This document shows positions 1 to 64,000 of a stretch of DNA of 64,000 bases, one piece after another. The notes under the pieces are model-generated. The model worked only from the letters and a program-made list of their open reading frames with translations, ran no database searches and had not been told where the DNA came from. Every line of letters starts with the position of its first letter. Within the stretch, counting starts at the first letter, position 1. Source of the stretch: Natranaeroarchaeum aerophilus (GTDB lineage Archaea; Halobacteriota; Halobacteria; Halobacteriales; Natronoarchaeaceae); the NCBI RefSeq assembly GCF_023638055.1, contig NZ_JAKRVY010000007.1, positions 62,001 to 126,000 on the forward strand, read 5' to 3'. The position numbers and the translations under genes are program-made.

Positions 1-29
1 CTTCCTGAATTCACCAGCTGTCTTTAAAA

Positions 30-347
30 TTGTATGGTATCACGCTACCACCATCTATCAAAGTCTTTCCCGTCGACACGCACGTCCACAGGATCTACCG
101 GCGCATGGGAATCGCACCCGCCGACGCTGACCACGAAGCGGTCCGAACGGTACTGGAACGTGACGTCCCGGCGGACAAATGCGGGTTCGGCCACACTGCG
201 ACGATCCAGTTCGGCCGGGAGTTTTGTTCCGCACGCAAGCCCGCCTGTCTTGACGACCCCGAGGCCTGCCCGATGGCTGATCTCTGTGAGCAGGTCGGCG
301 TCTACCCCGAAAGTGGCGAAGTCGTCGATCCGGTCGACGCGCAGTGA
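30..347 (+). pseudogene. Endonuclease III (Nth) C-terminal fragment, 5' part lost
   Basis: Encodes the end of a haloarchaeal endonuclease III, the base-excision repair glycosylase/AP lyase. The FPVDTHVHRI segment, which holds the catalytic Asp of the HhH-GPD fold, starts near base 63. It is followed by the [4Fe-4S] loop with four Cys spaced 6, 6 and 5 residues apart (C-SARKPA-C-LDDPEA-C-PMADL-C). The helix-hairpin-helix and catalytic Lys that should lie just upstream are absent. Bases 1-60 are AT-rich, do not resemble the family, and contain an in-frame TGA at 6-8. The only starts are a TTG at 30 or nothing, so I read this as a 5'-truncated or disrupted gene. The window edge prevents checking whether the missing part lies further left. 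Confidence 0.7.
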
Positions 348-495
348 TCGGCACTGGACCCACGGCACGGGATGGCGACCGCTGGATCGGTGATCCTCCG
401 CGGCCGGTTGAGCGTTTGTTGGCACGGTGGGCAATCTCTACCAGTATTCGTGCTAACTACGCTCTCTGCTCTCCTGACGCATAACTACAGTCGTC

Positions 496-522
496 GAAGT
501 GTATCACTTCGAAAGTTGAAGT
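496..522. promoter_or_regulatory. Triple half-site operator upstream of the TetR gene
   Basis: GAAGTG-tat-CACTTC (496-510) is a perfect 6-3-6 inverted repeat. A third half-site, GAAGT at 518-522, follows after 7 nt, so ACTTC-n7-GAAGT forms a second dyad. It lies about 75 nt upstream of the TetR start, a likely place for autoregulation. The same three half-sites in mirror order occur at 55536-55562. The rest of 348-597 shows no gene; a TATA-like tttatc near 565-570 fits a leaderless start at 598. Confidence 0.5.
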
Positions 523-597
523 ATAGCCGGAAACAGCCCTGATCATCAGTGAACTCCGAAACCGGTTTATCGCTTGCTAACTGGGTAGTCAGTCGGG

Positions 598-1224
598 ATG
601 AGCGACACGTCAGACGAGTCAGAGGCCGCGTCGGATTCGCGTGATGAGATCATGGATGCGACGTATCGCGCGCTCTGCGAGCACGGCCACGCCGACCTCA
701 CGATGCAACATATCGCCGACGAGGCGGGAAAGAGCACGGCACTGTTGCATTACCACTTCGACACGAAAGAGGAGCTACTTGCGGCGTTTATCGACCACCT
801 GATTACCGAGTTCGAATCGACGGTCGCACCCGACGAGAACGACTCTGCCACCGAACGGCTTCGGGAGTTTCTGGATCTCTGGGTCCTAGAGCCCGAAGAG
901 GATGACCGCACAGCGCTTCATCTCGCCCTACTCGAACTGCGCTCACGCGGCCCGTTCAACGAAACCTACCGCGAAGAGCTCGCCCGAAGCGACGAAGTAC
1001 TGCGGAGGATCGTCGTCGAAATCATCCGAGATGGGATCGAACAGGGCGTCTTTCGGGACGTCGAACCGGAGGGAACTGCGCGGCTGATCGTCGCCACGCT
1101 CGACGGTGCGCGGACACGCCAGATAACGCTCGACGATCCGGCGTACTCCCAGCGGGTCCGCAAACAGTTAGAGGACCAGCTCGTCGAGGGGTTGCTCGTC
1201 AGCGACGATGCAACCCGTCGATAG
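598..1224 (+). CDS. TetR/AcrR family transcriptional regulator
   Basis: A 208-residue cytoplasmic DNA-binding protein. Residues about 15-62 form the TetR helix-turn-helix, with TMQHIADEAGKSTALLHYHF at 36-55 and then KEEL. The remaining 150 residues are the variable ligand-binding and dimerisation domain, with a late hydrophobic helix ending in a TetR_C-like tail. The acidic N-terminal extension (about 14 residues) is typical of haloarchaeal versions. The start is set by a TATA-like element about 28 nt upstream. The palindromic half-sites at 496-522 suggest that it represses its own promoter. It stands alone, so the ligand and other targets are unknown; a mirror copy of the operator 55 kb away points to a sensor kinase gene. 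Confidence 0.88.
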   Translation: MSDTSDESEAASDSRDEIMDATYRALCEHGHADLTMQHIADEAGKSTALLHYHFDTKEELLAAFIDHLITEFESTVAPDENDSATERLREFLDLWVLEPEEDDRTALHLALLELRSRGPFNETYREELARSDEVLRRIVVEIIRDGIEQGVFRDVEPEGTARLIVATLDGARTRQITLDDPAYSQRVRKQLEDQLVEGLLVSDDATRR

Positions 1225-1442
1225 AACGTGCGAAAGCGGGCGGACGGCCATCGGAGGCCAGTCACACACCGGAAGCCAGCCATCCCCCCGCTCCGCCCGG
1301 TGAAGTGGAACACCGGATGACGACCGTGCGTGCTGAAAGCACGCGTCCGAACGTCGCTCACAGACACACTAAACGGCTTCCCCTATACTGACTATATGTA
1401 TCATTTTGGGATTTAACACTGGCTGGATGGCCACTTCTGAAC

Positions 1443-1871
1443 TCACTCTCCTGCGAGCAGCGTCGATACTCGTGCGTTTTCCTTGAGGTAGATTCCCGCT
1501 CCACCGACCGACAGCGGCACCAATGAGAGCGACTCGACGTGCAGCGTCGGATGCAATGCGCCGCGGGCCCGGAGTTCGTCCCGAATCTGCAAAACTGCAC
1601 GTTCGTCAATATCCAGACGCTCGTTGTACTCGATCAGATACTGCCCGGCGTCGAGATGCCACCACTGATACTCGTCATCGTCGTTGCGCCAGGTCCGGTC
1701 GTGGGCGACGAGTTCGGCCGCCTCTAGCTCGCCCCCGCCGAAATCGACCCGTCCCGGTGCTTCGATCTCGTACACCTCGGTGACAGTCAGATCGACCCTG
1801 TCATCGTGTTGCTGTGTCGGTTGATGCACGATTCCGTCCATCGCGTCGAGGAGTTCGCTAACAGTGGGCAT
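1443..1871 (-). CDS. dCTP deaminase/dUTPase-like protein
   Basis: A 142-residue protein resembling the trimeric dUTPase/dCTP deaminase fold. A beta-rich core contains LDAGQYLIEYNERL (compare the PG-x-L-x-T-E strand of Dcd), an RDELRARGALHPTLHVES segment at the place of the SS-x-R motif, and a GGAGIYLKENARVSTLL ending. The canonical catalytic residues are not all recognisable, so activity on dCTP or dUTP is an inference. The open frame continues upstream, but that part is antisense to the next gene. The ATG at 1871 is chosen because the coding signal starts there and it leaves an 84-nt divergent promoter region towards 1956. Confidence 0.7.
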   Translation of the reverse strand: MPTVSELLDAMDGIVHQPTQQHDDRVDLTVTEVYEIEAPGRVDFGGGELEAAELVAHDRTWRNDDDEYQWWHLDAGQYLIEYNERLDIDERAVLQIRDELRARGALHPTLHVESLSLVPLSVGGAGIYLKENARVSTLLAGE

Positions 1872-1955
1872 CGGCAGTGATGTCGACGCGCCGGTGCAAA
1901 AAGTCCCGGTACTGACGATATCAACGTTTACATAGCTTCCTTCTGTGCTCGCCGT

Positions 1956-3062
1956 ATGGACGTTCGAACCGCCTTCTTCGCCCTCCTGGTCGCTGTCCTC
2001 GGGATTATCGGGTTCCTGCTCGTCGACCCGTTCCTCCAGTACGTGCTCGCCGCTGGACTGCTCGCGTTCGTGCTCTTTCCGCTCCACGAGCGACTCAGCG
2101 AGCGGATCGGTCCGCGTCCGTCCGCGGCCGTCCTCACGGCAGTCGCGTTCGTCACGGCCATTGTGCCGCTCCTCGTACTGACACTGATCCTGCTGGACAC
2201 GACGATAACGTTCCTGGACGACTTGCAGGGCAGTGATCTCTCGGTCTTTCTGGACTCCGTCCGTGGCTTTCTTGTCGACGACCTCGGCGTCGATCCGGGC
2301 CACGTCGAGGAGATCGAGGCCGCAGCAATCGAGGAGTTCGAGGACCTGCTCGCCGCCTCGGCCGAGATCCTGTTGACCCAGACGCTTGGCCTGCTCGATA
2401 CGACGGTTGACGTCGGGTTCGGCGTGTTGATTCTCGCCTTCCTGCTGTATTACCTGCTGGTCGACGGTCCCGACCTTGTCGAGTGGACCCGCGAGGTGAC
2501 GCCGCTCGACAACGACGTGCAGGACGAACTGTACGACGAGATGTCGGTCGTGACCTGGGCCGTCATCGGTAGCCACTTGCTGGTCGCCGTCGTCGAGGGG
2601 ATTCTCGGGGGGATCGGTCTCTGGCTCGTCGACGTCCCCAACGCGGCATTCTGGGCGGTCGTCATGGTCATCGCCTCGATCATGCCCGTAGTCGGCGTCT
2701 GGCTGGTCTGGGCTCCGATGGTCGTCTATCTCGTCGTCGTCGGTCAACCGGTTGGCGCTGTCATTCTGCTTGTCTACGGCGTCGCGGTCCTCTCGGTGGT
2801 GGACAACTACCTCCGCGCGATCTTCGTCGACGCGGGATCGGGCGTCCACCCCGCCATCGTGCTCGTCGGCGTCCTCGGCGGGATCTACCTGCTCGGCATC
2901 ATGGGTCTGTTCCTCGGCCCGATTCTGCTCGCCCTGTTCAAAGCCGCAGTGACCGTGTTCGATCGAACGCACGGCGTGTCGAGTCCGTCGAGAGAGGACG
3001 CGACGGCCGAGACGGGGGACGATGGGCCACCCGAATCGGGCGGCTCCGGGGCCAGCGGCTAG
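1956..3062 (+). CDS. AI-2E family transporter (PF01594-like membrane protein)
   Basis: A 368-residue integral membrane protein with the layout of the AI-2E/PerM family: two hydrophobic segments at residues 5-50, one near 60-85, a soluble acidic stretch (about 90-145), then four or five segments from 150 to 335. The C-terminal segments include the family-like PVVGVWLVWAPMVVYLV and HPAIVLVGVLGGIYLLGIMG. Family members export diverse small molecules or act as Na+/H+ antiporters; the substrate here cannot be read. The C-terminal tail is acidic and Gly/Ser-rich. A TATA-like tttaca near 1930 lies about 26 nt upstream. The stop codon overlaps the stop of the convergent hydrolase gene (shared CTAG). 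Confidence 0.88.
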   Translation: MDVRTAFFALLVAVLGIIGFLLVDPFLQYVLAAGLLAFVLFPLHERLSERIGPRPSAAVLTAVAFVTAIVPLLVLTLILLDTTITFLDDLQGSDLSVFLDSVRGFLVDDLGVDPGHVEEIEAAAIEEFEDLLAASAEILLTQTLGLLDTTVDVGFGVLILAFLLYYLLVDGPDLVEWTREVTPLDNDVQDELYDEMSVVTWAVIGSHLLVAVVEGILGGIGLWLVDVPNAAFWAVVMVIASIMPVVGVWLVWAPMVVYLVVVGQPVGAVILLVYGVAVLSVVDNYLRAIFVDAGSGVHPAIVLVGVLGGIYLLGIMGLFLGPILLALFKAAVTVFDRTHGVSSPSREDATAETGDDGPPESGGSGASG

Positions 3063-3838
3063 ACTCGTTCTTCGAGAAAGTCCCGCGTCAGTTCGTACAC
3101 CTCGTCGTACATGTCACCGTGAAACGGCACCGCATGATCGCTCGGGAGCGTCTCGAACTCGACGTCGGCTACTGGTGCGAGCGCCTCGGCAAACTGCTCG
3201 GACTGTGCGGGCGGAACGACCCCATCGTCGTTCCCGTGGAGCAAGAGCGTGGGCGACATCGAGTCGTCGACTCGGGCCGCGGGCGAGGCCGCCTCGTAAC
3301 GGTCGGGGACCTCCTCGAAGGAGCCGCCGAGATACTGGGTATTGATCTCGGAGTCCCCGGATGCACCGTCCTCGTCGCCAGCCCGGAAATCGTAGATCCC
3401 CGAGTAGCCGACGACCGCCGCGGGCGGAGTGACACCCGCCTCTGCAGCGGTCGCCGCGGCGAGGGCGACCAGATTTGCGCCTGCGGAGTGCCCGATCGCG
3501 GCGACACGGTCGGGATCCGCGCCGTACTCTTCTCCCACGGATCGGATCCACTCGATCGCCGCACGGACGTCCGTGAGCGCTGCGGGAAACTGGTGTTCGG
3601 GCGCGAGCCTGTACTGCGGTTCGACGGCGAGATAGCCGTCGCTCGCGACGTCGATCGCGTGCCGGGCGAACTCGCCCTTGTCGCCAAAGAGGAACCCGCC
3701 CCCACGGACGAGAACGGCTACGGGAAGCGGCCCCTCACGGTCGGCTGGCTCGTAGACGTCGAGCCGGAGCGTCTCGCCCGCCACCTCCCGGAACGGCACA
3801 TCCGTGTGAACGGTCACCGTCGATTCGGCTGTTGCCAT
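3059..3838 (-). CDS. Alpha/beta hydrolase (BD-FAE/HSL-like esterase)
   Basis: A 259-residue cytoplasmic esterase-like hydrolase. The nucleophile elbow is GHSAG with Ser118, the acid is probably in HGNDDG (about 204), and the His is in PSDHAVPF (His235). The oxyanion-hole motif of the hormone-sensitive lipase group is normally HGGG but reads RGGG here (45-48), so the first His is replaced. The following YRLAPEHQFPAALTD (about 76-90) is typical of this group. The substrate is unknown. The ATG at 3838 has a TATA-like gcttattcc about 26 nt upstream on the minus strand. It converges on the AI-2E transporter gene and overlaps it by 4 nt. Confidence 0.85.
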   Translation of the reverse strand: MATAESTVTVHTDVPFREVAGETLRLDVYEPADREGPLPVAVLVRGGGFLFGDKGEFARHAIDVASDGYLAVEPQYRLAPEHQFPAALTDVRAAIEWIRSVGEEYGADPDRVAAIGHSAGANLVALAAATAAEAGVTPPAAVVGYSGIYDFRAGDEDGASGDSEINTQYLGGSFEEVPDRYEAASPAARVDDSMSPTLLLHGNDDGVVPPAQSEQFAEALAPVADVEFETLPSDHAVPFHGDMYDEVYELTRDFLEERV

Positions 3839-4327
3839 GCGCTCACAGTCGAGCCACGCCAGGAATAAGCCTGCCGGAGAGCGTAGCCACTTGGGACGTT
3901 TGAGAGGGCGGCTCGGGAAAGGTCGTCGTCACAAGGGGCTCGGTGGGGGTAACCGTCGTCACTGCCGCCCGTCGGTGGTAGGCCGCGGCGGCGTTTTACG
4001 CTTGCGGGTCGCGTCTGGTTCGATCGCTGTACACACTCCCCCGGCTCTGTTGAAACCCTCTGCAACAGACACATGTAGCATGCTGAATCAGAGCGCGAGT
4101 CTTGCACGGGTAGTCCACCAAAAAGTCAGTTATTCAGATCGATTGATACAGGGCACGTACTGATCGGCTAATTCTCGCTCTGAACAGGCTCAAATAAGGC
4201 ACGCATCAAAACCATCCTCCGAGGTTCTGGCAGTTCAGCAGTTTCATAAAAAGCAGCGGGAAGGCATCCAGAGGAGAATTTATAACACCAAAAGGTATTA
4301 TCATTGAGTATCGTGGGCTGGTTGAAA
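3839..4327. other. Gene-free stretch leading into an AT-rich island
   Basis: No convincing gene is seen over about 490 nt. GC content drops sharply from about 4060 onward. A GGCTCTGTTGAAACC segment at 4043-4057 resembles the terminal repeat of IS6-type elements, and the same core is seen at 49592 and, inverted, at 51082-51097. No transposase remains. TATA-like elements (tttataa at 4279-4285 and ggtattat near 4294-4301) serve the next gene. Confidence 0.4.
4043..4060 (+). repeat. IS-terminus-like sequence GGCTCTGTTGAAA, copy 1
   Basis: The 13-nt core is identical to that at 49592-49604 and close to the inverted copy at 51082-51097. The form (GGxTCTGTTGxAA) recalls IS6-family ends. It marks the left side of the AT-rich island. 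Assignment to an IS family is inference. Confidence 0.35.
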
Positions 4328-4666
4328 ATGGTGCAAAGGATTGGAGATGACACACTAAAAATTGGAAACTCTAAGGTCAAATTCAAACACCCAATAAAAA
4401 AGTATCTCAAAACAAAGGAGACAATCATAGTTCTCCTAGATGTCCCGGTCAACGAGCACAATAACAGGAATGTACTCGGAATAAATCACTCTGGTCATCA
4501 ACTGTGGGAGATTGAACCGGTTATAGACCCTTCAGAGCGCTCTTCACACTATACGAATATAGTAGAAAGAGAGGGTGAAATTTGGGCACTTAATTGGCGA
4601 GGCGACGAATACTGTCTCGCACCCGAAACAGGCGAGGTTCTTAAAAAACAGTTCCGAAGATTTTGA
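4328..4666 (+). CDS. Hypothetical protein in AT-rich island
   Basis: A 112-residue soluble protein of unknown function, alternating beta-type segments, ending PETGEVLKKQFRRF. It begins with an IGDDTLKIGNSKVKFKHPI stretch and ends with a WALNWRGDEYCLAPETGE segment that suggests a small beta-propeller-like or immunity-type fold. I recognise no named domain. The base composition is much more AT-rich than the flanks and the protein is more basic than typical haloarchaeal ones, which suggests horizontal transfer. The ATG at 4328 is preferred over an in-frame TTG at 4304 because both TATA-like elements upstream place transcription start downstream of or close to 4304. Confidence 0.7.
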   Translation: MVQRIGDDTLKIGNSKVKFKHPIKKYLKTKETIIVLLDVPVNEHNNRNVLGINHSGHQLWEIEPVIDPSERSSHYTNIVEREGEIWALNWRGDEYCLAPETGEVLKKQFRRF

Positions 4667-4922
4667 CCGGCCATACACACAACTGGGAAATGCAAGAAAT
4701 ATTTGAGTCGATAGGTGAGCGTCATCGTCAGAGGTGCACGGCTACCGAACGGCTGAATCACTGGTAGTGGACTGAAACAAATGATGTTGGTGCCTAGACT
4801 CATACCGGCTCATTAAGAGTAAGAACTCAGAACCCAACTCGCCTAAAGATCACGCTGACATCCTCTAACAATGAATAAAGTTATCAACAATAAACAACTA
4901 TACATAGTTCAACTTCCCAACG

Positions 4923-5489
4923 ATGAAGTTCAAAGCTGTAGCATACGTTGATGAATACGTCATTGATGGAGAGAACACGGGAACCTTCGCCGGGGATGAC
5001 ACACATATTACATACAGTCCGGAAGATGCGTCTACGTGGCCGTCATTTTCGATTCCAACGGACGAAGTTACCAGTATTACGATAAACCGGGATACAACAC
5101 TCACCCAGAACAGATTCCTCGGCTGGTTCTTTGCGGCTATCACTGCCGTCCTGGTGATATTCACCTATATGATGTCCTTTGCCGGCCAAATAACAAATCC
5201 CGAAGTCAATAGTATCACCCTCATCATGGGCTTTTTTATCCTGGGTGGATTCACCACGACGGTTGAATACTTCACACGAGAAAGCCACGATGTTATCGTT
5301 GTGAACATCAAGACTGATAACGACGAACACCACGCCGTTCATGGACGAAGAAGCAATAACGAATTCGTCGAAGCATGCAATGAACTCATCACATCCGATC
5401 TTGAAACAGTGATTGTTGATAAAAAACTGAAAAGTGGATTCAGCGAACTCGAAACAGCACATCTCGGCGATAACAACCTCTCATCTTGA
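4923..5489 (+). CDS. Hypothetical two-TM membrane protein
   Basis: A 188-residue protein with a soluble beta-rich N-terminal part (1-60), two closely spaced membrane segments (about 65-85, FFAAITAVLVIFTYMMSF, and 95-112, ITLIMGFFILGGFTTTV), and a polar C-terminal domain (115-188). The layout resembles small membrane proteins with a PH-like or DUF-type sensing domain, but no family is recognised. A TATA element (actatacata near 4897) lies about 26 nt upstream of the ATG, fitting a leaderless mRNA. Like its left neighbour it is AT-rich, and the two may have arrived together. Bases 4667-4922 between them contain nothing recognisable. Confidence 0.7.
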   Translation: MKFKAVAYVDEYVIDGENTGTFAGDDTHITYSPEDASTWPSFSIPTDEVTSITINRDTTLTQNRFLGWFFAAITAVLVIFTYMMSFAGQITNPEVNSITLIMGFFILGGFTTTVEYFTRESHDVIVVNIKTDNDEHHAVHGRRSNNEFVEACNELITSDLETVIVDKKLKSGFSELETAHLGDNNLSS

Positions 5490-5575
5490 AATCGTATGCA
5501 CCAAATACCGGTCATCCGTGTTCGCTCCGAAATGTAGTTCTCTACAACGAGTTAATCACGATGGCGGTCTGTCGA

Positions 5576-5605
5576 GTGCTCCTGGACCTGTCCGCGCAGG
5601 AGCAC
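5576..5605. terminator. Hairpin GTGCTCCTG / CAGGAGCAC
   Basis: A perfect 9-bp inverted repeat (5576-5584 and 5597-5605) with a 12-nt loop, between the stop at 5489 and the convergent gene ending at 5764. There is no T-run after it, so it may be a structural or regulatory hairpin rather than a terminator. Confidence 0.3.
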
Positions 5606-5763
5606 GATCCATCGGGCCATGCTGCCATCGTCTAACGTATTCCGATCGGGAGAACGCCAGCACTGTTGTCGCCCCCACAACTACAGCATCCAGACGCTGA
5701 AAATGCACTTTATATTCAGCAGGTTTTCAAAGATGTCTCATTCCAACCATTTCGACGGAGCCC

Positions 5764-7008
5764 CTACTCCCATTCCGATTCTCGCGGGTCTTCGTGCCCA
5801 TCAGTTGGCGGGTCCTGCCACGCTGCTGCAGCGGCGTGCTCCTCGGCGATCGCTTCGATCTCCGCGGCGTCGAGCACCCCCCGCTCGGCGATGACGCCCG
5901 CAACGAGATCGCCCGGCGTGACGTCGAACGTGGGGTTCAACACGTCCAGCCCCGCCTCGCCGTCGTACACTGCCCCTGTATCGCCGGATTCGAGATTGAC
6001 GGCCGACTCGTGGCTAACCTTGTCGCTGGCCGCGACGACGTAGACCGGAACCTCCTCGCGAGCGGCGGCCAGCGCGGCAACGCGCGTCCCGGTCTTGTTG
6101 ATCACCCGGCCGTCCGGCAGAATCGTGTCCGCGCCGACGAGCACCGCATCGACGTCTTCGGTCGCAAGCACGTGGGCGATCGCGGCGTCGGTGTGGACGG
6201 TGACCGGCGCGTCGTGTTCGGCCGCGAGTCGCTCCGCGACGTCGATCCCTTCGCGGGCCGGGCGGGACTCGGCGACGAAGACCCCCGAGAGGGTCGCACT
6301 ACCGAGCGCGTCCAGCACGGTTCCCGAACGCGAGAGCGTGAGCACGGCGTCGCCCTCGATCAGCTCCGCGGCTGCTGCGGCCGCCTCGGCGTCCGAATCG
6401 ATCGCGCGGTCGATACCAGCCGTGGCGGCGCGCTGGATTGCGTCGGGTGTCGGGTCGTCCGTGCCATTCCATTCGTCTGCACCCCCCGCGTCGCTTACCG
6501 CCCGGTTCACGCGATTGCGGAGCACGGCCATGCTCGGGCGGGCTCTGAGCAGTCGCCGTCCGAGATCGTGGAGTTCATCCGGGTCCCGCTCGCCCTCGGC
6601 GGCCAGCAGCGCAGCCCGGTCCCGGAGCACTTCGAGCGCCCGCACCGAGAGAGAGGCAGCGCCGTGCTCGTCGTCCGCCGCGATGGAGCGAACCGTCGGC
6701 GCAACGCGCTCGTAGGGGTCCCACGCGCTGGGGGCGGCGTCATCGTCGAGCAGCGTGGTGGGACAGCGCCAGGCGCGCTCCGTGCCGACCGTGGGGCGTT
6801 CCGGCAGGTCGAACAGCACCGGCCGTAGCTGGTCATTCCCGATCGGCGCACCGATCCGAACCTGCTGGCTGTCGACGTCGCCCGGGACCAACCCAGCGAC
6901 CGCCCGATCGGCGTCTTCGCCGTCGACTGTCGGCAACGCCCATCCCTGCTCGCCCTGTTCGACGAGCACGTCCCCATGGTGACGGAGTACTGCGTAGAAC
7001 GTCGTCAT
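5764..7008 (-). CDS. eIF2B alpha/R15P isomerase-like protein with N-terminal Nudix-like domain
   Basis: A 414-residue two-part protein. Residues 1 to about 110 (MTTFYAVLRHHGDVLVEQG...) look like a degenerate Nudix domain without a recognisable Nudix box. From about 115 onward it is an aIF2B/ribose-1,5-bisphosphate isomerase-type Rossmann domain, with the conserved GADTILPDGRVINKTGT segment. In true R15P isomerases a Cys lies in the T-x-C-x-S region; here that region reads LTLSRSGTV, so the isomerase activity of the archaeal AMP pathway is doubtful. The ATG at 7008 is preferred to a GTG at 7014. It is transcribed divergently from cofE. Confidence 0.75.
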   Translation of the reverse strand: MTTFYAVLRHHGDVLVEQGEQGWALPTVDGEDADRAVAGLVPGDVDSQQVRIGAPIGNDQLRPVLFDLPERPTVGTERAWRCPTTLLDDDAAPSAWDPYERVAPTVRSIAADDEHGAASLSVRALEVLRDRAALLAAEGERDPDELHDLGRRLLRARPSMAVLRNRVNRAVSDAGGADEWNGTDDPTPDAIQRAATAGIDRAIDSDAEAAAAAAELIEGDAVLTLSRSGTVLDALGSATLSGVFVAESRPAREGIDVAERLAAEHDAPVTVHTDAAIAHVLATEDVDAVLVGADTILPDGRVINKTGTRVAALAAAREEVPVYVVAASDKVSHESAVNLESGDTGAVYDGEAGLDVLNPTFDVTPGDLVAGVIAERGVLDAAEIEAIAEEHAAAAAWQDPPTDGHEDPRESEWE

Positions 7009-7137
7009 ACGCACGAGGAGACGCTCGCCGCCCGAACGTCTTTCGACATGGGAACGGGGGTTTTCAGGGCACCTTCGACAGCGGCCGTGCTTTCCACCAT
7101 CAGGGGCCTTTTATCGCCACGCTGCCGAGGGGCGACT

Positions 7138-7896
7138 ATGCAGGCGCTCCCGGTGCCCGATCTCCCGGAGATACGGGAAGGTGACGACATCGCCGCGTTA
7201 GTCGACGAGCGGATAGACCTGCGACCGTCGGACATCGTCGCGGTCGCGAGCACCGTCGTCTCGAAAGCGACGGGGCGGACTGCCGACCTCGACGATTTTC
7301 CGGCGGACGACCGGGCCCGATCGGTTGCACAGCGACTGGAGGACGCGACCGGCGACGAGAAGGACCCGCGGTTCGCACAGGCGGTGCTCGAAGAGAGCGA
7401 AGAGCTGCTGATCGAGTCGCCGTTCCTGCTGACCCGGACCCACTTCGGCCACATCACGGTCAACGCGGGGATCGACCGCTCGAACGTGCCCGGCCACGAC
7501 CTCCTGTTGTTGCCCGAGGACCCATCCGAGCGCGCTGCCGAGATCCGCGCCGGGCTCGACGTCGACGCGCCGGTGCTGGTCACCGACACCTGCGGGCGGC
7601 CGTTCCGCCACGGCCAGCGCGGCGTCACGATCGGCTGGGCGGGGATGCCCGCGAGCCGCGACTGGCGCGGCGAACACGACCGGGACGGGCGCGAACTCGG
7701 TGTGACGGTCCAGTCGGTCGTCGACGAACTCGCGGCGACGGCGAACCTCGTCGCTGGTGAGGGCGCAGGCGGGACGCCGGTTGTCGTGATCCGCGACTGG
7801 GACTTCGGCGAGCACGGCGGAAGCGACGAACTGTTCCGCGATCTCGACGGCGACTTCGTTCAGCAGGCGCTGCGACAGTGGAGCTACGAGGACTAA
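7138..7896 (+). CDS. cofE: Coenzyme F420-0:L-glutamate ligase
   Basis: A 252-residue enzyme that adds glutamates to F420-0 with GTP, the tail-building step of coenzyme F420 synthesis. CofE hallmarks are DIVAVASTVVSKATG near residues 30-45, SPFLLTRTHFGHITVNAGIDRSN with the metal-binding region at about 95-117, and DTCGRPFRHGQRGVTIGWAG, with its GRP-R motif, at about 150-170. The ATG at 7138 is chosen because a TATA-like ttttatc at 7109-7115 lies about 26 nt upstream; a longer open frame exists but is antisense to the neighbour. Only 3 nt separate it from an F420-dependent reductase, so maturation and use of the cofactor are probably co-transcribed. Confidence 0.93.
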   Translation: MQALPVPDLPEIREGDDIAALVDERIDLRPSDIVAVASTVVSKATGRTADLDDFPADDRARSVAQRLEDATGDEKDPRFAQAVLEESEELLIESPFLLTRTHFGHITVNAGIDRSNVPGHDLLLLPEDPSERAAEIRAGLDVDAPVLVTDTCGRPFRHGQRGVTIGWAGMPASRDWRGEHDRDGRELGVTVQSVVDELAATANLVAGEGAGGTPVVVIRDWDFGEHGGSDELFRDLDGDFVQQALRQWSYED

Positions 7897-7899
7897 TCT

Positions 7900-8883
7900 A
7901 TGCACGGAATCGAACTTACCCCCGAACATCCAGTGGCAGAGATCGTCGACCGCGCGCAGGCGGCCGAGCGAAACGGCTTCGACACGCTGTTTGCGGCGTG
8001 TCACTACTTCAACCGCGATCCGTTCGTCACGCTCGACCGGATCGCCGCGGCGACCGACGAGATCCGTGTGGGTCCTGCGGCGGCCAACCCGTACGTCGTC
8101 CATCCGGTCCAGCTCGCCTCGCAGGTTGCTACCCTACAGGAGGTCAGCGACGGGCGGGCCGTCTTCGGCATCGGCCCCGGCGACAAATCGACGCTGTCGG
8201 GGCTCGGCGTCGAGCGCGACAAGCCGCTCCGGCGTGTGCTCGAATCGTTCAAAGTCGCCCAGGACCTCTGGGCGGGCGAGCGCGTCAGCCACGACGGGAC
8301 GTTCACTGCGAAAGACGCCGGACTGGAGTACGACGTCGACGGCGAGATCCCCGTCTACGTCGGGGGACAGGGACCGCACATGATCCGGATGAGCGCGAAA
8401 CACGCCGACGGCCTCCTCTACAATGCCTCCCACCCCGACGACTTCGCGTGGGCGGCAGAACAGGTCGAGAAAGGACTGGCGGACCGGCCCGACGAGCGCG
8501 GCGAGTTCGAGTTCGCCGCCTACGCGAGCGTCAGCGTCGACGAGGACGCCGAGGCAGCCCGCGAACTGGCGCGTCAGCCCGTCGCCTTCATCGCCTCGGG
8601 CGCGGCCCCACCGGTGCTGGACCGACACGGAATCGACCGCGAGCAGGCTGCTGCGGTCGGCGACGCGATCGAGCGCGGCGACTTCGGCGAGGCCTTTGGC
8701 GCTGTCACGCCCGAAATGATCGATGCGTTCTCGGTCGCCGGGACGCCCGAGGACGTCGAAGCACGGATCGGCGAGATCATGGAGTACGCCGACGGCTTCG
8801 TCGCCGGGACACCGCTTGGCCCGGATCAGGAGTCAGCTATTGCTCATCTCGGGGCGGCGCTTGACCGACGGACTCCGGAGTAA
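7900..8883 (+). CDS. LLM-class F420-dependent oxidoreductase (Mer-like)
   Basis: A 327-residue luciferase-like monooxygenase-superfamily (TIM barrel) enzyme. It resembles 5,10-methylenetetrahydromethanopterin reductase: N-terminal VAEIVDRAQAAERNGFDTL, then FGIGPGDKSTLSGLGVERDKPLRR (F420 phosphate and hydride-face region, about 88-111), and YVGGQGPHMIRMSAKHADG (about 151-169). Haloarchaea lack methanogenesis, so such proteins are thought to reduce a methylene-tetrahydrofolate or similar C1 carrier; the substrate is not shown by sequence. It follows cofE after 3 nt. Its 3' end overlaps the antisense small membrane gene by 47 nt. Confidence 0.85.
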   Translation: MHGIELTPEHPVAEIVDRAQAAERNGFDTLFAACHYFNRDPFVTLDRIAAATDEIRVGPAAANPYVVHPVQLASQVATLQEVSDGRAVFGIGPGDKSTLSGLGVERDKPLRRVLESFKVAQDLWAGERVSHDGTFTAKDAGLEYDVDGEIPVYVGGQGPHMIRMSAKHADGLLYNASHPDDFAWAAEQVEKGLADRPDERGEFEFAAYASVSVDEDAEAARELARQPVAFIASGAAPPVLDRHGIDREQAAAVGDAIERGDFGEAFGAVTPEMIDAFSVAGTPEDVEARIGEIMEYADGFVAGTPLGPDQESAIAHLGAALDRRTPE

Positions 8884-9073
8884 CCAGATCGATCGCGGCA
8901 CGGACGGTAAGATAGCCAAAGACAAGCACCGAGACGCCGATGATCAACTGACCGACGATCACGAGGATCGCCGAAAGGGGATCGACAGTCAGAGCGGCCT
9001 CGAAGTGTTCTGCTGCCGTCCCGAGGTCCCCGACGAACGTCGTCACCGCCAGTGTAGCCAGGAGTTCGTACAT
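8837..9073 (-). CDS. Small membrane protein, unknown function
   Basis: A 78-residue protein with one or two membrane-spanning segments (residues 33-62, LSAILVIVGQLIIGVSVLVFG...) and a polar C-terminus ending PPRDEQ. The first third (MYELLATLAVTTFVGDLGTAAEHF) is amphipathic. Codon use matches neighbouring genes. It runs convergently into the Mer-like gene, overlapping it by 47 nt, and lies divergent to infB. I recognise no family beyond a generic haloarchaeal membrane protein. Confidence 0.65.
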   Translation of the reverse strand: MYELLATLAVTTFVGDLGTAAEHFEAALTVDPLSAILVIVGQLIIGVSVLVFGYLTVRAAIDLVTPESVGQAPPRDEQ

Positions 9074-9193
9074 GAGTGGCTCTTTGTGGGTCTGGTACTT
9101 GTTTGTGTCCGTCCAACCGTCGGCCGCGCGAAAAGATAGGCCTAAATGCCGCGCGCCGTAGCTTCGAACAAGAACCTTCTCCAGGTGGTCACT

Positions 9194-10993
9194 ATGTCGG
9201 ACTCTACAACATCAACGGACGCCGCCCTTCGGACGCCGATCGTCGCCGTTCTCGGACACGTCGATCACGGGAAAACAAGTGTGCTCGACAAGGTCCGTGG
9301 CTCGGCGGTCATCGAGGGCGAAGCGGGGGCGATCACACAACACATCGGCGCGACTGCGGTGCCGCTCGACGTCATCTCCGAAATCGCGGGCGAACTGGTC
9401 GATCCGACGGACTTCGATCTGCCCGGCCTGCTGTTTATCGACACGCCGGGCCATCACTCCTTCGCGACGCTGCGTTCACGGGGCGGCGCGCTCGCGGACA
9501 TCGCGATCCTGGTCGTCGACGTCAACGACGGCTTCCAGCCCCAGACCGAGGAAGCAATCGAGATCCTCAAACGCTCGGAGACTCCCTTCATCGTCGCCGC
9601 GAACAAGATCGACACCGTCCCCGGCTGGAACCCGACCGAGGACGCGCCGGTGCAGGCGACCTACGAGAGCCAGAGCGACCGGGTGCGCGGCGACCTCGAC
9701 GAGAAACTCTACGAGATCATCGGCCAGCTGAGCGATCGGGGCTTCTCGGCGGATCTGTACTGGCGCGTGCAGAACTTCCAGAACAACGTCGGCGTCGTCC
9801 CGGTCTCGGCGATGACCGGCGAGGGGATCCCCGACCTGCTGACCGTGATGATGGGCCTCTCCCAGCGCTACATGAAAGAGGCCATGGAGATCGACGTGGC
9901 AGGACCGGGCGTCGGCACCGTCCTGGAAGTCAAAGAGGAGAAAGGCTTCGGTACCACCCTCGACGTCGTGCTCTACGACGGCACGGTCAAAGAGGACGAC
10001 ACGATCGTCGTCGGTGGGGCCGACAGCACCATCGTTACCGACGTTCGCGCACTGCTGAAACCGCGACCGCTCTCGGAGATCCGCACCGAGAGTCGCTTCG
10101 AGGACGTCGACGAACTGAAGGCCGCAGCGGGGATCAAGATCGCCGCGCCCGAGCTGGACGACGCCATGTCCGGCGCGCCGATGCGGGTCGTCCGCGATCG
10201 CGAGATCGACGACGTGGTTAGTGAGGTCGAGGCCGAACTCGCGGATATCGCCGTCGATACCGAGGAACAGGGGATCGTCGTCAAGGCCGATACGCTCGGC
10301 AGTCTTGAAGCCATGTCCAACGCGCTCGAAGAGGCCGAGGTTCCGATCGTTCGCGCGGAGGTCGGCGACGTCGCGCCGCGGGATATCTCGGTCGCCTCGA
10401 CCGCCGAGGATCCGATGCACGAGGCGATCCTCGCCTTCAACGTCGACGTGCTGGCCGACGCCCACACTGCCGCGGAGAACCAGGACGTCCGGATCTTCGA
10501 GAGCGACGTCATCTACAGGCTGATCGAGGAGTACGAGGAGTTCGTCGAAGAACGCGAGCAGGCCCAGCAGGAGACGATCCTCGACAAGATTACCCGACCA
10601 GCCCGCTTCCAGATTCTGCCCGATCACACGTTCCGGCAGAACGACCCCGCCGTCGTCGGCGTCGAGGTCCTCGCTGGCACCATCCAGAACAACACGAACG
10701 TCGCCCTGTTCGACGGCAAGGAGCCAAAACGCATCGGCCAGATGAAAGGGATTCAGGACGCCGGTGAGGACGTCGACGAGGCTCGCAAAGGTGATCGCGT
10801 GAGCGTCGCCATCGACGGTCCGACGGTCGGCCGGGGAATCGAGGAAGGCGACGAGCTCTGGACCGAGATCCCCGAAAAACACGCGAAGATCCTCGAACAG
10901 GAGCTCCTGGAGGATATCGAACCGGACGAGCGCGATGCCCTGCAGATGTACCTGGACAAGCACCGGCGGCGGGACCCGTTCTGGGGCAAATAA
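9194..10993 (+). CDS. infB: Translation initiation factor aIF5B (IF-2)
   Basis: A 599-residue GTPase that promotes ribosomal subunit joining. The G-domain motifs are G1 GHVDHGKT (21-28), G3 DTPGHH (83-88) and G4 NKID (137-140); the beta-barrel domain II and the C-terminal initiator-tRNA-binding region complete the usual archaeal length of about 600. The end, KHRRRDPFWGK, is family-like. Two starts are possible: ATG at 9146 or ATG at 9194. The latter is chosen because an AGGTGG Shine-Dalgarno-like sequence (9183-9188) sits 5 nt before it and because the residues encoded before it do not look like the family. It is probably a single-gene transcript. Confidence 0.95.
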   Translation: MSDSTTSTDAALRTPIVAVLGHVDHGKTSVLDKVRGSAVIEGEAGAITQHIGATAVPLDVISEIAGELVDPTDFDLPGLLFIDTPGHHSFATLRSRGGALADIAILVVDVNDGFQPQTEEAIEILKRSETPFIVAANKIDTVPGWNPTEDAPVQATYESQSDRVRGDLDEKLYEIIGQLSDRGFSADLYWRVQNFQNNVGVVPVSAMTGEGIPDLLTVMMGLSQRYMKEAMEIDVAGPGVGTVLEVKEEKGFGTTLDVVLYDGTVKEDDTIVVGGADSTIVTDVRALLKPRPLSEIRTESRFEDVDELKAAAGIKIAAPELDDAMSGAPMRVVRDREIDDVVSEVEAELADIAVDTEEQGIVVKADTLGSLEAMSNALEEAEVPIVRAEVGDVAPRDISVASTAEDPMHEAILAFNVDVLADAHTAAENQDVRIFESDVIYRLIEEYEEFVEEREQAQQETILDKITRPARFQILPDHTFRQNDPAVVGVEVLAGTIQNNTNVALFDGKEPKRIGQMKGIQDAGEDVDEARKGDRVSVAIDGPTVGRGIEEGDELWTEIPEKHAKILEQELLEDIEPDERDALQMYLDKHRRRDPFWGK

Positions 10994-11048
10994 TCCCACG
11001 GCTGCAGGCCCGTACTGATTGCGGGCAGAACGACGCCACATTGCAGCC

Positions 11049-11066
11049 ACAATGTGTGGACATTGT
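11049..11066. promoter_or_regulatory. Palindrome ACAATGT-gtgg-ACATTGT, copy 1
   Basis: A perfect 7-4-7 inverted repeat between infB and the small zinc-ribbon gene. A second copy starts 54 bp downstream. It resembles a transcription-factor operator or an RNA hairpin, but no promoter is adjacent. Confidence 0.5.
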
Positions 11067-11102
11067 ATATTCTGCAGGGTGGGGAAAAGCCATGCAGTAC
11101 GT

Positions 11103-11120
11103 ACAATGTGTGGACATTCT
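11103..11120. promoter_or_regulatory. Palindrome ACAATGT-gtgg-ACATTCT, copy 2
   Basis: Repeats the first 16 nt of copy 1 exactly, including the gtgg spacer; the right arm has one mismatch. The 54-bp spacing is about five helical turns, so two bound dimers would lie on the same DNA face. Half-sites ACATTGT also occur at 28224-28238. Confidence 0.5.
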
Positions 11121-11185
11121 ATGCGCTGGCAGTGCCAGTGGCTGTCGCTGAAGCAGGCAGGAACAGCTCCCCACCGGATGGGGCG

Positions 11186-11299
11186 TCAGTCCGCACTATG
11201 CAACGGAACCGTCCCACAGTCGGGACAGCCGTTGTGTTTGGTCGTCTGGTAGTGGAGCTTCCGGCCACAACCTGCGCATTCGTAGTGTGCGTTACTCAT
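11186..11299 (-). CDS. 37-residue zinc-ribbon protein (rubrerythrin-like domain)
   Basis: A very small protein with two CxxC knuckles: ECAGCGRK near residues 7-14 and GCPDCGT near 26-32, spaced 13 residues apart, enough for one Zn or Fe site. It resembles the small rubrerythrin-like/zinc-ribbon proteins common in haloarchaea. It starts MSNAHYECAG and ends LHSAD. Codon use is GC-rich and in the right frame, while overlapping frames on the other strand lack any family likeness. It sits antisense in the gap after infB, downstream of the paired palindromes. Confidence 0.7.
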   Translation of the reverse strand: MSNAHYECAGCGRKLHYQTTKHNGCPDCGTVPLHSAD

Positions 11300-11372
11300 C
11301 AACAGGGGGTATGGAAGAGGTGTACATGAGCGTTACGCTCGGCGGCTCTCTGTCAGGATTGTCGATCAAGGA

Positions 11373-11573
11373 TCAGTCCCAGTGGTCGGGAGCGTAGCCC
11401 AGTCGTTCGACGAGGGGTCGGTAAAAGAGCCCGACGAGCATGGCCACGACGAGCCCGATCCAGAACGACAGGCCACCGGGAATCAGCAGTTCGGCGGCCT
11501 GAATACTCACGAGAACGAGCAATACGATAGCGAGGAGGTGTGGCAGTTCGTTGCGCCAGTACTCACGGTTCAT
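11373..11573 (-). CDS. Small membrane protein
   Basis: A 66-residue protein with two hydrophobic segments (about 12-30, LLAIVLLVLVSIQAAELL, and 34-50, LSFWIGLVVAMLVGLFY) and short polar ends (MNREYWRNEL, YAPDHWD). The ATG at 11573 is chosen over an upstream in-frame start because a TATA-like ttttac near 11598-11603 lies about 26 nt upstream on this strand. Function unknown. It follows the conserved 131-residue gene (start 12010) in the same direction after 41 nt. Confidence 0.7.
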   Translation of the reverse strand: MNREYWRNELPHLLAIVLLVLVSIQAAELLIPGGLSFWIGLVVAMLVGLFYRPLVERLGYAPDHWD

Positions 11574-11614
11574 ACGAAGTACGATTCGCCGGAGAGTAAA
11601 ATGCGGCTCGAAAC

Positions 11615-12010
11615 TCACCGCGCGGTCGGCGTCACGTCGTCCTGTACGGTCTGTTTGACCTGTAGAGCTGCGCTGGCGGCGAGGCCACGGGCGACCTCGA
11701 ACTCGTCGTCGTCGGTGATGAGCTGCTCGTCCTCGAAGTCATCGCCATCCGGCGTGAAGCCGGCGCTTACCGGGTGGCCGACCGGCGGCTGTACGGCGAC
11801 GGTCGCGCGTGCGCCACCCGATGCTTGCGAGACGTCGGAGTCGACGACGTACTCGTCCGGGAGGAACGAACGCGTCCGGGCAGCGATCCGGGTGACGTTC
11901 TCCCGGAGGATACGCCGCTGGCTCGCGGAGAGTTCGGCGAGATCGGCTGACGCACGTTTTCCGGCCTGCGTGGTGCCCGGAGTTCCGGCGTACGGATTGT
12001 TGCCGTTCAT
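11615..12010 (-). CDS. Conserved haloarchaeal protein (possibly DUF5811)
   Basis: A 131-residue soluble protein starting MNGNNPYAGTPG. An alpha-helical N-terminal half (SADLAELSASQRRILRENV) is followed by a beta-rich acidic part (VVDSDVSQASGGARATVAVQPPVG). It resembles a small haloarchaea-specific family; I believe it is the one called DUF5811, but cannot confirm. A TATA element (cttttataaat on the minus strand, about 12033-12042) lies 26 nt upstream, so the mRNA is leaderless. Divergent from cdc48, with a shared 235-nt promoter region that holds TGTTAACA (12135-12142). Confidence 0.75.
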   Translation of the reverse strand: MNGNNPYAGTPGTTQAGKRASADLAELSASQRRILRENVTRIAARTRSFLPDEYVVDSDVSQASGGARATVAVQPPVGHPVSAGFTPDGDDFEDEQLITDDDEFEVARGLAASAALQVKQTVQDDVTPTAR

Positions 12011-12245
12011 GAAAAGTTCTCACCAGTTGTACGGAATCTATTTATAAAAGGGTTCGGGCTACTTCTCGTTTTGCCGCTGTTGTCCGTCCTGCCGCCGCCG
12101 TTATGCATTTGTAGTCGGGGGCTCCAGAGTATACTGTTAACACATACCACTATCTGGTGGGGATCGACGGCGGGACATATGAGTCAGCAAAAGACATATC
12201 GGACCCCGCCACGGAGACCCAACACGACCCCGCAAACTGGAAAAC

Positions 12246-14468
12246 ATGAACGAAGTTCAACTGGAAGTCGCGAAAGCCTACCCCAACGACTCGGGGCGTG
12301 GCATCGCTCGTCTCGATCCGGATACGCTGTTGCATCTCAAGCTCAGCCCTGGTGACATCATCGAAATAGAGGGTGCGGACACGACCGCAGCCAAGGTCTG
12401 GCGGGCGGACCGGCAGGACTGGAACACCGACACCGTCCGGATCGACGGGTTCACTCGGCAAAACGCCGATGTCGGTATCGGCGAGCGCGTCACGATCAAG
12501 AAAGCGGAGGCCCAGAAAGCCGACTCGCTCGTGCTCGCGCCGCCCGAGGAAGCGAGCGTCCAGTTCGGCTCCGACGCCGCCGGAATGGTCAAACGCCAGA
12601 TCCTCAAACGCCCGGTCGTCGGGCGCGATATCGTCCCCGTGATGTCGAGTACGAACCACCCGTTCATGCGCTCGCCGGGACAGGCAATCCCGCTGATCGC
12701 TGTCGAGACCGAGCCCGAAGGCGTCGTGCTCGTCACCGAGGACACCGACGTCGAGTTGCGCGAGGAGCCGATCAGCGGCTTCGAGAAGACGGGTGGCGGC
12801 ATCACCTACGAGGATATCGGCGGCTTACAGAACGAGATCCAGCGGGTCCGCGAGATGGTCGAGTTGCCGATGAAACACCCGCAGATCTTCAAAAAGCTCG
12901 GCATCGAGCCGCCACAGGGCGTCCTGCTGCATGGCCCGCCGGGCACCGGGAAAACCCTGCTTGCGAAAGCCGTCGCCAACGAAACCTCCGCCAGTTTCTT
13001 CTCTATCGCCGGACCGGAGATCATCTCGAAATACTACGGGGAGTCCGAACAGCAGCTCCGGGAGATCTTCGAGGATGCGACCGAGGAGTCGCCCTCGATC
13101 ATCTTCATCGACGAACTCGACTCGATCGCGCCGAAACGCGAGGACGTCACCGGCGAGGTCGAACGCCGCGTCGTCGCCCAGCTACTGACGATGATGGACG
13201 GCCTCGAATCTCGTGGACAGGTCATCGTCATCGCGGCGACGAACCGCGTCGACTCGGTCGATCCCGCGCTCCGGCGGCCCGGCCGGTTCGACCGCGAGAT
13301 CGAGATCGGCGTTCCCGACGAGGTCGGTCGAGAGGAGATCCTCCAGATCCACACCCGCGGGATGCCCCTGTCCGACGACGTGAACCTCGGCCATCTGGCC
13401 GACGAGACCCACGGCTTCGTCGGCGCGGACATCGAGAGTTTGACCAAAGAGGCGGCGATGAAGGCGCTTCGACGCTACCTGCCCGAGATCGATCTCGACG
13501 AGGAGGATATCCCGCCGAGCCTGATCGACCGGATGATCGTCAAGCGCCAGGACTTCCGCGGCGCATTGAACGAGGTCGAACCCTCCGCGATGCGGGAGGT
13601 GCTGGTCGAACTGCCGAAGATCAGCTGGGACGACGTTGGTGGGCTCGACGAGGCCCAGCAACAGATTCAGGAGAGCGTCGAGTGGCCGATGTCCAGCCCG
13701 GAGAAGTTCACCCGGATGGGCGTCGAGCCACCCAAGGGCGTCTTGCTCTACGGCCCACCGGGCACGGGCAAGACGCTGATGGCGAAAGCGGTGGCAAACG
13801 AGACCAACGCGAACTTCATCAGCGTGCGCGGGCCACAGCTGCTCAGCAAGTGGGTCGGCGAATCCGAGAAGGCGATCCGACAGACCTTCCGCAAGGCGCG
13901 GCAGGTCTCGCCGACGATCATCTTCTTCGACGAACTCGACAGTCTCGCGCCCGCCCGCAGCCAGGAGATGGGCTCGAACGTCTCTGAACGGGTCGTCAAC
14001 CAGCTACTGACCGAACTCGACGGGCTCGAGGAGATGGGCGAGGTGATGGTGATCGGCGCGACCAACCGCCCGGACATGATCGATCCGGCCCTGATCCGCT
14101 CGGGCCGGTTCGACCGACTGGTCATGGTGGGACAGCCAACCATCGAGGGGCGCGAGCAGATCCTCAACATCCATACCGGCGACACGCCGCTGGCCGCAGA
14201 CGTGAGCCTCCGTGAGATCGCCGAGATCACGGATGGCTACGTCGGCAGCGACCTCGAATCGATCGCCCGCGAGGCGGCAATCGAGGCGCTGCGCGAGGAC
14301 GACGACGCCGAGGCTGTCGAGATGCGTCACTTCCGGCAGGCGCTGGAGGACGTCCGGCCAACGATCACCGAGGACATTCTGGACTACTACGAGCAGATGA
14401 AAGACGAGTTCAAGGGCGGCGGGAGCGATCCTCGCGGCCGACAGGGCGGTCGGATCGGCTTCCAGTGA
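12246..14468 (+). CDS. Cdc48/VCP-type AAA+ ATPase
   Basis: A 740-residue double-ring AAA+ unfoldase of the CDC48/p97 family, which unfolds proteins for the proteasome. The order is an N-terminal double-psi barrel (1-90) and a second N subdomain (to about 180), D1 with Walker A GPPGTGKT (230-237) and Walker [10 protein letters not shown], then D2 with Walker A GPPGTGKT (about 502-509) and Walker [10 protein letters not shown]. Arg fingers are present in both domains ([17 protein letters not shown]). The tail ends in a Gly/Arg-rich GGRIGFQ. Haloarchaea usually have several paralogues, so I give no symbol. The start at 12246 has a TATA-like gacatatcgg about 40 nt upstream. Confidence 0.95.
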
Positions 14469-14515
14469 CCGCCTAGCCGGGGGAGTTTTAGTATCGTCGT
14501 GATAACTGTCGGTCG

Positions 14516-14701
14516 ATGTCCGTAGTCGCGTACGTGGTCGCCAGTTTCGGGCTGTTGATTCTTGGCTCCGCGTTCATGACGCTCGCCAAGACGAACCACA
14601 CCGAGGAGCTGTATCTGCGTGCGCTGGAATACGGATTCGCACTCGCGTTTCTTGTGTCTGCGATCGGGCTCGTGCTGGTTGCCGCGCTCACGACCTTCTG
14701 A
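14516..14701 (+). CDS. Small membrane protein
   Basis: A 61-residue protein with two membrane segments (about 2-22, SVVAYVVASFGLLILGSAFM, and 40-60, GFALAFLVSAIGLVLVAALT) joined by a short polar loop (TLAKTNHTEELYLRALEY). No family recognised. A TATA-like ttttagtatc near 14486-14495 precedes the ATG by about 26 nt. First of four consecutive membrane-protein genes after cdc48. Confidence 0.65.
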   Translation: MSVVAYVVASFGLLILGSAFMTLAKTNHTEELYLRALEYGFALAFLVSAIGLVLVAALTTF

Positions 14702-14789
14702 GCGATACTCCTCGACCTGCCAAAATCAGCCGGGTATGTTTAAAAACAACCTGATATACAAACCGGGGAATGGGGTTAACTTATCTGGG

Positions 14790-14960
14790 ATGGCCGAGTT
14801 GGTACGCGTGTATCGCATGAAACAGATGTCTGAGCGACTGCCGACGAGCCGATCGTTCGTCAGCGACATGAATGGCTCGGTCCCTCTTCGGATCGCACCG
14901 TTGCTCATTCTGGGTCTGAGCATCATCGTCCTCGTCATTATGTACGTGACCACGGTGTAA
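14790..14960 (+). CDS. Small membrane protein
   Basis: A 56-residue protein: a basic N-terminal half (MAELVRVYRMKQMSERLPTS) and one C-terminal membrane helix (VPLRIAPLLILGLSIIVLV). Earlier in-frame ATG at 14736 and later ones at 14817 and 14826 exist. ATG 14790 is chosen because the TATA-like gatatac near 14754-14760 then gives a nearly leaderless mRNA. It ends 2 nt before the next gene, indicating co-transcription. Confidence 0.55.
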   Translation: MAELVRVYRMKQMSERLPTSRSFVSDMNGSVPLRIAPLLILGLSIIVLVIMYVTTV

Positions 14961-14962
14961 CG

Positions 14963-15745
14963 ATGTCGACGAGCAACCACAGCACGACAAGTAATGGCCG
15001 AACGCCCCCATCGACCACGGTAGAGTTCCTCGCGTGGGTCGTCTCCCTGCGGTGCTGGGTGCTCACCGCTCTCTCGGCCGGCGCTGTGGCGCTGACGATC
15101 GGAGCGATCGGACGCCTGCAGTACGATCTTGTCTTCACCGCGGTCGTCGCAGAGAGCCTGACCGCGCCCGTCGCCCTGCTTGCCGTATTTCTCGCTGGAC
15201 GAGCGGTCGCCTCGCTCTCGACACAGTGGCGTCGCGACCGGCTGATGCGACAGGGTACATCGGTGCTATCGACCGATGTCAGCCTTCCGGCAGTAATCAC
15301 CGTCGCCTCGTTCAACATCGTCGGCCTGATCGCCGCCGGTGTCGCGTTGCCGATCATCTACGAGATCAGCGGCCCCTTCTTTTATCTGGCGCTCGGGCTC
15401 GCAATCGTGACGGTCCCGATCGGCTACCTGTTGATCGCCTATCAGTTACACGAGTTGATCGCCGCGGATCGATACGATCGTGGCTATCGGGTCATGCCCG
15501 CGGCATGGTTCTACGCCGTCTCGATGCCGTGGATCGTTGCCGTCTGGTTCGCACTGACGGACGTGAGCCTCGTCACGATCCCCCTCCCAGCAGCGATCGA
15601 AACGACAGTCGGAAGCTACGCTGACGGGATCCCGCTTACCTTCTGGGGTGCGGTCTATGCGGGACTGATCGCGCCGACGCTGCTCGCGTTTCTGTATGCG
15701 CTGCGCCGGAGCGCCGAGGCGATACTGCGAACGCTACTGACCTGA
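14963..15745 (+). CDS. Polytopic membrane protein, unknown function
   Basis: A 260-residue integral membrane protein with about six membrane segments (roughly 35-55, 65-88, 110-135, 140-165, 180-205, 225-250). A Ser/Thr-rich N-terminus (MSTSNHSTTSNGRT) precedes the first segment. No transporter motif or cofactor ligand stands out; a basic loop QWRRDRLMRQG lies near 90-100. It starts 2 nt after the 56-residue gene, so the two are probably one transcript. Function not inferred. Confidence 0.75.
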   Translation: MSTSNHSTTSNGRTPPSTTVEFLAWVVSLRCWVLTALSAGAVALTIGAIGRLQYDLVFTAVVAESLTAPVALLAVFLAGRAVASLSTQWRRDRLMRQGTSVLSTDVSLPAVITVASFNIVGLIAAGVALPIIYEISGPFFYLALGLAIVTVPIGYLLIAYQLHELIAADRYDRGYRVMPAAWFYAVSMPWIVAVWFALTDVSLVTIPLPAAIETTVGSYADGIPLTFWGAVYAGLIAPTLLAFLYALRRSAEAILRTLLT

Positions 15746-15791
15746 CCGGAAGGATTAATAACTGCACGTCAGAATGTCGGGTATTAGATCA

Positions 15792-16163
15792 ATGGCTCAG
15801 GCATCAGAGGAAAGCGAGGGTGACTTTTCGGTTCGTCCGGAAGATATGTCCCCGGAACAGCTCGCGGCGATCGCGACGTTCGGGGCAATTCTGACGGGCG
15901 GCATATTCAGCATAATCGGCCTGCAGATGGGCATGAACCGGCATAGCGCCGCCATCGCGATCACGGCGATGTTGCTAGCCATCCTGCTCGGAACCGTCTT
16001 TGCGGTCATGCGGGCCATGGTAATCAGCGCAAAGCGCGACGACGGGAACCCGATGCACGCGCTGACGAACCCGTTGTTTATCGTTCTGTTCTTGCTCGTG
16101 GCGATCGGTGTCGCCGTCTTCGTTGGCGTATACACCTGGATCAACGCTGGCGCGCCGCTGTAG
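15792..16163 (+). CDS. Membrane protein, three segments, unknown function
   Basis: A 123-residue protein with an acidic N-terminal 25 residues (EESEGDFSVRPEDMSPEQL) and three membrane segments (about 26-48, 54-76, 94-118). The ATG at 15792 is preferred over one at 15774, because a TATA-like gattaataac near 15753-15762 places transcription start around 15783. The preceding 46 nt contain this promoter, so it can be expressed independently of the gene before it. Confidence 0.65.
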   Translation: MAQASEESEGDFSVRPEDMSPEQLAAIATFGAILTGGIFSIIGLQMGMNRHSAAIAITAMLLAILLGTVFAVMRAMVISAKRDDGNPMHALTNPLFIVLFLLVAIGVAVFVGVYTWINAGAPL

Positions 16164-16192
16164 ACCCTCGCCTCGATATCGTCGGGTCGACG

Positions 16193-17251
16193 TCAAAACT
16201 CGATTGCGGTCTTGATAACGTCGTCGCCGTCCTCGAACGCACGGTGGAGCTCTGAGAGGCCGTAGACGCCGGTGACGAGATCGTCACATAGCCAGTCTGG
16301 AAGCGCGTCGAGCGTGTCAACCGCAGCGTCGAAGTGGTCGATATTCGAGTTGACGCTACCGATCAGCGCCTTGTTGTGGAGGACGAACTCCTCGTGGAGT
16401 GCGCCGCCGTCGATCTCGAACTCCCACGGGTCAGGGACGCCAAGCAACGCGCCGACGCCATTGGGCGCGAGTGCGTCGATCGTCTGGAACGCGTGGGGTG
16501 GGTAGCCCGTCGCCTCGTAAATGAAGTCCATCCCCTCGTGTGCGGCGGGCACTTCGTCGACCGGCGTCTCGCGCGAGTCGACGTAGGTCGCGCCGAGTGT
16601 CTCGATGATGTCGATCGTCGGGTCGGGACGGTCACGACGGCCGAGACAGTAGGTTCGATCAAACGGTTCCGTGTGGATCGCCATCGCGAGGGTAAGCAGT
16701 CCGAGGCTACCGTTGCCCAGCACCATCGCGCTCTCGGGGTCCCACTCGAAGGCCGATCGGGAGGCGTATGCGTGCTCGAACGCTTTCTCGGAGATACTGA
16801 TCGGTTCGATCAGAAAGCCAAGCTCCGCCAGTGATTCGGGAACCTCGATCAGGTATTTTCCCGGGGCAGTGAAATACTCCGACATGAATCCGTGCGTACC
16901 GATAATCCCACACTCGAAGTACTCGCCGTCAGGAGCCATATCCGGCTGGCCGCGCTCGAAGTACTTGTTCGACTCCCCCGGCGGCCGCCGAACCGTCGGA
17001 ACGACAATGTCGCCGACGTCGTGATCGGTATCGCCGGGCTCTTCGACGACACCGACCGCCTCGTGCCCGAGCACAAGATGATCTGCACCCTGTGGATAGC
17101 CGCCATGAGAGCCGCTGATAACTTCGTGATCGGTTCCGTCGATGCCAACCCGCAACGTCCGGACGAGAGCCTCTCCCTCGCCCGGATCGGGTCTGGGCTT
17201 CTCGATTATCGTGGGGTGGTCCTCACCGCGTCGGACCGCTATCGCTTGCAT
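16193..17251 (-). CDS. gdh: Glucose 1-dehydrogenase (zinc-containing MDR family)
   Basis: A 352-residue medium-chain dehydrogenase that oxidises glucose to gluconolactone with NADP+, the first step of the haloarchaeal semi-phosphorylative Entner-Doudoroff pathway. The N-terminal catalytic domain has GIDGTDHEVISG (near 40-51) and VLGHEAVG (about 60-68), characteristic of archaeal GDH in place of the usual C-G-TD. The nucleotide-binding motif is VLGNGSLGLLT near 177-187. The length fits the family (about 355). The ATG at 17251 has a TATA-like aaattattt about 26 nt upstream on this strand. The convergent gene to its right ends 29 nt away. Confidence 0.9.
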   Translation of the reverse strand: MQAIAVRRGEDHPTIIEKPRPDPGEGEALVRTLRVGIDGTDHEVISGSHGGYPQGADHLVLGHEAVGVVEEPGDTDHDVGDIVVPTVRRPPGESNKYFERGQPDMAPDGEYFECGIIGTHGFMSEYFTAPGKYLIEVPESLAELGFLIEPISISEKAFEHAYASRSAFEWDPESAMVLGNGSLGLLTLAMAIHTEPFDRTYCLGRRDRPDPTIDIIETLGATYVDSRETPVDEVPAAHEGMDFIYEATGYPPHAFQTIDALAPNGVGALLGVPDPWEFEIDGGALHEEFVLHNKALIGSVNSNIDHFDAAVDTLDALPDWLCDDLVTGVYGLSELHRAFEDGDDVIKTAIEF

Positions 17252-17322
17252 ACAGCCAGCGAAGATGGCGAGATGCAAATAATTTCTTTTTTAGGGGGAG
17301 TTCCGACAGAGTATCCCCTCGA

Positions 17323-17880
17323 TCAGCGATACGTATCCCGCATCGTCCGCTCCAGCAGGCTGTCCGGCCCCAGCACGATATACACGAGGACGAACGGTTC
17401 CGGTGTATCGAGCACCCAGACCGAAAAGGGCGGTTCGGCGGCCTCGGCAGCGCGGGCGACCAGCGGTTCCAGCGGCTTGACGCCGTCCCGGAACTCGCCG
17501 AACAGGTCGCGCTCGCCTGCCTGCTCGGCGAACGTGTAGACCACGCCGTTGGGGTCGCTGTCCATGTCCCGCGTGATCTGAGAGTTCATGGCCGCTCCCT
17601 CCGCACGCGCCGACTCGAAACACTCCCGTGCAGCCTCGAAGGCTGGTTCGTCGGTGCGGATGAACCGAAACGTCGTGGCAGTGACGACGCTGTACTCGGC
17701 CACGACAGGATCGCCGTCTTCCCACACGAGTGTGGCATCGACGAGGTGTCCGACTGCTGGTGCCTCACCCTCGGGAACGGGGACGTAGCTCGGCTCGGCC
17801 GACTCGGGATCAAGCAATAGCAGTTCGTCGTCGCTTCGTCCGGGAAGCACGCGAAACCGCCCGTCCGTGGTCTGGTCCAT
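17323..17880 (-). CDS. Conserved haloarchaeal protein, possibly DUF6663
   Basis: A 185-residue acidic soluble protein: MDQTTDGRFRVLPGRSDDEL, then a beta-rich domain that includes VGHLVDATLVWEDGDPVVA (about 45-63) and a helical middle part (AFEAARECFESARAEGAAM). The C-terminal part is beta-rich (FSVWVLDTPEPFVLVYIVLG). It matches a haloarchaeal family that I think is DUF6663; the role is unknown. The ATG at 17880 is used because upstream in-frame residues overlap the promoter of the divergent gene at 17969 and do not look coding. Confidence 0.7.
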   Translation of the reverse strand: MDQTTDGRFRVLPGRSDDELLLLDPESAEPSYVPVPEGEAPAVGHLVDATLVWEDGDPVVAEYSVVTATTFRFIRTDEPAFEAARECFESARAEGAAMNSQITRDMDSDPNGVVYTFAEQAGERDLFGEFRDGVKPLEPLVARAAEAAEPPFSVWVLDTPEPFVLVYIVLGPDSLLERTMRDTYR

Positions 17881-17968
17881 CGGATGGTAGTGACCGCTCC
17901 ACGGGTATGAGTGTTGAGAATATCGGCCGGGCTGAACACTTATGTCCGATTGGGGACATACTGCGGCC

Positions 17969-18769
17969 ATGAACCGCCGGTCCCTCTCAATCGCAGCGAT
18001 CGCCCTCCTCGCAGTCGTCTGTCTCGGTATGGTTGCCGCAGTCGCATTTCCGCTCTCGACCGGAGAGCCACAGGGGATGAGCGAGAGCTTCACCCAGCAC
18101 GCCGACGAGGAGTACCAACTGAGCGGCGAGATCGAGACCGATGGGGATGTCAGTCTCGCAGTCGACGGCGCAGTGGCGGAATCGGGCGAGGGCTACGTCA
18201 GGATAGTCGACAACAGTGTCACCGACACACGGTATCAAGACGGGGACGACGAGACTGTCTACCGGCAGTTACTGATCGAGGACGCTGGGCCTGACCAGCC
18301 GGGTGCCGACCGGTATATCGAGGACATCGAAGACGATCCCGACGAGCGACTGGTGCGGGAGAACCGGGCCGGTGAAACGACCGAACTCGTCACCGTCGTC
18401 GAAGACCCTGATACTGAGATCGGTGACCGTCTCGACGGTGGCGCGAGCGTCGTCACGGAGGTGCTTGGCTTTGCCGAGTACGACTCCGTCGAGACGAGCG
18501 ATGGGACCCAAACACTCACCCCGACCGACGGCTGGTTCGACGAGTATCGCTCGTACCGGATCGCAGGGAGTAGTGGGGACGTCCGCGTCGACGCCGAAAC
18601 GAACGCAGTCGAGCAGGCGGACGTGCGCTGGGACGTGACCACCGACGCTGGTTCGTACGCCGAGTATCTGATCGCCGGCGAGACGACGACACAGCGTATC
18701 AGCTACGAGTACGAGGGCGGCGACGTGGACGTCGAGACGCCAGAGTGGGTTGACGGAATCGACGCTTGA
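17969..18769 (+). CDS. Exported or membrane-anchored protein, unknown function
   Basis: A 266-residue protein with an N-terminal signal/anchor (MNRRSLSIAAIALLAVVCLG, residues 1-25, positive end then hydrophobic) and a long very acidic extracellular domain rich in Asp, Glu, Thr and Ser. The latter has repeated beta-type stretches (GYVRIVDNSVTDTRYQ, RISYEYEGGDVDVETP). No catalytic motif is seen. The ATG at 17969 is 26 nt downstream of a TATA-like acttatg (about 17938-17944), fitting a leaderless mRNA; an ATG at 17942 would fall inside the promoter. Confidence 0.7.
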   Translation: MNRRSLSIAAIALLAVVCLGMVAAVAFPLSTGEPQGMSESFTQHADEEYQLSGEIETDGDVSLAVDGAVAESGEGYVRIVDNSVTDTRYQDGDDETVYRQLLIEDAGPDQPGADRYIEDIEDDPDERLVRENRAGETTELVTVVEDPDTEIGDRLDGGASVVTEVLGFAEYDSVETSDGTQTLTPTDGWFDEYRSYRIAGSSGDVRVDAETNAVEQADVRWDVTTDAGSYAEYLIAGETTTQRISYEYEGGDVDVETPEWVDGIDA

Positions 18770-18851
18770 GAGCGACAAACGGTGGCTATCAACGGAGGAC
18801 AATAAAAGGATCACTGTTAGGGTTATATTCTATAACGAAAATACATTACCT

Positions 18852-19949
18852 ATGGCGCAAGAGTCAACTAGCCATCAGGAGCTTGGGGGAGTACCAGCGA
18901 GGGCTGTCGATCGGCGCACGTTCCTCGCAGCGAGCGCGGGGATTGCAGGCATCGGCATGGCGGGCTGTCTCGGCAACGGCGCGGAGGGCGACGAGATCGC
19001 GATCATCTCCAGCGACGCCGGGTTCGACGACAACGCGTTCAACGACATGGCGCTCAGCGGGTTACAGAACGCACAGGAAGAGTACGACTTCGAGATCAAC
19101 CAGATCGAGGAGACTGACACCACCGCGTTCGGAGACGTACAGGTCGAGGCGGCCGAAACCGAACCGGATCTTATCGTGATGGTCGGGTTCCAGCACACGT
19201 CGCCGCTGGAGGATAACGCGCCCGAGTATCCCGATCAGAACTGGATGCTGATCAACGACCCGCTCGACGAGCCAAACGTCGCCTCGTTTACCTGGGCCAA
19301 CCACGAGATGTCGTATCTCGCAGGCGTGCTCGCCGGGACGATGACGACACACGAACTCGAACACGACGGGAACGAAAACGATCCCGAGAACGCCCACGTC
19401 GGCTTTGTCGGCGGTGAGGACGGCTCGTTGATCAACGCCTTCGAGGAGTCCTACATCGCCGGGGCCGAGTGGGTCAACGAGGAGGTCGAGGTCAGCACCG
19501 GCTACATCGGCAACTTCAGCGACACGAGCGTGGCAAACGACATCGCCACGTCGCAGTATCAGGACGGTGCGGATATCGTCTACCACGCTGCGGCGGCGGC
19601 CGGTGCGGGTGCGATCGAGGCCGCCCAGCAACAGGGGCGCTTCGCTATCGGCGTCGATGCCGATCAGTCCAGAACCCTGCCGGAGTTCCAGGACGTCATC
19701 ATCGGCTCCGCGGTGAAGTTCATCGACGAGGGGACCGAGGAGGCCGCTCAGGCCACGTACGAGGACGAGTTCGACAGTATCGCCGACGAGCACAACCTGC
19801 TCGGACTCGCCGAGGAGGCGGTCGACGCCGTCATCGGACAGGCGTTCGAGGGTGCGCTGCCCGAGGAGGTCGACCAGAACATCGACGAGGCGACGCAGGC
19901 GATCATCGACGGCGATATCGAGGTTCCCTGTGAGGCGGACGGCTGCTAG
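18852..19949 (+). CDS. BMP family ABC transporter substrate-binding lipoprotein
   Basis: A 365-residue Tat-exported lipoprotein: RRTFLAASAGIAGIGMAGC (about 20-38, twin Arg then lipobox MAGC). The mature part is a periplasmic-binding-protein type 1 fold of the BMP/PnrA family: GFDDNAFNDMALSGLQNAQ (about 58-76), then LIVMVGFQHTSPLEDNA and a HAAAAAGAGAIEAAQQQG hinge helix (about 238-256). BMP proteins bind nucleosides and related ligands outside the cell. It heads an operon with the ATPase and two permeases. The ATG at 18852 lies about 26 nt after a TATA-like ttatattct (18821-18829); upstream in-frame residues are not used. Confidence 0.92.
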   Translation: MAQESTSHQELGGVPARAVDRRTFLAASAGIAGIGMAGCLGNGAEGDEIAIISSDAGFDDNAFNDMALSGLQNAQEEYDFEINQIEETDTTAFGDVQVEAAETEPDLIVMVGFQHTSPLEDNAPEYPDQNWMLINDPLDEPNVASFTWANHEMSYLAGVLAGTMTTHELEHDGNENDPENAHVGFVGGEDGSLINAFEESYIAGAEWVNEEVEVSTGYIGNFSDTSVANDIATSQYQDGADIVYHAAAAAGAGAIEAAQQQGRFAIGVDADQSRTLPEFQDVIIGSAVKFIDEGTEEAAQATYEDEFDSIADEHNLLGLAEEAVDAVIGQAFEGALPEEVDQNIDEATQAIIDGDIEVPCEADGC

Positions 19950-19979
19950 ACGCCGCCCTCCAGTACTCTGTATTACATC

Positions 19980-21563
19980 ATGAGTCGGAAGGAGACACGG
20001 GAGACTGCCGTTCGTCTGGACGGGATTACGAAACGCTTCGGAGACGTCGTGGCAAACGACGGGGTCGATTTCACACTCGAATCGGGAACAGTCCACGCCT
20101 TGCTCGGCGAGAACGGCTCGGGCAAGACGACCCTGATGAGCATCCTCTACGGGCTGTACGATCAGGACGAGGGAGCGATCGCCGTCGACGGCGAGCCCCG
20201 GGAGTTCACCAGTCCACGCGACGCGATCGACGCGGGGATCGGAATGATCCACCAGCACTTCCAGCTCATCGAACCGATGACCGTCCTCCAGAACGTGGTG
20301 CTCGGACACGAGCCGGTCTCGGGAGGACTCGTCGACGAGGACGATGCCCGTGCGGAGATCGAAGCGCTCTGTAATCGCTACGCGTTCGACGTCGATCAGC
20401 ATCTCGATACGCCGGTTCAGGATCTCGATATCGGTGTCAAACAGCGGACCGAGATCGTCAAGAGCCTCTATCGCGGCGCAGAGATCCTCGTCTTCGACGA
20501 GCCGACAGCGGTGTTGACGCCACAGGAGGTCGACGGGCTGTTCGACCTGATGCGTGAGTTGACCGAACAGGATCGGTCGCTGGTCTTTATCACGCACAAA
20601 CTCGACGAGGCCATCGAAATCGCGGACGAAATTACGGTGTTGCGCGACGGGAACGCTGTCGGGACCGTCGACGCAGCCGACACCTCGAAAGCGGAGCTGG
20701 CGCGGATGATGGTCGGCCGGGAGGTGTTGTTCGACCGAACGGAACGCGAGGCGACGACGGGCACACGCGTTCTCGAAACCGAGGGGCTCCACGTCCAGGG
20801 TGACCGGGGTCTGGAACAGGTGACGGATGTCGACATACGGGTCCGGGAGGGCGAGATCCTCGGGATCGCCGGCGTCCAGGGCAACGGTCAGTCCGAACTC
20901 GTCGAGGCGCTGACCGGGCTGCGATCCGTCACATCCGGATCAATCCGTTTTGAGGGCGAGGAGATCACGGAGACGGACCGGCGCGAGCGGATCGAGCGCG
21001 GGATCGCCTACGTCCCCGAGGACCGCCAGCAGGAAGGGCTGGTACTGGAGTACGATCTGGTTCGCAACGCGTTGCTTGGCAATCAGACAGTCGAGCCGTT
21101 CGTCGACGGCTGGTTCGTCGACTGGGACGCCGTCGACGAGCACGCCCACGAGGTCGTGGCGGAGTACGATGTCCAGCCACCGGATCCATCCGTGCGTTCG
21201 TCATCGCTCTCGGGTGGCAACCAGCAGAAGTTCGTCGTTGGCCGGGAGATCAACCACGATCCTCGCCTGTTGATCGCATCGCATCCGACTCGCGGCGTCG
21301 ACATCGGGTCGGTCGAGTTTATCCACAACCGACTGCTGGATCTGCGTGCAGAGGGTATTGCGCTCGTAATCGTCTCCTCGAAACTCGAAGAGATCCAGCA
21401 GCTCTCGGACCGGATCGCCGTCCTCTATGAGGGTTCGATCGTCGACATCGTCGACCCGGAGGAAGTAACCGAACAGGAGCTAGGGCTGTTGATGACCGGA
21501 ACGGAGATCGACCGATCCGGGGTGTCAATCAGACAGCAGTCCGATCTCCCGGGGGAGCCATGA
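19980..21563 (+). CDS. ABC transporter ATP-binding protein, two NBDs (nucleoside/sugar type)
   Basis: A 527-residue cytoplasmic ATPase with two fused nucleotide-binding domains, as in the YufO/RbsA class. The first has Walker A GENGSGKTT (about 41-49), the C-loop-like IGVKQRTEIVKSLYRG (about 144-159) and Walker B ILVFDEPTAVLTP. The second has the degenerate Walker A GVQGNGQSE (about 298-306), signature SLSGGNQQK, and LLIASHPTRGVD. The final Gly in the first C-loop and the second Walker A Lys are not conserved, as is usual in this class. It starts 30 nt after the lipoprotein gene and overlaps the first permease gene by 4 nt. Confidence 0.93.
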   Translation: MSRKETRETAVRLDGITKRFGDVVANDGVDFTLESGTVHALLGENGSGKTTLMSILYGLYDQDEGAIAVDGEPREFTSPRDAIDAGIGMIHQHFQLIEPMTVLQNVVLGHEPVSGGLVDEDDARAEIEALCNRYAFDVDQHLDTPVQDLDIGVKQRTEIVKSLYRGAEILVFDEPTAVLTPQEVDGLFDLMRELTEQDRSLVFITHKLDEAIEIADEITVLRDGNAVGTVDAADTSKAELARMMVGREVLFDRTEREATTGTRVLETEGLHVQGDRGLEQVTDVDIRVREGEILGIAGVQGNGQSELVEALTGLRSVTSGSIRFEGEEITETDRRERIERGIAYVPEDRQQEGLVLEYDLVRNALLGNQTVEPFVDGWFVDWDAVDEHAHEVVAEYDVQPPDPSVRSSSLSGGNQQKFVVGREINHDPRLLIASHPTRGVDIGSVEFIHNRLLDLRAEGIALVIVSSKLEEIQQLSDRIAVLYEGSIVDIVDPEEVTEQELGLLMTGTEIDRSGVSIRQQSDLPGEP

Positions 21564-22693
21564 GCGACGCCGATCCCGGTCGTATTCGACCCACGCTCGA
21601 CGCCGCCGCCGACTGGATGCTCCGGGCGACGCCCATCGAGCGGATCGCGCTGGCGGTCGCCTCGACGATTGCGGCACTGTCGATCGGGCTCGTCGTCGTT
21701 ACCGCCTCGGGGCACAACCCGCTCCTGTTCATCAACGACATGCTCTATGGGGCGTTCGGGACCGAGCGCAGGCTAACGATCACCCTCCGGGAATCCTCGT
21801 ACTTCATTCTTGCAGGCGTCGCGGTCGCGGTGGCGTTCCGGGCGGGCGTCTTCAACATCGGTGTACAGGGGCAGTTCATCGTCGGGATGCTGGCGACGAC
21901 GATGACGATCCTGTGGCTGACACCGTTCCTCCCTGCCAACCGGATCGGCGGGGTCGGGCTCATGTTCGTCGGCATACTGGGTGGCGTACTCGCGGGCGGC
22001 GCGTACGGTGCGCTTCCGGGAGTACTCAAGGCCTACGCGGACGCCAACGAGATCATCACGACGATCATGCTGAACTTCATCGCCATCGGCGTGGTGTTCT
22101 ACCTCGTCGACGGCCCGTTTCGGGGTGAGGGTGAGTCGGCGACCAGAACCGCCTCGATCCCCGAGTACGCGGAACTCCCGCCGGTGCTGTTCGAGGGATC
22201 CGGTTTCTCGATTCTCGGTCTCGCCGGGACGATCGGCGTCGCCGTGGTGATCTACGTGTTGCTCACGCGCACGCGGATCGGCTACGACATGGTGACGAGC
22301 GGCTACCAGGAGTCCGCGGCGGTCTACTCCGGCGTCGACGCGAAGCGGACAATCGTTGGGACGATGACGATCTCGGGGATGGTCGCGGGCGTCCTCGGTG
22401 CGCTCTTTATCATCATGCACGCGAACGCGACGCCGAACGCCCATGGGATCGACACGTACGGGTTCGACGCCATCGCGGTGAGCCTGCTCGCGGCGAACCA
22501 CCCGCTGGGCGTGATTCCCGCGGGAGCGCTGTTCGGTGGGCTAGAGGCCGGCGGCCAGTACATCAACGTGTCCTCGGATGTCCCGCCACAGCTGATCGAT
22601 GGCATCGTCGGGCTCGTTGTGCTCTTCGTCGCCGTACCCGAACTGTTCCGGATGACCGCACGGCGGACCGGTCTCGGTGGTGATGGCGAATGA
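21560..22693 (+). CDS. ABC transporter permease (BPD_transp_2), YufP-like
   Basis: A 377-residue permease with about nine membrane segments. The family signature is the FRAGVFNIGVQGQFIVGMLATT stretch (about 92-112, written here in parts: AGVFNIGVQGQ). The other landmark is the coupling loop containing RIGYDMVTSGYQESAAVYSG (about 240-259), then the EAAxxxGxDxxR-like ending DAKRT. It overlaps the ATPase gene and the next permease gene by 4 nt each (ATGA), so the three proteins are translated together. It forms the membrane channel with the second permease. Confidence 0.92.
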   Translation: MSDADPGRIRPTLDAAADWMLRATPIERIALAVASTIAALSIGLVVVTASGHNPLLFINDMLYGAFGTERRLTITLRESSYFILAGVAVAVAFRAGVFNIGVQGQFIVGMLATTMTILWLTPFLPANRIGGVGLMFVGILGGVLAGGAYGALPGVLKAYADANEIITTIMLNFIAIGVVFYLVDGPFRGEGESATRTASIPEYAELPPVLFEGSGFSILGLAGTIGVAVVIYVLLTRTRIGYDMVTSGYQESAAVYSGVDAKRTIVGTMTISGMVAGVLGALFIIMHANATPNAHGIDTYGFDAIAVSLLAANHPLGVIPAGALFGGLEAGGQYINVSSDVPPQLIDGIVGLVVLFVAVPELFRMTARRTGLGGDGE

Positions 22694-23745
22694 GCGTCAC
22701 CAGCTACGCGAGAGCGAACCCCGGTCGGATCGGCGTACTGGTCGGCCTCACGGTGCTCGCAGGGGTGGTCGTCGTGTGGCAGGATTCGGGACTGGCCCGG
22801 CTACTCACGCTCGGGTATCTCGAACGCTCCCTGCGGGCGGCGACGCCGATTGCACTGGTCGCCATCGGCGGACTGATCGCCGAAAAGAGCGGCGTGTTCA
22901 ACATCGGCGTCGAGGGGTTCATGATCTTCGGCGCGGTCAACGGCCTCGCCGCGGCGTATCTCGTCTCCGGGAACGGTGAGGTCACACAGTTGCATCTCTG
23001 GATCGGGCTCGTCGTCGCAGTGGTAATCAGCGCCGTCCTCACGACCCTCTTTGCAATCTTGATGATCCGCTACGAGGCCGACCAGATCGTCGCCGGGCTG
23101 GCGGTCTGGTTCATCGGTCTCGGGTTCGGACCGTTTACCGCAATCCTGATCTGGGATAGCCGGAACAGCGGAACCGTGGGTCGGATCGGCAACATCGACC
23201 TGCCGCTCCTCTCGGAGATTCCGGTGCTCGGACCCGTCTTCTTCGATGCATCGCCGTTTATCCTGCTGACGATTATCGTCGCCGTCGCGGCGTGGGTGTT
23301 TCTCTACCGAACCCGGTACGGCTACTGGCTGCAGGCCGCCGGTGAGAATCCCGAAGCACTCGATACGGCGGGGATCGACGTCAACCGCGTTCGCTACGCC
23401 GCGGTGATCTTCTCGGGGACGATGGCGGGACTGGCGGGAGCCGTGTTGACCCTCGGCGTCACGGGCAACTTCATCGGCTCCGGGATGACAGTCGTCGACG
23501 GCCGGGGCTGGATCGGTATCGTCGCCTACCTCTTTGGCAACTACAACCCGATCGGGGCGTTCCTCGCCGCACTCCTGTTCGGCGCGATGGATATGCTCCA
23601 GATCCAGTTCCAGACGATCGGCGTCCCGCTACCCTCCAGTCTGGTCGATCTGTTCCCCTACGTCGTCGTAATTGTCGTTCTGACGTTCTACGGGTCGACA
23701 CGGATGCCCTCGCGCGTCGGTGAGCCATACGAGAGCGAAAAGTAG
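22690..23745 (+). CDS. ABC transporter permease (BPD_transp_2), YufQ-like
   Basis: A 351-residue second permease. It has the companion signature KSGVFNIGVEGFMIFGAV (about 66-83) and the coupling segment YGYWLQAAGENPEALDTAGI (about 213-232). About eight membrane segments. It ends the four-gene BMP-type operon. Downstream, 66 nt later, the first Gfo/Idh/MocA oxidoreductase starts in the same direction, so read-through or co-regulation is plausible. Confidence 0.92.
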   Translation: MSVTSYARANPGRIGVLVGLTVLAGVVVVWQDSGLARLLTLGYLERSLRAATPIALVAIGGLIAEKSGVFNIGVEGFMIFGAVNGLAAAYLVSGNGEVTQLHLWIGLVVAVVISAVLTTLFAILMIRYEADQIVAGLAVWFIGLGFGPFTAILIWDSRNSGTVGRIGNIDLPLLSEIPVLGPVFFDASPFILLTIIVAVAAWVFLYRTRYGYWLQAAGENPEALDTAGIDVNRVRYAAVIFSGTMAGLAGAVLTLGVTGNFIGSGMTVVDGRGWIGIVAYLFGNYNPIGAFLAALLFGAMDMLQIQFQTIGVPLPSSLVDLFPYVVVIVVLTFYGSTRMPSRVGEPYESEK

Positions 23746-23811
23746 GCCCGAGAGCAGGTCGCCCCCTCCCCCACCACCGGGAGTTATACGCTCCGAGACG
23801 GCGTCTCTCAT

Positions 23812-25029
23812 ATGGGGGAGAGCTTCGGTATCGGCTTCGTCGGTTGCGGATTCATCACTCGCGAGGCACACGTCCCGAGCGTCGAGTACCTGCCCGGCGT
23901 CCACGTCGCCGCGATCCAGAACCGAACACGGGAGACCGCGGAATCGGTCGCAGCCCGGTGTCGATCCGCGGGCTGGGGCGATCCAAGCGTCTACGGCGAG
24001 GGCGACATCGGCGCGCTCGTCGCAGACGAGGCCGTCGACGGTCTGTGGATCACCAGCCCGAACTTCATGCGGGTCGACGTCGTCGATGCAGCCGTCGATG
24101 CGGTCGAGGACGGCGCAAAACTGCGGGGGATCGCAATGGAAAAACCAGTGGCCCGAACCCTCCGTGAGGCGGGCCGGATCGTCGACCGAATCGAGGACGT
24201 TGGCCTGCCACACGCATATCTGGAAAACTGGCCGCACGAGCCGGAGATCCAGCAGTTGCGCGACCTGCTCTGGGAGCGCGGCCGGGACGCGGGACGGCCC
24301 TACCTCGCCCGCTCGCAGGCCGAACACGGCGGGCCACACTCGGCGTGGTTCTGGGACGGCAAGCGCCAGGGCGGCGGCGCGCTGACCGACATGCTCTGTC
24401 ACGCACTGGCGGGCAACCACGTCTTGCTGGCCGATCCGGAGCGTCCCGACGGGGGCCTCGACGCGGTCTCGGTCTCCGCGGACACTGAGACGCTAAAGTG
24501 GGCCCGTGAGGAGTACGCCGCTGAACTACGCGAGGAGTACGGTGTCGATTACGAGACCACCCCGGCAGAGGACTACGCGCGGGCAACGATCCGCTACGAG
24601 AGCGAGGTAGGAGATCCGCTGATCTCCGAGGCCACGGGATCGTGGTGTTACGTCGGCGCAGGAGTGCGGCGCTCGATCGAGTTGCTCGGCCCGGAGTACT
24701 CGGGACAGGTTGTCACCGACGAGGAGTCCTCCAGTGTCTTCGTCTCGGACGCGCTGGGCGGAGGAGACGGCTGGGCAGAGAAACAGAACGCCACGAGCGG
24801 CCGGATGCCGATCGTCGGCGAGAGCGTCGTCGACGGGGGATACGTCGCCGAGAACTGTGACGCCGTCGACGCCTTCGAGTGCGGGGAGAACGGTTCTCTC
24901 GATCTGCACGACGGGCTGGACGTCTTGCGGCTCTGTATGGCGGCCTACCGGGCGGCCGAAACCGGTGAGGATGTCGACCTGCGGACCGCCGATCTGGAGA
25001 CGTTTACGCCGCCCCCAGCGCGAGGATAG
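23812..25029 (+). CDS. Gfo/Idh/MocA family oxidoreductase
   Basis: A 405-residue NAD(P)-dependent dehydrogenase. The N-terminal Rossmann motif is GFVGCGFITREAH (about 8-20). The substrate-binding Lys motif EKPVARTL is near residues 109-116 (compare EKP of the family). The C-terminal alpha/beta domain contains GGGALTDMLCHALAG (about 187-201), where GGG-x-x-x-D-x-x-x-H-x-x-D is the usual catalytic region. Usual substrates are sugars, inositols or their acids. It follows the BMP transporter after 66 nt and faces a second member of the family across 34 nt. The pairing suggests oxidation of an imported compound. Confidence 0.88.
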   Translation: MGESFGIGFVGCGFITREAHVPSVEYLPGVHVAAIQNRTRETAESVAARCRSAGWGDPSVYGEGDIGALVADEAVDGLWITSPNFMRVDVVDAAVDAVEDGAKLRGIAMEKPVARTLREAGRIVDRIEDVGLPHAYLENWPHEPEIQQLRDLLWERGRDAGRPYLARSQAEHGGPHSAWFWDGKRQGGGALTDMLCHALAGNHVLLADPERPDGGLDAVSVSADTETLKWAREEYAAELREEYGVDYETTPAEDYARATIRYESEVGDPLISEATGSWCYVGAGVRRSIELLGPEYSGQVVTDEESSSVFVSDALGGGDGWAEKQNATSGRMPIVGESVVDGGYVAENCDAVDAFECGENGSLDLHDGLDVLRLCMAAYRAAETGEDVDLRTADLETFTPPPARG

Positions 25030-25063
25030 CGGATCGCTGTGCCAACTCGCGCTCCTGTACTCA

Positions 25064-26098
25064 CTACTCGACCAGCCGCAAGGTCTCGCCCCGATCGGCA
25101 CTCCGACGTGCCGTCTCGACGATCCGGTGTGCCTCCCGACAGAACGCGGGATCGGCTGGCCCCGACGGCTCGGTGTCGGTCTCCAGCAGGTCGATCAGGT
25201 AGGCGACCAGATTCTCGAACCGTTCGGGCAGGGGGGACGGCTCGACGGGGTAGCCCTCCGGCTCCGCCTCGGTCGTGACCCTGATCGGCGCGCTCCGTTC
25301 TCTCGTGCTGATCGCCCCCTCCGTACCGACGATCTCGTAGCCTTTCGGCGGCTGGGGCTGGATCTCCCACGGATCGGTGAGCATCCGCCAGGAGGTCTGA
25401 AACGCCGACAGCCCTTCTTCGAACCGGCAGATCGTCGAGGACTGGACATCGACGTCCATGTCCTCGGGCACGTACGTCTCGGCGGTGGCTTCCGTGGGCA
25501 GGTCGCCACCGCGGAACCACGTCGAGAACGTCGCGCCGTAGCCCAGATAATCCAGCATGGATCCACCGCCAGCACCAGGGTCGTAAAACCAGCTCTCCTC
25601 TGGAGGTGCCCCGGAGTTCCCACCGTAGTACTGGACCTCGATCACGTCGCCGATCGTCCCATCGGTGACCAGCGTCCGGACCTCGTGTAGTACCGGGTCC
25701 CACATGACTGGCCAGTTGAGGACGAACAGCCGGTCGGACTCGTCGACGGCGTCGAGTATTCGATCCCCTCCCGCGAGTGTCGCGGCCAGTGGCTTCTCGA
25801 TGGCAATGTGGACGTCGTACGGCGCAACGCGCTCGACGAACTCGGCGTGTCTGTCATTGCGTGGACAGCCGATCACCACGTCAGGTTCGGTCTCGCTCAG
25901 ACAGATGTCGAGATCGTCGTAGACGTCGCTGTCGGGGATATCGAACTCGCTCACCGCCGCCGACAGCGATCCGGTCGACGTGCTCGAATCCTCGTCGCAC
26001 ACCCCGACGAGTTCCGCGGCTGGATGGGCCGCGACCCAGCCGACGTTTGTGTTCATATGCATCTGATCGAAGTTCGCGCAGGCGAACGTCCACGTCAT
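25064..26098 (-). CDS. Gfo/Idh/MocA family oxidoreductase
   Basis: A 344-residue second dehydrogenase of the same superfamily. The N-terminal Rossmann part reads FACANFDQMHMNTNVGWVA, so the Gly-rich loop is atypical (CANFDQMHM instead of GxGxxA). The catalytic EKPLAATLAGG is at about 99-109, followed by VLNWPVMWDP and the Gly-rich GAGGGSMLDYLGYGA (about 177-191) that carries Asp and the position of the usual His. The odd cofactor loop suggests altered dinucleotide binding. It is convergent with the other oxidoreductase and divergent from the HAD gene (89-nt promoter gap). Confidence 0.85.
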   Translation of the reverse strand: MTWTFACANFDQMHMNTNVGWVAAHPAAELVGVCDEDSSTSTGSLSAAVSEFDIPDSDVYDDLDICLSETEPDVVIGCPRNDRHAEFVERVAPYDVHIAIEKPLAATLAGGDRILDAVDESDRLFVLNWPVMWDPVLHEVRTLVTDGTIGDVIEVQYYGGNSGAPPEESWFYDPGAGGGSMLDYLGYGATFSTWFRGGDLPTEATAETYVPEDMDVDVQSSTICRFEEGLSAFQTSWRMLTDPWEIQPQPPKGYEIVGTEGAISTRERSAPIRVTTEAEPEGYPVEPSPLPERFENLVAYLIDLLETDTEPSGPADPAFCREAHRIVETARRSADRGETLRLVE

Positions 26099-26187
26099 AC
26101 GCTAGCAGTCCGAGCGAGGCGGGAAGAATCTGTGCCCGCCCAACGGCTTGACACGAGGTTTTTGCTCATGAAGACCAACTACTGACT

Positions 26188-26865
26188 GTGGCGAACTTCG
26201 AAGCCGTACTGTTCGATCTCGACGGGACGCTCTGTCGGCGTACACAGGATACCGACGCGCTGTACGCGCGGGTCTTCGAGCGGTCGGGCGAGGATCCGTT
26301 CGGCACCCCTTCCGAGCTCTGGACGGCGCTCTCCGGGCCGCCGGATCACGACGATCCGATCGGGTACTACGGGGCCGGGATCGCCCGGGTTGCCGCACAA
26401 AACGGCCGCTCGGACGCGGACACGCTTGCACTCGCGCGTGAACTGGTCGCGGCGATCGACGACAGCGCGGTCGAGCTGCTTCCGGGGACAGGAGCAGCAC
26501 TCGACGCCGCGGCGGCAGTTGGACGGGTCGGCGTCGTCACGAACGGGCCAGCCGACAGCCAGCGAACGAAACTCGACGCGCTCGGTATCGCCGACCGGTT
26601 CGACACCGTGGTCTGTGCCGCGGAACTCCCCCGGGCGAAGCCCCACGCGCGGCCGTTCGAGCGCGCACTCGATGATCTGGATGTGGCCCCTGACCGCGCG
26701 CTCTACGTTGGCAACTCGCTGGAGTACGATATTGCGGGTGCACAGAACGCGGGACTCGCCGCGGCGTGGCTCCGTGACGAGCAGGGGTCGGGATCGTACG
26801 ACCCGGAGTACACCCTGAACTCGCTGGCCGACCTGCCCGCGGTGCTGGGGGTGACCGATGAATAA
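26188..26865 (+). CDS. HAD family hydrolase (phosphatase-like)
   Basis: A 225-residue HAD phosphatase of subfamily IA. Motif I is LFDLDGTLCR (residues 8-17, with the nucleophile Asp), motif II is the VVTNGPA segment (about 112-118), motif III Lys is in ELPRAKPH (about 146-153), and motif IV is YVGNSLEYDIAGAQNAG (about 172-188). Here the usual GDS is GNS, so one acidic metal ligand differs, but Asp in EYDI remains. It starts with GTG. The 3' end overlaps the next gene by 8 nt, so the two are translated as a pair. Likely a sugar- or nucleotide-phosphate phosphatase. Confidence 0.88.
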   Translation: MANFEAVLFDLDGTLCRRTQDTDALYARVFERSGEDPFGTPSELWTALSGPPDHDDPIGYYGAGIARVAAQNGRSDADTLALARELVAAIDDSAVELLPGTGAALDAAAAVGRVGVVTNGPADSQRTKLDALGIADRFDTVVCAAELPRAKPHARPFERALDDLDVAPDRALYVGNSLEYDIAGAQNAGLAAAWLRDEQGSGSYDPEYTLNSLADLPAVLGVTDE

Positions 26866-27817
26866 ATTGCGGGACGTGTTTGAGACCGAGCCACGGGGTG
26901 CTGCAGCCGAAGCCGCGCTCGGAAGCGTCAAGGAACCGGCGGTCGACGTCGAGCCGATCCACCGCGGCAACCGCAAACGAACCGCGGTCGTCCGCTTCGC
27001 CGAGCGCGGTCCCGTCGTACTACAGGTCTGTGATGAGCGGACGTGGCTCCGGACGGAGGTCGCGCTCCTGTGCGAGATCAGGGAACGAACCTTCGTGCCA
27101 GTTCCGCCGGTGCTCACGGCTGGCTCACACAATGGCGTCGCATACATGCTCACTGCATACGTGGCCGGAGCGGATCTTCACGAGCGATTCACCGGAGTCA
27201 ACGCGGAGACGCGACGTGATCTCGCGTACTGGTTCGGTAAAGCGCTCGGCAGGCTCCACGAGACGTTCGAGTTCGATGGCTATGGGCGACTTCTCCTCTC
27301 TGACGGTGAGTTTACGACCGAACACACGGACTGGAACCGCTGGTTCCGGCAGTACGGTCTTCGAGCCGTTGAGCGGCTCCCCGACGCGTTCGACCCGCTA
27401 CGTGACGATCTGCGCGCACTGTTCGAGGAGATACCGGTGTCGGACGCAGCACCACGACTGTTCCCCTGGGACTTTCGGCCCGGTAACGCGCTCGTCGCCG
27501 ACGGGTCAGTCACCGCCGTGCTCGACTGGGAAGCGCCGCTCGCTGCCCCGCCCGCGCTCTCGGTTGCGAAGTCGGAGTACCTCGTGGCCGACTGGTACGT
27601 CGACGATCCCGACCCGCTCCGCAAGGCGTTCAGGGATGGCTACAGCGCTGTCAGACAGTACCCGTCGGTCCACTCGGCACATCGTGTCGTTGCGATCGCC
27701 GAAAGTGCAGTGGACTCTTGTGGGGTCGTCACTAACCCCCGGTATCCGCCTGTCGGGAGAGGGGACGCCATCGATTTTCATACGGATGCACTGCAGCACA
27801 CACTGTCTGATGACTGA
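26858..27817 (+). CDS. Aminoglycoside phosphotransferase-family kinase
   Basis: A 319-residue protein with the APH/choline-kinase fold. The N-lobe has VVRFAERGPVVLQVCDE-type strands (about 45-61). The catalytic loop is LFPWDFRPGNALV (about 205-217), where families usually have HGDxxxxN; here the first His-Gly is replaced by PW but Asp and Asn remain. The metal-binding DWE follows (AVLDWEAPL, about 224-232). Substrates in this family include small alcohols, sugars and homoserine. It overlaps the HAD gene by 8 nt. Together with the oxidoreductases and transporter it could phosphorylate an imported polyol or sugar; this is inference. Confidence 0.82.
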   Translation: MNKLRDVFETEPRGAAAEAALGSVKEPAVDVEPIHRGNRKRTAVVRFAERGPVVLQVCDERTWLRTEVALLCEIRERTFVPVPPVLTAGSHNGVAYMLTAYVAGADLHERFTGVNAETRRDLAYWFGKALGRLHETFEFDGYGRLLLSDGEFTTEHTDWNRWFRQYGLRAVERLPDAFDPLRDDLRALFEEIPVSDAAPRLFPWDFRPGNALVADGSVTAVLDWEAPLAAPPALSVAKSEYLVADWYVDDPDPLRKAFRDGYSAVRQYPSVHSAHRVVAIAESAVDSCGVVTNPRYPPVGRGDAIDFHTDALQHTLSDD

Positions 27818-27858
27818 CCGGCACAATGGTTACCACGTGAGGACGAACGGATCCTCGC

Positions 27859-28077
27859 ATGTCTCGGCTCCGATGGGTGGTCACCGCACGGCTGCTCTCC
27901 AGCGAGGCGTTCCGGAAGGTTTCGGCGGACCACGTCGCCGAGCGACTGGCCACGCTCGAATACGCCGGGCTGGTCCACCGCGTCGAGACCACCTCCTTCG
28001 AGCTGGCCACTGACGTCGAGCGGTCTCTCGTCGGCAATTTCGACGCCGAGCGTCAACCTCTCCCGCGCCGGGTGTAG
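27859..28077 (+). CDS. Small winged-helix-like protein, possibly a remnant
   Basis: A 72-residue frame with strong G/C preference in third positions, so it is or was coding. The sequence resembles part of a winged-helix domain: SADHVAERLATLEYAGLVHR (helix-turn-helix-like) followed by ETTSFELATDVE (wing). It may be a complete short protein of a haloarchaeal family or the end of a larger regulator; an in-frame stop at 27838-27840 closes off any longer version. The gene lies in a disordered stretch near tRNA-Tyr. Confidence 0.45.
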   Translation: MSRLRWVVTARLLSSEAFRKVSADHVAERLATLEYAGLVHRVETTSFELATDVERSLVGNFDAERQPLPRRV

Positions 28078-28235
28078 CTGTCGCTACGTGACCAAGGAGA
28101 GAGAAAGAGGGCGCGTTGTCGGTCTTCGACTTCGTACTCGAACAGCGTTGCCGACGGGATTTCCGGCGGTTCGACCGTTCTTCCGTTGAAAATGGAGCTG
28201 TTCGCAGGTGTGTACACGATGTAACATTGTAACAT
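28053..28235 (-). CDS. Doubtful 60-residue open frame
   Basis: Middle part TVEPPEIPSATLFEYEVEDR looks protein-like and codon use is GC-rich, but the start codon lies inside a large dyad (28214-28257) and the 3' end overlaps the opposite gene by 25 nt. No family is recognised. Could be a real small protein of a different start or noise. Confidence 0.25.
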   Translation of the reverse strand: MLQCYIVYTPANSSIFNGRTVEPPEIPSATLFEYEVEDRQRALFLSPWSRSDSYTRRGRG

Positions 28236-28257
28236 TGTTTACAACGTCACATCGTGT
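28214..28257. promoter_or_regulatory. 44-bp dyad with ACATTGT half-sites
   Basis: The outer arms ACACGATGT (28214-28222) and ACATCGTGT (28249-28257) are a perfect 9-bp inverted repeat. Inside are two direct ACATTGT units (28224-28230 and 28232-28238) and an inverted near-match ACAACGT (28241-28247). ACATTGT/ACAATGT is the same half-site as in the 11.1-kb palindromes. It lies about 130 nt upstream of the exported hydrolase gene. The gap 28078-28388 shows no other reliable gene. Confidence 0.45.
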
Positions 28258-28388
28258 GATTACCCCCCAACCAGACAGATGGAGTCAGCCCCGGTACCGA
28301 CGGATACTTGTTGGTTCAAAAGTAGCAGTACACTATCACTGAAGAGTCCAGCTCCGATAGCCGATCCACCCTCACGAGACGCCGTCTC

Positions 28389-29201
28389 ATGTTTGCGGCA
28401 GGGGGCACGCTCGGGGTGGCTGGCGGCGGGGCGTTCTATGTCTACGAATCGCTCCAGGGCGACTTCGGGGACCACGCCGCCCCTTTGTCACCGCCTGTCC
28501 TCAGCACGCGTGGAACAGCCACCGACACTGGAGACGCAGGTCCAGTCCGGACCGAGGGGGCGTGGGCGATCGACGATTCGTCGGAGCTGTTCCTATTTGT
28601 CCACGGCTTCGATACCGAGGACGACGCCGCCCGTGATCAAGCGTACGCAACACAGGTCGGGCTCGACGACTTGCGTCCCGCACCGGTGGCCGCCTATAGC
28701 TGGGACAGTGCTGTCAACTGGGACGCGGCGAAACGGAACGCCGACGCGAACGCAGCCCCACTCGCCGACTGGCTGATCGACTGGGACCGAACCGACGGTA
28801 GACCGATCCATCTCGTCGGGTATTCGCTCGGCGCGCGCGTCGTCTGTGAAACGCTTCGCGTACTCGAAGACCACGGCGAGACCGGGGTTCCGGCCTCCGT
28901 GTCGCTTCTCGGGGGGGCCATCCCGTACGACAGCGTCGAGCGTCCCGGCAGATACGGCAGTGCGATCGCTGCAGTCGACGCTCAGGTCACCAACTTCCAC
29001 AGTCGAAACGACCGCGTGCTTGGCTGGGTCTACCGCGTTTCCGACCGGACCCGCGCAGTCGGCCACGGTGGGATCAATACCCCCGACGCCGCTCCAGCGG
29101 GCTACAGGGACGTGGCTGTCACCGAACTCGTCGACGATCACTACTCGTATTTCCAGCCGGGGGAGGGCTGTCTTCCCCAGCTCGTCGAGCAGATCGAATG
29201 A
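28389..29201 (+). CDS. Alpha/beta hydrolase-like exported protein (Tat)
   Basis: At least 270 residues. The core has LFLFVHGFDTEDDAARDQ (about 67-84), VAAYSWDS and the nucleophile elbow GYSLGAR (about 142-148, Ser), with a His near the C-terminal VDDHYSY. Together these fit a lipase-like or DUF726-type alpha/beta hydrolase. In the same frame immediately upstream of the first ATG, codons from 28326 read TITEESSSDSRSTLTRRRLM, which is a typical haloarchaeal twin-arginine leader. No ATG, GTG or TTG precedes it before the stop at 28323-28325. So the real start is probably upstream and non-canonical, or the start codon was lost. The mapped start is therefore a minimum. Confidence 0.72.
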   Translation: MFAAGGTLGVAGGGAFYVYESLQGDFGDHAAPLSPPVLSTRGTATDTGDAGPVRTEGAWAIDDSSELFLFVHGFDTEDDAARDQAYATQVGLDDLRPAPVAAYSWDSAVNWDAAKRNADANAAPLADWLIDWDRTDGRPIHLVGYSLGARVVCETLRVLEDHGETGVPASVSLLGGAIPYDSVERPGRYGSAIAAVDAQVTNFHSRNDRVLGWVYRVSDRTRAVGHGGINTPDAAPAGYRDVAVTELVDDHYSYFQPGEGCLPQLVEQIE

Positions 29202-29499
29202 TTCAGAAAGGACGCAAGTCCGGCCCCCTGTGGTACGGGGTCGTTGCATTCGGCTTCTTTGCGAGAAGGGCGAGCGGTATCACAACCCCGGGTATCAGCC
29301 AGGCCCGCACCGGGTGCTCGCGGCTCGGGATACTCACAGGTCACACAGTCGACGACGTTGTTGTAGTCCGGCGCGACCTCGATGCCGGTACTCGTCGTGA
29401 TCCCCTGCGACCAGTGCCTGACCGTATTGCTTGCCAGTCCTTCCTCCGGTAAGCACAAGAACCAACACTAATATGACAGTTGTTTGCGCAGTTCGGGGC
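29202..29499. other. Unresolved stretch with protein-like frame on the minus strand
   Basis: No reliable gene. On the minus strand an open frame (29141-29458) includes GIEVAPDYNNVVDCVTCEYP with GC-rich third positions and a CxxC pair, suggesting a coding remnant, but it lacks a good start (only TTG) and overlaps the hydrolase end. I treat it as a possible gene fragment. Confidence 0.3.
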
Positions 29500-29709
29500 A
29501 TGCCCTCCGAAGAATCCAGCACCCACAACGACGCAGCGCAAGCACAGATGAACAGGTTGGTCGTACTCATGACCGTTGGGATCTTTACCGGGTTGGTGAT
29601 TGACACGCTTTCTATTTTGCTGGCTATTTTCACTGGGATTGCATTCTGTGTGGTCTACCTGCTCTGGGAAATCTCTGTACACCTCCAGGAGCTTCGATTT
29701 GAGACGTAG
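29500..29709 (+). CDS. Small two-TM membrane protein
   Basis: A 69-residue protein: a polar N-terminus (MPSEESSTHNDAAQAQ) and two adjacent membrane segments (about 20-38, LVVLMTVGIFTGLVIDTLS, and 40-58, LLAIFTGIAFCVVYLLWEI), with a charged end. The ATG at 29500 lies about 26 nt after a TATA-like taatatg (29469-29475), whereas an ATG at 29473 falls inside that element. Function unknown. Confidence 0.55.
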   Translation: MPSEESSTHNDAAQAQMNRLVVLMTVGIFTGLVIDTLSILLAIFTGIAFCVVYLLWEISVHLQELRFET

Positions 29710-29741
29710 TCGCCAACCTCCAGCTGTCGACAGAGAGCCCA

Positions 29742-29876
29742 TCACACCGACCACCCCACGATCGCAACGGTGATCCACGCGAGATTGTTCGCGACGACCA
29801 GGGCGCTCGGGATCACTCCGGCGAGCAAGACGGGCGTCCGACGGCCACGCTCCCGCGTCTCAGTCGGCGGCTGGTA
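29742..29876 (-). pseudogene. Membrane-protein C-terminus without a start (fragment)
   Basis: Open frame with very GC-rich third positions reading ERGRRTPVLLAGVIPSALVV and then NNLAWITVAIVGWSV and a stop: one clear membrane helix and a family-like end. No start codon of normal type is available before stops at its left boundary, and it overlaps the DUF7563-like gene in another frame. I take it for the surviving tail of a small membrane protein. Confidence 0.35.
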
Positions 29877-30004
29877 TCACACTCACGACAGCGGTGGGCG
29901 ACGTGATCCTCGTCACCGAACACCCGCTGGAAGTCCTCCGAGACGTGGGCTCCACAGTTCCGGCAGGTGGCGGACTCGTCGCTCTCGGTGACGAGTTTCA
30001 ACAC
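29813..30004 (-). CDS. DUF7563-like zinc-finger protein
   Basis: A 63-residue protein with two CxxC motifs: ATCRNCGAHVSEDFQRVF (about 13-30) and HRCRECDT (about 37-44). This matches the small haloarchaeal zinc-finger proteins now called DUF7563. Of three possible starts (GTG 30013, GTG 30004, TTG 30001), GTG 30004 is chosen because GGAGGTG (30013-30019 on this strand) is a good Shine-Dalgarno sequence 6-8 nt before it. The C-terminal tail (SVAVGRPSCSPE) runs into the fragment described next to it, so its original end may have been altered. Confidence 0.6.
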   Translation of the reverse strand: MLKLVTESDESATCRNCGAHVSEDFQRVFGDEDHVAHRCRECDTSRRLRRGSVAVGRPSCSPE

Positions 30005-30181
30005 GAGAACCACCTCCGTTTTGCACTGTGAATTTCGCCAGAAGGCGCGGACCCCCGACTGGTTACCAGTTCAAATCCGGATTTTCGCCGCGATTTCGAA
30101 AATCCATATCTCAGATTAGAGGCACTGAGGACAGTGCAAACAGCCGTTTGGCTATCTACTGTGTTTCGGGTAGGAAGTAGG

Positions 30182-30203
30182 TCCGCCCTCCCCGATATTG
30201 AAC
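30182..30203 (-). repeat. tRNA-Tyr 3'-end relic, copy 1
   Basis: The 15 nt TCCGCCCTCCCCGAT are identical to the last 15 nt of the intact tRNA-Tyr (read on the + strand), then ATTGAAC matches TTGAAC with one inserted base. Such 3'-end copies are what integrative elements leave behind at a tRNA attachment site. Confidence 0.6.
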
Positions 30204-30307
30204 AGATGAGAGACGGTCTCGCTCACTTCGTTCGCGAGCGTGCGACTCTCGTGTTCAAATCGGCTCAGGATGGATTTCTCACTGCTCACGTTGTTCGCAG
30301 GAGAAAG

Positions 30308-30410
30308 TCCGCCCTCCCCGATTTAGAACGCCGGAAGACGTGCTCGCTCCGCTGTGCGCGCCTTCCGAGCCCTCGTTCGCTTCGCTCACGAGGACGGGGG
30401 ACAAGTCGAT
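30308..30410 (-). repeat. tRNA-Tyr relic, copy 2, split in two blocks
   Basis: Block one (30308-30329) repeats TCCGCCCTCCCCGATTT plus AGAAC. Block two (30395-30410) repeats CGGGGGACAAGTCGAT, identical to 30463-30478 of the intact gene. The 65 nt between them are unrelated, so this looks like a tRNA-Tyr copy broken by an insertion. Spacing to copy 1 is 126 nt and to the intact gene 135 nt. Confidence 0.55.
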
Positions 30411-30442
30411 GGAGGTCGACTACGATTCGACTCGAAAACCAG

Positions 30443-30516
30443 TCCGCCCTCCCCGATTTGAACGGGGGACAAGTCGATCTACAGTCGACTGCTCTACCAG
30501 TCTGAGCTAAGGGCGG
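30443..30516 (-). tRNA. tRNA-Tyr (GTA anticodon)
   Basis: A 74-nt tRNA on the minus strand with full cloverleaf: acceptor CCGCCCT/AGGGCGG, D stem GCTC/GAGC, anticodon stem GTCGA/TCGAC around CTGTAGA (anticodon GTA), T stem CCCCG/CGGGG around TTCAAAT, and discriminator A. The C1-G72 first pair is a tyrosine identity feature of archaea. No intron, no encoded CCA. Upstream TATA-like elements are near 30547-30562. The region 30010-30440 downstream of it holds only the relic copies. Confidence 0.95.
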
Positions 30517-30651
30517 GCGTGCGATTCTTACTCGTTCGCTGTCGGACTTAAGGGTTATTATCGACTCCCGCTATGCCAGTGGGAACCAGCCGGTGACAGA
30601 CACGCGTCAGACACGTGCGAACGTTGATAAGGGATCGCGACACAGTGACAG

Positions 30652-31170
30652 ATGAGCGGTATGAGCAAGATCACGTTCCGGGCGGACGACGACCTCGTCG
30701 AGGAGATCGAGGCGTTCGACGCCTCGAAAAGCGAGGTGCTACGCGAGGCGCTACGGAGCTACATCGAGGATCACGAGCCAGCAGACAGTGGCACGTCGCC
30801 GGATTCGGACTCGCTGGACGCGCTGGTCGCCGACCGTGTCGACGAGTTGATCGACCGACGGCTGGACGAGCGGTTGGGCCAGCAGTCCACGCCACAGGAC
30901 GTCACAGTGAACGTCTCTATCGAGGACGAGCGCGCGCAATCAGAGCGTAAGACAGAGTCATCAGGGGACGTGACCATCGAACCTGACGACAGGACGTGCA
31001 CTCAGTGCGGCGAGGGGGTGGGCGACGAGCACGTCTACTGCCCGAACTGTGGGGAGAAGGCGTCCAAACGTTCGTTCTGTGAATGTGGTGACGAGCTCCG
31101 TTCGGACTGGGCGTTCTGTCCAGGCTGTGGGCGTCGGACACCGGCTGCAGACGTGCTAGATCCTCGGTAG
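30652..31170 (+). CDS. cdrL: CdrL-like ribbon-helix-helix/zinc-ribbon regulator
   Basis: A 172-residue transcription factor: N-terminal ribbon-helix-helix (SKITFRADDDLVEEIEAFDA... residues 5-42), a helical acidic linker (43-100), then four cysteine pairs forming two zinc ribbons (CTQC 116-119, CPNC 130-133, CEC 143-145, CPGC 156-159). In haloarchaea this long RHH protein lies upstream of cdrS-ftsZ2 and controls them; the order here is the same. The ATG at 30652 lies about 26 nt after a TATA-like gttgataag (30625-30633). It is divergent from tRNA-Tyr. The name comes from synteny plus domain order. Confidence 0.85.
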   Translation: MSGMSKITFRADDDLVEEIEAFDASKSEVLREALRSYIEDHEPADSGTSPDSDSLDALVADRVDELIDRRLDERLGQQSTPQDVTVNVSIEDERAQSERKTESSGDVTIEPDDRTCTQCGEGVGDEHVYCPNCGEKASKRSFCECGDELRSDWAFCPGCGRRTPAADVLDPR

Positions 31171-31205
31171 AGGCTCACACACTGCCGAAGGCGGCGTTTA
31201 CTTCT

Positions 31206-31236
31206 TTGTGTCACAACCGCCGTTACATTTATTATG
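31206..31236 (+). promoter_or_regulatory. cdrS-ftsZ2 promoter with upstream palindrome
   Basis: TTGTG-T-CACAA (31206-31216) is a perfect palindrome directly before an AT-rich TATA region (acatttattatgt, 31224-31236). Transcription would start near 31258, giving a leader of about 125 nt before cdrS, unusual among largely leaderless neighbours. Confidence 0.5.
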
Positions 31237-31259
31237 TATGCCCGTGAGGTTCCAGTCGC

Positions 31260-31368
31260 GTAAGACGGTTGTCTTACACAAAGGGGTGGAACCCCTCACT
31301 CCCGGCGTTGTCGGGTGGCGAGGGCTGTAAGACAGACGAGCGGTATCCACGAGAGACAGCCGTCTTAC
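31260..31368. promoter_or_regulatory. Palindromic GTAAGAC/GTCTTAC cluster in the cdrS leader
   Basis: GTAAGAC-ggtt-GTCTTAC (31260-31277) is a perfect 7-bp inverted repeat at the predicted transcription start. A second pair of the same arms lies at 31327-31333 and 31362-31368. Between them AGGGGT-gga-ACCCCT (31282-31296) can form another hairpin. The arms may be operator half-sites for CdrL or CdrS, or RNA structure. Confidence 0.5.
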
Positions 31369-31385
31369 ACAGGGGAATACAACAT

Positions 31386-31562
31386 ATGGAGCGTGTGACA
31401 CTGCGAATTCCGAAACAGCAGATCGATGCGGTCGAACAGATGGTCGACACCGGCCAGTACCCGAACCGTAGCGAGGCGATTCGGGCGGCTGTCCGGGAGA
31501 TGGTCGACGAACAACAGGAGACCTCCCAGAACTCCAGTAAACGAACCTGGGCGAAGGTGTAG
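31386..31562 (+). CDS. cdrS: CdrS ribbon-helix-helix cell-division regulator
   Basis: A 58-residue ribbon-helix-helix protein: beta strand [10 protein letters not shown], helix 1 [12 protein letters not shown] and helix 2 [16 protein letters not shown], ending in a polar tail. In Halobacterium and Haloferax the same protein is co-transcribed with ftsZ2 and activates it; here only 2 nt separate the two genes. Synteny plus length support the name. Its leader holds repeated palindromic half-sites, suggesting autoregulation. Confidence 0.9.
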
Positions 31563-31564
31563 TT

Positions 31565-32758
31565 ATGCAGGATATTGTTCAGGATGCGCTTGAAAACGCC
31601 GAAGAGGAGAAACGGGAGATGGACGCTGCGGCAGACGACGACGAGTTTGGCGATCCTCGGATCGTGATCGTCGGTGCTGGCGGTGCCGGGAACAACACGG
31701 TCAATCGGCTGTACAATATCGGCGTCGAAGGTGCCGAGACCATTGCGATCAACACCGACAAACAGCACCTCAAGATGATCGAGGCCGACACGAAGATCCT
31801 CGTCGGCAAGTCCCTGACAAACGGACTCGGAGCAGGTGGCGACCCATCGATGGGCGAGCGAGCTACCGAGATGGCCCAGGGAACGGTCAAGGAAGTACTG
31901 GGTAACGCCGATCTCGTGTTCGTCACCGCAGGGATGGGTGGCGGGACCGGGACCGGAGCAGCACCGGTCGTCTCGAAGATCGCCAAAGAACAGGGTGCGA
32001 TCGTCGTCGGTATGGTCTCGACGCCGTTCAACGTCGAGCGCGCACGGACGGTCAAGGCCGAGGAGGGGCTGGAGAAACTGCGCGACGAGGCCGATTCGAT
32101 CATCGTACTCGACAACAACCGTCTGCTGGAGTACGTGCCAAATCTGCCGATCGGCAAGGCCTTCTCGGTGATGGACCAGATCATCGCCGAGACGGTCAAG
32201 GGAATCTCGGAAACGATCACCCAGCCGAGTCTGATCAATCTGGACTACGCCGATATGACGACCATCATGAACCAGGGTGGCGTCGCAGTGATGCTCGTCG
32301 GCGAGACACAGGACAAGAACAAGACAGAAGAAGTAGTCAAGGACGCGATGAACCATCCACTGCTTGATGTCGACTACCGCGGCGCGAGCGGCGGGCTGGT
32401 TCACATTACTGGCGGCCCCGACCTCACACTGAAGGAGGCCGAGGGCATCGCGGACAATATTACCGAGCGACTGGAAGCCAGCGCGAACGTCATCTGGGGG
32501 GCCCGAATCCAGGAGGAGTACAAGGGCAAGGTCCGCGTGATGGCGATCATGACCGGCGTCCAGAGCGCGCAGGTGCTTGGTCCGACGACGCAAAAGCAGG
32601 CCAACAAGTCCCGCGAGAGTCTCCAGGGCGCGAACGAAGCATCCTTTGACGCCAGCCAGAATCTCGACGACTCGGGAAGTCAGGGTAACTTTGGCGCTCA
32701 GAGCGACGGCGGAAAGAATACCGTCGAGAAGCAAAACGGCCTCGACGTCATCCGGTAG
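31565..32758 (+). CDS. ftsZ2: Cell division protein FtsZ2
   Basis: A 397-residue tubulin-like GTPase. An acidic N-terminal extension starting [15 protein letters not shown] is typical of the FtsZ2 group and not of FtsZ1. The GTP-binding loop is GGGTGTG (125-131), the first glycine-rich loop is [14 protein letters not shown] (36-49), and the catalytic T7 loop is NLDYAD (225-230). The C-terminal 60 residues are polar and variable. FtsZ2 drives constriction in haloarchaea. It follows cdrS after 2 nt, with a GGTG Shine-Dalgarno-like element overlapping the cdrS end. Confidence 0.95.
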
Positions 32759-32828
32759 CTGAATCTTCCTTTTCCGGCGGCGTCGTTCGGAAACGCTGAT
32801 TTACTCGCATCACTAACAGCGATGTATA

Positions 32829-33203
32829 GTGACGATCAGCACCTCTCGGCGTCGGCTGCTGGCCGCCAGTTGTGGGCTCACATTCGGAGCGATAGCTGGA
32901 TGTACGGAGAATGAGGACGGACATACCACGTATGACATCGAAAACCAGCGATCCGAGGGGGTAGCTATCGACTTTCGGATGTACACAATGGGAGAGCTCG
33001 TCATTGCCCGGGAGTACGAACTCGACTCGGGTGAGACTCGCCGGGAAGAAAACGCGCTGGCAGGGACGGAGTTCGAAGTCGAAGTGACCATCGACGAGGA
33101 GACGGCGACGTACGACCTCGAGCAGAAGGGCTGTGACGATCAGGAGCTACGAATCCGGATTCGGGACGACGAGGTTGTGTTCGACTCCGACGACTGCGAG
33201 TGA
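32829..33203 (+). CDS. Tat-exported lipoprotein, unknown function
   Basis: A 124-residue lipoprotein: SRRRLLAASCGLTFGAIAGC (residues 6-25) is a twin-arginine signal ending in a lipobox Cys. The mature part is an acidic beta-sandwich-like domain (YDIENQRSEGVAIDFRMY, EFEVEVTIDEETATYDLE) with a Cys near the end (GCDDQE, DDCE). It starts with GTG at 32829, about 26 nt after a TATA-like gatttactc. Convergent with ncsA, 15 nt apart. Confidence 0.75.
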   Translation: MTISTSRRRLLAASCGLTFGAIAGCTENEDGHTTYDIENQRSEGVAIDFRMYTMGELVIAREYELDSGETRREENALAGTEFEVEVTIDEETATYDLEQKGCDDQELRIRIRDDEVVFDSDDCE

Positions 33204-33218
33204 GAGGAGTTCCCCGTC

Positions 33219-34229
33219 TTACACCGACTGGACCGAATCGACCAGCGCGCACTTCCGGCAGCGCTCGCGCGTGGTCGGCGCACCACACTCGACGCACTCC
33301 TGGGTTTCCGTCGTTCCTTCACTGTCGTCGTTGTAACTGTCGGCTGCGAGCGCAGCCAGTTCCTCGTAGCCGGACATGATCGAATGCCGGGTTCCGGGAT
33401 GGTTCTCTTCGAGGTCGTAGAGCAGCTGTTGAATCTCCCCGCGGTAGGCTTCGCTGGAGTGTGGACACTCCGTTATATGAGCGGGCAGATCCCGGAGGTG
33501 TGCGTAGAGCGCGACTTCCTTTTCGGGGATATCCCGGAGGGGCTTCGCCCGCGGGACGAACACATCCTGATCCGACCGGGAGCCAGGCGACCTGTCTTCG
33601 GAGTCCGGTAGATCACGGTCATCGAAGTCGCCGAGGCTCGCATCGAAGTGACTGGCCATCTGCTCGACGTTCCCTTCGAGGACGTTCATCAGAGCGGTCT
33701 GGGCCTCATCATCGAGGTTGTGTCCGGTTAGCAGTTTGTCGGCGTCGAGCTCATCCGCGTACTTCGAGAGGAGGTCCCGCCGAAAGACGCCACAGTACGC
33801 ACACGCCGCCATATTCTCCGGATCTTTCTCCACGACGTCGTCCATCCGGACGCCGAACTCCTCCTCATATGTGACCAGTTCGTGGCGCAGGTCGAGTTCG
33901 GCGGCCAGTTCCTCACAGGCGTCGACGCTTTTGTCACGGTAGCCCTCGATCCCCTCGTGGATCGTCAGCCCGATCAGCTCGATTCGTGGATCCTTCGCGA
34001 ACGTGTCCTCGAGGATCTGCGTGAGGACGACGCTGTCTTTCCCGCCCGAGAGGCCGATCACCCATCGCTGTGGGTTCTCGGGAGTGGCCGAGCGCGGAAC
34101 CAGACTGTCCTCCCGGATGCGATGGCGGACGCGGCTCTCGACAGACTCGCAGAAGTGCTCCTCGCAGAGATGCGATCCCGAGTACGCCGCATGCATCACG
34201 GCCTCGCGGTCGCACTTGGTGCAGTCCAT
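33219..34229 (-). CDS. ncsA: tRNA 2-thiolation enzyme NcsA (TtuA/Ncs6 family)
   Basis: A 336-residue adenylating sulfurtransferase that makes 2-thiouridine in tRNA, with a SAMP-type ubiquitin-like sulfur carrier. The PP-loop is LSGGKDSVVLT (60-70). An N-terminal zinc knuckle has CTKC (3-6) and CEEHFC (22-27). Catalytic/Fe-S Cys are CAYC (143-146) and a later TECPHSSEAYR Cys. A C-terminal zinc finger has CVECGAP and CRKC. In Haloferax volcanii the gene likewise neighbours ftsZ2. Its ATG at 34229 has a TATA-like ggtgatacc about 26 nt upstream. Confidence 0.93.
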   Translation of the reverse strand: MDCTKCDREAVMHAAYSGSHLCEEHFCESVESRVRHRIREDSLVPRSATPENPQRWVIGLSGGKDSVVLTQILEDTFAKDPRIELIGLTIHEGIEGYRDKSVDACEELAAELDLRHELVTYEEEFGVRMDDVVEKDPENMAACAYCGVFRRDLLSKYADELDADKLLTGHNLDDEAQTALMNVLEGNVEQMASHFDASLGDFDDRDLPDSEDRSPGSRSDQDVFVPRAKPLRDIPEKEVALYAHLRDLPAHITECPHSSEAYRGEIQQLLYDLEENHPGTRHSIMSGYEELAALAADSYNDDSEGTTETQECVECGAPTTRERCRKCALVDSVQSV

Positions 34230-34277
34230 TGGGAGAGCGTAACCGCGTGAGCGGTATCACCGTTTCGGCTCGGCGTC

Positions 34278-34970
34278 TTACAGCGCGTCCGGACCGTCTC
34301 GAACGGCGGCGAGCAGCGTGTCGATTAGCCGCTCGCGGTCAGGCGAGGAGAACAGTTCGTGGCCGCCGTCGTACAGCCGGATCCGATCCGATGGGACCCG
34401 ATCCCCGATTGCCCGCGTACTGACCAGTCGATCACTGAGCGTACAGAAGACGACGGAATCCTCGCTGATCGGTGGGAGGGCGCGCTGAGCGTACCGTATC
34501 TCCCGGAGGAACGACGGCGCGGCGCGTCCGGCTCCGTCCGAGAGCTGTCGATCCGTGGCTAACTCGCCAATCGCGTCTCTGTCGGTCACCTCTGTGGGGA
34601 CGATCGGTACCGATATCGGCAGTTTTCTGACGAGCGATAGTGCTGGCCCCTGTTGGTTCTCGGCATAGCCCCACCACGGGCTGAGATAGGTCCGGGTCTC
34701 GGCGTCGTCGAGATACGGCCCGATCAGGCCGCCAGTGCTATGACCCAGCAGCCGGAACGAGTCGAGCGTCTCGACGTAGCGCTCTACCGGGAGCACGTAC
34801 TCCTCGACGAAGTCATCGATCGTGTCCGGAATCTCGAAGACTGTGACGCGATACTCCGCTGTCAGTTCGTCTAGTAGCCACTGCACGTTCTCGTGATCGA
34901 TTCTGTTCCCCCAGCCGAGGACAAACACGAGTTCGTCGTCGGAGCCTCCGTCGAACGTCTGTCGGCGCAC
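34278..34970 (-). CDS. Alpha/beta hydrolase-like protein
   Basis: A 230-residue alpha/beta-hydrolase fold protein: strand LVFVLGWGNRIDHENVQWLL, nucleophile-type elbow LLGHSTGGLIG (Ser), a late acid in a SDRLVST stretch, and GGHELF near the end for the catalytic His. An ATG at 35087 would sit directly against the ATG of the divergent zinc-ribbon gene, leaving no promoter. A TATA-like cttatac near 34993-34999 lies 26 nt before a GTG at 34970, so that start is preferred. Substrate unknown. Confidence 0.75.
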   Translation of the reverse strand: MRRQTFDGGSDDELVFVLGWGNRIDHENVQWLLDELTAEYRVTVFEIPDTIDDFVEEYVLPVERYVETLDSFRLLGHSTGGLIGPYLDDAETRTYLSPWWGYAENQQGPALSLVRKLPISVPIVPTEVTDRDAIGELATDRQLSDGAGRAAPSFLREIRYAQRALPPISEDSVVFCTLSDRLVSTRAIGDRVPSDRIRLYDGGHELFSSPDRERLIDTLLAAVRDGPDAL

Positions 34971-35087
34971 AGACTGGTCTTCATCGACGGGAAGTATAAG
35001 CGTTGGCGCTGGATCACTCGTTCGTGAATCAAGCGGTTCGGTAGCACACCCTCGAAGATTATGATCGTGTCCGTCGAAGATCGACAT

Positions 35088-35249
35088 ATGGCCCGGAATA
35101 CGGAGCTAGCGACGCTGTCGCACTGCTGGAACTGCGGGTTCGAGGCACCACCCGGAAGCGACGAGTGGGACCGACTCGATGCGGTATCAATCGGAACGCT
35201 GACCCGCTGTCCGGAGTGTGGGAGTACGGATGTCTCGACCGGTCGGTGA
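35088..35249 (+). CDS. Small zinc-ribbon protein
   Basis: A 53-residue protein with CWNCGFE (about 13-19) and CPECGST (about 42-48): two CxxC pairs 25 residues apart, a zinc ribbon. The loop between them is acidic (PPGSDEWDRLDAVS). The ATG at 35088 lies about 26 nt after a TATA-like gattatgat (35057-35065); an in-frame ATG at 35061 lies within that element. Function unknown. Confidence 0.7.
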   Translation: MARNTELATLSHCWNCGFEAPPGSDEWDRLDAVSIGTLTRCPECGSTDVSTGR

Positions 35250-35252
35250 GTA

Positions 35253-36125
35253 TCACCGGAGACGGTCAGTCACACCGTCGAGACATCCTTCCCAGAGACA
35301 TCTCCGAAAGGCGATATCGTAACCGGTCGTATCCCGAACCGCATCGAGGTTCGTTCGGAGGGTGTCCCATTCGTCGGCGGTCAGCGCGATCTCCTCGTTG
35401 GTGCCCATCACGCCCGTGTTGTCGGGGTCGTCGTCATGACACAGTGTGAGGTGGGCAATCTCGTGGAAAAGGAGCCGTTCCTGTTCCCACTGATCTTCGC
35501 GATCACAGACAACCGCCCGGTTACCGACACTGAACCCGTTGACGTGGCCGTCGACGCCGCCACCGAGCAGGTTGGCCCAGGGGCTGTAGACCAGTCCACC
35601 GTACCCCTCGAACTCGTGCCCGGGGATAACGAAGACCTGCACCGCAACATCTCGGACAAACGGTTCGACTTCGTCGTGATACAGGCCGGTTCGATCCCAG
35701 AGCAACGTCCTGGCGTTCCAGCCGTACTCGCGTTCGATCCGATCGCGTTCGTATCGGTGCGGGTAGTCGAGCCACTGCGCGTAGATCCCGTGTTTGCGGA
35801 AGCGCTTTTCGATGTTGCGTTTCGTTCTCTGGTCGATCGATGCCCCTCCGACGTATCTGATATCGAGCAGAAGGTCTCGTCGCTCCGGGTCAAGGCCCTC
35901 AAACTGGTCTCGACCGAACAGGCCGACGAACCTGCGGTGAAACGAGTCGGAGCGTTCTTTGCTATCGGGGATCCCATCCCCGTCTTCGTCGGTGAACCGG
36001 CGGTCCGTCAGGTACCCACCTGCGCTGACGCCTGCTGGGACGCCAATCCCCCCACCGACCGACTGAAGCACCGCCCTGCGGCTTGTTCGGGGCTTCTCCT
36101 CGCCACCGTCCGTCGAGGGGGGCAT
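35253..36125 (-). CDS. Tat-exported zinc metalloprotease-like protein
   Basis: A 290-residue protein. The N-terminus has a twin-arginine signal (SRRAVLQSVGGGIGVPAG, about 15-32), then an acidic DEDGDGIPDSKE calcium-type loop (47-57). The catalytic site is HEIAHLTLCH (221-230), an HExxH followed by a third His after four residues, and a Met in NTGVMG (240) resembles a metzincin Met-turn. Classical metzincins have one more residue between the second and third His, so the site is unusual. Substrate unknown; probably acts outside the cell. The TATA (tatataatc, minus strand 36149-36157) lies 26 nt upstream of the ATG. Confidence 0.8.
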   Translation of the reverse strand: MPPSTDGGEEKPRTSRRAVLQSVGGGIGVPAGVSAGGYLTDRRFTDEDGDGIPDSKERSDSFHRRFVGLFGRDQFEGLDPERRDLLLDIRYVGGASIDQRTKRNIEKRFRKHGIYAQWLDYPHRYERDRIEREYGWNARTLLWDRTGLYHDEVEPFVRDVAVQVFVIPGHEFEGYGGLVYSPWANLLGGGVDGHVNGFSVGNRAVVCDREDQWEQERLLFHEIAHLTLCHDDDPDNTGVMGTNEEIALTADEWDTLRTNLDAVRDTTGYDIAFRRCLWEGCLDGVTDRLR

Positions 36126-36635
36126 TTCTCATCTCATCGGTTTGCATGATTATATATGAAGATACTGGCCGCTTGCTGGACATTCCTCTTCTATGAGGTA
36201 TTCTTGTTACTCCGTGTCGGGTGTGACGAGTTCGTTATTTCGATCGAACAGGTTCGGCAGTACAACCTCAGTACTGCCAAACATCGCCGGCGCGTCGGCG
36301 CTTGCCTCGGTCTGCTCCGTGGGTACGGCGCTCTCACTGTCAGGGGTCTCTGTGGCCGGTGTGGCGTGGCGATCGGCGGTTTCACTTGTCGTTCTGACGG
36401 CTCGTCGTGTTGTCTGCGTGTTGGCTGGCATTGAATGAACTGCGGTGGATCGGTCGGCTACTGGACGTGGGTCAGAAAGAGGGGTCGCGTACTGCTACAG
36501 ATGTGTGCATCGTATCTACCACTGTGAGCTTATCCTTAATAATTGTTTATGTTGTTTCTCCCCTTCCGACTCCGGCCACCCACGCACGTCTGTACGGACC
36601 AAAACCTCATCTATACGCAGAATAGATATCACATA
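36126..36635. other. Intergenic stretch with divergent promoters
   Basis: Contains the TATA for the metalloprotease gene at the left edge and a TATA-like ctatac (36610-36615) for the hybrid kinase at the right. A possible 74-residue acidic protein is read on the minus strand (listed separately). Poly-T stretches and AT-rich DNA lie at 36535-36560. Otherwise no feature. Confidence 0.4.
36207..36431 (-). CDS. Small acidic hypothetical protein
   Basis: A 74-residue, Thr/Ala/Glu-rich frame (MPANTQTTRRAVRTTSETAD..., ending VVLPNLFDRNNELVTPDTE). Third positions are mainly G/C, so it could be real. It is predicted disordered, resembles no family, and has no clear TATA. Low confidence. Confidence 0.4.
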   Translation of the reverse strand: MPANTQTTRRAVRTTSETADRHATPATETPDSESAVPTEQTEASADAPAMFGSTEVVLPNLFDRNNELVTPDTE

Positions 36636-38069
36636 GTGACGACGAACGAGCCGATTTCCGTTCTATACGTCAACGACGACCCCGAACTGCTTCGGTTGGT
36701 CAGTACACGTCTCGAACGGGAACGCGACCACCTGACGATCCACAGGGCCGACTCCGTCGAAGACGGGCTTTCGATCCTGCGAACCGACGACATCGATTGC
36801 ATTCTGAGCGATTACTACATGCCCGACCGAAACGGGCTCGATTTTCTCCGAACCGTCCGTGCGGACGACGACGAGATCCCGTTTATACTGTTCACCGAAA
36901 CGGGCGACGAATCCGTTGCGAGCGAGAGCATCAGCGCGGGCGTCACCGATTACATCATCCAGGAAGCGATCGGCAACCAGTCCGCACTGCTGGCAAACAA
37001 GATCACGACACACGTTGAGCACATCCGCGCACGTCGAACGGTGGAGTATACGGATCGACAGCTTCGAGACATCGCCGAGACGACCGAAGATGTTCTGTGG
37101 GTATTCTCGGCCGACTGGTCGGAGCTTCGATTTGCCAACTCCGCCTACGAGGAGACATTCGGCCACTCGATTGAGGAGCTTCGAGCTGATCCCTCGTCAT
37201 TTCTCGCGCAGGTGGTTGCGGACGATCGGGACCGCGTGCAGCGGGCGATGGAGCGGGTTTCGGATGGAGAGCCACTACGGATTGAATATCGGGTGAACTA
37301 CTCCGATGATATTCGTCTCTGGGTCGAATCACGATGTCGGCCGGGATTCGACGAGAACGGCGACCTGGACTATGTCGCCGGATTTACCCGCGATATCACC
37401 GAGCAGAAATCTCACGAGAAAAGCCTCGTTCTCAAAAACGAACAGCTAGAGCAGTTCAGCTCGACGGTAGCACACGACCTGCGTAACCCCCTCAACATTG
37501 CCGATGGGAACATCGACCTCGCACGTGAGGAGTGTGACAGCCAGTATCTCGACATTGCGTCGGAGGCAGTCTCCGAGATGGCCGTGCTCATCGACGAACT
37601 GCTCGCGCTCGCAAAGGAAGGCGAGACTATCGACGAACGGTCACAGGTCGGGTTCGAAGAACTCGTCCGGTCGGGGGCTCGAAACGTTGTTCTGGATGCA
37701 ACACGACTCGATATCCAGGGCAGCGCAACGCTCGACTGTGACCCCTCGCGGCTGCGCGAGGCGCTGGAGAACCTGTTACGGAACGCGACCGGCCACGGAG
37801 GCGAGGATGTGATGGTAACGGTTGGGTTGATCGACGACGGAACCGGGTTCTACGTCGAGGACGATGGGCAAGGAATCCCTGCCGACAAGCGGAATGTCAT
37901 CTTCGAGCGCGGACATACTGAGTCACAGCACGGGAGCGGGTTCGGGCTGGCAATCGTCGACCAGATCGTCGATGCACACGGCTGGGAAATCGTGGCAACC
38001 GAAAGTTCCAGCGGCGGCGCACGCTTCGAGATCACCGGGATCGATTCACTCTCGATCGAATCGGAGTGA
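36636..38069 (+). CDS. Hybrid response regulator-PAS-histidine kinase
   Basis: A 477-residue cytoplasmic signalling protein. A receiver domain (1-125, phospho-Asp59 in CILSDYYMP), one PAS domain (about 145-255, ending YVAGFTRDITEQ), a dimerisation/H-box with His280 (STVAHDLRNPLN), and an ATPase domain with N-box Asn383 (LLRNATGHG), G1 DDGQGIP (409-415) and G2 GSGFGLAI (433-440). No membrane segment. It starts with GTG at 36636, which gives a leaderless mRNA from the TATA-like ctatac at 36610. The ligand or partner is not evident. Confidence 0.88.
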   Translation: MTTNEPISVLYVNDDPELLRLVSTRLERERDHLTIHRADSVEDGLSILRTDDIDCILSDYYMPDRNGLDFLRTVRADDDEIPFILFTETGDESVASESISAGVTDYIIQEAIGNQSALLANKITTHVEHIRARRTVEYTDRQLRDIAETTEDVLWVFSADWSELRFANSAYEETFGHSIEELRADPSSFLAQVVADDRDRVQRAMERVSDGEPLRIEYRVNYSDDIRLWVESRCRPGFDENGDLDYVAGFTRDITEQKSHEKSLVLKNEQLEQFSSTVAHDLRNPLNIADGNIDLAREECDSQYLDIASEAVSEMAVLIDELLALAKEGETIDERSQVGFEELVRSGARNVVLDATRLDIQGSATLDCDPSRLREALENLLRNATGHGGEDVMVTVGLIDDGTGFYVEDDGQGIPADKRNVIFERGHTESQHGSGFGLAIVDQIVDAHGWEIVATESSSGGARFEITGIDSLSIESE

Positions 38070-38091
38070 GGCCGGTGATTTCGAGCCTCAG

Positions 38092-38255
38092 ATATTTTTT
38101 CGCTGCGCTCAGTCATTCTAAAGCACCGAAAGACTCCCTCCGGTCGTCTTTCGACTTTCCGCACTAGTCGTGGCGGAAACACCGAAAGACTCCCTCCGGT
38201 CGTCTTTCGAGCTTTCGACATTCCCTCGCTAACGCTCAGTCATGTCTAAAGCACC
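38092..38255. repeat. Direct and inverted repeats between convergent genes
   Basis: A 31-bp unit starting CACCGAAAGACTCCCTCC and ending GTCTTTCGA occurs at 38124-38154 and 38180-38210. Each has CGAAAGAC and GTCTTTCG arms that can form a hairpin. CTCAGTCAT-CTAAAGCACCG also flanks both ends (38108 and 38235 onward). A T6 run at 38094-38099 could end the kinase mRNA. Confidence 0.55.
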
Positions 38256-39852
38256 GCTGGCCGGTCATTACCATCGCGATATCGTGTTCGTCGGCGGCTT
38301 CGATGACGTCCTCGTCGTTGACCGACCCACCGGGTTGAATCACAGCCTCGATGCCCGCTTCTGCGGCTTTCTCGATGCCGTCCGGGAACGGGAAGAACGC
38401 GTCTGAAGCCATCACTGCGCCCTCCGCTGACTTTCCTTCTGCGTCGCGCTCGGCTTTCATTGTGGCGATCTCGACCGCGTCGACGCGCGAGACCTGTCCC
38501 GCGCCGACGCCGACGGTCTCGGTACCGCTGGCGAAGAGGATCGCGTTCGATTTGACGTGTTTGATCGTCTGCCAGGCAAAGAGCATCGAGTCGATCTGCT
38601 CGTCGGTCGGCTCGCGTTCGGTGACGACCTCCAGGTCCTCGGCGGAGAGTTTCTGATCGTCGCGCTGCTGGATCAGTCGCCCGCCGACGAGATCCTTCTG
38701 GGTGAGCGGTTCGTACCCCTCGCCGAACTCGCCGACATCGAGGACACGCAGGTTCTTTTTTTCCGTGAGCACGTCGAGCGCGTCGTCGGTGTAGCCCGGC
38801 GCGACGACAACCTCCTTGAACGAATCGATGACTTGCTCGGCAGTATCGACGTCACAGACCCGGTTCAGCGCGACGATGCCGCCGAAGGCGCTCTTGGCGT
38901 CGGTCGAGAGGGCGCGCTCGTAGGCCTCCGCAAGCGTGTCCGCAGTCGCACAGCCCGCCGGGTTTGTGTGTTTGATGACAGCGCAGGCCGGGTCGTCGAA
39001 CTCCTTGACGATGCCCAGCGCGGCATCCGTATCGTTGTAGTTGTTGTACGACATCCCCTTCGCCCCCTCGTTCAACTGGGGTGCGCCGACGATGCTGGCC
39101 TCCTCACAGGTGTTATCGACGTAGACCGCGGCGTCCTGATGGGGATTCTCCCCGTAGCGCAGTTCGGCCGCCCGATCGGCTGTTTCGACGTGACGCTGGG
39201 GGAGCTGTTCAGCCGTATCCGAGGCTACCGTGACCTCGCCAGCGTCGAGGTTGACGTCGACGTTGCCCTCGGCGAACCAGCGCACCGCACGCGGGTAGGC
39301 GGCGAACTCGCCCTGATAGAGGATCCGCTCTGCAAGGCTATCCTCGTCGTCGCCCTCGTAGACGGGGATCGGCTCCTGAGTCACGACCGGGCCGCCATCT
39401 ACCTCGCTCTCGACGACCTCTCCCTCGTCGTCGGTCGCGTCGGTGACGATGTGGACCGTACAGCCGGAGACGGAGACGCCCGAATCCAGCGCGTCGCCCC
39501 ACGCGTCCATGCCGGGGAAGGCAGGAAGCAGGGATGGGTGCACGTTCAACGTCGTCGGCTGCGCGTCAAGGAACTCGCCGGTGAGGATCCGCATGTAGCC
39601 ATCGAGACAGACGAGTTCGAACTCGTAGTCGGCCAGCGCGTCGTTGATGCGCGCCTCGTGGGCCTGTCGGCTCTCGCCGTCCTCGCGTTCGACGACTTCG
39701 GTTGGAATACCGCGTTTCTCGGCTTTTTCCACGACCGGCGCGTCGGCGTCGTTGGTCAAGATGACCGCAAACTCCGCGCCGCCGGGCGCGATATCCGCGA
39801 TGTGCATGAGGTTTCGGCCACGATTGCTCGCCATGCCCGCGATCCGTGTCAT
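38236..39852 (-). CDS. purH: PurN-AICAR transformylase fusion (purine synthesis)
   Basis: A 538-residue bifunctional enzyme. Residues 1 to about 200 are glycinamide-ribotide transformylase-like: MTRIAGMASNRGRNLMHI, then LNVHPSLLPAFPGMDAW with the catalytic His and Asp. From about 235 (RYGENPHQDAAVY) to the end it is the AICAR formyltransferase domain of PurH (KHTNPAGCA catalytic region, then DAFFPFPDG and GSVNDEDV). The IMP cyclohydrolase domain of bacterial PurH is missing, as expected in archaea that use PurO. The ATG at 39852 is used, because in-frame upstream residues lie in the divergent promoter. It is transcribed away from purB. Confidence 0.9.
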   Translation of the reverse strand: MTRIAGMASNRGRNLMHIADIAPGGAEFAVILTNDADAPVVEKAEKRGIPTEVVEREDGESRQAHEARINDALADYEFELVCLDGYMRILTGEFLDAQPTTLNVHPSLLPAFPGMDAWGDALDSGVSVSGCTVHIVTDATDDEGEVVESEVDGGPVVTQEPIPVYEGDDEDSLAERILYQGEFAAYPRAVRWFAEGNVDVNLDAGEVTVASDTAEQLPQRHVETADRAAELRYGENPHQDAAVYVDNTCEEASIVGAPQLNEGAKGMSYNNYNDTDAALGIVKEFDDPACAVIKHTNPAGCATADTLAEAYERALSTDAKSAFGGIVALNRVCDVDTAEQVIDSFKEVVVAPGYTDDALDVLTEKKNLRVLDVGEFGEGYEPLTQKDLVGGRLIQQRDDQKLSAEDLEVVTEREPTDEQIDSMLFAWQTIKHVKSNAILFASGTETVGVGAGQVSRVDAVEIATMKAERDAEGKSAEGAVMASDAFFPFPDGIEKAAEAGIEAVIQPGGSVNDEDVIEAADEHDIAMVMTGQRCFRHD

Positions 39853-39905
39853 AGCTGAGTGAGCGAGCGCGTCGACAAAAGTAGTTGCGATACGACCGGG
39901 CAGAG

Positions 39906-39923
39906 TATACATGTACATGTATA
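39906..39923. promoter_or_regulatory. Perfect 18-bp palindrome between purNH and purB
   Basis: TATACATGTACATGTATA reads the same on both strands. It lies about 55 nt upstream of the purNH start and 98 nt upstream of purB, next to TATA-like tatatctttta. A site for a shared purine regulator is plausible; none is known to me with this sequence. Confidence 0.5.
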
Positions 39924-40020
39924 TCTTTTACCCGTATCTTCCGATGTTAGACCCAATCTGTTCACATCCGTGGCTCTTCGTTCCGACACGCTTTTGCTTT
40001 CGGCCGGGCCAGCATTTCCC

Positions 40021-41403
40021 ATGACAGAATCCCTGTACGCCGTCTCGCCGCTGGACGGTCGCTACGCCGGTCGCACCGCACCGCTGTCGCCGTATGCCAG
40101 CGAGGCAGGCCTGATGCGAGCGCGCGTCCGCGTCGAGGTCGAGTATCTCATCGCACTCGCCGACACCGAGGGGATCGACCTCCAGCTTGGCACACAGGCG
40201 CGCCAGGTGCTCCGTTCGCTGTACAAGAATTTCACCGAAGAGGACGCGAACGTCATCAAGAAACTCGAAACCGAGGGCTATGCCGGATTCGACGCGACGA
40301 ACCACGACGTCAAAGCCGTCGAGTACTTTATTCGCCACGAACTCTCCGGGGACCTTGCACACATCTCGCCATGGATCCACTTCGGGCTGACGAGCGAGGA
40401 CGTCAACAACGTCGCCCACCGACTGCTCGTCCGCGACGCGATGGAGGAGGTCGTCCTCCCCGAACTGCTAAGCGCACGGAACGACCTCACGAAACTGGCC
40501 CGCGAGTACCGCGACCTCCCGATGCTGGCCCGGACCCACGGCCAGCCGGCGACGCCGACGACCTTCGGCAAGGAGATGGCAGTCTACGCCGCCCGACTCG
40601 GCCGCGCTATCTCGGAGGTACAGCGAGCGACCGAGAACCTCGCCGGAAAGCTCGGCGGGGCAAGCGGCACCTACGCAGCTCACGTCGCGGCCTACCCCGA
40701 TATCGACTGGCGCGGGGTCGCCGAGCGCTTTGTCACCGGACTGGATCTGGAGTACGTCTCGCCGACGACGCAGGTCAATCCCTGTGACGACCTCGCCACG
40801 CTGTTCGATGCGCTTCGTCGGGCAAACTCCATCGTCCTCGATCTGGATCTCGACATGTGGCTCTACATCTCCGATCGCTATCTCGGACAGGAGACGACCG
40901 AGGGCGAAACCGGCTCCTCGACGATGCCCCACAAGGTCAATCCGATCGACTTCGAGAACAGCGAGGGGAACCTCTCGAAAGCGAATTCCGACCTGGAGTT
41001 TCTCGCCGATTACGTCACGACCTCCCGGCTCCAGCGCGATCTCTCCGATTCGACCGTCAAGCGCAACATCGGCGGTGCGCTCGCGCACTGCCTGATCGGC
41101 TACACCAAGCTCCAGAACGGCCTCGACAAGGTCGTCCCCAACGAGCAGGTAATGCGCGATGAGCTCCGGAACACGCCCGAAATCATCGGCGAGGCCGTCC
41201 AGACGATCCTCCGACGCGAGGGCCACGAGGACGCCTACGAGCAGGTCAAAGCCCTCACCCGCGGCGAACGTGTGGCGATCGAGGACTTCCGCGCGCTGTT
41301 CGAAGAGCTCGATATCGACGACGACGTCGAAGCCGAACTCAAGGCGCTCTCGCCGGAGACCTACGTCGGTATCGCTGATCGACTCGTCGACGACATCGAG
41401 TAG
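40021..41403 (+). CDS. purB: Adenylosuccinate lyase
   Basis: A 460-residue fumarase-superfamily enzyme that cleaves SAICAR and adenylosuccinate in purine synthesis. The signature GSSTMPHKVNP is at about 299-309, with the catalytic Ser loop; the active-site His is in the TSEDVNNVAHR segment (about 122-132, TSED) and in LARTHGQPATPTTFGKE (about 168-184). The ATG at 40021 is chosen because a TATA-like cttttgc near 39991-39997 lies 26 nt upstream. It is divergent from purNH, so the pathway genes share an intergenic control region. Confidence 0.95.
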   Translation: MTESLYAVSPLDGRYAGRTAPLSPYASEAGLMRARVRVEVEYLIALADTEGIDLQLGTQARQVLRSLYKNFTEEDANVIKKLETEGYAGFDATNHDVKAVEYFIRHELSGDLAHISPWIHFGLTSEDVNNVAHRLLVRDAMEEVVLPELLSARNDLTKLAREYRDLPMLARTHGQPATPTTFGKEMAVYAARLGRAISEVQRATENLAGKLGGASGTYAAHVAAYPDIDWRGVAERFVTGLDLEYVSPTTQVNPCDDLATLFDALRRANSIVLDLDLDMWLYISDRYLGQETTEGETGSSTMPHKVNPIDFENSEGNLSKANSDLEFLADYVTTSRLQRDLSDSTVKRNIGGALAHCLIGYTKLQNGLDKVVPNEQVMRDELRNTPEIIGEAVQTILRREGHEDAYEQVKALTRGERVAIEDFRALFEELDIDDDVEAELKALSPETYVGIADRLVDDIE

Positions 41404-41424
41404 CGTCTGGACCGACCGGGACGC

Positions 41425-42207
41425 CTACCCCATCTCGTACTGCACGTCGACGGACGCACTCACCGTCACGTCACCCGGTTCAAGCGTGGTTTCGGGCGCC
41501 GTATCTGCAGCGTCGTCCTCCGCGAGATCGTACTCCTCGTGGACGGGGCTGACGCCGCCGCCTGATGTGTCGACGTGTTTCGCTTCGACGACTGTGGCGT
41601 CGACCTGGTCGGCGATGAACTCGGCCTCCGCGTCGGCGTCGTCAAGCGCTTCTTCCAGCGCGTTCTGTCGTAGCTCGTCGCGCTTGTCCTCCGAGAGCGT
41701 GAACTCGATCCTCCCGACTGTATCCGCTCCCGCGTCGACCGCTGTGTCAACCACTTCTCCGGCGTCGTCGACTGCGTGGACCTCGACGCGGTAGGCGTGC
41801 GTCCCGACGTAGTAGACGTAGGGTTCGAGTTCCTCCTCGGAGTCCGGTTCGACGCCGTCCTCGCGCATCCGCTGGTGATCGATCCGGTCGCGGATCCGGA
41901 ACCGGTCGGTCGTGATGTCGTCCTCGTCGATCCCGTACTCGACTAGCGCGTCGTAGAGGGCGTCGCCGCGCTCGGCGAGATCGTCCCGGACGCCCTCGGC
42001 ATCGTCGCCCGTCGATTCGACACCGACCTGCAGGACTGCGAGGTCGGGATCGGCGTGTACTTCGCCCGATTCCGATACCGTAATCGTTCGCTCGGAGCCG
42101 TCGGTGTCGTCGCCGGGTTCTTCCTCAGCATCGGAACCGCCGAGACAGCCGGCGAACGCGGTCGATGCCACCGCACCACCCGTGAGCAGTAGTTTGCGTC
42201 GCTGCAT
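41425..42207 (-). CDS. SIMPL-domain Tat lipoprotein
   Basis: A 260-residue exported lipoprotein: RRKLLLTGGAVASTAFAGC (3-21), a signal with a lipobox. After an acidic linker (SDAEEEPGDDTDGSERT) comes a SIMPL (DUF541/YggE) domain: VSESGEVHADPDLAVLQVGV (about 40-59) and the DRFRIRD, EVHAVDDAGEVVDTAVDAGA segments to the end. The family forms rings at the cell surface; function unknown. The ATG at 42207 has a TATA-like gtttaactg about 26 nt upstream. Same strand as lysA-dapE, 72 nt downstream of dapE, so separate. Confidence 0.88.
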   Translation of the reverse strand: MQRRKLLLTGGAVASTAFAGCLGGSDAEEEPGDDTDGSERTITVSESGEVHADPDLAVLQVGVESTGDDAEGVRDDLAERGDALYDALVEYGIDEDDITTDRFRIRDRIDHQRMREDGVEPDSEEELEPYVYYVGTHAYRVEVHAVDDAGEVVDTAVDAGADTVGRIEFTLSEDKRDELRQNALEEALDDADAEAEFIADQVDATVVEAKHVDTSGGGVSPVHEEYDLAEDDAADTAPETTLEPGDVTVSASVDVQYEMG

Positions 42208-42279
42208 ACGTACGCCGAGTACTGGTAGCACAGTTAAACTGCCGTAGGCTAAAACCGCGATTGTAGTCTTCTCGTCGGC

Positions 42280-43359
42280 TTACTCGCCGAGCAGTGACTC
42301 GACCGTCTCAGTGACTGCATCGGCCGCCGCATGAACCTCCTCCAGCGAGACGTACTCTCGCTCGGAGTGTGCCACTGCACCGTCCTCGTCGGCGAGCGTG
42401 CCGGGACCGAAGACGACGGTCGGCGCGTCGCGGGCGAAGTACGATGCCTCGGTGGCAGCGCCGAACGCGCGGACCTCGCCGCCGCTCGCCGCCTGAAGTC
42501 GCTCGACGAGCGAGGCACCCTCGTCAGTGACGAAGGGATCGGGAAACGGCGTGTCGGGCCGGATCAACTCGACTGTTGCCGTGATCGGTTCGGAGACGTG
42601 CTGATCGAGGTGGGCCTGTAACCCGGCCGCGAACGCGTCGCTGGTCTCGGGTGGCACGTTCCGACGATCGAACGTGATCGTTGCCTGGTCGGGCACCCGG
42701 TTCGGCGCGTCGCCGCCAGCGAGTCCCGTGGGTGTCAGCTTCGGCGCGCCGAGCACTGGGTCCGCATCCTGCCCTTCGATCTCGTCGTACGTTTCGAGGG
42801 CACGGAGCACCGTCGAAACGGCGTGGACCGGGTTTCGTGACCGGTCGACATCCGCTGCGTGTCCGCTCTCGCCCTCGACGACGATCCTGCCTTCACATTG
42901 CCCACGTGCGCCGATACAGACGTCGAGGCCGGTCGGCTCGCCGACGATGTAGGCGTCCGCGTCGAGACGCTCGCTCAGGGCTTTCGCTCCTGTCTGGGTC
43001 GTCTCCTCGTCCGGCGTGATCGCCAGCGTGAGCCGTCCCTGTTCCATCTCTGCCCGCAGAAACGCGGCGAGCAGGGCGGCGAGTGGACCCTTCGCGTCGC
43101 AGGCTCCACGCCCGCGGACGATGTCCCCATCACGTTCATATGGTAGATGCGGCGGGACGGTGTCGATATGGGTGTTGAGCACAATATGAGGGCCGTCGTC
43201 GTCCCCCCGCGTCGCGACGACGTTGCCGAGGTCGTCGCTGTCAGGTTCGTACCCCTCGGCACGAAGCCGATCGACGAGCAGGCTGCGCATCTCGGTAACG
43301 GACTCGTGAGAGGGTGTTTGTACTGCGTCGGCGTGGAACGTCTCGATGTCGAACGTCAT
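42280..43359 (-). CDS. dapE: Succinyl-diaminopimelate desuccinylase-like M20 peptidase
   Basis: A 359-residue dinuclear zinc hydrolase of peptidase family M20. The metal and catalytic motifs are NTHIDTVPPH (about 62-71, His and Asp), the bridging Asp in DIVRGRGACDAKGPLA (about 77-92), and the catalytic Glu-Glu in ITPDEETTQTGA (about 113-124). The lid domain contains GESGHAADVDRSRNPVHA. It overlaps lysA by 1 nt (TAATG), so both lysine-pathway enzymes are made from one mRNA. The last enzyme metal ligand is the His in VVFGPG...AHSEREYV. Confidence 0.88.
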   Translation of the reverse strand: MTFDIETFHADAVQTPSHESVTEMRSLLVDRLRAEGYEPDSDDLGNVVATRGDDDGPHIVLNTHIDTVPPHLPYERDGDIVRGRGACDAKGPLAALLAAFLRAEMEQGRLTLAITPDEETTQTGAKALSERLDADAYIVGEPTGLDVCIGARGQCEGRIVVEGESGHAADVDRSRNPVHAVSTVLRALETYDEIEGQDADPVLGAPKLTPTGLAGGDAPNRVPDQATITFDRRNVPPETSDAFAAGLQAHLDQHVSEPITATVELIRPDTPFPDPFVTDEGASLVERLQAASGGEVRAFGAATEASYFARDAPTVVFGPGTLADEDGAVAHSEREYVSLEEVHAAADAVTETVESLLGE

Positions 43360-44594
43360 TACTGCTCCACGCGAGTCACGTCGTCCAGCGTCTCACGGCG
43401 GCGAGCGACGCGGGCCTCACCATCTTCGAGTGCAATCTCGGGCGGACGCGGCTGGGAGTGGAACTGGCTCGCGAGTTCGTACCCATAGGAGCCAGCGTTC
43501 CCGATAGCGAGCACGTCGTCGCGCTCGGGTCGCGCAATGGGTCGATCGTGGGCAAAGACGTCCGCGCTGGTACAGACCGGGCCGCCGACTGTCACTTCGT
43601 GGGGATCGCGGTCAGGCGCGGAGACGTTGTACATCGGGTGATACGAGCCGAACATCGCCGGGCGAATGAGCGTTGCGAGGCTGGCGTCGACACCGACCAC
43701 AGTGGTATCGGGCGCTTCCTTGATCGTGTTTACAGTGGTGAGGATCAGCCCGGCGTCGGCGACGATGTACCGGCCCGGTTCGAGTTTGAGCGTTGCATCG
43801 AGCTCACCGACCGCATCGCGAACCATCTCGCTGGCGACGTCCAGATCGAGCGGCGGTTCCTCCTCGCGATAGGGGACGCCGTAGCCGCCGCCGACGTCGA
43901 CGAACTCCAGCTCGTTGTCGCCCACCCGTCGCGCCATCTCGCCGACGCGCTCGATGGCTTTGCAGTGGTCTTCGAGCCCATCGGTAAGAACGCCGCTGCC
44001 CGCGTGGGCGTGTAGCCCGACCAGATCGAACTCCTCGCGGACGCGCTCTGCGACCTCGGGGACCTGCTCGTAGGGGATACCGAACTTCGCGTCCGCACCT
44101 GTGGCGACTTTTTCGTGGTGGCCGGTGCCGATGCCGGGGTTGATCCGGATGGCGACCCGTCCGTCGTAGCCGCGGTCGGCCAGCCGGTCGAGCGTGTCCG
44201 TCGCGCCGATCGTAATCGTAAGTCCCGGCGCGTCCTCGGCGAGATTGACGGCGTAATCGAGGTCGTGGTCCGGCGGGTTGACCGCGGTGTACTGGAGCGT
44301 GTTCGGGTCAGCACCGGCGTCGATCGAGCGCTGGAGTTCGCCCCACGCAGCGCACTCGATGTCCGCTCCGACATCCAGCAGGGCTTCGAGGACGGCCTTT
44401 CCGGTGTGTGCCTTCGCAGCGTACATCACGTGGGCGTCGGGAAACGCCGCCGAAAAGCGGGCGTAGTTTTCCTTTACGCGATCCAGATCCATCACGTACT
44501 GGGGTGTTCCGTGTTCGGTCGCGAGCCGTGTGAGCAGATCGGCGTCCCAGTCAGCCAGCCGCCGGACTGGCGGCGAGTCGGCGTGATCAGTCAT
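43359..44594 (-). CDS. lysA: Diaminopimelate decarboxylase
   Basis: A 411-residue PLP enzyme that makes lysine. The PLP Lys is in HVMYAAKAHTG (about 55-65). The Gly-rich phosphate-binding region is LEFVDVGGGYGVPY (about 236-249). The barrel ends with EPGRYIVADAGLI (about 277-289), and the CTSADVFAH segment (about 344) provides the second-site Cys. The ATG at 44594 is used. It lies upstream of dapE in the same transcript. Only a 93-nt gap separates it from the divergent membrane-protein gene. Confidence 0.93.
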   Translation of the reverse strand: MTDHADSPPVRRLADWDADLLTRLATEHGTPQYVMDLDRVKENYARFSAAFPDAHVMYAAKAHTGKAVLEALLDVGADIECAAWGELQRSIDAGADPNTLQYTAVNPPDHDLDYAVNLAEDAPGLTITIGATDTLDRLADRGYDGRVAIRINPGIGTGHHEKVATGADAKFGIPYEQVPEVAERVREEFDLVGLHAHAGSGVLTDGLEDHCKAIERVGEMARRVGDNELEFVDVGGGYGVPYREEEPPLDLDVASEMVRDAVGELDATLKLEPGRYIVADAGLILTTVNTIKEAPDTTVVGVDASLATLIRPAMFGSYHPMYNVSAPDRDPHEVTVGGPVCTSADVFAHDRPIARPERDDVLAIGNAGSYGYELASQFHSQPRPPEIALEDGEARVARRRETLDDVTRVEQ

Positions 44595-44687
44595 TACCCG
44601 CCAATTGGCCGTCGCGGCCCTGAATGTTCTGGTTCGGTGGCCCCGATCCTCCGCGTCTCACCGAGGGAGAATCACCAGTAACGCTAA

Positions 44688-45584
44688 GTGGGAATACGGC
44701 CCGCCTTTCCGGCAGTGCCAGTCGATCCGATCGTTACTGGATTGATCCTCGCGGAGGTCGTGAACGTCCCGTTAGTTGGGGAGGTTGATCTCGAAGAGCA
44801 CTCGGTCGTGCTGTCGACGATCCTGATCGCGCTTGTCGACGGTTTTAACCCCTGCTCGCTGTGGGTGCTGGTCGTTCTGATCGGTCTCGTTAGCCACTCC
44901 GGCAGGGGCAGGGTAGTCCTCGTCGGGACGACGTTTCTCCTCGTCACTGCTGGGATCTACGGACTGTTTATCGCCGGGCTGCTCAGTGCGTTTCACTACG
45001 TTGCCCATCTGGACGTTATTCGGTACGTCGTCGCGACGGTTGCCTTCGCGTTTGCCGTGGTGAGCCTCAAAGAATACATCGCGTTCGGGCGGGGGGTCTC
45101 GCTGACGATTCCCGATCGCGTGAAACCACGGATCGTCGCCCGTACGCGGGAACTGATCCGGAGCGACGGGACGATAACCACTGTCGTGTTCACTGCGCTG
45201 TTTGCGGGGGGCGTTGCGCTGATCGAACTGCCCTGTACAGCAGGGTTCCCACTCATCTGGTCCAGTCTCGTCGTCGAAGCGAACGTGAGTGGCGTGTCGT
45301 ACGTCGGACTCCTGTTGACCTACGTACTCACGTATCTCTCCCTGGAGCTTCTGGTGTTTCTCGCCGCAGTTACGACCATGCGGCGTGTCGAATACGGCGA
45401 ATCCCGCGGACGCGTTCTCAAACTGTTTGCAGGAGTCATGATGCTGTTTCTCGGTGGCAGCATTCTCGTCTATCCTGATCTTCTGGAGAGTGTGAGCATG
45501 ACCGGCTCAGTCGTCCTCCTATCGGTGCTGCTGACAGTGGTAATCGTCATCATCGATCGATCCGTAGTCGCCATATCGGGTTGA
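44688..45584 (+). CDS. CcdA/DsbD-like thiol-redox membrane protein
   Basis: A 298-residue integral membrane protein with seven or so segments. Two conserved Cys lie at the positions of the DsbD/CcdA core: DGFNPCSLWVLVVLI (about 50-64) and ALIELPCTAGFPLIWSSLV (about 183-201), each at the start of a membrane helix. CcdA-type proteins move reducing equivalents from cytoplasmic thioredoxin across the membrane. A charged loop RTRELIRSDG separates the halves. Start is a GTG at 44688 with no strong TATA; later starts are possible. The next gene encodes an exported thioredoxin-like lipoprotein, a natural electron acceptor. Confidence 0.78.
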   Translation: MGIRPAFPAVPVDPIVTGLILAEVVNVPLVGEVDLEEHSVVLSTILIALVDGFNPCSLWVLVVLIGLVSHSGRGRVVLVGTTFLLVTAGIYGLFIAGLLSAFHYVAHLDVIRYVVATVAFAFAVVSLKEYIAFGRGVSLTIPDRVKPRIVARTRELIRSDGTITTVVFTALFAGGVALIELPCTAGFPLIWSSLVVEANVSGVSYVGLLLTYVLTYLSLELLVFLAAVTTMRRVEYGESRGRVLKLFAGVMMLFLGGSILVYPDLLESVSMTGSVVLLSVLLTVVIVIIDRSVVAISG

Positions 45585-45681
45585 TGACAGCGACGTGGGC
45601 ACGCCTGCGATTGACGGTCGCCTCCGAAATCGATTGGTCGACGCCGAAATCGATTTATGAGCTATGTTCGAAGCCGAGTGT

Positions 45682-46128
45682 ATGGCCAGTCTTCGCTCGC
45701 GGCGATCAGTGTTACGGCTGTGTGGAACGGTGGGTCTGGGTGCAGGTCTCGCTGGCTGTCTCGGCGACGGCGGCGAGACGCCCGAGCAGGCGGTAACCTC
45801 GCCCGACAGTGCGGATGCCGCGGTGGTCGTGTACTGGTTCTGGGGGGACGGCTGCCCCGTCTGTGACGATCAGAAGGGGTTTATCGACGAGATTGCTGCG
45901 ACCTCCGAAACGGATGTCGTTGCGCTGGAGGTGTACAACGATGCCGAAAATAGAGAGCTGTTTCACGACGTCATCGACGAGTACAACATCCAGCGGGAAG
46001 CCGTCCCGACGACGGTGATCGGAAGTGAGCACTGGATCGGGGACTCATCAGATATCAGGGACGCTATCCAGGCCAAGGTGTCGGACTGTCGCGAGGAGTC
46101 GGGCTGTCAGCCATCTGCTGTCGTGTGA
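45682..46128 (+). CDS. Tat-exported thioredoxin-like lipoprotein
   Basis: A 148-residue lipoprotein: SRRSVLRLCGTVGLGAGLAGC (about 6-26) with twin Arg and lipobox. The mature domain has a thioredoxin fold with CPVC in FWGDGCPVCDDQKG (about 54-67), the acidic VVALEVYND strand and a cis-Pro region VPTTVIGSEHWIG (about 113-125). It would act outside the membrane in disulfide exchange. The ATG at 45682 lies 26 nt after a TATA-like gatttatgag (45650-45659). It follows the CcdA-like gene after 97 nt with its own promoter. Confidence 0.85.
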   Translation: MASLRSRRSVLRLCGTVGLGAGLAGCLGDGGETPEQAVTSPDSADAAVVVYWFWGDGCPVCDDQKGFIDEIAATSETDVVALEVYNDAENRELFHDVIDEYNIQREAVPTTVIGSEHWIGDSSDIRDAIQAKVSDCREESGCQPSAVV

Positions 46129-46149
46129 TGGGGCAGTCAGTCCAGCGGA

Positions 46150-46782
46150 CTACCCGAAACTTTCGACCGCTGCAGCATCGAAGTCCCCTCCGGCATCGCT
46201 GACCGCGTCCCGGGCCGCCTCGACGAACGACTGGAAGCCGAACACGTACAGCTGCCCCTCGTCGACGACCGACGCGACGGCAGTGGTGAACGCCCCGGTA
46301 TCCTCGCCGATGATCGTAACGTCCGCACCGGCCTCGACCAGCGCGTCCAGGCGCTGCTCGTGGGCTGGCGCGTCGTCCTGATACACGATTACTGCGTCGT
46401 TGCCCGTCTCGGTGGCTGCTTCGGCGATGCCGACAGCAGGCCCGACGCCCGGTCCGCCCGCGAGTACGACAACGTCCCCATCCTCGTATGCGACACTCCC
46501 GAAGGGACCCTCGATCCGCAGCGTGTCGCCCGCTTCCCGATCGGCCAGCCACGGTGAGAGGTCCCCCTCGGGATCGACCCCCACGGTGATCTCGAAGGTA
46601 TCCTCGACGTCCGGCGAGGAGAGAGTGTAGTAGCGAGCGATCTCCTCGCCGTCGACGGTACCGTAGAGCCTGACAAACTGACCGGGCTTCGCGTCGAAGT
46701 CGGTGGGCGTTTCGAGTTCCAGAGCGATCGTCTCCGGTCCGACGGTGGCGACCGCGCGAACCGCGACCTCGGTCTCGTCCAT
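46150..46782 (-). CDS. Ferredoxin/NADP reductase-type flavoprotein
   Basis: A 210-residue FNR-fold protein. The FAD-binding motif is ARYYTLSSPD (about 48-57), with the flavin phosphate loop at GPFGSVAY (about 92-99), and the pyridine-nucleotide-binding motif is VLAGGPGVGPAVGIA (about 106-120). The C-terminal segment LYVFGFQSF replaces the usual VCGPPPM-type loop. Electron donor and acceptor are unknown. It converges on the thioredoxin gene, 21 nt apart, so they are not co-transcribed, but it could feed the thiol route. Confidence 0.82.
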   Translation of the reverse strand: MDETEVAVRAVATVGPETIALELETPTDFDAKPGQFVRLYGTVDGEEIARYYTLSSPDVEDTFEITVGVDPEGDLSPWLADREAGDTLRIEGPFGSVAYEDGDVVVLAGGPGVGPAVGIAEAATETGNDAVIVYQDDAPAHEQRLDALVEAGADVTIIGEDTGAFTTAVASVVDEGQLYVFGFQSFVEAARDAVSDAGGDFDAAAVESFG

Positions 46783-46943
46783 GGACGAACTACGCCGTTC
46801 GGTCCCTAATGGGTTGTGTTTGGAGCACCGTTACAATCCACTCCCGGCAACACGGAATTGGTCATGGACCGATTCCACATAAATTATTGGGTAGGTGTTT
46901 CAGAAGGCTTTTGCCGTGTCGCAGACAACTCGGGTCTCAATAC

Positions 46944-48698
46944 ATGCCATCAGATCTGAACTGGGCGATCGGCGGAGAAGCCGGTGATGGGATCGACTCT
47001 ACCGGGAAAATCTTCGCTCAGGCGCTGTCGCGCGCTGGCCGTCACGTCTTTACGTCGAAGGACTTCGCGTCCCGGATTCGCGGCGGATACACGGCCTACA
47101 AGATTCGAACGTCGACGGAGAAGGTCCAGAGCGTCGTCGACCGGTTAGATCTGCTGGTGGCACTGACACAGCGAACGATCGACGAGAACCTCGACGAACT
47201 CCACGAGGAGAGCGTCATCATTTACGACGGCGAGCGCTCGTGGGAGGCGGAGATTCCCGACGAGATCACCGGTGTGAGCGTCCCCCTCAAATCGCTTGCC
47301 GAGGACGCTGGCGGGGCAATTATGGCGAACACGGTCGCGCTCGGAGCGGCCTGTGAGATCGCCTCGTTCCCAATCGAGAACCTCGACGAGTCCCTCGAAA
47401 AGCGCTTCGGTGACAAGGGCTCGAAGATCGTCGAGAACAACAAGGATGCAGCACGCCTGGGCCGGGATCACGTCCAGGAGCACTACGGTGAGTTCGACTA
47501 CGAGCTGGAGACGACCGACAACGACTACGTCCTGCTCAACGGCGACGAGGCCATCGGAATGGGAGCGATCGCTGCTGGCTGTCGGTTCTACGCCGGCTAC
47601 CCCATTACCCCCGCGACGGACGTGATGCACTACCTGATCGGCCGAATCGAGCAGTACGGCGGCCACGTCATTCAGGCTGAAGACGAGCTGTCGGCGATCA
47701 ACATGGCGCTCGGAGCGGCCCGCGCCGGTGCCCGGTCAATGACGGCGACGTCCGGTCCGGGAATCGATCTGATGGCAGAAACCTTCGGCCTCGCGGCGAC
47801 CAGCGAAACGCCGCTCGTGATCTGTGACGTGATGCGGTCCGGCCCCTCTACCGGGATGCCGACCAAACAGGAGCAGGGCGACCTGAACATGACGCTGTAC
47901 GGCGGGCATGGCGAGGTGCCACGCTTTGTCGTCGCGCCGACGACGATCTCGGAGTGTTTCCACAAAACGGTTGAGGCGTTCAACCTCGCAGAAAAGTACC
48001 AGCTTCCGGTCTATCTCGTCTCGGACCTCGCGCTTGCGGTCACCGAGGAAACGTTCGACCCGATGGAGTTCGACATGGACGACGTCGAGGTCGAGCGCGG
48101 AAAGGTCGTCGACGAGGACGACGTCGATGAGTGGCTCGACGAGGAGGGACGGTTCCGCGCGCACGCCGACACCGAGGACGGGATCAGTCCTCGTTCGCTC
48201 CCAGGGACGGCCGACGGGGCACACATGTCGACCGGCCTCGAACACGACGAGCTCGGCCGTCGAACCGAGAGTACCGACATGCGCGTCAAACAGGTCGACA
48301 AACGGCAGCGCAAAGTCGAGACAGCCCGCGAACGGGAGACCTTCGACTGCCGCGAGTTCGGCAAGACCGACGCCGACACGCTCGTCATCTCGTGGGGGTC
48401 GAACGAGGGTGCACTCGTCGAGGCGCTCGATCTTCTGGAGGACGAGGGGATCGACGTCCGCGTGCTCTCGGTGCCGTACATCTTCCCGCGGCCGGATCTC
48501 ACGGACGCAGTCGAAGACGCCGAGGACGTTATCGTCGTCGAGTGTAACAAGACCGGCCAGTTCGCCGATCTGATCGAGCACGACGTACTGACGAGGGTGA
48601 AACGGATCAACAAGTACACTGGCGTGCGCTTCAAGGCCGACGAGCTGGCCGAGGAGATCAGGGGAGCACTCGCCGCAGACACGGAGGTAAAAGCATGA
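46944..48698 (+). CDS. korA: 2-oxoacid:ferredoxin oxidoreductase, alpha subunit
   Basis: A 584-residue fused gamma-alpha subunit of the 2-oxoglutarate:ferredoxin oxidoreductase type. The gamma domain is residues 1-190 (IGGEAGDGIDSTGKIFAQ). The alpha domain starts near 205 with the CoA/2-oxoacid-binding YAGYPITPATDVMHYL (about 213-228), and the transketolase C-terminal-like part ends at 584. Length and partner size (584 + 288) fit KorAB rather than PorAB. The ATG at 46944 has a leader of about 35 nt from a TATA-like cataaatta at 46877-46885. Confidence 0.93.
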   Translation: MPSDLNWAIGGEAGDGIDSTGKIFAQALSRAGRHVFTSKDFASRIRGGYTAYKIRTSTEKVQSVVDRLDLLVALTQRTIDENLDELHEESVIIYDGERSWEAEIPDEITGVSVPLKSLAEDAGGAIMANTVALGAACEIASFPIENLDESLEKRFGDKGSKIVENNKDAARLGRDHVQEHYGEFDYELETTDNDYVLLNGDEAIGMGAIAAGCRFYAGYPITPATDVMHYLIGRIEQYGGHVIQAEDELSAINMALGAARAGARSMTATSGPGIDLMAETFGLAATSETPLVICDVMRSGPSTGMPTKQEQGDLNMTLYGGHGEVPRFVVAPTTISECFHKTVEAFNLAEKYQLPVYLVSDLALAVTEETFDPMEFDMDDVEVERGKVVDEDDVDEWLDEEGRFRAHADTEDGISPRSLPGTADGAHMSTGLEHDELGRRTESTDMRVKQVDKRQRKVETARERETFDCREFGKTDADTLVISWGSNEGALVEALDLLEDEGIDVRVLSVPYIFPRPDLTDAVEDAEDVIVVECNKTGQFADLIEHDVLTRVKRINKYTGVRFKADELAEEIRGALAADTEVKA

Positions 48699-49561
48699 GT
48701 TCCGACGTTCGATTCACAGATTTCAAATCCGACAAGCAGCCGACCTGGTGTCCCGGATGCGGGGACTTCGGGACGATGAACGGCATGATGAAAGCACTGG
48801 CCAACACCGGCAACGACCCGGACAACACGTTCGTGGTCGCCGGGATCGGCTGTTCCGGCAAGATCGGGACGTACATGCACAGCTACGCGCTGCACGGCGT
48901 CCACGGCCGCGCACTGCCGGTCGGCACCGGCGTCAAGATCGCCAACCCCGACCTCGAAGTGATGGTCGCTGGCGGCGACGGCGACGGCTACTCGATCGGT
49001 GCGGGCCACTTCGTTCACGCCGTCCGCCGGAACGTCGACATGACCTACGTCGTGATGGACAACCGCATCTACGGGCTGACGAAGGGGCAGGCCTCGCCGA
49101 CGAGTCGCGAGGACTTCGAGACCTCGACCACGCCGGATGGCTCGAAACAGCCTCCGGTCAACCCCCTTGCTCTGGCGCTGGCCTCGGGTGCATCCTTCAT
49201 CGCCCAGTCGTTCAGTTCCGACGCGCTACGACACGCCGAAATCGTCCAGAAGGCAGTCGAACACGACGGGTTCGGGTTCGTCAACGTCTTCAGTCCCTGC
49301 GTGACGTTCAACGACGTCGACACCTACGACTACTTCCGTGACTCGCTGGTCGATGTCGCCGAGGACGACGACTACGATCCGACGGATCGCGAGCAGGCCA
49401 AAGACGCAATCACGGATGCCGACAAGGAGTACATGGGCGTGCTCTATCAGGACAAGGAGTCGGTACCGTACAACGAGCGCCACGGCGTCGAGGCGAACAA
49501 GGCCGACATCCCGGACGGCGCGCCCGAGGGCGCGATGGATCTGGTTCGGGAGTTCTACTGA
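48695..49561 (+). CDS. korB: 2-oxoacid:ferredoxin oxidoreductase, beta subunit
   Basis: A 288-residue thiamine-diphosphate-binding subunit. TPP motif GDGDGYSIGAGH (about 89-100) followed by the downstream VMDNRIYGLTKGQ (about 116-128). The Fe-S ligand Cys are in PTWCPGCGDFG (about 16-26) and GIGCSGKIGTY (about 50-60), and a conserved SPCVTFN (about 194-200). The start overlaps korA by 4 nt (ATGA). KorAB converts 2-oxoglutarate plus CoA to succinyl-CoA and reduces ferredoxin. Confidence 0.95.
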   Translation: MSSDVRFTDFKSDKQPTWCPGCGDFGTMNGMMKALANTGNDPDNTFVVAGIGCSGKIGTYMHSYALHGVHGRALPVGTGVKIANPDLEVMVAGGDGDGYSIGAGHFVHAVRRNVDMTYVVMDNRIYGLTKGQASPTSREDFETSTTPDGSKQPPVNPLALALASGASFIAQSFSSDALRHAEIVQKAVEHDGFGFVNVFSPCVTFNDVDTYDYFRDSLVDVAEDDDYDPTDREQAKDAITDADKEYMGVLYQDKESVPYNERHGVEANKADIPDGAPEGAMDLVREFY

Positions 49562-49579
49562 CGGTTCACCGTCCGACCG

Positions 49580-50947
49580 TTACGGTTGGCCGGCTCTGTT
49601 GAAATTCCTGGAAAGCGACGCTTTGGCTGATACGTCCCATTCTGCTATCTCCCCATCGACTACAATTTTACTGCCGACGTTATCGAATTGTACACCGCCA
49701 TACGTAAGGGTACTTTCAGGACCTACATAGATGCCTGCGCCCCCGCAATCAGTTGCCTGGGAGGTTATGAGCGTGACAGCAACGTTGTCACGGAATCTAA
49801 ACGCCTGATCTACACCCCCCGTCGCGGTTATATTGTTCATTCGTAGATTCTCCATGTCGTCGAAGATGATGGAGTTGGTGAACGCTCCCTCAACGGTGAC
49901 GTTCGAGATGTTGGCACCATTGAATCCAGCCCCATACAGTCCCGATCCAGCAGCCAATTCAGCGCTCTCCGTTTGTATTGTTGCATTGTTTATTGTCAAC
50001 TCTTCACGTCCACTTTTGATGTGTCCAAGCGTAATGCCTCGTGCGTTTTCAAGACATGAGACGTTATTGACGGTCATTCCCTGGATTGACTCACCGGGAT
50101 CGGAGCGAATTCCAGTGTACTGACAGCCGGTGATGATCCCGTCTGTAATCGTGAGTAACTCGTGTTCCCCCCGGTGGATGTGGACGCCATGGGACGGACC
50201 GTTCTCGGCATTGATTTCAAAATCCCGGACTGTGCAGCGTTTTGTGGGGGTACCATCATCTTCCACCAGTGTGTCGTTCGTGCCGTCCCAGACCCTGTTT
50301 GCAGAGATGCCTTCTTTTTGAGCGTCAAACTGAAGCGGGGCATCTGAGTCAGCCTCTCCACCACGGCTCGCCCAGTAGCCGTCAACAGTGACGTTTCGTG
50401 AGGAAACAATATCGATATGATGGTACAGGATAGCGTCGCCGTAGATGTTCTCTAATCTAACATTTTCGGCGTGTGCTGGCATGATTCCGTTCGAGCTTGG
50501 GGAATCGATTCGAATGTTTCGAACACTCCAGTTCGAGGCACCCCCATATCCCCTTTCGTCGTAGCCTCTGTTGGTAAGGAGTGCTCGTCCTTCATCACCA
50601 GCAGGCCGGACGCCTTCGAAGACCGTTGATCTACCTGCACCCAAAAGTGTCGTATCGGAACCTACCAGCGGAGTCTGCTCGAACAGATACCGTCCCGGTG
50701 GGAAATAAATAACGCCACCACCCTCGCTGGCAACAGTATCAAGAAGGTCTTGTACAGCACCACCGACCTCGGTCTCACCATCTCCCTCGATCCCGTGCGC
50801 TGTAACAGTATACGCGAAAGGCTCTCCTGACGGACTGGAGTCTGCCTCCTCAGCAAACGGAGTACGGTTGCTGCAGCCTGCAAGCATTCCGGCTCCCACC
50901 GTGGCTGCCATGAGAACGGATCGCCGCCGCATCCGTGATCGATTCAT
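49580..50947 (-). CDS. Tat lipoprotein with right-handed parallel beta-helix
   Basis: A 455-residue exported lipoprotein: RRRSVLMAATVGAGMLAGC (7-25). Residues 50-120 form a pectate lyase-type lead-in (GGGVIYFPPGRYLFEQTPLV), and then repeated rungs rich in Asn and Ile (NVRLENIYGD, NVTVDGYW, NATIQTESAEL, ISNVTVEGAF, LRMNNITATG) to about 430, typical of polysaccharide-acting beta-helix proteins. The gene is clearly more AT-rich than both neighbours. Its last codons (NFNRAGQ) are read from an IS-end-like sequence (49592-49604), so the 3' end may be truncated or recombined. Confidence 0.8.
   Translation of the reverse strand: MNRSRMRRRSVLMAATVGAGMLAGCSNRTPFAEEADSSPSGEPFAYTVTAHGIEGDGETEVGGAVQDLLDTVASEGGGVIYFPPGRYLFEQTPLVGSDTTLLGAGRSTVFEGVRPAGDEGRALLTNRGYDERGYGGASNWSVRNIRIDSPSSNGIMPAHAENVRLENIYGDAILYHHIDIVSSRNVTVDGYWASRGGEADSDAPLQFDAQKEGISANRVWDGTNDTLVEDDGTPTKRCTVRDFEINAENGPSHGVHIHRGEHELLTITDGIITGCQYTGIRSDPGESIQGMTVNNVSCLENARGITLGHIKSGREELTINNATIQTESAELAAGSGLYGAGFNGANISNVTVEGAFTNSIIFDDMENLRMNNITATGGVDQAFRFRDNVAVTLITSQATDCGGAGIYVGPESTLTYGGVQFDNVGSKIVVDGEIAEWDVSAKASLSRNFNRAGQP
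49592..49610 (+). repeat. IS-terminus-like sequence, copy 2
   Basis: GGCTCTGTTGAAATTCC is identical over 13 nt to copy 1 at 4043. It lies inside the 3' end of the beta-helix gene. Confidence 0.4.
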
Positions 50948-51081
50948 GAGTTGCGGTTTGCTTAACAGATTGTAAACTTTCGTGTTCGTTAGATCACCGC
51001 ACTTGATGGTATCTTGCTTCTATCGGTCACACTTATAGGCGCTGCATTCGCTCCCTGTATTCAGCAATTATCAGGGTTGAA

Positions 51082-51097
51082 GGGTTTCAATAGAGTC
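51082..51097 (-). repeat. IS-terminus-like sequence, inverted copy 3
   Basis: Reading the minus strand, GACTCTATTGAAACCC matches GGCTCTGTTGAAA with two changes and is inverted relative to copy 2. Together they flank a 1.5-kb segment that contains the AT-rich beta-helix gene. Confidence 0.35.
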
Positions 51098-51099
51098 GC

Positions 51100-51600
51100 T
51101 CAGCCTAACTTTTTGCGGTATCGACGATCCGTCACTATTTCCCCGAACAGATCCGCCTCACGCTCTTCGACGGCCTCGTAGCCCTGCGAGCGGTAGAACG
51201 ACTGGCCGACATCGTTGTCCGCGAGGACGTATAGCTGGACCACGTCGTAGCCGCGGGTCGACCAGCGCCTCTCGAACTCTGTGAGCAGCGCCGTTCCGAT
51301 CCCATCGCCCCAGCGGTCGGGTGTAACGTAGATCGATCCGAGACCGACGACCGTACTGTCGTGTGCAGCGCCGCTCGCGTAGCCGACCACAGTATCCGCT
51401 TGCGCGGCGACGAGGTACGTCACGTCGTCGTCCTCGATGCGCTCGCGGGTGAGGGCGGGATCGTACCACTCGGCCAGCGCAGCCTCGATGGTCGCGTCGG
51501 CGAGCACGTCTCGATAGGCGGTCGTCCAGCCCTGTTCGGCGACGCGGGTGATCCCTTCGATATCTTCGGGAATCGCATCACGAACCATCAGTTCCTCCAT
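51100..51600 (-). CDS. GNAT family N-acetyltransferase
   Basis: A 166-residue GNAT-fold protein. Acetyl-CoA-binding motif A reads IYVTPDRWGDGIGTALLTEF (about 90-109), matching the R/Q-x-x-G-x-G/A form, with beta-4 strand VGLGSIYVTP before it. Motif B is YVLADNDVGQSFYRSQGYEAV (about 123-143). It probably acetylates a small amine or a protein N-terminus; substrate unknown. Its 3' end borders the inverted IS-like repeat. It is divergent from the ferritin-like gene. Confidence 0.87.
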   Translation of the reverse strand: MEELMVRDAIPEDIEGITRVAEQGWTTAYRDVLADATIEAALAEWYDPALTRERIEDDDVTYLVAAQADTVVGYASGAAHDSTVVGLGSIYVTPDRWGDGIGTALLTEFERRWSTRGYDVVQLYVLADNDVGQSFYRSQGYEAVEEREADLFGEIVTDRRYRKKLG

Positions 51601-51678
51601 ACAACCGGATCATGTCCCACTGACAAAACCCTGGGGGCGAGCACGAACGTTCAAACGGTCCTGAGCCATAGCGAAGGT

Positions 51679-52296
51679 ATGGACGGCGACGCCTTTCGAG
51701 ACCGACTCGAACGCGAGCATGCGGAGCGACTGGGCGCATTCGACTCGCCGGAACTGCTCGTCGCGCTCGCGGACGGCAAGCCGACGCCAACCCCGCTACT
51801 CGAAGCGGCGGCCAACAGCGAACACGCTGCCCAGCGAACGTTCGAGCAGTGGGCCGAGACCGAGCAGGACGCCGCTGCACGCGATGCCTTCGAGGATAGC
51901 GCCCAGCAGGAACACCGTCACTACCAGCTAGTTGTTGATGAGCTATCGCAAGACTACGAGCCCGCCGACGGCGGTCCGCTACATGCGTATCTCCGCGGGC
52001 GAGAGGAGACTATTCAGCGGGTCGCCACGGGGATGGTCGGCCGGTCGCTCGTTAGCCTGCGGACTCACGCCCGGTTGATCGAGTACTTCGAGGGCGAGCG
52101 AGCGGCGCTGTTCGTCGAGCTACGGGACGAAACCGAAGCGACCCTTCACACCGGCCTCTCCCTGCTGGATACGATCTGTACAGGGAAGAACTGGGAGCGC
52201 GCCGAGATGGCAGCGAGCTACGTGATCCGGGTCGCCCACGAGGATTACGTCGACTCACTCGCGGCGATCGAGCATAAAGAGTCGAGCGAGAGCTAA
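51679..52296 (+). CDS. Ferritin-like/rubrerythrin-fold helical protein
   Basis: A 205-residue all-helical protein with paired acidic/His positions consistent with a ferritin-like diiron four-helix bundle: EQWAETEQDAAARDAF, then the DSAQQEHRHYQLVVDEL region (about 74-90), and further Glu/His-containing helices to the end. Haloarchaeal relatives are sometimes labelled rubrerythrin-like or, less securely, transcription antitermination protein. The ATG at 51679 is used; a longer upstream frame lies antisense to the GNAT gene. Function is inferred from the fold only. Confidence 0.7.
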   Translation: MDGDAFRDRLEREHAERLGAFDSPELLVALADGKPTPTPLLEAAANSEHAAQRTFEQWAETEQDAAARDAFEDSAQQEHRHYQLVVDELSQDYEPADGGPLHAYLRGREETIQRVATGMVGRSLVSLRTHARLIEYFEGERAALFVELRDETEATLHTGLSLLDTICTGKNWERAEMAASYVIRVAHEDYVDSLAAIEHKESSES

Positions 52297-52389
52297 CCGG
52301 CAGGCCGGGCGCTTCTCACAGGTCTCGGGTGTGCATCGAATACGCACGCGAGGGCACTGCTGATATTGATGTCTCCCAAAGTGGGTTGT

Positions 52390-53472
52390 ATGCCCCCGGA
52401 ACTTACGCGGCGTCGTGCTCTCGCGGCCGGTGCAGTCGCCGCCCTCGCTGGCTGTCTGGACCGGCCAGACGGTAGCGACGGTCCCGAAGCGGGCAGTCGG
52501 GATGAGGACCCACCCGACGATCCACCGACGACCGAGCCGCCCATCGAGATGGCCCACTCGACCGCCGCGATGCGCCAGGAGGTCGCCAACGGCGGGGTCC
52601 CACAGGACGGCATCCCCTCGATCGACGAGCCCGTTTACACGGATGCTGGTAGCGATGCCGTCCCGGCGGACGACGAGATCGTCTTCGGCGTGGAAATGAA
52701 CGGGGAAACGGCCGCCTATCCCCGAACAGTGCTCGTCTATCACGAAATCGTCAATACGGAACTGGGCGGCGAGTCCATCAGCGTCACGTACTGTCCACTG
52801 ACCGGGACTGCACAGGGGTTCTTCCGCGGCGGGACGGAGTTTGGGGTCTCCGGACGGCTGGTCAACAGCAATCTGATCATGTACGATCGCGAGTCCGAAA
52901 GCTGGTGGCCCCAGGTGCCGGCCGTGGCGATCGACGGACCACACGACGGCAACTCACTCCGGGAGTTCCCCGTAATCTGGACTACCTGGCAGCAGTGGCG
53001 CGACCGGCATCCGGACACGCGAGTCCTGACCGACGAGACCGGCTACGTCCGTGACTACGGGAGCGATCCATACAACGGCAGTTACACTCCGACGACGGGC
53101 TACTACGACGATGGCGGGCCGATGTTTGCCCCGATAGTCAGCGACGACCGCCATCAGGCCAAGACCATCTTCATCTGTGCGCGAACGCCCGACGGCCCGC
53201 TTGCGATCCACAAGGATCGTCTGCGCTCGGAGTCCATCGTGGAGCCGGTCGTGGACGGCGAGCCCTACCTCGGCGTCTACGACCCCCGGCTCGACACCGG
53301 CTACGTCTACGCGAATCCCGACGAGCGCTCCTTCGAGTATATCGACGGCCGTCTCCACGAGGACGGGGCGAGTTACGCCCCCGACGAACTGCCGCTGGAG
53401 CGCAGTCTCCGGCTCGACGCAATGTGGTTCGCGTGGACGGGGATCTACCCTGACACGGAGGTCTACGACTGA
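52390..53472 (+). CDS. DUF3179-family Tat lipoprotein
   Basis: A 360-residue exported lipoprotein: RRRALAAGAVAALAGC (about 6-21), lipobox AGC. An acidic Pro-rich linker (DEDPPDDPPTTEPP) precedes the DUF3179 domain (about 60-345). That has the diagnostic TYCPLTGTAQGF (about 134-145) and LVNSNLIMYDRESESWWPQ (about 159-177). The role of DUF3179 is unknown. The ATG at 52390 lies 26 nt after a TATA-like gatattgatg (52362-52371). Its stop overlaps the next start by 1 nt (TGATG), linking it to the membrane protein. Confidence 0.85.
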   Translation: MPPELTRRRALAAGAVAALAGCLDRPDGSDGPEAGSRDEDPPDDPPTTEPPIEMAHSTAAMRQEVANGGVPQDGIPSIDEPVYTDAGSDAVPADDEIVFGVEMNGETAAYPRTVLVYHEIVNTELGGESISVTYCPLTGTAQGFFRGGTEFGVSGRLVNSNLIMYDRESESWWPQVPAVAIDGPHDGNSLREFPVIWTTWQQWRDRHPDTRVLTDETGYVRDYGSDPYNGSYTPTTGYYDDGGPMFAPIVSDDRHQAKTIFICARTPDGPLAIHKDRLRSESIVEPVVDGEPYLGVYDPRLDTGYVYANPDERSFEYIDGRLHEDGASYAPDELPLERSLRLDAMWFAWTGIYPDTEVYD

Positions 53473-54080
53473 TGGTTCGGCAGCGACTCTCGCTGACGAT
53501 CGGGGCCATCAGGACGGCGCTGACCCGCGGAGAGTCGTTGCTGATCGCTATCGGGGTCGCGTTCGTCTACCTGCTGGGCTATCTGTACGCGATCGGCGAT
53601 CTGAGTATCAGGGAGGGTGTCGGCGTGGGCATCGAGGTGCCAGTCGAGGAGCCGCTCGTTCATATGCTCGGCCGGACGGGGCCAGCGTCGTTCGAGGCCG
53701 TCGCGTTCGTCGATCTGGAGCCGTTTCGGCTCCTGTTTTCGCCGCTGAATACGCTGCTCGGGCTTGGACTGGCCGCGCTGGTCGGTATCAACCTCGCGCT
53801 CAGTTATCTGGCCATCACGCAGCCCCGTTCCTGTGGGATCGGCGCTGGCTCGGGGCTGCTCGCCTCGATCCCGGCCCTGCTCTCGGGGAGCGCCTGCTGT
53901 GCACCCGTCGTGCTGGTCGTGCTGGGGATTCAGGCCAGCGGCCTGTTGCTCACCGCGATGACGTGGCTCCTGCCGATCGGCATCGTCCTGCTTATCGGCT
54001 CGCTCGTCTGCCTTGCCGGGAAAATCGATCCGACGCTGTACAGGACTCACATGGAGTCGTCGGCCGCTCGGGGCAGCTGA
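53472..54080 (+). CDS. Membrane protein with SACCAP motif
   Basis: A 202-residue integral membrane protein with about five segments (25-45, 95-118, 128-146, 148-168, 174-190). The sequence LLSGSACCAPVVLVV (about 137-151) holds adjacent Cys at a helix start, as in thiol or heavy-metal transport proteins. A further Cys lies in RSCGIG (about 123). The start overlaps the DUF3179 gene by 1 nt, so the two are translationally coupled and probably form one system. Its 3' end overlaps the convergent kinase gene by 34 nt. Confidence 0.8.
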   Translation: MVRQRLSLTIGAIRTALTRGESLLIAIGVAFVYLLGYLYAIGDLSIREGVGVGIEVPVEEPLVHMLGRTGPASFEAVAFVDLEPFRLLFSPLNTLLGLGLAALVGINLALSYLAITQPRSCGIGAGSGLLASIPALLSGSACCAPVVLVVLGIQASGLLLTAMTWLLPIGIVLLIGSLVCLAGKIDPTLYRTHMESSAARGS

Positions 54081-55456
54081 ATCGTGATCTCGTTTCCGTC
54101 CGCCGCCCGACTGAATGTAACCTGTCCGCCGGAGAGGTCGACCGCCCAGTAGACGAGCCAGAGACCGAGCCCGGTGCTGTGATAGACCTCCGTCATCTCT
54201 TTTTCGCCCGTCAGGACACGGTACTCCTCGTCGGGGATCGGCGGACAGTCGTCGGTAAATCGGACGAGCACGTCGTCTCCCTCTACCCGGATCTCGACAT
54301 CGACAGCCGAATCTCCGGATTCGGTATGTTCCAGTGCGTTTTCTAGCAACTCGACGAATGCTGCTTGCAGCTCCGCCAGTCCCTGTGCCTCGATCGAACC
54401 GGGGGTGCTGATCCGAACGGCTGCCGCCGGATACCGTTCTGAGACGTTCCGTGCTGCCTGCTCGGCTGTCTCGGCGACGTCGATCGTACCCGGTCGCTGA
54501 ATCCCCGTCAGGAGATCGATGATCGCTCGTTGCTTCTCCGCGGTCGCGAGCAGATCCGTCCCGAACTGGCGAATGATTGCTGCGTGGCCTGCCATCTCCT
54601 CGTCGCCGCTCTGTTCTATCTGGTTTGCCTTTCCGAGAATGACGGACAGATCGTTCCGGAGATTGTGCCGCAACAGGTTGTCCATAACCGTGAGTTGTCG
54701 CTCCCGCCGATGTCGGTCGGTGATATCACGGGTGAACCCGACAATTCGGTGGACCTCCCCGTCCTCGACGATTGGTTCACCCTGTACCCAGACGTACGTG
54801 TCGTAGTCGGCTTCGGCGTTCACCCGATACTCGACGTTCACCGATTCTCCCTCCGCCATTCGCCCCATAGCGTCTTCCACACATGGCACGTCGTCCGGAT
54901 GAACCGTATCGAGGAAGGCAAGCGGATCCTCTCGCAGGGTCTCGATCGATTGGCCGTAGATCTCCTCGTAGGCGGGCGAAATGAACAGCAACTCCGTCCA
55001 GTCCCCCGAGTACATCCAGACTGGGTCGCTGATCGTGGTGGCGATCTCCTGCAATCGGCTCTCGGCTGTATCGCGTTTTTGCTCCGCTCGAACCGTCTCC
55101 GTGACATCACGGGAGCTAACGACGTAGCCGCCGAGATCGTCGTCCGTAATGTTCGAAAACCGGCTCTCCATCCAGACCCACGAGTCGTCCGCCGCCCGAA
55201 ACCGATAGCGGGTCGTCTCGGTCGTTGGCTCGTCGCTCGTGATGACCCGATCGAAGCAGTCACGACACGCCTCCCTGTCGTCGGGATGCATCAACTCGAA
55301 CGCGTTTTCACCCACGAGCGTTTCTGGATCGTATCCAAGTATTCGTCCTGCCGCCTCGTTGACGTACCGAAACTCCCCGGACTCGTCGACAAGGCTCACC
55401 TTGTCCTGTGTGTAGGCGAGAAGCGACTGATCCGATGAATCCAGGGACCGACGCAT
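54047..55456 (-). CDS. Sensor histidine kinase with two PAS domains
   Basis: A 469-residue cytoplasmic sensor kinase: PAS 1 (about 12-125, ending YVVSSRDVTET), PAS 2 (about 138-247, ending RIVGFTRDITDR), a HisKA-type region with the phospho-His264 in LLRHNLRNDLSV, and an ATPase domain with N-box ELLENALEH and the G-box STGLGLWLVYW. No membrane segment, so the signal is intracellular. The ATG at 55456 is used with a TATA-like cttatac 26 nt upstream. About 80 nt upstream, at 55536-55562, lies the mirror copy of the TetR-gene operator. Confidence 0.9.
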   Translation of the reverse strand: MRRSLDSSDQSLLAYTQDKVSLVDESGEFRYVNEAAGRILGYDPETLVGENAFELMHPDDREACRDCFDRVITSDEPTTETTRYRFRAADDSWVWMESRFSNITDDDLGGYVVSSRDVTETVRAEQKRDTAESRLQEIATTISDPVWMYSGDWTELLFISPAYEEIYGQSIETLREDPLAFLDTVHPDDVPCVEDAMGRMAEGESVNVEYRVNAEADYDTYVWVQGEPIVEDGEVHRIVGFTRDITDRHRRERQLTVMDNLLRHNLRNDLSVILGKANQIEQSGDEEMAGHAAIIRQFGTDLLATAEKQRAIIDLLTGIQRPGTIDVAETAEQAARNVSERYPAAAVRISTPGSIEAQGLAELQAAFVELLENALEHTESGDSAVDVEIRVEGDDVLVRFTDDCPPIPDEEYRVLTGEKEMTEVYHSTGLGLWLVYWAVDLSGGQVTFSRAADGNEITIQLPRAADDSM

Positions 55457-55535
55457 ACCCCCGTATTGCCGCGGGAACTGTATAAGAGTGGTGGCAAACT
55501 GTCTGTTCCGACGTGCAAAACGCAGTACGACGACA

Positions 55536-55562
55536 ACTTCAAAAATCGAAGTATTGTACTTC
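55536..55562. promoter_or_regulatory. Triple half-site operator upstream of the sensor kinase
   Basis: ACTTC (55536-55540), 7 nt, then GAAGTA-ttg-TACTTC (55548-55562), a perfect 6-3-6 inverted repeat. It is the mirror image of the site at 496-522, including the 7-nt and 3-nt spacings. It precedes the kinase TATA at about 55480. Confidence 0.5.
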
Positions 55563-55655
55563 AAAAACTGTAGTGAGGTGCCATCTTGCGGTTCGTGCGT
55601 GCTGCAAGCGACCCGGGTTACCGGACACCCCGTCTCCGGCGAACTTGCCTTCGGC

Positions 55656-56894
55656 TCAGGCCTCGTCGAACAACGTCTCGCCCTCAACCATCTTCTCCTT
55701 GACGACGTCCATGTCGAGGGTGACACCCAGACCCGGCTCTTCGGGAATCTCGATGTAGCCGTCCTCGATGACGTCCTCCTCGACGAGATCCTCCCACCAG
55801 CCGAGTTCGTAGGAGTGGTACTCGACGGCCAGCGAGTTCGGGATCGCCGCGCCGACGTGGGCGCTCGCCATCGTCGCGACGGGCGAGGCGACGTTGTGCA
55901 TCGCCACCGGCATGTAATACATGTCGGCCTTGTCGGCGATTTTTGCAGTTTCACGCATGCCGCCGACCTTCGGCATGTCGGGGGCGATCATGTCGACAGC
56001 CTGATTCTCGATGAGGCGGCGCTGGCCGTGCTTGCGGTAGACGTTCTCCCCGGCGGTGATCGGCGTGGTCGTCGACTGCGTGACCTCGCGCTGAACGTCG
56101 TGGTTCTCCGGCGGGACGGGGTCTTCGAGCCACCAGACGTCGTACGGTTCGAGCGCTTTTGCAAGTCGCTTTGCGCTGCCGCCCGAAAACGTCCAGTGAC
56201 AGTCGAACGCAACGTCTGCACGCGATCCGACGCGTTCGGTGACGGCCTCGACGATGCTGACCTTGTGATCGATTTCCGGTTCGCGCAGGTGACGGTTCGC
56301 GCGGTCTTTCTCGTGGCCCGATGGGACGTCGAGATCGAACTTCAGGGCGTCGTAACCGAGTTCTTCGACGACGCGTTCGGCCTCGTCGGCGCAGGCGATG
56401 GGGTCTGCCTCCTCCTCGGTGTGACAGTCACAGTAGACACGCATCTCGTCGCGGTACTTGCCGCCCATAAGCTGGTAGGCCGGGAGATCGAGAATCTTCC
56501 CTGCAAGGTCGTGCAGTGCGACCTCGATGCCGGAGATGGCGGTGACCGTGACGCCGCCGATCGATCCCTCACCGGACATCTTCTGGGTGAGATGCTCCGT
56601 GAGTCGGTCGATATCCAGCGGGTTCTCCCCCTGCAGGAACGGTGTCATTCGCTCGATGAGTTCCGGTGTGCCAGCACCCCAGTAGGCCTCGCCGGTACCG
56701 ACGATCCCGGTGTCAGTGTAGATTCGGACGAGGGTCCATGGGAAGTTCCCATCGACCATCGTCGTCTGGATATCGGTGATCTCGACATCGCGACCGCCGC
56801 CTCGTTCATTCGTCACTCCCATCGTCTCAGAAGAGAGATCGCGCATCGTGTACTCCGCATTCGGATCGTGCAGGTCGCCGTAATTGACACCCAT
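55656..56894 (-). CDS. Enolase-superfamily sugar-acid dehydratase, probably D-gluconate dehydratase
   Basis: A 412-residue mandelate racemase/muconate lactonizing enzyme-type dehydratase. The catalytic Lys-x-Asp is ALKFDLDVP (about 182-190), the metal ligands are in FDCHWTF (about 222-228), WLEDPVPPEN (about 247-256) and AGENVYRKH (about 272-280), and the general His is in PVAMHNVASP (about 325-334). The length and N-terminus (MGVNYGDLHDPNAEYTMRDL) match haloarchaeal gluconate dehydratase better than xylonate dehydratase, but I am not sure. The ATG at 56894 gives a leaderless mRNA from a gttttact TATA-like element. Confidence 0.82.
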   Translation of the reverse strand: MGVNYGDLHDPNAEYTMRDLSSETMGVTNERGGGRDVEITDIQTTMVDGNFPWTLVRIYTDTGIVGTGEAYWGAGTPELIERMTPFLQGENPLDIDRLTEHLTQKMSGEGSIGGVTVTAISGIEVALHDLAGKILDLPAYQLMGGKYRDEMRVYCDCHTEEEADPIACADEAERVVEELGYDALKFDLDVPSGHEKDRANRHLREPEIDHKVSIVEAVTERVGSRADVAFDCHWTFSGGSAKRLAKALEPYDVWWLEDPVPPENHDVQREVTQSTTTPITAGENVYRKHGQRRLIENQAVDMIAPDMPKVGGMRETAKIADKADMYYMPVAMHNVASPVATMASAHVGAAIPNSLAVEYHSYELGWWEDLVEEDVIEDGYIEIPEEPGLGVTLDMDVVKEKMVEGETLFDEA

Positions 56895-57059
56895 GCTCCG
56901 TGCTTTACTAAGCATACAGTAAAACCTTGAGATATGCCCCCGAACCCGTTCGGGCGAACCACGTATCGCCCTCCCTCGGGTCTCTCCGGATCCTGTGCAC
57001 CGACTGGCCGAATGCCCCGTACCGAACGCTCTTTACGTTTCGACGCGCTGGATTCGAGC

Positions 57060-57671
57060 ATGGATTACGAAGACAGTCTGGATCGGGCCATCGAGGAGAC
57101 GCCCGATATCGGCGGCAGTGACGAGCGGCTCTCGATTCCCGACGCGACGGCCCAGAAAGACGGGGCATTCACGCGGTTTACGAACCTCTCCGACATCGCG
57201 GACACGCTCTCGCGTGATCCCGAACACCTCCACCGCTTCGTCCAGCGCGAACTCGGCACCAGCGGGACGTTCGAGGAGGGACGCGGCCGATACAACGGTA
57301 GCTTCTCCGACGGCGACTTCGACGCCGCAGTCGCAAAGTACACCGACGAGTACGTTACCTGTACCGAGTGTGGACTACCGGACACCCGACTCGTCCGCGA
57401 GGACCGGACGCCGATGCTTCGCTGTGACGCTTGCGGTGCGTTCCGGCCGGTCTCGAAACGCTCCAGTACGAGCAGCAACGTCTCGACGGCCGCCGTCGAG
57501 GAGGGCAAGACCTACGAGGTCAAGATCACTGGCACGGGACGGAAAGGCGACGGTGTGGCCGAGAAAGGCAAGTATACCATCTTCGTCCCCGGCGCGGAGG
57601 AAGGGGACGTAGTCGAAGTGTATATCAAAAACATCAGTGGCACGCTTGCGTTCTCACGGCTCGCGAACTAG
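57060..57671 (+). CDS. Translation initiation factor aIF2 beta with C-terminal TRAM domain
   Basis: A 203-residue subunit of the aIF2 complex that brings initiator tRNA to the ribosome. The central aIF2-beta domain (about 35-95, RDPEHLHRFVQRELGTSG) is followed by the zinc ribbon CTECGLPDTRL and CDACGAFRP (about 100-125). Residues about 145-203 are a TRAM RNA-binding domain (KTYEVKITGTGRKGDGVAEK), a haloarchaeal addition. The ATG at 57060 is chosen because a ctttacg TATA-like element is 26 nt upstream; in-frame codons before it are not family-like. Confidence 0.9.
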   Translation: MDYEDSLDRAIEETPDIGGSDERLSIPDATAQKDGAFTRFTNLSDIADTLSRDPEHLHRFVQRELGTSGTFEEGRGRYNGSFSDGDFDAAVAKYTDEYVTCTECGLPDTRLVREDRTPMLRCDACGAFRPVSKRSSTSSNVSTAAVEEGKTYEVKITGTGRKGDGVAEKGKYTIFVPGAEEGDVVEVYIKNISGTLAFSRLAN

Positions 57672-57692
57672 GTACGAAAGGGGAGAATTTCA

Positions 57693-57707
57693 CGGGTCCG
57701 AGACCCG
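57693..57707. terminator. Short hairpin CGGGTC-cga-GACCCG
   Basis: A perfect 6-bp stem with a 3-nt loop 22 nt after the aIF2-beta stop, before the convergent cbiP end. No T-run follows, so the terminator call is weak. Confidence 0.35.
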
Positions 57708-57849
57708 CAAATCAGTTGGGGAACTGTCAGCATACGGAGCGTGGCCGTCTCGTGTGACGGGACTGTAAACGACCACACGCTATCCTGCCCATCCAATGTA
57801 CTAAAGCTTGCGGCCTCTGCTGTCACGAGACCCGCCGAATGATGGCGAT

Positions 57850-59406
57850 TTAACACATCTCGGGTAGCCTCTCTACGTCGAGTTTATCGAGCGCGACGAA
57901 CTTCTCGATCAGCGCCGCAGCCTGGTCGTAGCTGGTTCGTCGTGGCGTCGTCCCCCTGGGCCGGTCGATCCCCGCCGCCTCGAACACCGTCTGGAGGAAC
58001 GCCTCTCTGGCGGTCCGATTTTCGAAGAGCCCGTGGAGATACGTACCCAGAACGCTCTCGGTTGCCGCCCCAGCTTCGGGAAACGGCCGGTCGACCGGTC
58101 CCGTGAGCGTCGTTTCCCCCATGTGAATCTCGTAGCCCGACACCGGACCACTCGCCCCGTCGAGCGGCCCTGTCCCCGAAAGTTCTCGCCTGGTCTGTTC
58201 GAGGCATTTCTCCGACGAAAATCTGGTCTCGACGGGCAAGAGACCGAGTCCCTCGACTGTGGTTCGCTCACCTGTACCCTCGATATCTGCGTTCGTGATC
58301 CGCTCGCCCAGTAACTGGTAGCCGCCACAGAGCCCGACGATCGGGCCGTCGAACCGCCGGATCTCCTCGTCGAAGCCCGCATCCCGTAGCGCGAGCAGGT
58401 CGTCGACGGTGTTTTTCGTCCCCGGAAGTACCAGCGCGTCGGTGTCGCCGTAGGCTGCATCGGGTGGTCGGTACGACACCCGGACGCCGGACTCGCGTTC
58501 GAGCGGCTCCAGATCGGTGAAGTTCGAGATACGGGGAAGCCGCGGAACGGCGATCGTCACCGCGCGGTCGTCCGGGACGCCGTCCTCGGTGCCACGCAGG
58601 GAATGCTCGCCAACCGGGGGGAGCGAGACGCTGTCCTCGGCGGGCAGGCCGGGATCGTCGTAGGGGACGACGCCAAGTACCGACACACCCGTCCGTTCTT
58701 CGAACTCCGCGATTCCCGGTTCGAGGATCGAGCGATCGCCCCGGAACTTCGTGATGACGACGCCGCCAACCTGCTCGCGGAGGTCGTCGGGCAGGAGCGA
58801 GAGCGTCCCAACGAGGCTGGCGAACGCGCCGCCGCGCTCGATGTCCGCGACGAGCAGAATCGTTGCGTCGGTAAACCGGGCCGTCTCGACGTTCGCGAGA
58901 TCCCGGTGGTGGAGGTTGATCTCACCCATCCCGCCCGCACCCTCGGCGACGACGATGTCGGCGTCGTCGGCAAGTCGTCGGTGCGCGTCGACCGCCGCCG
59001 CTCGCGCACGATCCCAGTGCTCGTCGTAGTACTCACCGGCCGAGTAGTGACCGACCACCCGGCCGTCGATCACGAGCTGGCTCTCGCCGTCGCCGCGCGG
59101 TTTCAACAGGACGGGATTGGCGTCCGTGGTCGGTGGCCGACGCGCCGCACGGGACTGGACGTACTGGGAGACGCCGATCTCGCCGCTTCCTGCGCCGTCA
59201 TCAGCACCCGCCGTCTGGCCCGCCCGTGGGACGACCCGGGCGTTGTTGCTCATGTTCTGTGCCTTGAACGGCGCGACGTCGACGCCACGATCGGCGAGAT
59301 ATCGGCAGATCCCCGCAGCGATCGTGCTCTTGCCGACGTGGCTGGCCGTCCCGCCGATCAGGAGGGTCGGCGTGTCGGAGTCGTTTCTCGTATGGTCCTC
59401 GGCCAC
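57850..59406 (-). CDS. cbiP: Cobyric acid synthase (CbiP)
   Basis: A 518-residue ATP-dependent amidotransferase that amidates four side chains of adenosyl-cobyrinate a,c-diamide. N-terminal dethiobiotin-synthetase-like domain with Walker-type [16 protein letters not shown] (about 18-33) and [10 protein letters not shown] (about 47-56). The class I glutaminase domain has [10 protein letters not shown] (about 346-355, Cys nucleophile) and TYLHGLF (about 456-462, His). The family often ends with a long tail, as here. It is 35 nt downstream of cobA in the same direction; the three cobalamin genes form one transcript read leftward. Confidence 0.93.
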
Positions 59407-59441
59407 CGCAGCCGACTCCGCGTCGACGTCCTCGCGCCTCG

Positions 59442-60098
59442 TCAGTACTCGGTTCCCTTGCGGGCAGCCTGTCCGACGTCGATCGGATGTTTTACTTTGC
59501 CAACCTCGGTGACGAGATCCGCGTGTTCGAGGAGGTAGGTCGGCTCCTCGTGGCTCCCCGTCAGGACGAGTTCGAGCTCGTCAGGGGCGCGCTCGAGCAG
59601 ATCGAGGAGCCCTTCGGGATCGACCAGCTCACGGTCCGCGGCGTACAGTATTTCATCGAGGATCAGCATGTGGAGGTCCTCGCCGTCGATACCCTCCATG
59701 ATGAGTTCCCCGGCGCGCTCGAAGGCCGCCTGTGCCCGTTCGTCGTGGTCCGGATCGCCGCCCGCCGCGCCGAAGCCGTGCCAGCCGTAGTGGCCGGCGT
59801 TCTCGTACGTGAATCCGGGGATGTGCTCGATCGCGTTGTACTCGCCGCGGACGTCCTCGACGGTCTCGGCGCCGCCTTTCATGAACTGGAGCATGTGGAC
59901 GCGGTAGCCGTGGCCCGCCGCGCGCAGTCCCATTCCCATCGCGGCGGTGGTCTTTCCCTTTCCGTCGCCCCACCAGACCTGGACCAGCCCGAACTCATCG
60001 GGTTCGCTCGGTTCGATGGGCTGGGCGGTTGGTTTCCGCCCGCCCAGTGTTGGTCCTTCGCTGTCACCGTCGTCATCAGTCTGGATATCGTCTGTCAT
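59442..60098 (-). CDS. cobA: Cob(I)yrinic acid a,c-diamide adenosyltransferase
   Basis: A 218-residue CobA/BtuR-type adenosyltransferase. The P-loop is [14 protein letters not shown] (about 39-52), followed by the family's MLQFMKGG (about 64-71). [15 protein letters not shown] (about 148-162) corresponds to the LDEI-x-A motif with the catalytic acidic pair. The N-terminal 30 residues are an acidic leader common in haloarchaea. It overlaps the upstream cbiA gene by 4 nt (ATGA), so translation is coupled. It attaches the adenosyl group before side-chain amidation. Confidence 0.93.
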
Positions 60099-61420
60099 GT
60101 GTCGAGTGTGTCGAGAAAACTGTCGAACGCGCCGCTCTCCGGGTGGACGTGGGCGTACGTCCCAAGGGTTCGATACTCGGTGAGCCCGTCCTGCTCGTCG
60201 TCGATACCGTCGCCACGCCGGACGTCGAAGGCAAACCGTGCGTCACCCGCAACGTCGGCGCTGGAGTAATGGAACTCGTGACCGCGCAGTCGCCCGCCAC
60301 CGCTGGCAGTGAGCGTGTCGTCGCGGGCCTCCAGTTCGACGTGATCGAGCGCCTGATACCGGTCGTGCATCGTCACGTCGGCGGGGAGGATGCCCGCCAT
60401 CTCGTGGCGCTCGCCGTCCGCCGTCGTCAGCGACTCACAGAGAGTCATCAGGCCGCCGCATTCGCCGAGGATCGGAAGACCCTCTGCGGCTCGCTCGGCC
60501 AGCGTCGACAGCGCAGGACTCGCCGCGAGCGACTCGGCGCGCAACTCGGGATAGCCACCGGGGAGGTAGACGCCGTCACAGGGGGGAAGGTCGTCGCCCG
60601 CCGCGGGCGAGAACGTCACCACGTCGGCCCGCTCCCGGAGCTGTTCGAGGGTCCCCGGGTAGGCAAAGGCAAAGGCCGTCCCACGTGCTACGGCGACCGT
60701 CGCGCCGGTGGCGTCATCGGTCGATGCTGTCTCCGTATCGGGTCGCGGTGGGGTATGCGCGATATCGCGCAGCCGATCCGCTCGCAGGTGTTCTGCGGCG
60801 GCGTCGAGAGCTTCGACCGGGAGCGCGGCTTCCTCGCCCAGCTCCAGCCCGAGATGTCGATCCGGGATTTCGAGGTCGTCGTCCGGCGGGATCCGGCCGA
60901 GATACTCGATCGACTCGGGCAGCGCGTCCCGGATTCCTGCCTCGTGTCGACCGCCGTGGGCGCGCTGGGCGATGACGCCGACCACGTCGATCTTGCGACC
61001 CGCCTGCTCTGCGTACTGCTGGAAGCCGTAGGAAGTGGCGGCGACGCTTTCCATCCCCGCCTTCGCGTCAACCACGAGCACGACCGGCAGATCGAGGGTC
61101 TCTGCAACCATCGCGGTCGAGGAGCCGTCGCCGTCGTACAGCCCCATCACGCCCTCGACGACGCAAATGGTTGGCGGGTCTTCGGCCTCAGTCGGTCGAT
61201 AGTAGTTCCGTCGCACCCCGGAGCTCCCCTGCAGCCAGCAATCCAGCGTCCGGGACGGACGGCCAGCGACCGCCTCGTGATGGCTGGGATCGATGAAGTC
61301 CGGGCCAGCCTTCGCTGGCTGGACTCTCTCACCTGATCGTTCGAGGGCCCGAATAGTGGCGAGCGTCGCGACGGTCTTGCCGACCCCGGAGGCCGTTCCG
61401 CCGAGCACGAATCCCTTCAC
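60095..61420 (-). CDS. cbiA: Cobyrinate a,c-diamide synthase (CbiA/CobB)
   Basis: A 441-residue amidotransferase that amidates cobyrinic acid at a and c. The N-terminal ATPase domain has LGGTASGVGKTVATLA (about 6-21) and the acidic-metal segment KAGPDFIDPSHH (about 38-49). The C-terminal glutaminase domain has PILGECGGLMTL (Cys at about 324) and a late His in EFHYSS-type DVxxGDA region. First gene of the cobalamin cluster. A TATA-like tttttattta (minus strand near 61490-61499) gives a leader of about 45-50 nt; no recognised cobalamin riboswitch is seen. Confidence 0.93.
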   Translation of the reverse strand: MKGFVLGGTASGVGKTVATLATIRALERSGERVQPAKAGPDFIDPSHHEAVAGRPSRTLDCWLQGSSGVRRNYYRPTEAEDPPTICVVEGVMGLYDGDGSSTAMVAETLDLPVVLVVDAKAGMESVAATSYGFQQYAEQAGRKIDVVGVIAQRAHGGRHEAGIRDALPESIEYLGRIPPDDDLEIPDRHLGLELGEEAALPVEALDAAAEHLRADRLRDIAHTPPRPDTETASTDDATGATVAVARGTAFAFAYPGTLEQLRERADVVTFSPAAGDDLPPCDGVYLPGGYPELRAESLAASPALSTLAERAAEGLPILGECGGLMTLCESLTTADGERHEMAGILPADVTMHDRYQALDHVELEARDDTLTASGGGRLRGHEFHYSSADVAGDARFAFDVRRGDGIDDEQDGLTEYRTLGTYAHVHPESGAFDSFLDTLDT

Positions 61421-61633
61421 ACCCGATTACCCCGGATCGACATCGGTCGCCTCGAACTTCCTGTCCTGGTCATCTGGATACAAAAACAATTGCAATAAAT
61501 AAAAATTTGTTGTGCTTCACATCTCGAGAATGGCCGGTAGCGCAGACCGCTTCTCGGCGGCGATGTAATCGCATCTGGTTACGATAATGCCTAATAATTA
61601 TGTAAGTAGCCGATAGTCGTTGTATCATACACG

Positions 61634-62542
61634 ATGCATCGACGCGAGTTCGTCGCGACGCTCGGGGGAGGGACAGCGGTGGCGATTGCAGGATGTAGCG
61701 ATACTGATGATAGCGGCGACGCGGGGATTACCGACGAAACGCTGACGCTCACGACGACGACGAGCACGTACGACACCGGGCTGGTCGACGAACTGAACCT
61801 CGCCTTCGAGGAGCGGTTCGGCACGGGGGTCGCAGCGGTCAACGAGGGGACCGGTGCGGCACTCGAAACCGGGCGACGCGGCGACGCGGACGTCGTCATG
61901 GTCCACGCCCGGTCGCTCGAAGACGAGTTCATCCGGGAGGGCTACGGCGTCAACCGCCGTGATCTGATGTACAACGACTTCGTTGTCGTCGGACCGGACG
62001 ACGATCCCGCAGGGATCGACGGAATGGATGACGTCACGGAGGCGTTTCGAGCGATCGCCGACTCCGAGAGCGTCTTCGTCTCGCGGGGCGACAGCTCCGG
62101 CACGCACACGAAGGAACTCGAACTCTGGGACGCCGCCGGGATGGATCCGGGAGGAGAGTGGTACCGAGAGGCCGGGAGCGGGATGGGGCAGGTGCTCGTA
62201 CAGGCCGACCAGAGCGAGGGCTACACGCTCGCCGATCGTGGTACCTTCCTCTCGATGCGCTCACAACTCGGGGTGGGGATCCGCGTTGAGGGGCCGATCG
62301 AGGAGGGACCGGAGCTGCTGGCGAACCCCTACGGGATCGTCGCCGTGAACCCCGCAGTCCACGACAACGTTGCATACGATCTCGCGCTCGCCTACATCGG
62401 CTTTCTCACCTCGCGGGTGGGCCAGGACGTCATCGAGTCTTACACTGTCGAGGGCGAACAGCTGTTCTTTCCGCGGGCGCTTTCAGAAGAGCCGAACTTC
62501 GAACAGTACCTTCCGGAAGACTGGACGCGGGAGGAGTGCTGA
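61634..62542 (+). CDS. tupA: Tungstate ABC transporter substrate-binding lipoprotein TupA
   Basis: A 302-residue exported binding protein. Signal: [20 protein letters not shown] (2-21), twin Arg with a lipobox. The oxyanion-binding hallmark is [16 protein letters not shown] (about 37-52), then [20 protein letters not shown] (about 74-93) and [16 protein letters not shown] (about 145-160), as in TupA/WtpA-like proteins. The ATG at 61634 is used. Upstream, GTAATC-n6-GGTTAC (around 61566-61583) is a near-perfect inverted repeat that could be a metal-dependent operator. Confidence 0.92.
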
Positions 62543-62545
62543 GAG

Positions 62546-63256
62546 ATGGTCGGCGCGATCGTCGAGCTTGCAACGCTCCCGCTCGTCGAGTTCCCCTTCG
62601 AGTCGAACTACGTACGGAGTATCGTCTTCGTCTCGCTGTACGTGAGCCTCACAGCCGTCGTACTGAGCACGCTCGTCAGCCTTCCCGTCGCGATGCTCGT
62701 CGGCTTCGCCGAGTTCCCGGGCCGACGGCTCGCGATCGCGCTGATCAACACCGGGATGGGCCTGCCGAGCGTCGTCGTCGGGCTGGCGGTTCTCTTTCTC
62801 GTCTCGAATCAGGGGCCGCTCGGGACCTTCGATCTCGTGTTCACGAAGGAGGCGATGATCATGTCACAGTTCGTGCTCGCCACACCCGTGATCACCGGCG
62901 TCAGTCTCGCCGCCGTCACGGGCGTGGATGAGGGGGTCCGGGACGCCTCCTACGCGCTCGGCGGGACGCGCCTCGACGTTGCACTCGTCACGATCAAGGA
63001 AGCCCGGTACGGGATCGCTACAGGCGTTCTGGCCGGGCTCGGGCGAGCGATCAGCGAGGTCGGCTCCGTCCTTATCGTTGGCGGAAACATCGCCGGCGCG
63101 GACGGCACCGCAATTACGCGAACGTTGACGACCGCGATCCAGCTCGAAGCCCGACAGGGTCGCTTCGAGCTTGCACTCCTGCTCGGCGGAATATTGCTCG
63201 TACTCGTCTTGCTGGTCAACGCTGTCGTGCTCCGGCTCGGGGGTGGGCGGATATGA
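62546..63256 (+). CDS. tupB: Tungstate ABC transporter permease TupB
   Basis: A 236-residue permease with five or six membrane segments. The EAA-like coupling loop is [20 protein letters not shown] (about 134-153). The N-terminal segments and the [17 protein letters not shown] motif (about 68-84) are typical of TupB. It starts 3 nt after tupA and overlaps tupC by 4 nt (ATGA). Together with TupA and TupC it imports tungstate for tungsten enzymes such as aldehyde:ferredoxin oxidoreductases. Confidence 0.92.
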
Positions 63257-64000
63257 GCGATCGAGTGATCGAGACCAAACGTCGCCGAGTCGAGGATGGG
63301 ATCGTCGCCACGGACGTGAGCCACGGGTTCGACGACACCGGCGTACTCGATGAAATCTCGCTCGGCCTCGAACGCGGTGAGATCCTCGCAGTGATCGGTC
63401 CCTCGGGGACCGGCAAGACGACCCTGCTGGAGCTACTCGCCGCGTTCTACCCGCCCGACGAGGGGGAGATCCGGATGAATGGAGGGGACGTCTGGTCCCA
63501 GTCCGAACGCGAGCGCCTCATGGCGCGACGCCGGATCGGCATGGTGTTTCAGGAGCCGAACCTGTTCGACGCAACCGTCCGACGGAACGTGAGCTACGGG
63601 TTGCACGTCCGGCGCGACTGGCGATCCCGGATCCGGGAGTGGGGTGCGCGGCTCTTCGGCGCACGCACGACTCACAGGGTGACCGACGCGCTGGAGACGG
63701 TCGGCCTCGCGGACGTCGCAACACAGACGGTTAGATCCCTCTCGGGCGGTGAGGCACAGCGGGTCGCGTTCGCCCGGGCGCTCGCGTACGATCCCGACGT
63801 CCTGTTGCTGGACGAGCCGACCTCGGATCTCGACCCGCGAAACACCGCCCTGATCGAGGAGGCAGTCGGAACGGCGCGGAACCGGGGGATCGGCGTCGCC
63901 GTGGCGACCCACGACATGCACCAGGCGGAGCGACTGGCCGACCGGGTAGCGGTGATGCTCGATGGAAGCCTCATCGAGGTCGGGCCGGCAGAGCGGGTGT
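63253..64000 (+). CDS. tupC: Tungstate ABC transporter ATP-binding protein TupC (partial)
   Basis: 249 complete codons are visible before the window ends. NBD motifs: Walker [10 protein letters not shown] (about 50-58), Q-loop VFQEP (about 98-102), signature LSGGEAQRV (about 160-168), Walker [14 protein letters not shown] (about 178-190), and H-loop VATHDMHQ (about 216-223). A short insertion ([16 protein letters not shown], about 117-132) separates the Q-loop and helical subdomain. The start overlaps tupB by 4 nt. The stop lies beyond the window. Confidence 0.93.

Follow-up and report, generated by a model that had tools for sequence, protein, structure and literature searches.

A predicted operator array and a probable structured leader share their heptamers upstream of cdrS-ftsZ2 in Halobacteria

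Four copies of the heptamer GTAAGAC or its complement GTCTTAC (hereafter s1 to s4) lie between the predicted transcription start site and the cdrS gene. On balance, they are probably part of an operator array for the CdrL/CdrS regulators, the heptamers of which have been re-used as the arms of a class-wide structured leader. Taken separately, a DNA operator array is a likely prediction and a nested leader fold, with helices s1:s4 and s2:s3, is probable; which protein binds, whether control is positive or negative, and whatever the fold does for the RNA are inferences. The broader proposition, that a single seven-letter word has been selected in two molecules, as operator DNA (also within coding sequence) and as the arms of a leader RNA, is possible, with a chance that we would put slightly below even.

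The window, i.e. the whole 64-kb stretch of DNA analysed, belongs to a haloarchaeal genome (G000) in which cdrL, cdrS and ftsZ2 are consecutive and in this order (Table 1). Pfam searches with CdrL yielded DZR (E 1.1e-7), CdrL_M (PF24252; E 1.3e-5, 25.8 bits for a cut-off of 27) and RHH_1 (E 0.004, 17.5 bits, below the cut-off of 20.5). The cdrS gene was detected in 387 of 391 Halobacteria genomes, and cdrL adjoins it in 122 of the 127 loci longer than 2 kb. A tRNA-Tyr gene (anticodon GTA; window positions 30442-30516, - strand) adjoins cdrL. The 180 cdrS loci used for comparison were reduced to 160 non-redundant loci and then to 102 similarity clusters, a step that removes the overlap between the genome sets used. 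Two loci of Haloferacaceae archaeon XH8 (L041 and L045, CP132292.1) are near-identical and lie close to both ends of a chromosome record that is complete, corresponding either to a true duplication or to an assembly overlap.

Table 1. Features of the cdrL-cdrS-ftsZ2 region, in window coordinates
Feature	Position	Strand	Description
cdrL	30652..31170	+	N-terminal ribbon-helix-helix region, linker, C-terminal double zinc ribbon
cdrL-internal heptamer GTAAGAC	30947..30953	+	Linker codons R-K-T = CGT AAG ACA
TTGTGTCACAA	31206..31216	.	Upstream-operator position, about -52 from s1
TATA box TTTATTAT	31228..31235	+	Starts 32-34 nt before the start of s1 in 154/160 leaders
Predicted transcription start	31258	+	R of the YRC signature before s1; inference
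s1 GTAAGAC	31260..31266	+	Identical in 159/160 leaders
Helix P1 5' arm	31260..31270	+	Predicted to pair with 31358-31368, 11 pairs including one G-U
Helix P2 5' arm	31270..31278	+	Predicted to pair with 31326-31334
s2 GTCTTAC	31271..31277	+	Identical in 152/160 leaders
Hairpin AGGGGT-GGA-ACCCCT	31282..31296	+	Arms 31282-31287/31291-31296; variable P3 region
Second P3 hairpin (CCCGGCGTTGTCGGG)	31301..31315	+	From folds
Helix P2 3' arm	31326..31334	+	Predicted partner of 31270-31278
s3 GTAAGAC	31327..31333	+	At most 1 mismatch in 121/160 leaders, exact in 97
Helix P1 3' arm	31358..31368	+	Predicted partner of 31260-31270
s4 GTCTTAC	31362..31368	+	At most 1 mismatch in 153/160 leaders
GGGGAA before start codon	31372..31377	+	Shine-Dalgarno-like, putative; GGGRA near ATG in 94/102 clusters
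cdrS	31386..31562	+	58-aa ribbon-helix-helix protein; Pfam RHH_1 E 2.3e-8
ftsZ2	31565..32758	+	Pfam Tubulin E 2e-44, FtsZ_C E 6.6e-36

The inverted pair s1-s2 had been singled out, as GTAAGAC-ggtt-GTCTTAC, in the first-pass annotation of this DNA; its coordinates were confirmed and the dyad proved to be conserved class-wide. With a spacer of 3-7 nt, it was found in 374 of the 391 Halobacteria genomes, versus 8 of 391 for a reversed control pattern, and was present once per genome, except in G239 and G363 (two each), each of which carries an additional s1-s2-like dyad. The spacer, GGTT in the window, is 4 nt long in 122 of the 160 leaders. Nine leaders were inspected from the 17 genomes lacking the exact dyad, and in all of them the spacer was shortened, a heptamer was altered, or both changes were present; in every leader retrieved, the dyad, exact or changed, precedes cdrS, and sequence alone sufficed to identify each leader. 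Of 147 genomes sampled from the phylum, the dyad was present in 23 of 25 Halobacteria and in none of the 122 others. The number of exact heptamers in the window is unremarkable overall (8 observed, 4.7 expected); their clustering is non-random, with five of the eight falling within positions 30947-31368, and GTAAGAC-N(0-8)-GTCTTAC occurs a single time in the G000 genome.

The first transcribed base was placed according to the usual archaeal TATA-to-start spacing. The conserved distance between the TATA box and s1, together with the bases Y(-3)R(-2)C(-1) that directly precede s1 in most clusters, leads to a predicted RNA start two bases before s1, such that the leader should extend from position 31258 to position 31385. 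The resulting length of 128 nt agrees with the approximately 125 nt initially predicted from the TATA box. The legend of a figure on Haloferax volcanii describes cdrS as drawn with a 5' UTR (PMC8406309), and 72% of the protein-coding transcripts of this species are reported to be leaderless (PMC4983044).

At the DNA level, heptamers are also present outside the predicted transcript. A copy with no more than one mismatch was found upstream of the TATA box (-70 to -45 from s1) in 91 of the 102 clusters, with 141 matches versus 30 in dinucleotide shuffles, and as many as 58 copies share a single position (versus at most 4 in shuffles). The commonest form is GTCTTAC at -52, and the distance to s2 is 63 bp in 40 of 68 cases, corresponding to six helical turns at 10.5 bp, and 64 bp in a further 17. 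The window's own locus (L001) is one of the 11 clusters without an upstream heptamer: TTGTGTCACAA, which had been noted before the TATA box and is indeed present there, is specific to this genus and is not conserved, the relatives carrying variants of GTCTTAC or GTAAGAC at this position. A further copy lies within cdrL. In 71 CdrL ORFs, taken from the clusters with loci longer than 2 kb, the Arg-Lys-Thr of the linker was found 45 times; 40 of these are encoded by CGTAAGACR, and four of the others differ only by AAA. CGT accounts for 17% of the Arg codons of CdrL. The binomial probability of the bias is about 2e-32, and the copy suggests a regulatory word dictating codons within a gene.

These upstream and coding copies, the near-invariance of the heptamers (159/160 for s1), the restriction of both the dyad and CdrL to the class, and the single CdrL ChIP site reported in Halobacterium salinarum (PMC7439475) would all be accommodated by a pure DNA operator array of CdrL or of a CdrL-CdrS complex, with RNA pairing a mere by-product of inverted copies. 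We nonetheless consider this reading rather improbable. Operators alone predict no matching of flanking bases across the leader, yet such matching was observed, for s1:s4 and s2:s3 alone. Moreover, in the genus Halonotius (one genus), s3 of Halonotius pteroides (L060) has become GTGGGGC, in which the heptamer is lost and pairing with s2 in P2 is maintained by means of G-U pairs. The s3 of L180 is similar.

The heptamers are nearly invariant and their own pairing is therefore uninformative, whereas their flanks vary and were subjected to permutation (2000 permutations; 96 clusters with s4 for s1:s4, and 73 clusters with s4 and with s3 at no more than one mismatch for s2:s3). The bases after s1 covary with those before s4, and the bases after s2 with those before s3. 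For s1:s4, the lengths of the flank pairing runs exceeded those of all 2000 permutations at every length, as did the total numbers of pairs up to length 4; for the totals, 158 of the 2000 shuffles attained the observed value at length 6, and 129 did so at length 8. For s2:s3, runs and totals were unmatched from length 3 onwards, and those at length 2 were matched by 1 and 2 of the 2000. No flank covariation was detected for s1:s2, s3:s4 or two crossed controls in the same number of permutations. At the ninth pair of P1, for example, GC was found in 57, AT in 10 and GT in 10 of the 96 clusters. As the s3 sequence itself was used to find s3, leaders that have lost it fall outside the scope of the s2:s3 test.

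Flanks were also swapped between nearest relatives only (3, 5 or 10 neighbours). Support for s2:s3 was significant throughout (p≤0.0013), and s1:s4 remained significant on the run measure (p≤0.03); for three neighbours, the total number of pairs in P1 failed (p 0.23 and 0.21). The controls were flat, with a lowest p of 0.05. With a pair counter, none of 500 shuffles reached the observed value for three of five measures, the other two being reached by 43 and 72 of 500. The covariation term of RNAalifold was either unfavourable (+16.5) or about zero (-0.03, with P1 alone predicted); alignment A1 comprised 68 of the 73 leaders, owing to length limits. This term being of no help, the nested fold is argued from the flank permutations, from the swaps between nearest relatives and from folding stability. 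Comparison with related genomes, as proposed in the first-pass annotation, revealed both conserved dyads and compensatory pairing in the flanks of s1:s4 and s2:s3. The RNA element envisaged there is supported by covariation and folding stability, through helices other than the local s1:s2 hairpin; similarly, the second, distant GTAAGAC/GTCTTAC pair is present (31327 and 31362), but covariation favours s1:s4 and s2:s3 rather than s3:s4.

The leaders are unusually stable as a whole, with a mean z of -3.53, versus -0.23 for control stretches taken upstream (102 clusters each). The nested fold lies no more than 3 kcal/mol above the minimum in 67 of 73 leaders, and outperforms the local hairpins in 66 of 73. 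The leader of the window has a z of -3.9; its minimum-energy fold, which lengthens P1 at the expense of P2, is more stable than the nested fold by 8.5 kcal/mol. Many relatives have a stable P3 region, with a mean z of -1.8 over 76 clusters. The AGGGGT/ACCCCT hairpin of this region, described in the initial annotation, is present in the window but lies in a variable region and is not kept in relatives; it was rejected as a conserved element. An intrinsic terminator or attenuator was also rejected, as the sequence shows no T run after s4.

The local hairpins s1:s2 and s3:s4, the flanks of which do not covary, were rejected as a conserved structure. They might, however, alternate with the nested fold in a bistable RNA switch. 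Alternation would account for the identity of the four arms, and either state is able to form: in 19 of 73 leaders, local pairing comes within 3 kcal/mol of the minimum. The minimum of L126 and L127 is the local form, with two local hairpins and a middle one. We regard such a switch as very unlikely, given the flat covariation of s1:s2 and s3:s4 and a median preference of 5 kcal/mol for the nested state.

The preferred nested fold is not universal, with no match to s3 at up to one mismatch in 39 of the 160 leaders and none to s4 in seven. Four deep-branching leaders (L139-L142, from G022, G382, G217 and G285) have kept s1-s2, with an altered s2 in one case. In these leaders, s3 and s4 are replaced by a hairpin, read by eye (e.g. 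GCGTGTGAC..GTCACGCG), the loop of which, GGGTCA, can pair with a downstream TGACCC (in L139, GGATCC with GGATCC). From its letters, which are changed but matching, this loop pairing looks like a pseudoknot. These variants indicate that the fold is not fixed across the whole class.

CdrL is the first candidate reader of the array, because the region upstream of cdrS-ftsZ2 was its only reproducible site in ChIP-seq of Hbt. salinarum and because it is confined to Halobacteria, being described as encoded in all sequenced members (PMC7439475). The dyad matches the rarity of the CdrL sites, with one per genome in all but two of the 374. Deletion of cdrL has been reported to be accompanied by second-site mutations. 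CdrL was not detected in three near-complete Halobacteria assemblies (G002, G008 and G093), and a fourth genome, G136, gave a weak partial match only. The leaders of these four genomes (L127, L126, L116 and L128, respectively) retain s1, s2 and s4 and lack the upstream heptamer, and this retention without a detectable CdrL renders an operator for CdrL alone doubtful. The operator option of the first-pass annotation, CdrL/CdrS, gains support from the upstream and cdrL heptamers and from the CdrL ChIP site, but hardly in a CdrL-only form.

Arms retained without CdrL, together with covariation and stability, would also be expected of a leader that acts only as RNA, with the heptamers before the promoter and in cdrL having decayed or being coincidental. 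To this reading we assign the smallest chance of all those weighed: the upstream copies lie outside the leader and, in two thirds of the clusters, keep a constant spacing to the promoter, and the coding copy, also outside the leader, dictates codon choice.

A serious but still unlikely candidate is autoregulation by CdrS, in which the leader heptamers would be CdrS operators, variants of GTCWGAC, and CdrL would play no part at s1-s2. At least one GTCWGAC was found in the ftsZ1 promoters of 21 of 31 genomes (L184 and L187-L216), directly before the BRE/TATA, and these sites are often paired as GTCWGAC-N4-GTCWGAC, with the 11-bp pitch of s1-s2. The heptamer differs from that of the leader by one base, and this similarity and equal pitch favour autoregulation, as does the persistence of s1, s2 and s4 where CdrL was not detected and the upstream heptamer is missing. 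However, the upstream heptamer is also missing outside the CdrL-less genomes (L001, L018, L119 and others). In the ribbon-helix-helix fold, the DNA-contacting strand is N-terminal. The CdrS used for ChIP in Hfx. volcanii carried an N-terminal FLAG (PMC8406309), which may for that reason have affected the result. Autoregulation also has against it that the cdrS promoter is absent from the list of 18 sites given in that paper and that CdrL ChIP marks the region in Hbt. salinarum (PMC7439475). CdrS is bound at the ftsZ1 promoter in Hfx. volcanii (PMC8406309), and GTCWGAC at ftsZ1, a motif inferred from promoter sequences, is likely to be a CdrS operator; it could be extended to a genome-wide prediction of the CdrS regulon. 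The ftsZ1 promoter of G000 (G000:C9, near 11252) has a GTAAGAC 16 bases before the ATG. The s1-s2 dyad could be read by CdrS or by both proteins together, and CdrL and CdrS are regarded jointly as the likely readers.

In the mechanism that we propose for the combined operator array and structured leader, YGTAAGACR on DNA would be the binding unit of the CdrL/CdrS ribbon-helix-helix regulators. One group of heptamers immediately precedes the BRE and TATA box, and the s1-s2 dyad lies on the predicted start site, six turns further on, with additional single heptamers in the leader and within cdrL. Proteins bound at both groups would flank the promoter, lying on the same side of the helix, and initiation might thereby be limited or timed. 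The transcript would begin two bases before s1, with s1 pairing with s4 and s2 with s3; the paired arms would close a junction around the variable hairpins, beyond which a short open stretch would carry GGGRA and the start codon. Such a fold could cover or protect the 5' end and set the yield of CdrS and FtsZ2 per message. At its boldest, the idea would have the ribbon-helix-helix protein that binds the DNA read the RNA helices as well, which is purely speculative.

The mRNA and ribosome occupancy of cdrS-ftsZ2 diverge during growth in Hbt. salinarum, a mismatch explained by its authors, in the text concerned, by a processing site inside ftsZ2 (PMC8303175); the leader fold is another possible cause. 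CdrS and CdrL are among the few known archaeal division regulators, and exact letters can now be proposed for their missing operator. The candidate structured leader would extend over most of a class whose model species has mostly leaderless transcripts. Control of archaeal cell division may then operate at two levels; if the same word is indeed selected in both molecules, the DNA- and RNA-level controls share their letters and would be bound to evolve together.

Neither the heptamers nor the leader fold, nor any CdrL motif, was found described in the searched text of openly licensed papers (including PMC7439475, PMC8406309, PMC8303175, PMC7617429, PMC12186497 and PMC11834397), and no leader named ftsZ-DE appeared among the matches listed. 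Among the closest precedents is the CdrL-bound region of Hbt. salinarum (PMC7439475), which has the same place in the operon, is a single site and is limited to Halobacteria; unlike the present report, the main text of that paper gives no sequence motif, and a leader RNA or heptamer is not mentioned in the parts consulted. The CdrS sites of Hfx. volcanii, such as that at -50 of ftsZ1, also combine a ribbon-helix-helix regulator with a symmetric motif (Fig. 4C of PMC8406309), but the heptamer inferred for them is GTCWGAC, they lie mostly upstream of promoters, and the 18 listed in that paper do not include the cdrS promoter. The structured mRNA leaders of Rfam resemble the cdrS leader in their length and in having nested helices before a regulated gene; they differ from it in that the arms of the cdrS leader double as operator words and its loops lack the conservation expected of a ligand pocket. 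A known Rfam family was rejected for the cdrS leader, with no covariance-model match up to E 1, as was a riboswitch, the s2-s3 segment being mostly variable in the consensus, without a conserved unpaired core. Finally, SegB of the Sulfolobales recognises TCTAGA-S-TCTAGA at 46 sites genome-wide, in a text that makes no mention of an RNA leader (PMC12284271); at the segAB promoter, as proposed here for cdrS-ftsZ2, an archaeal ribbon-helix-helix cell-cycle protein acts on palindromic sites in its own operon.
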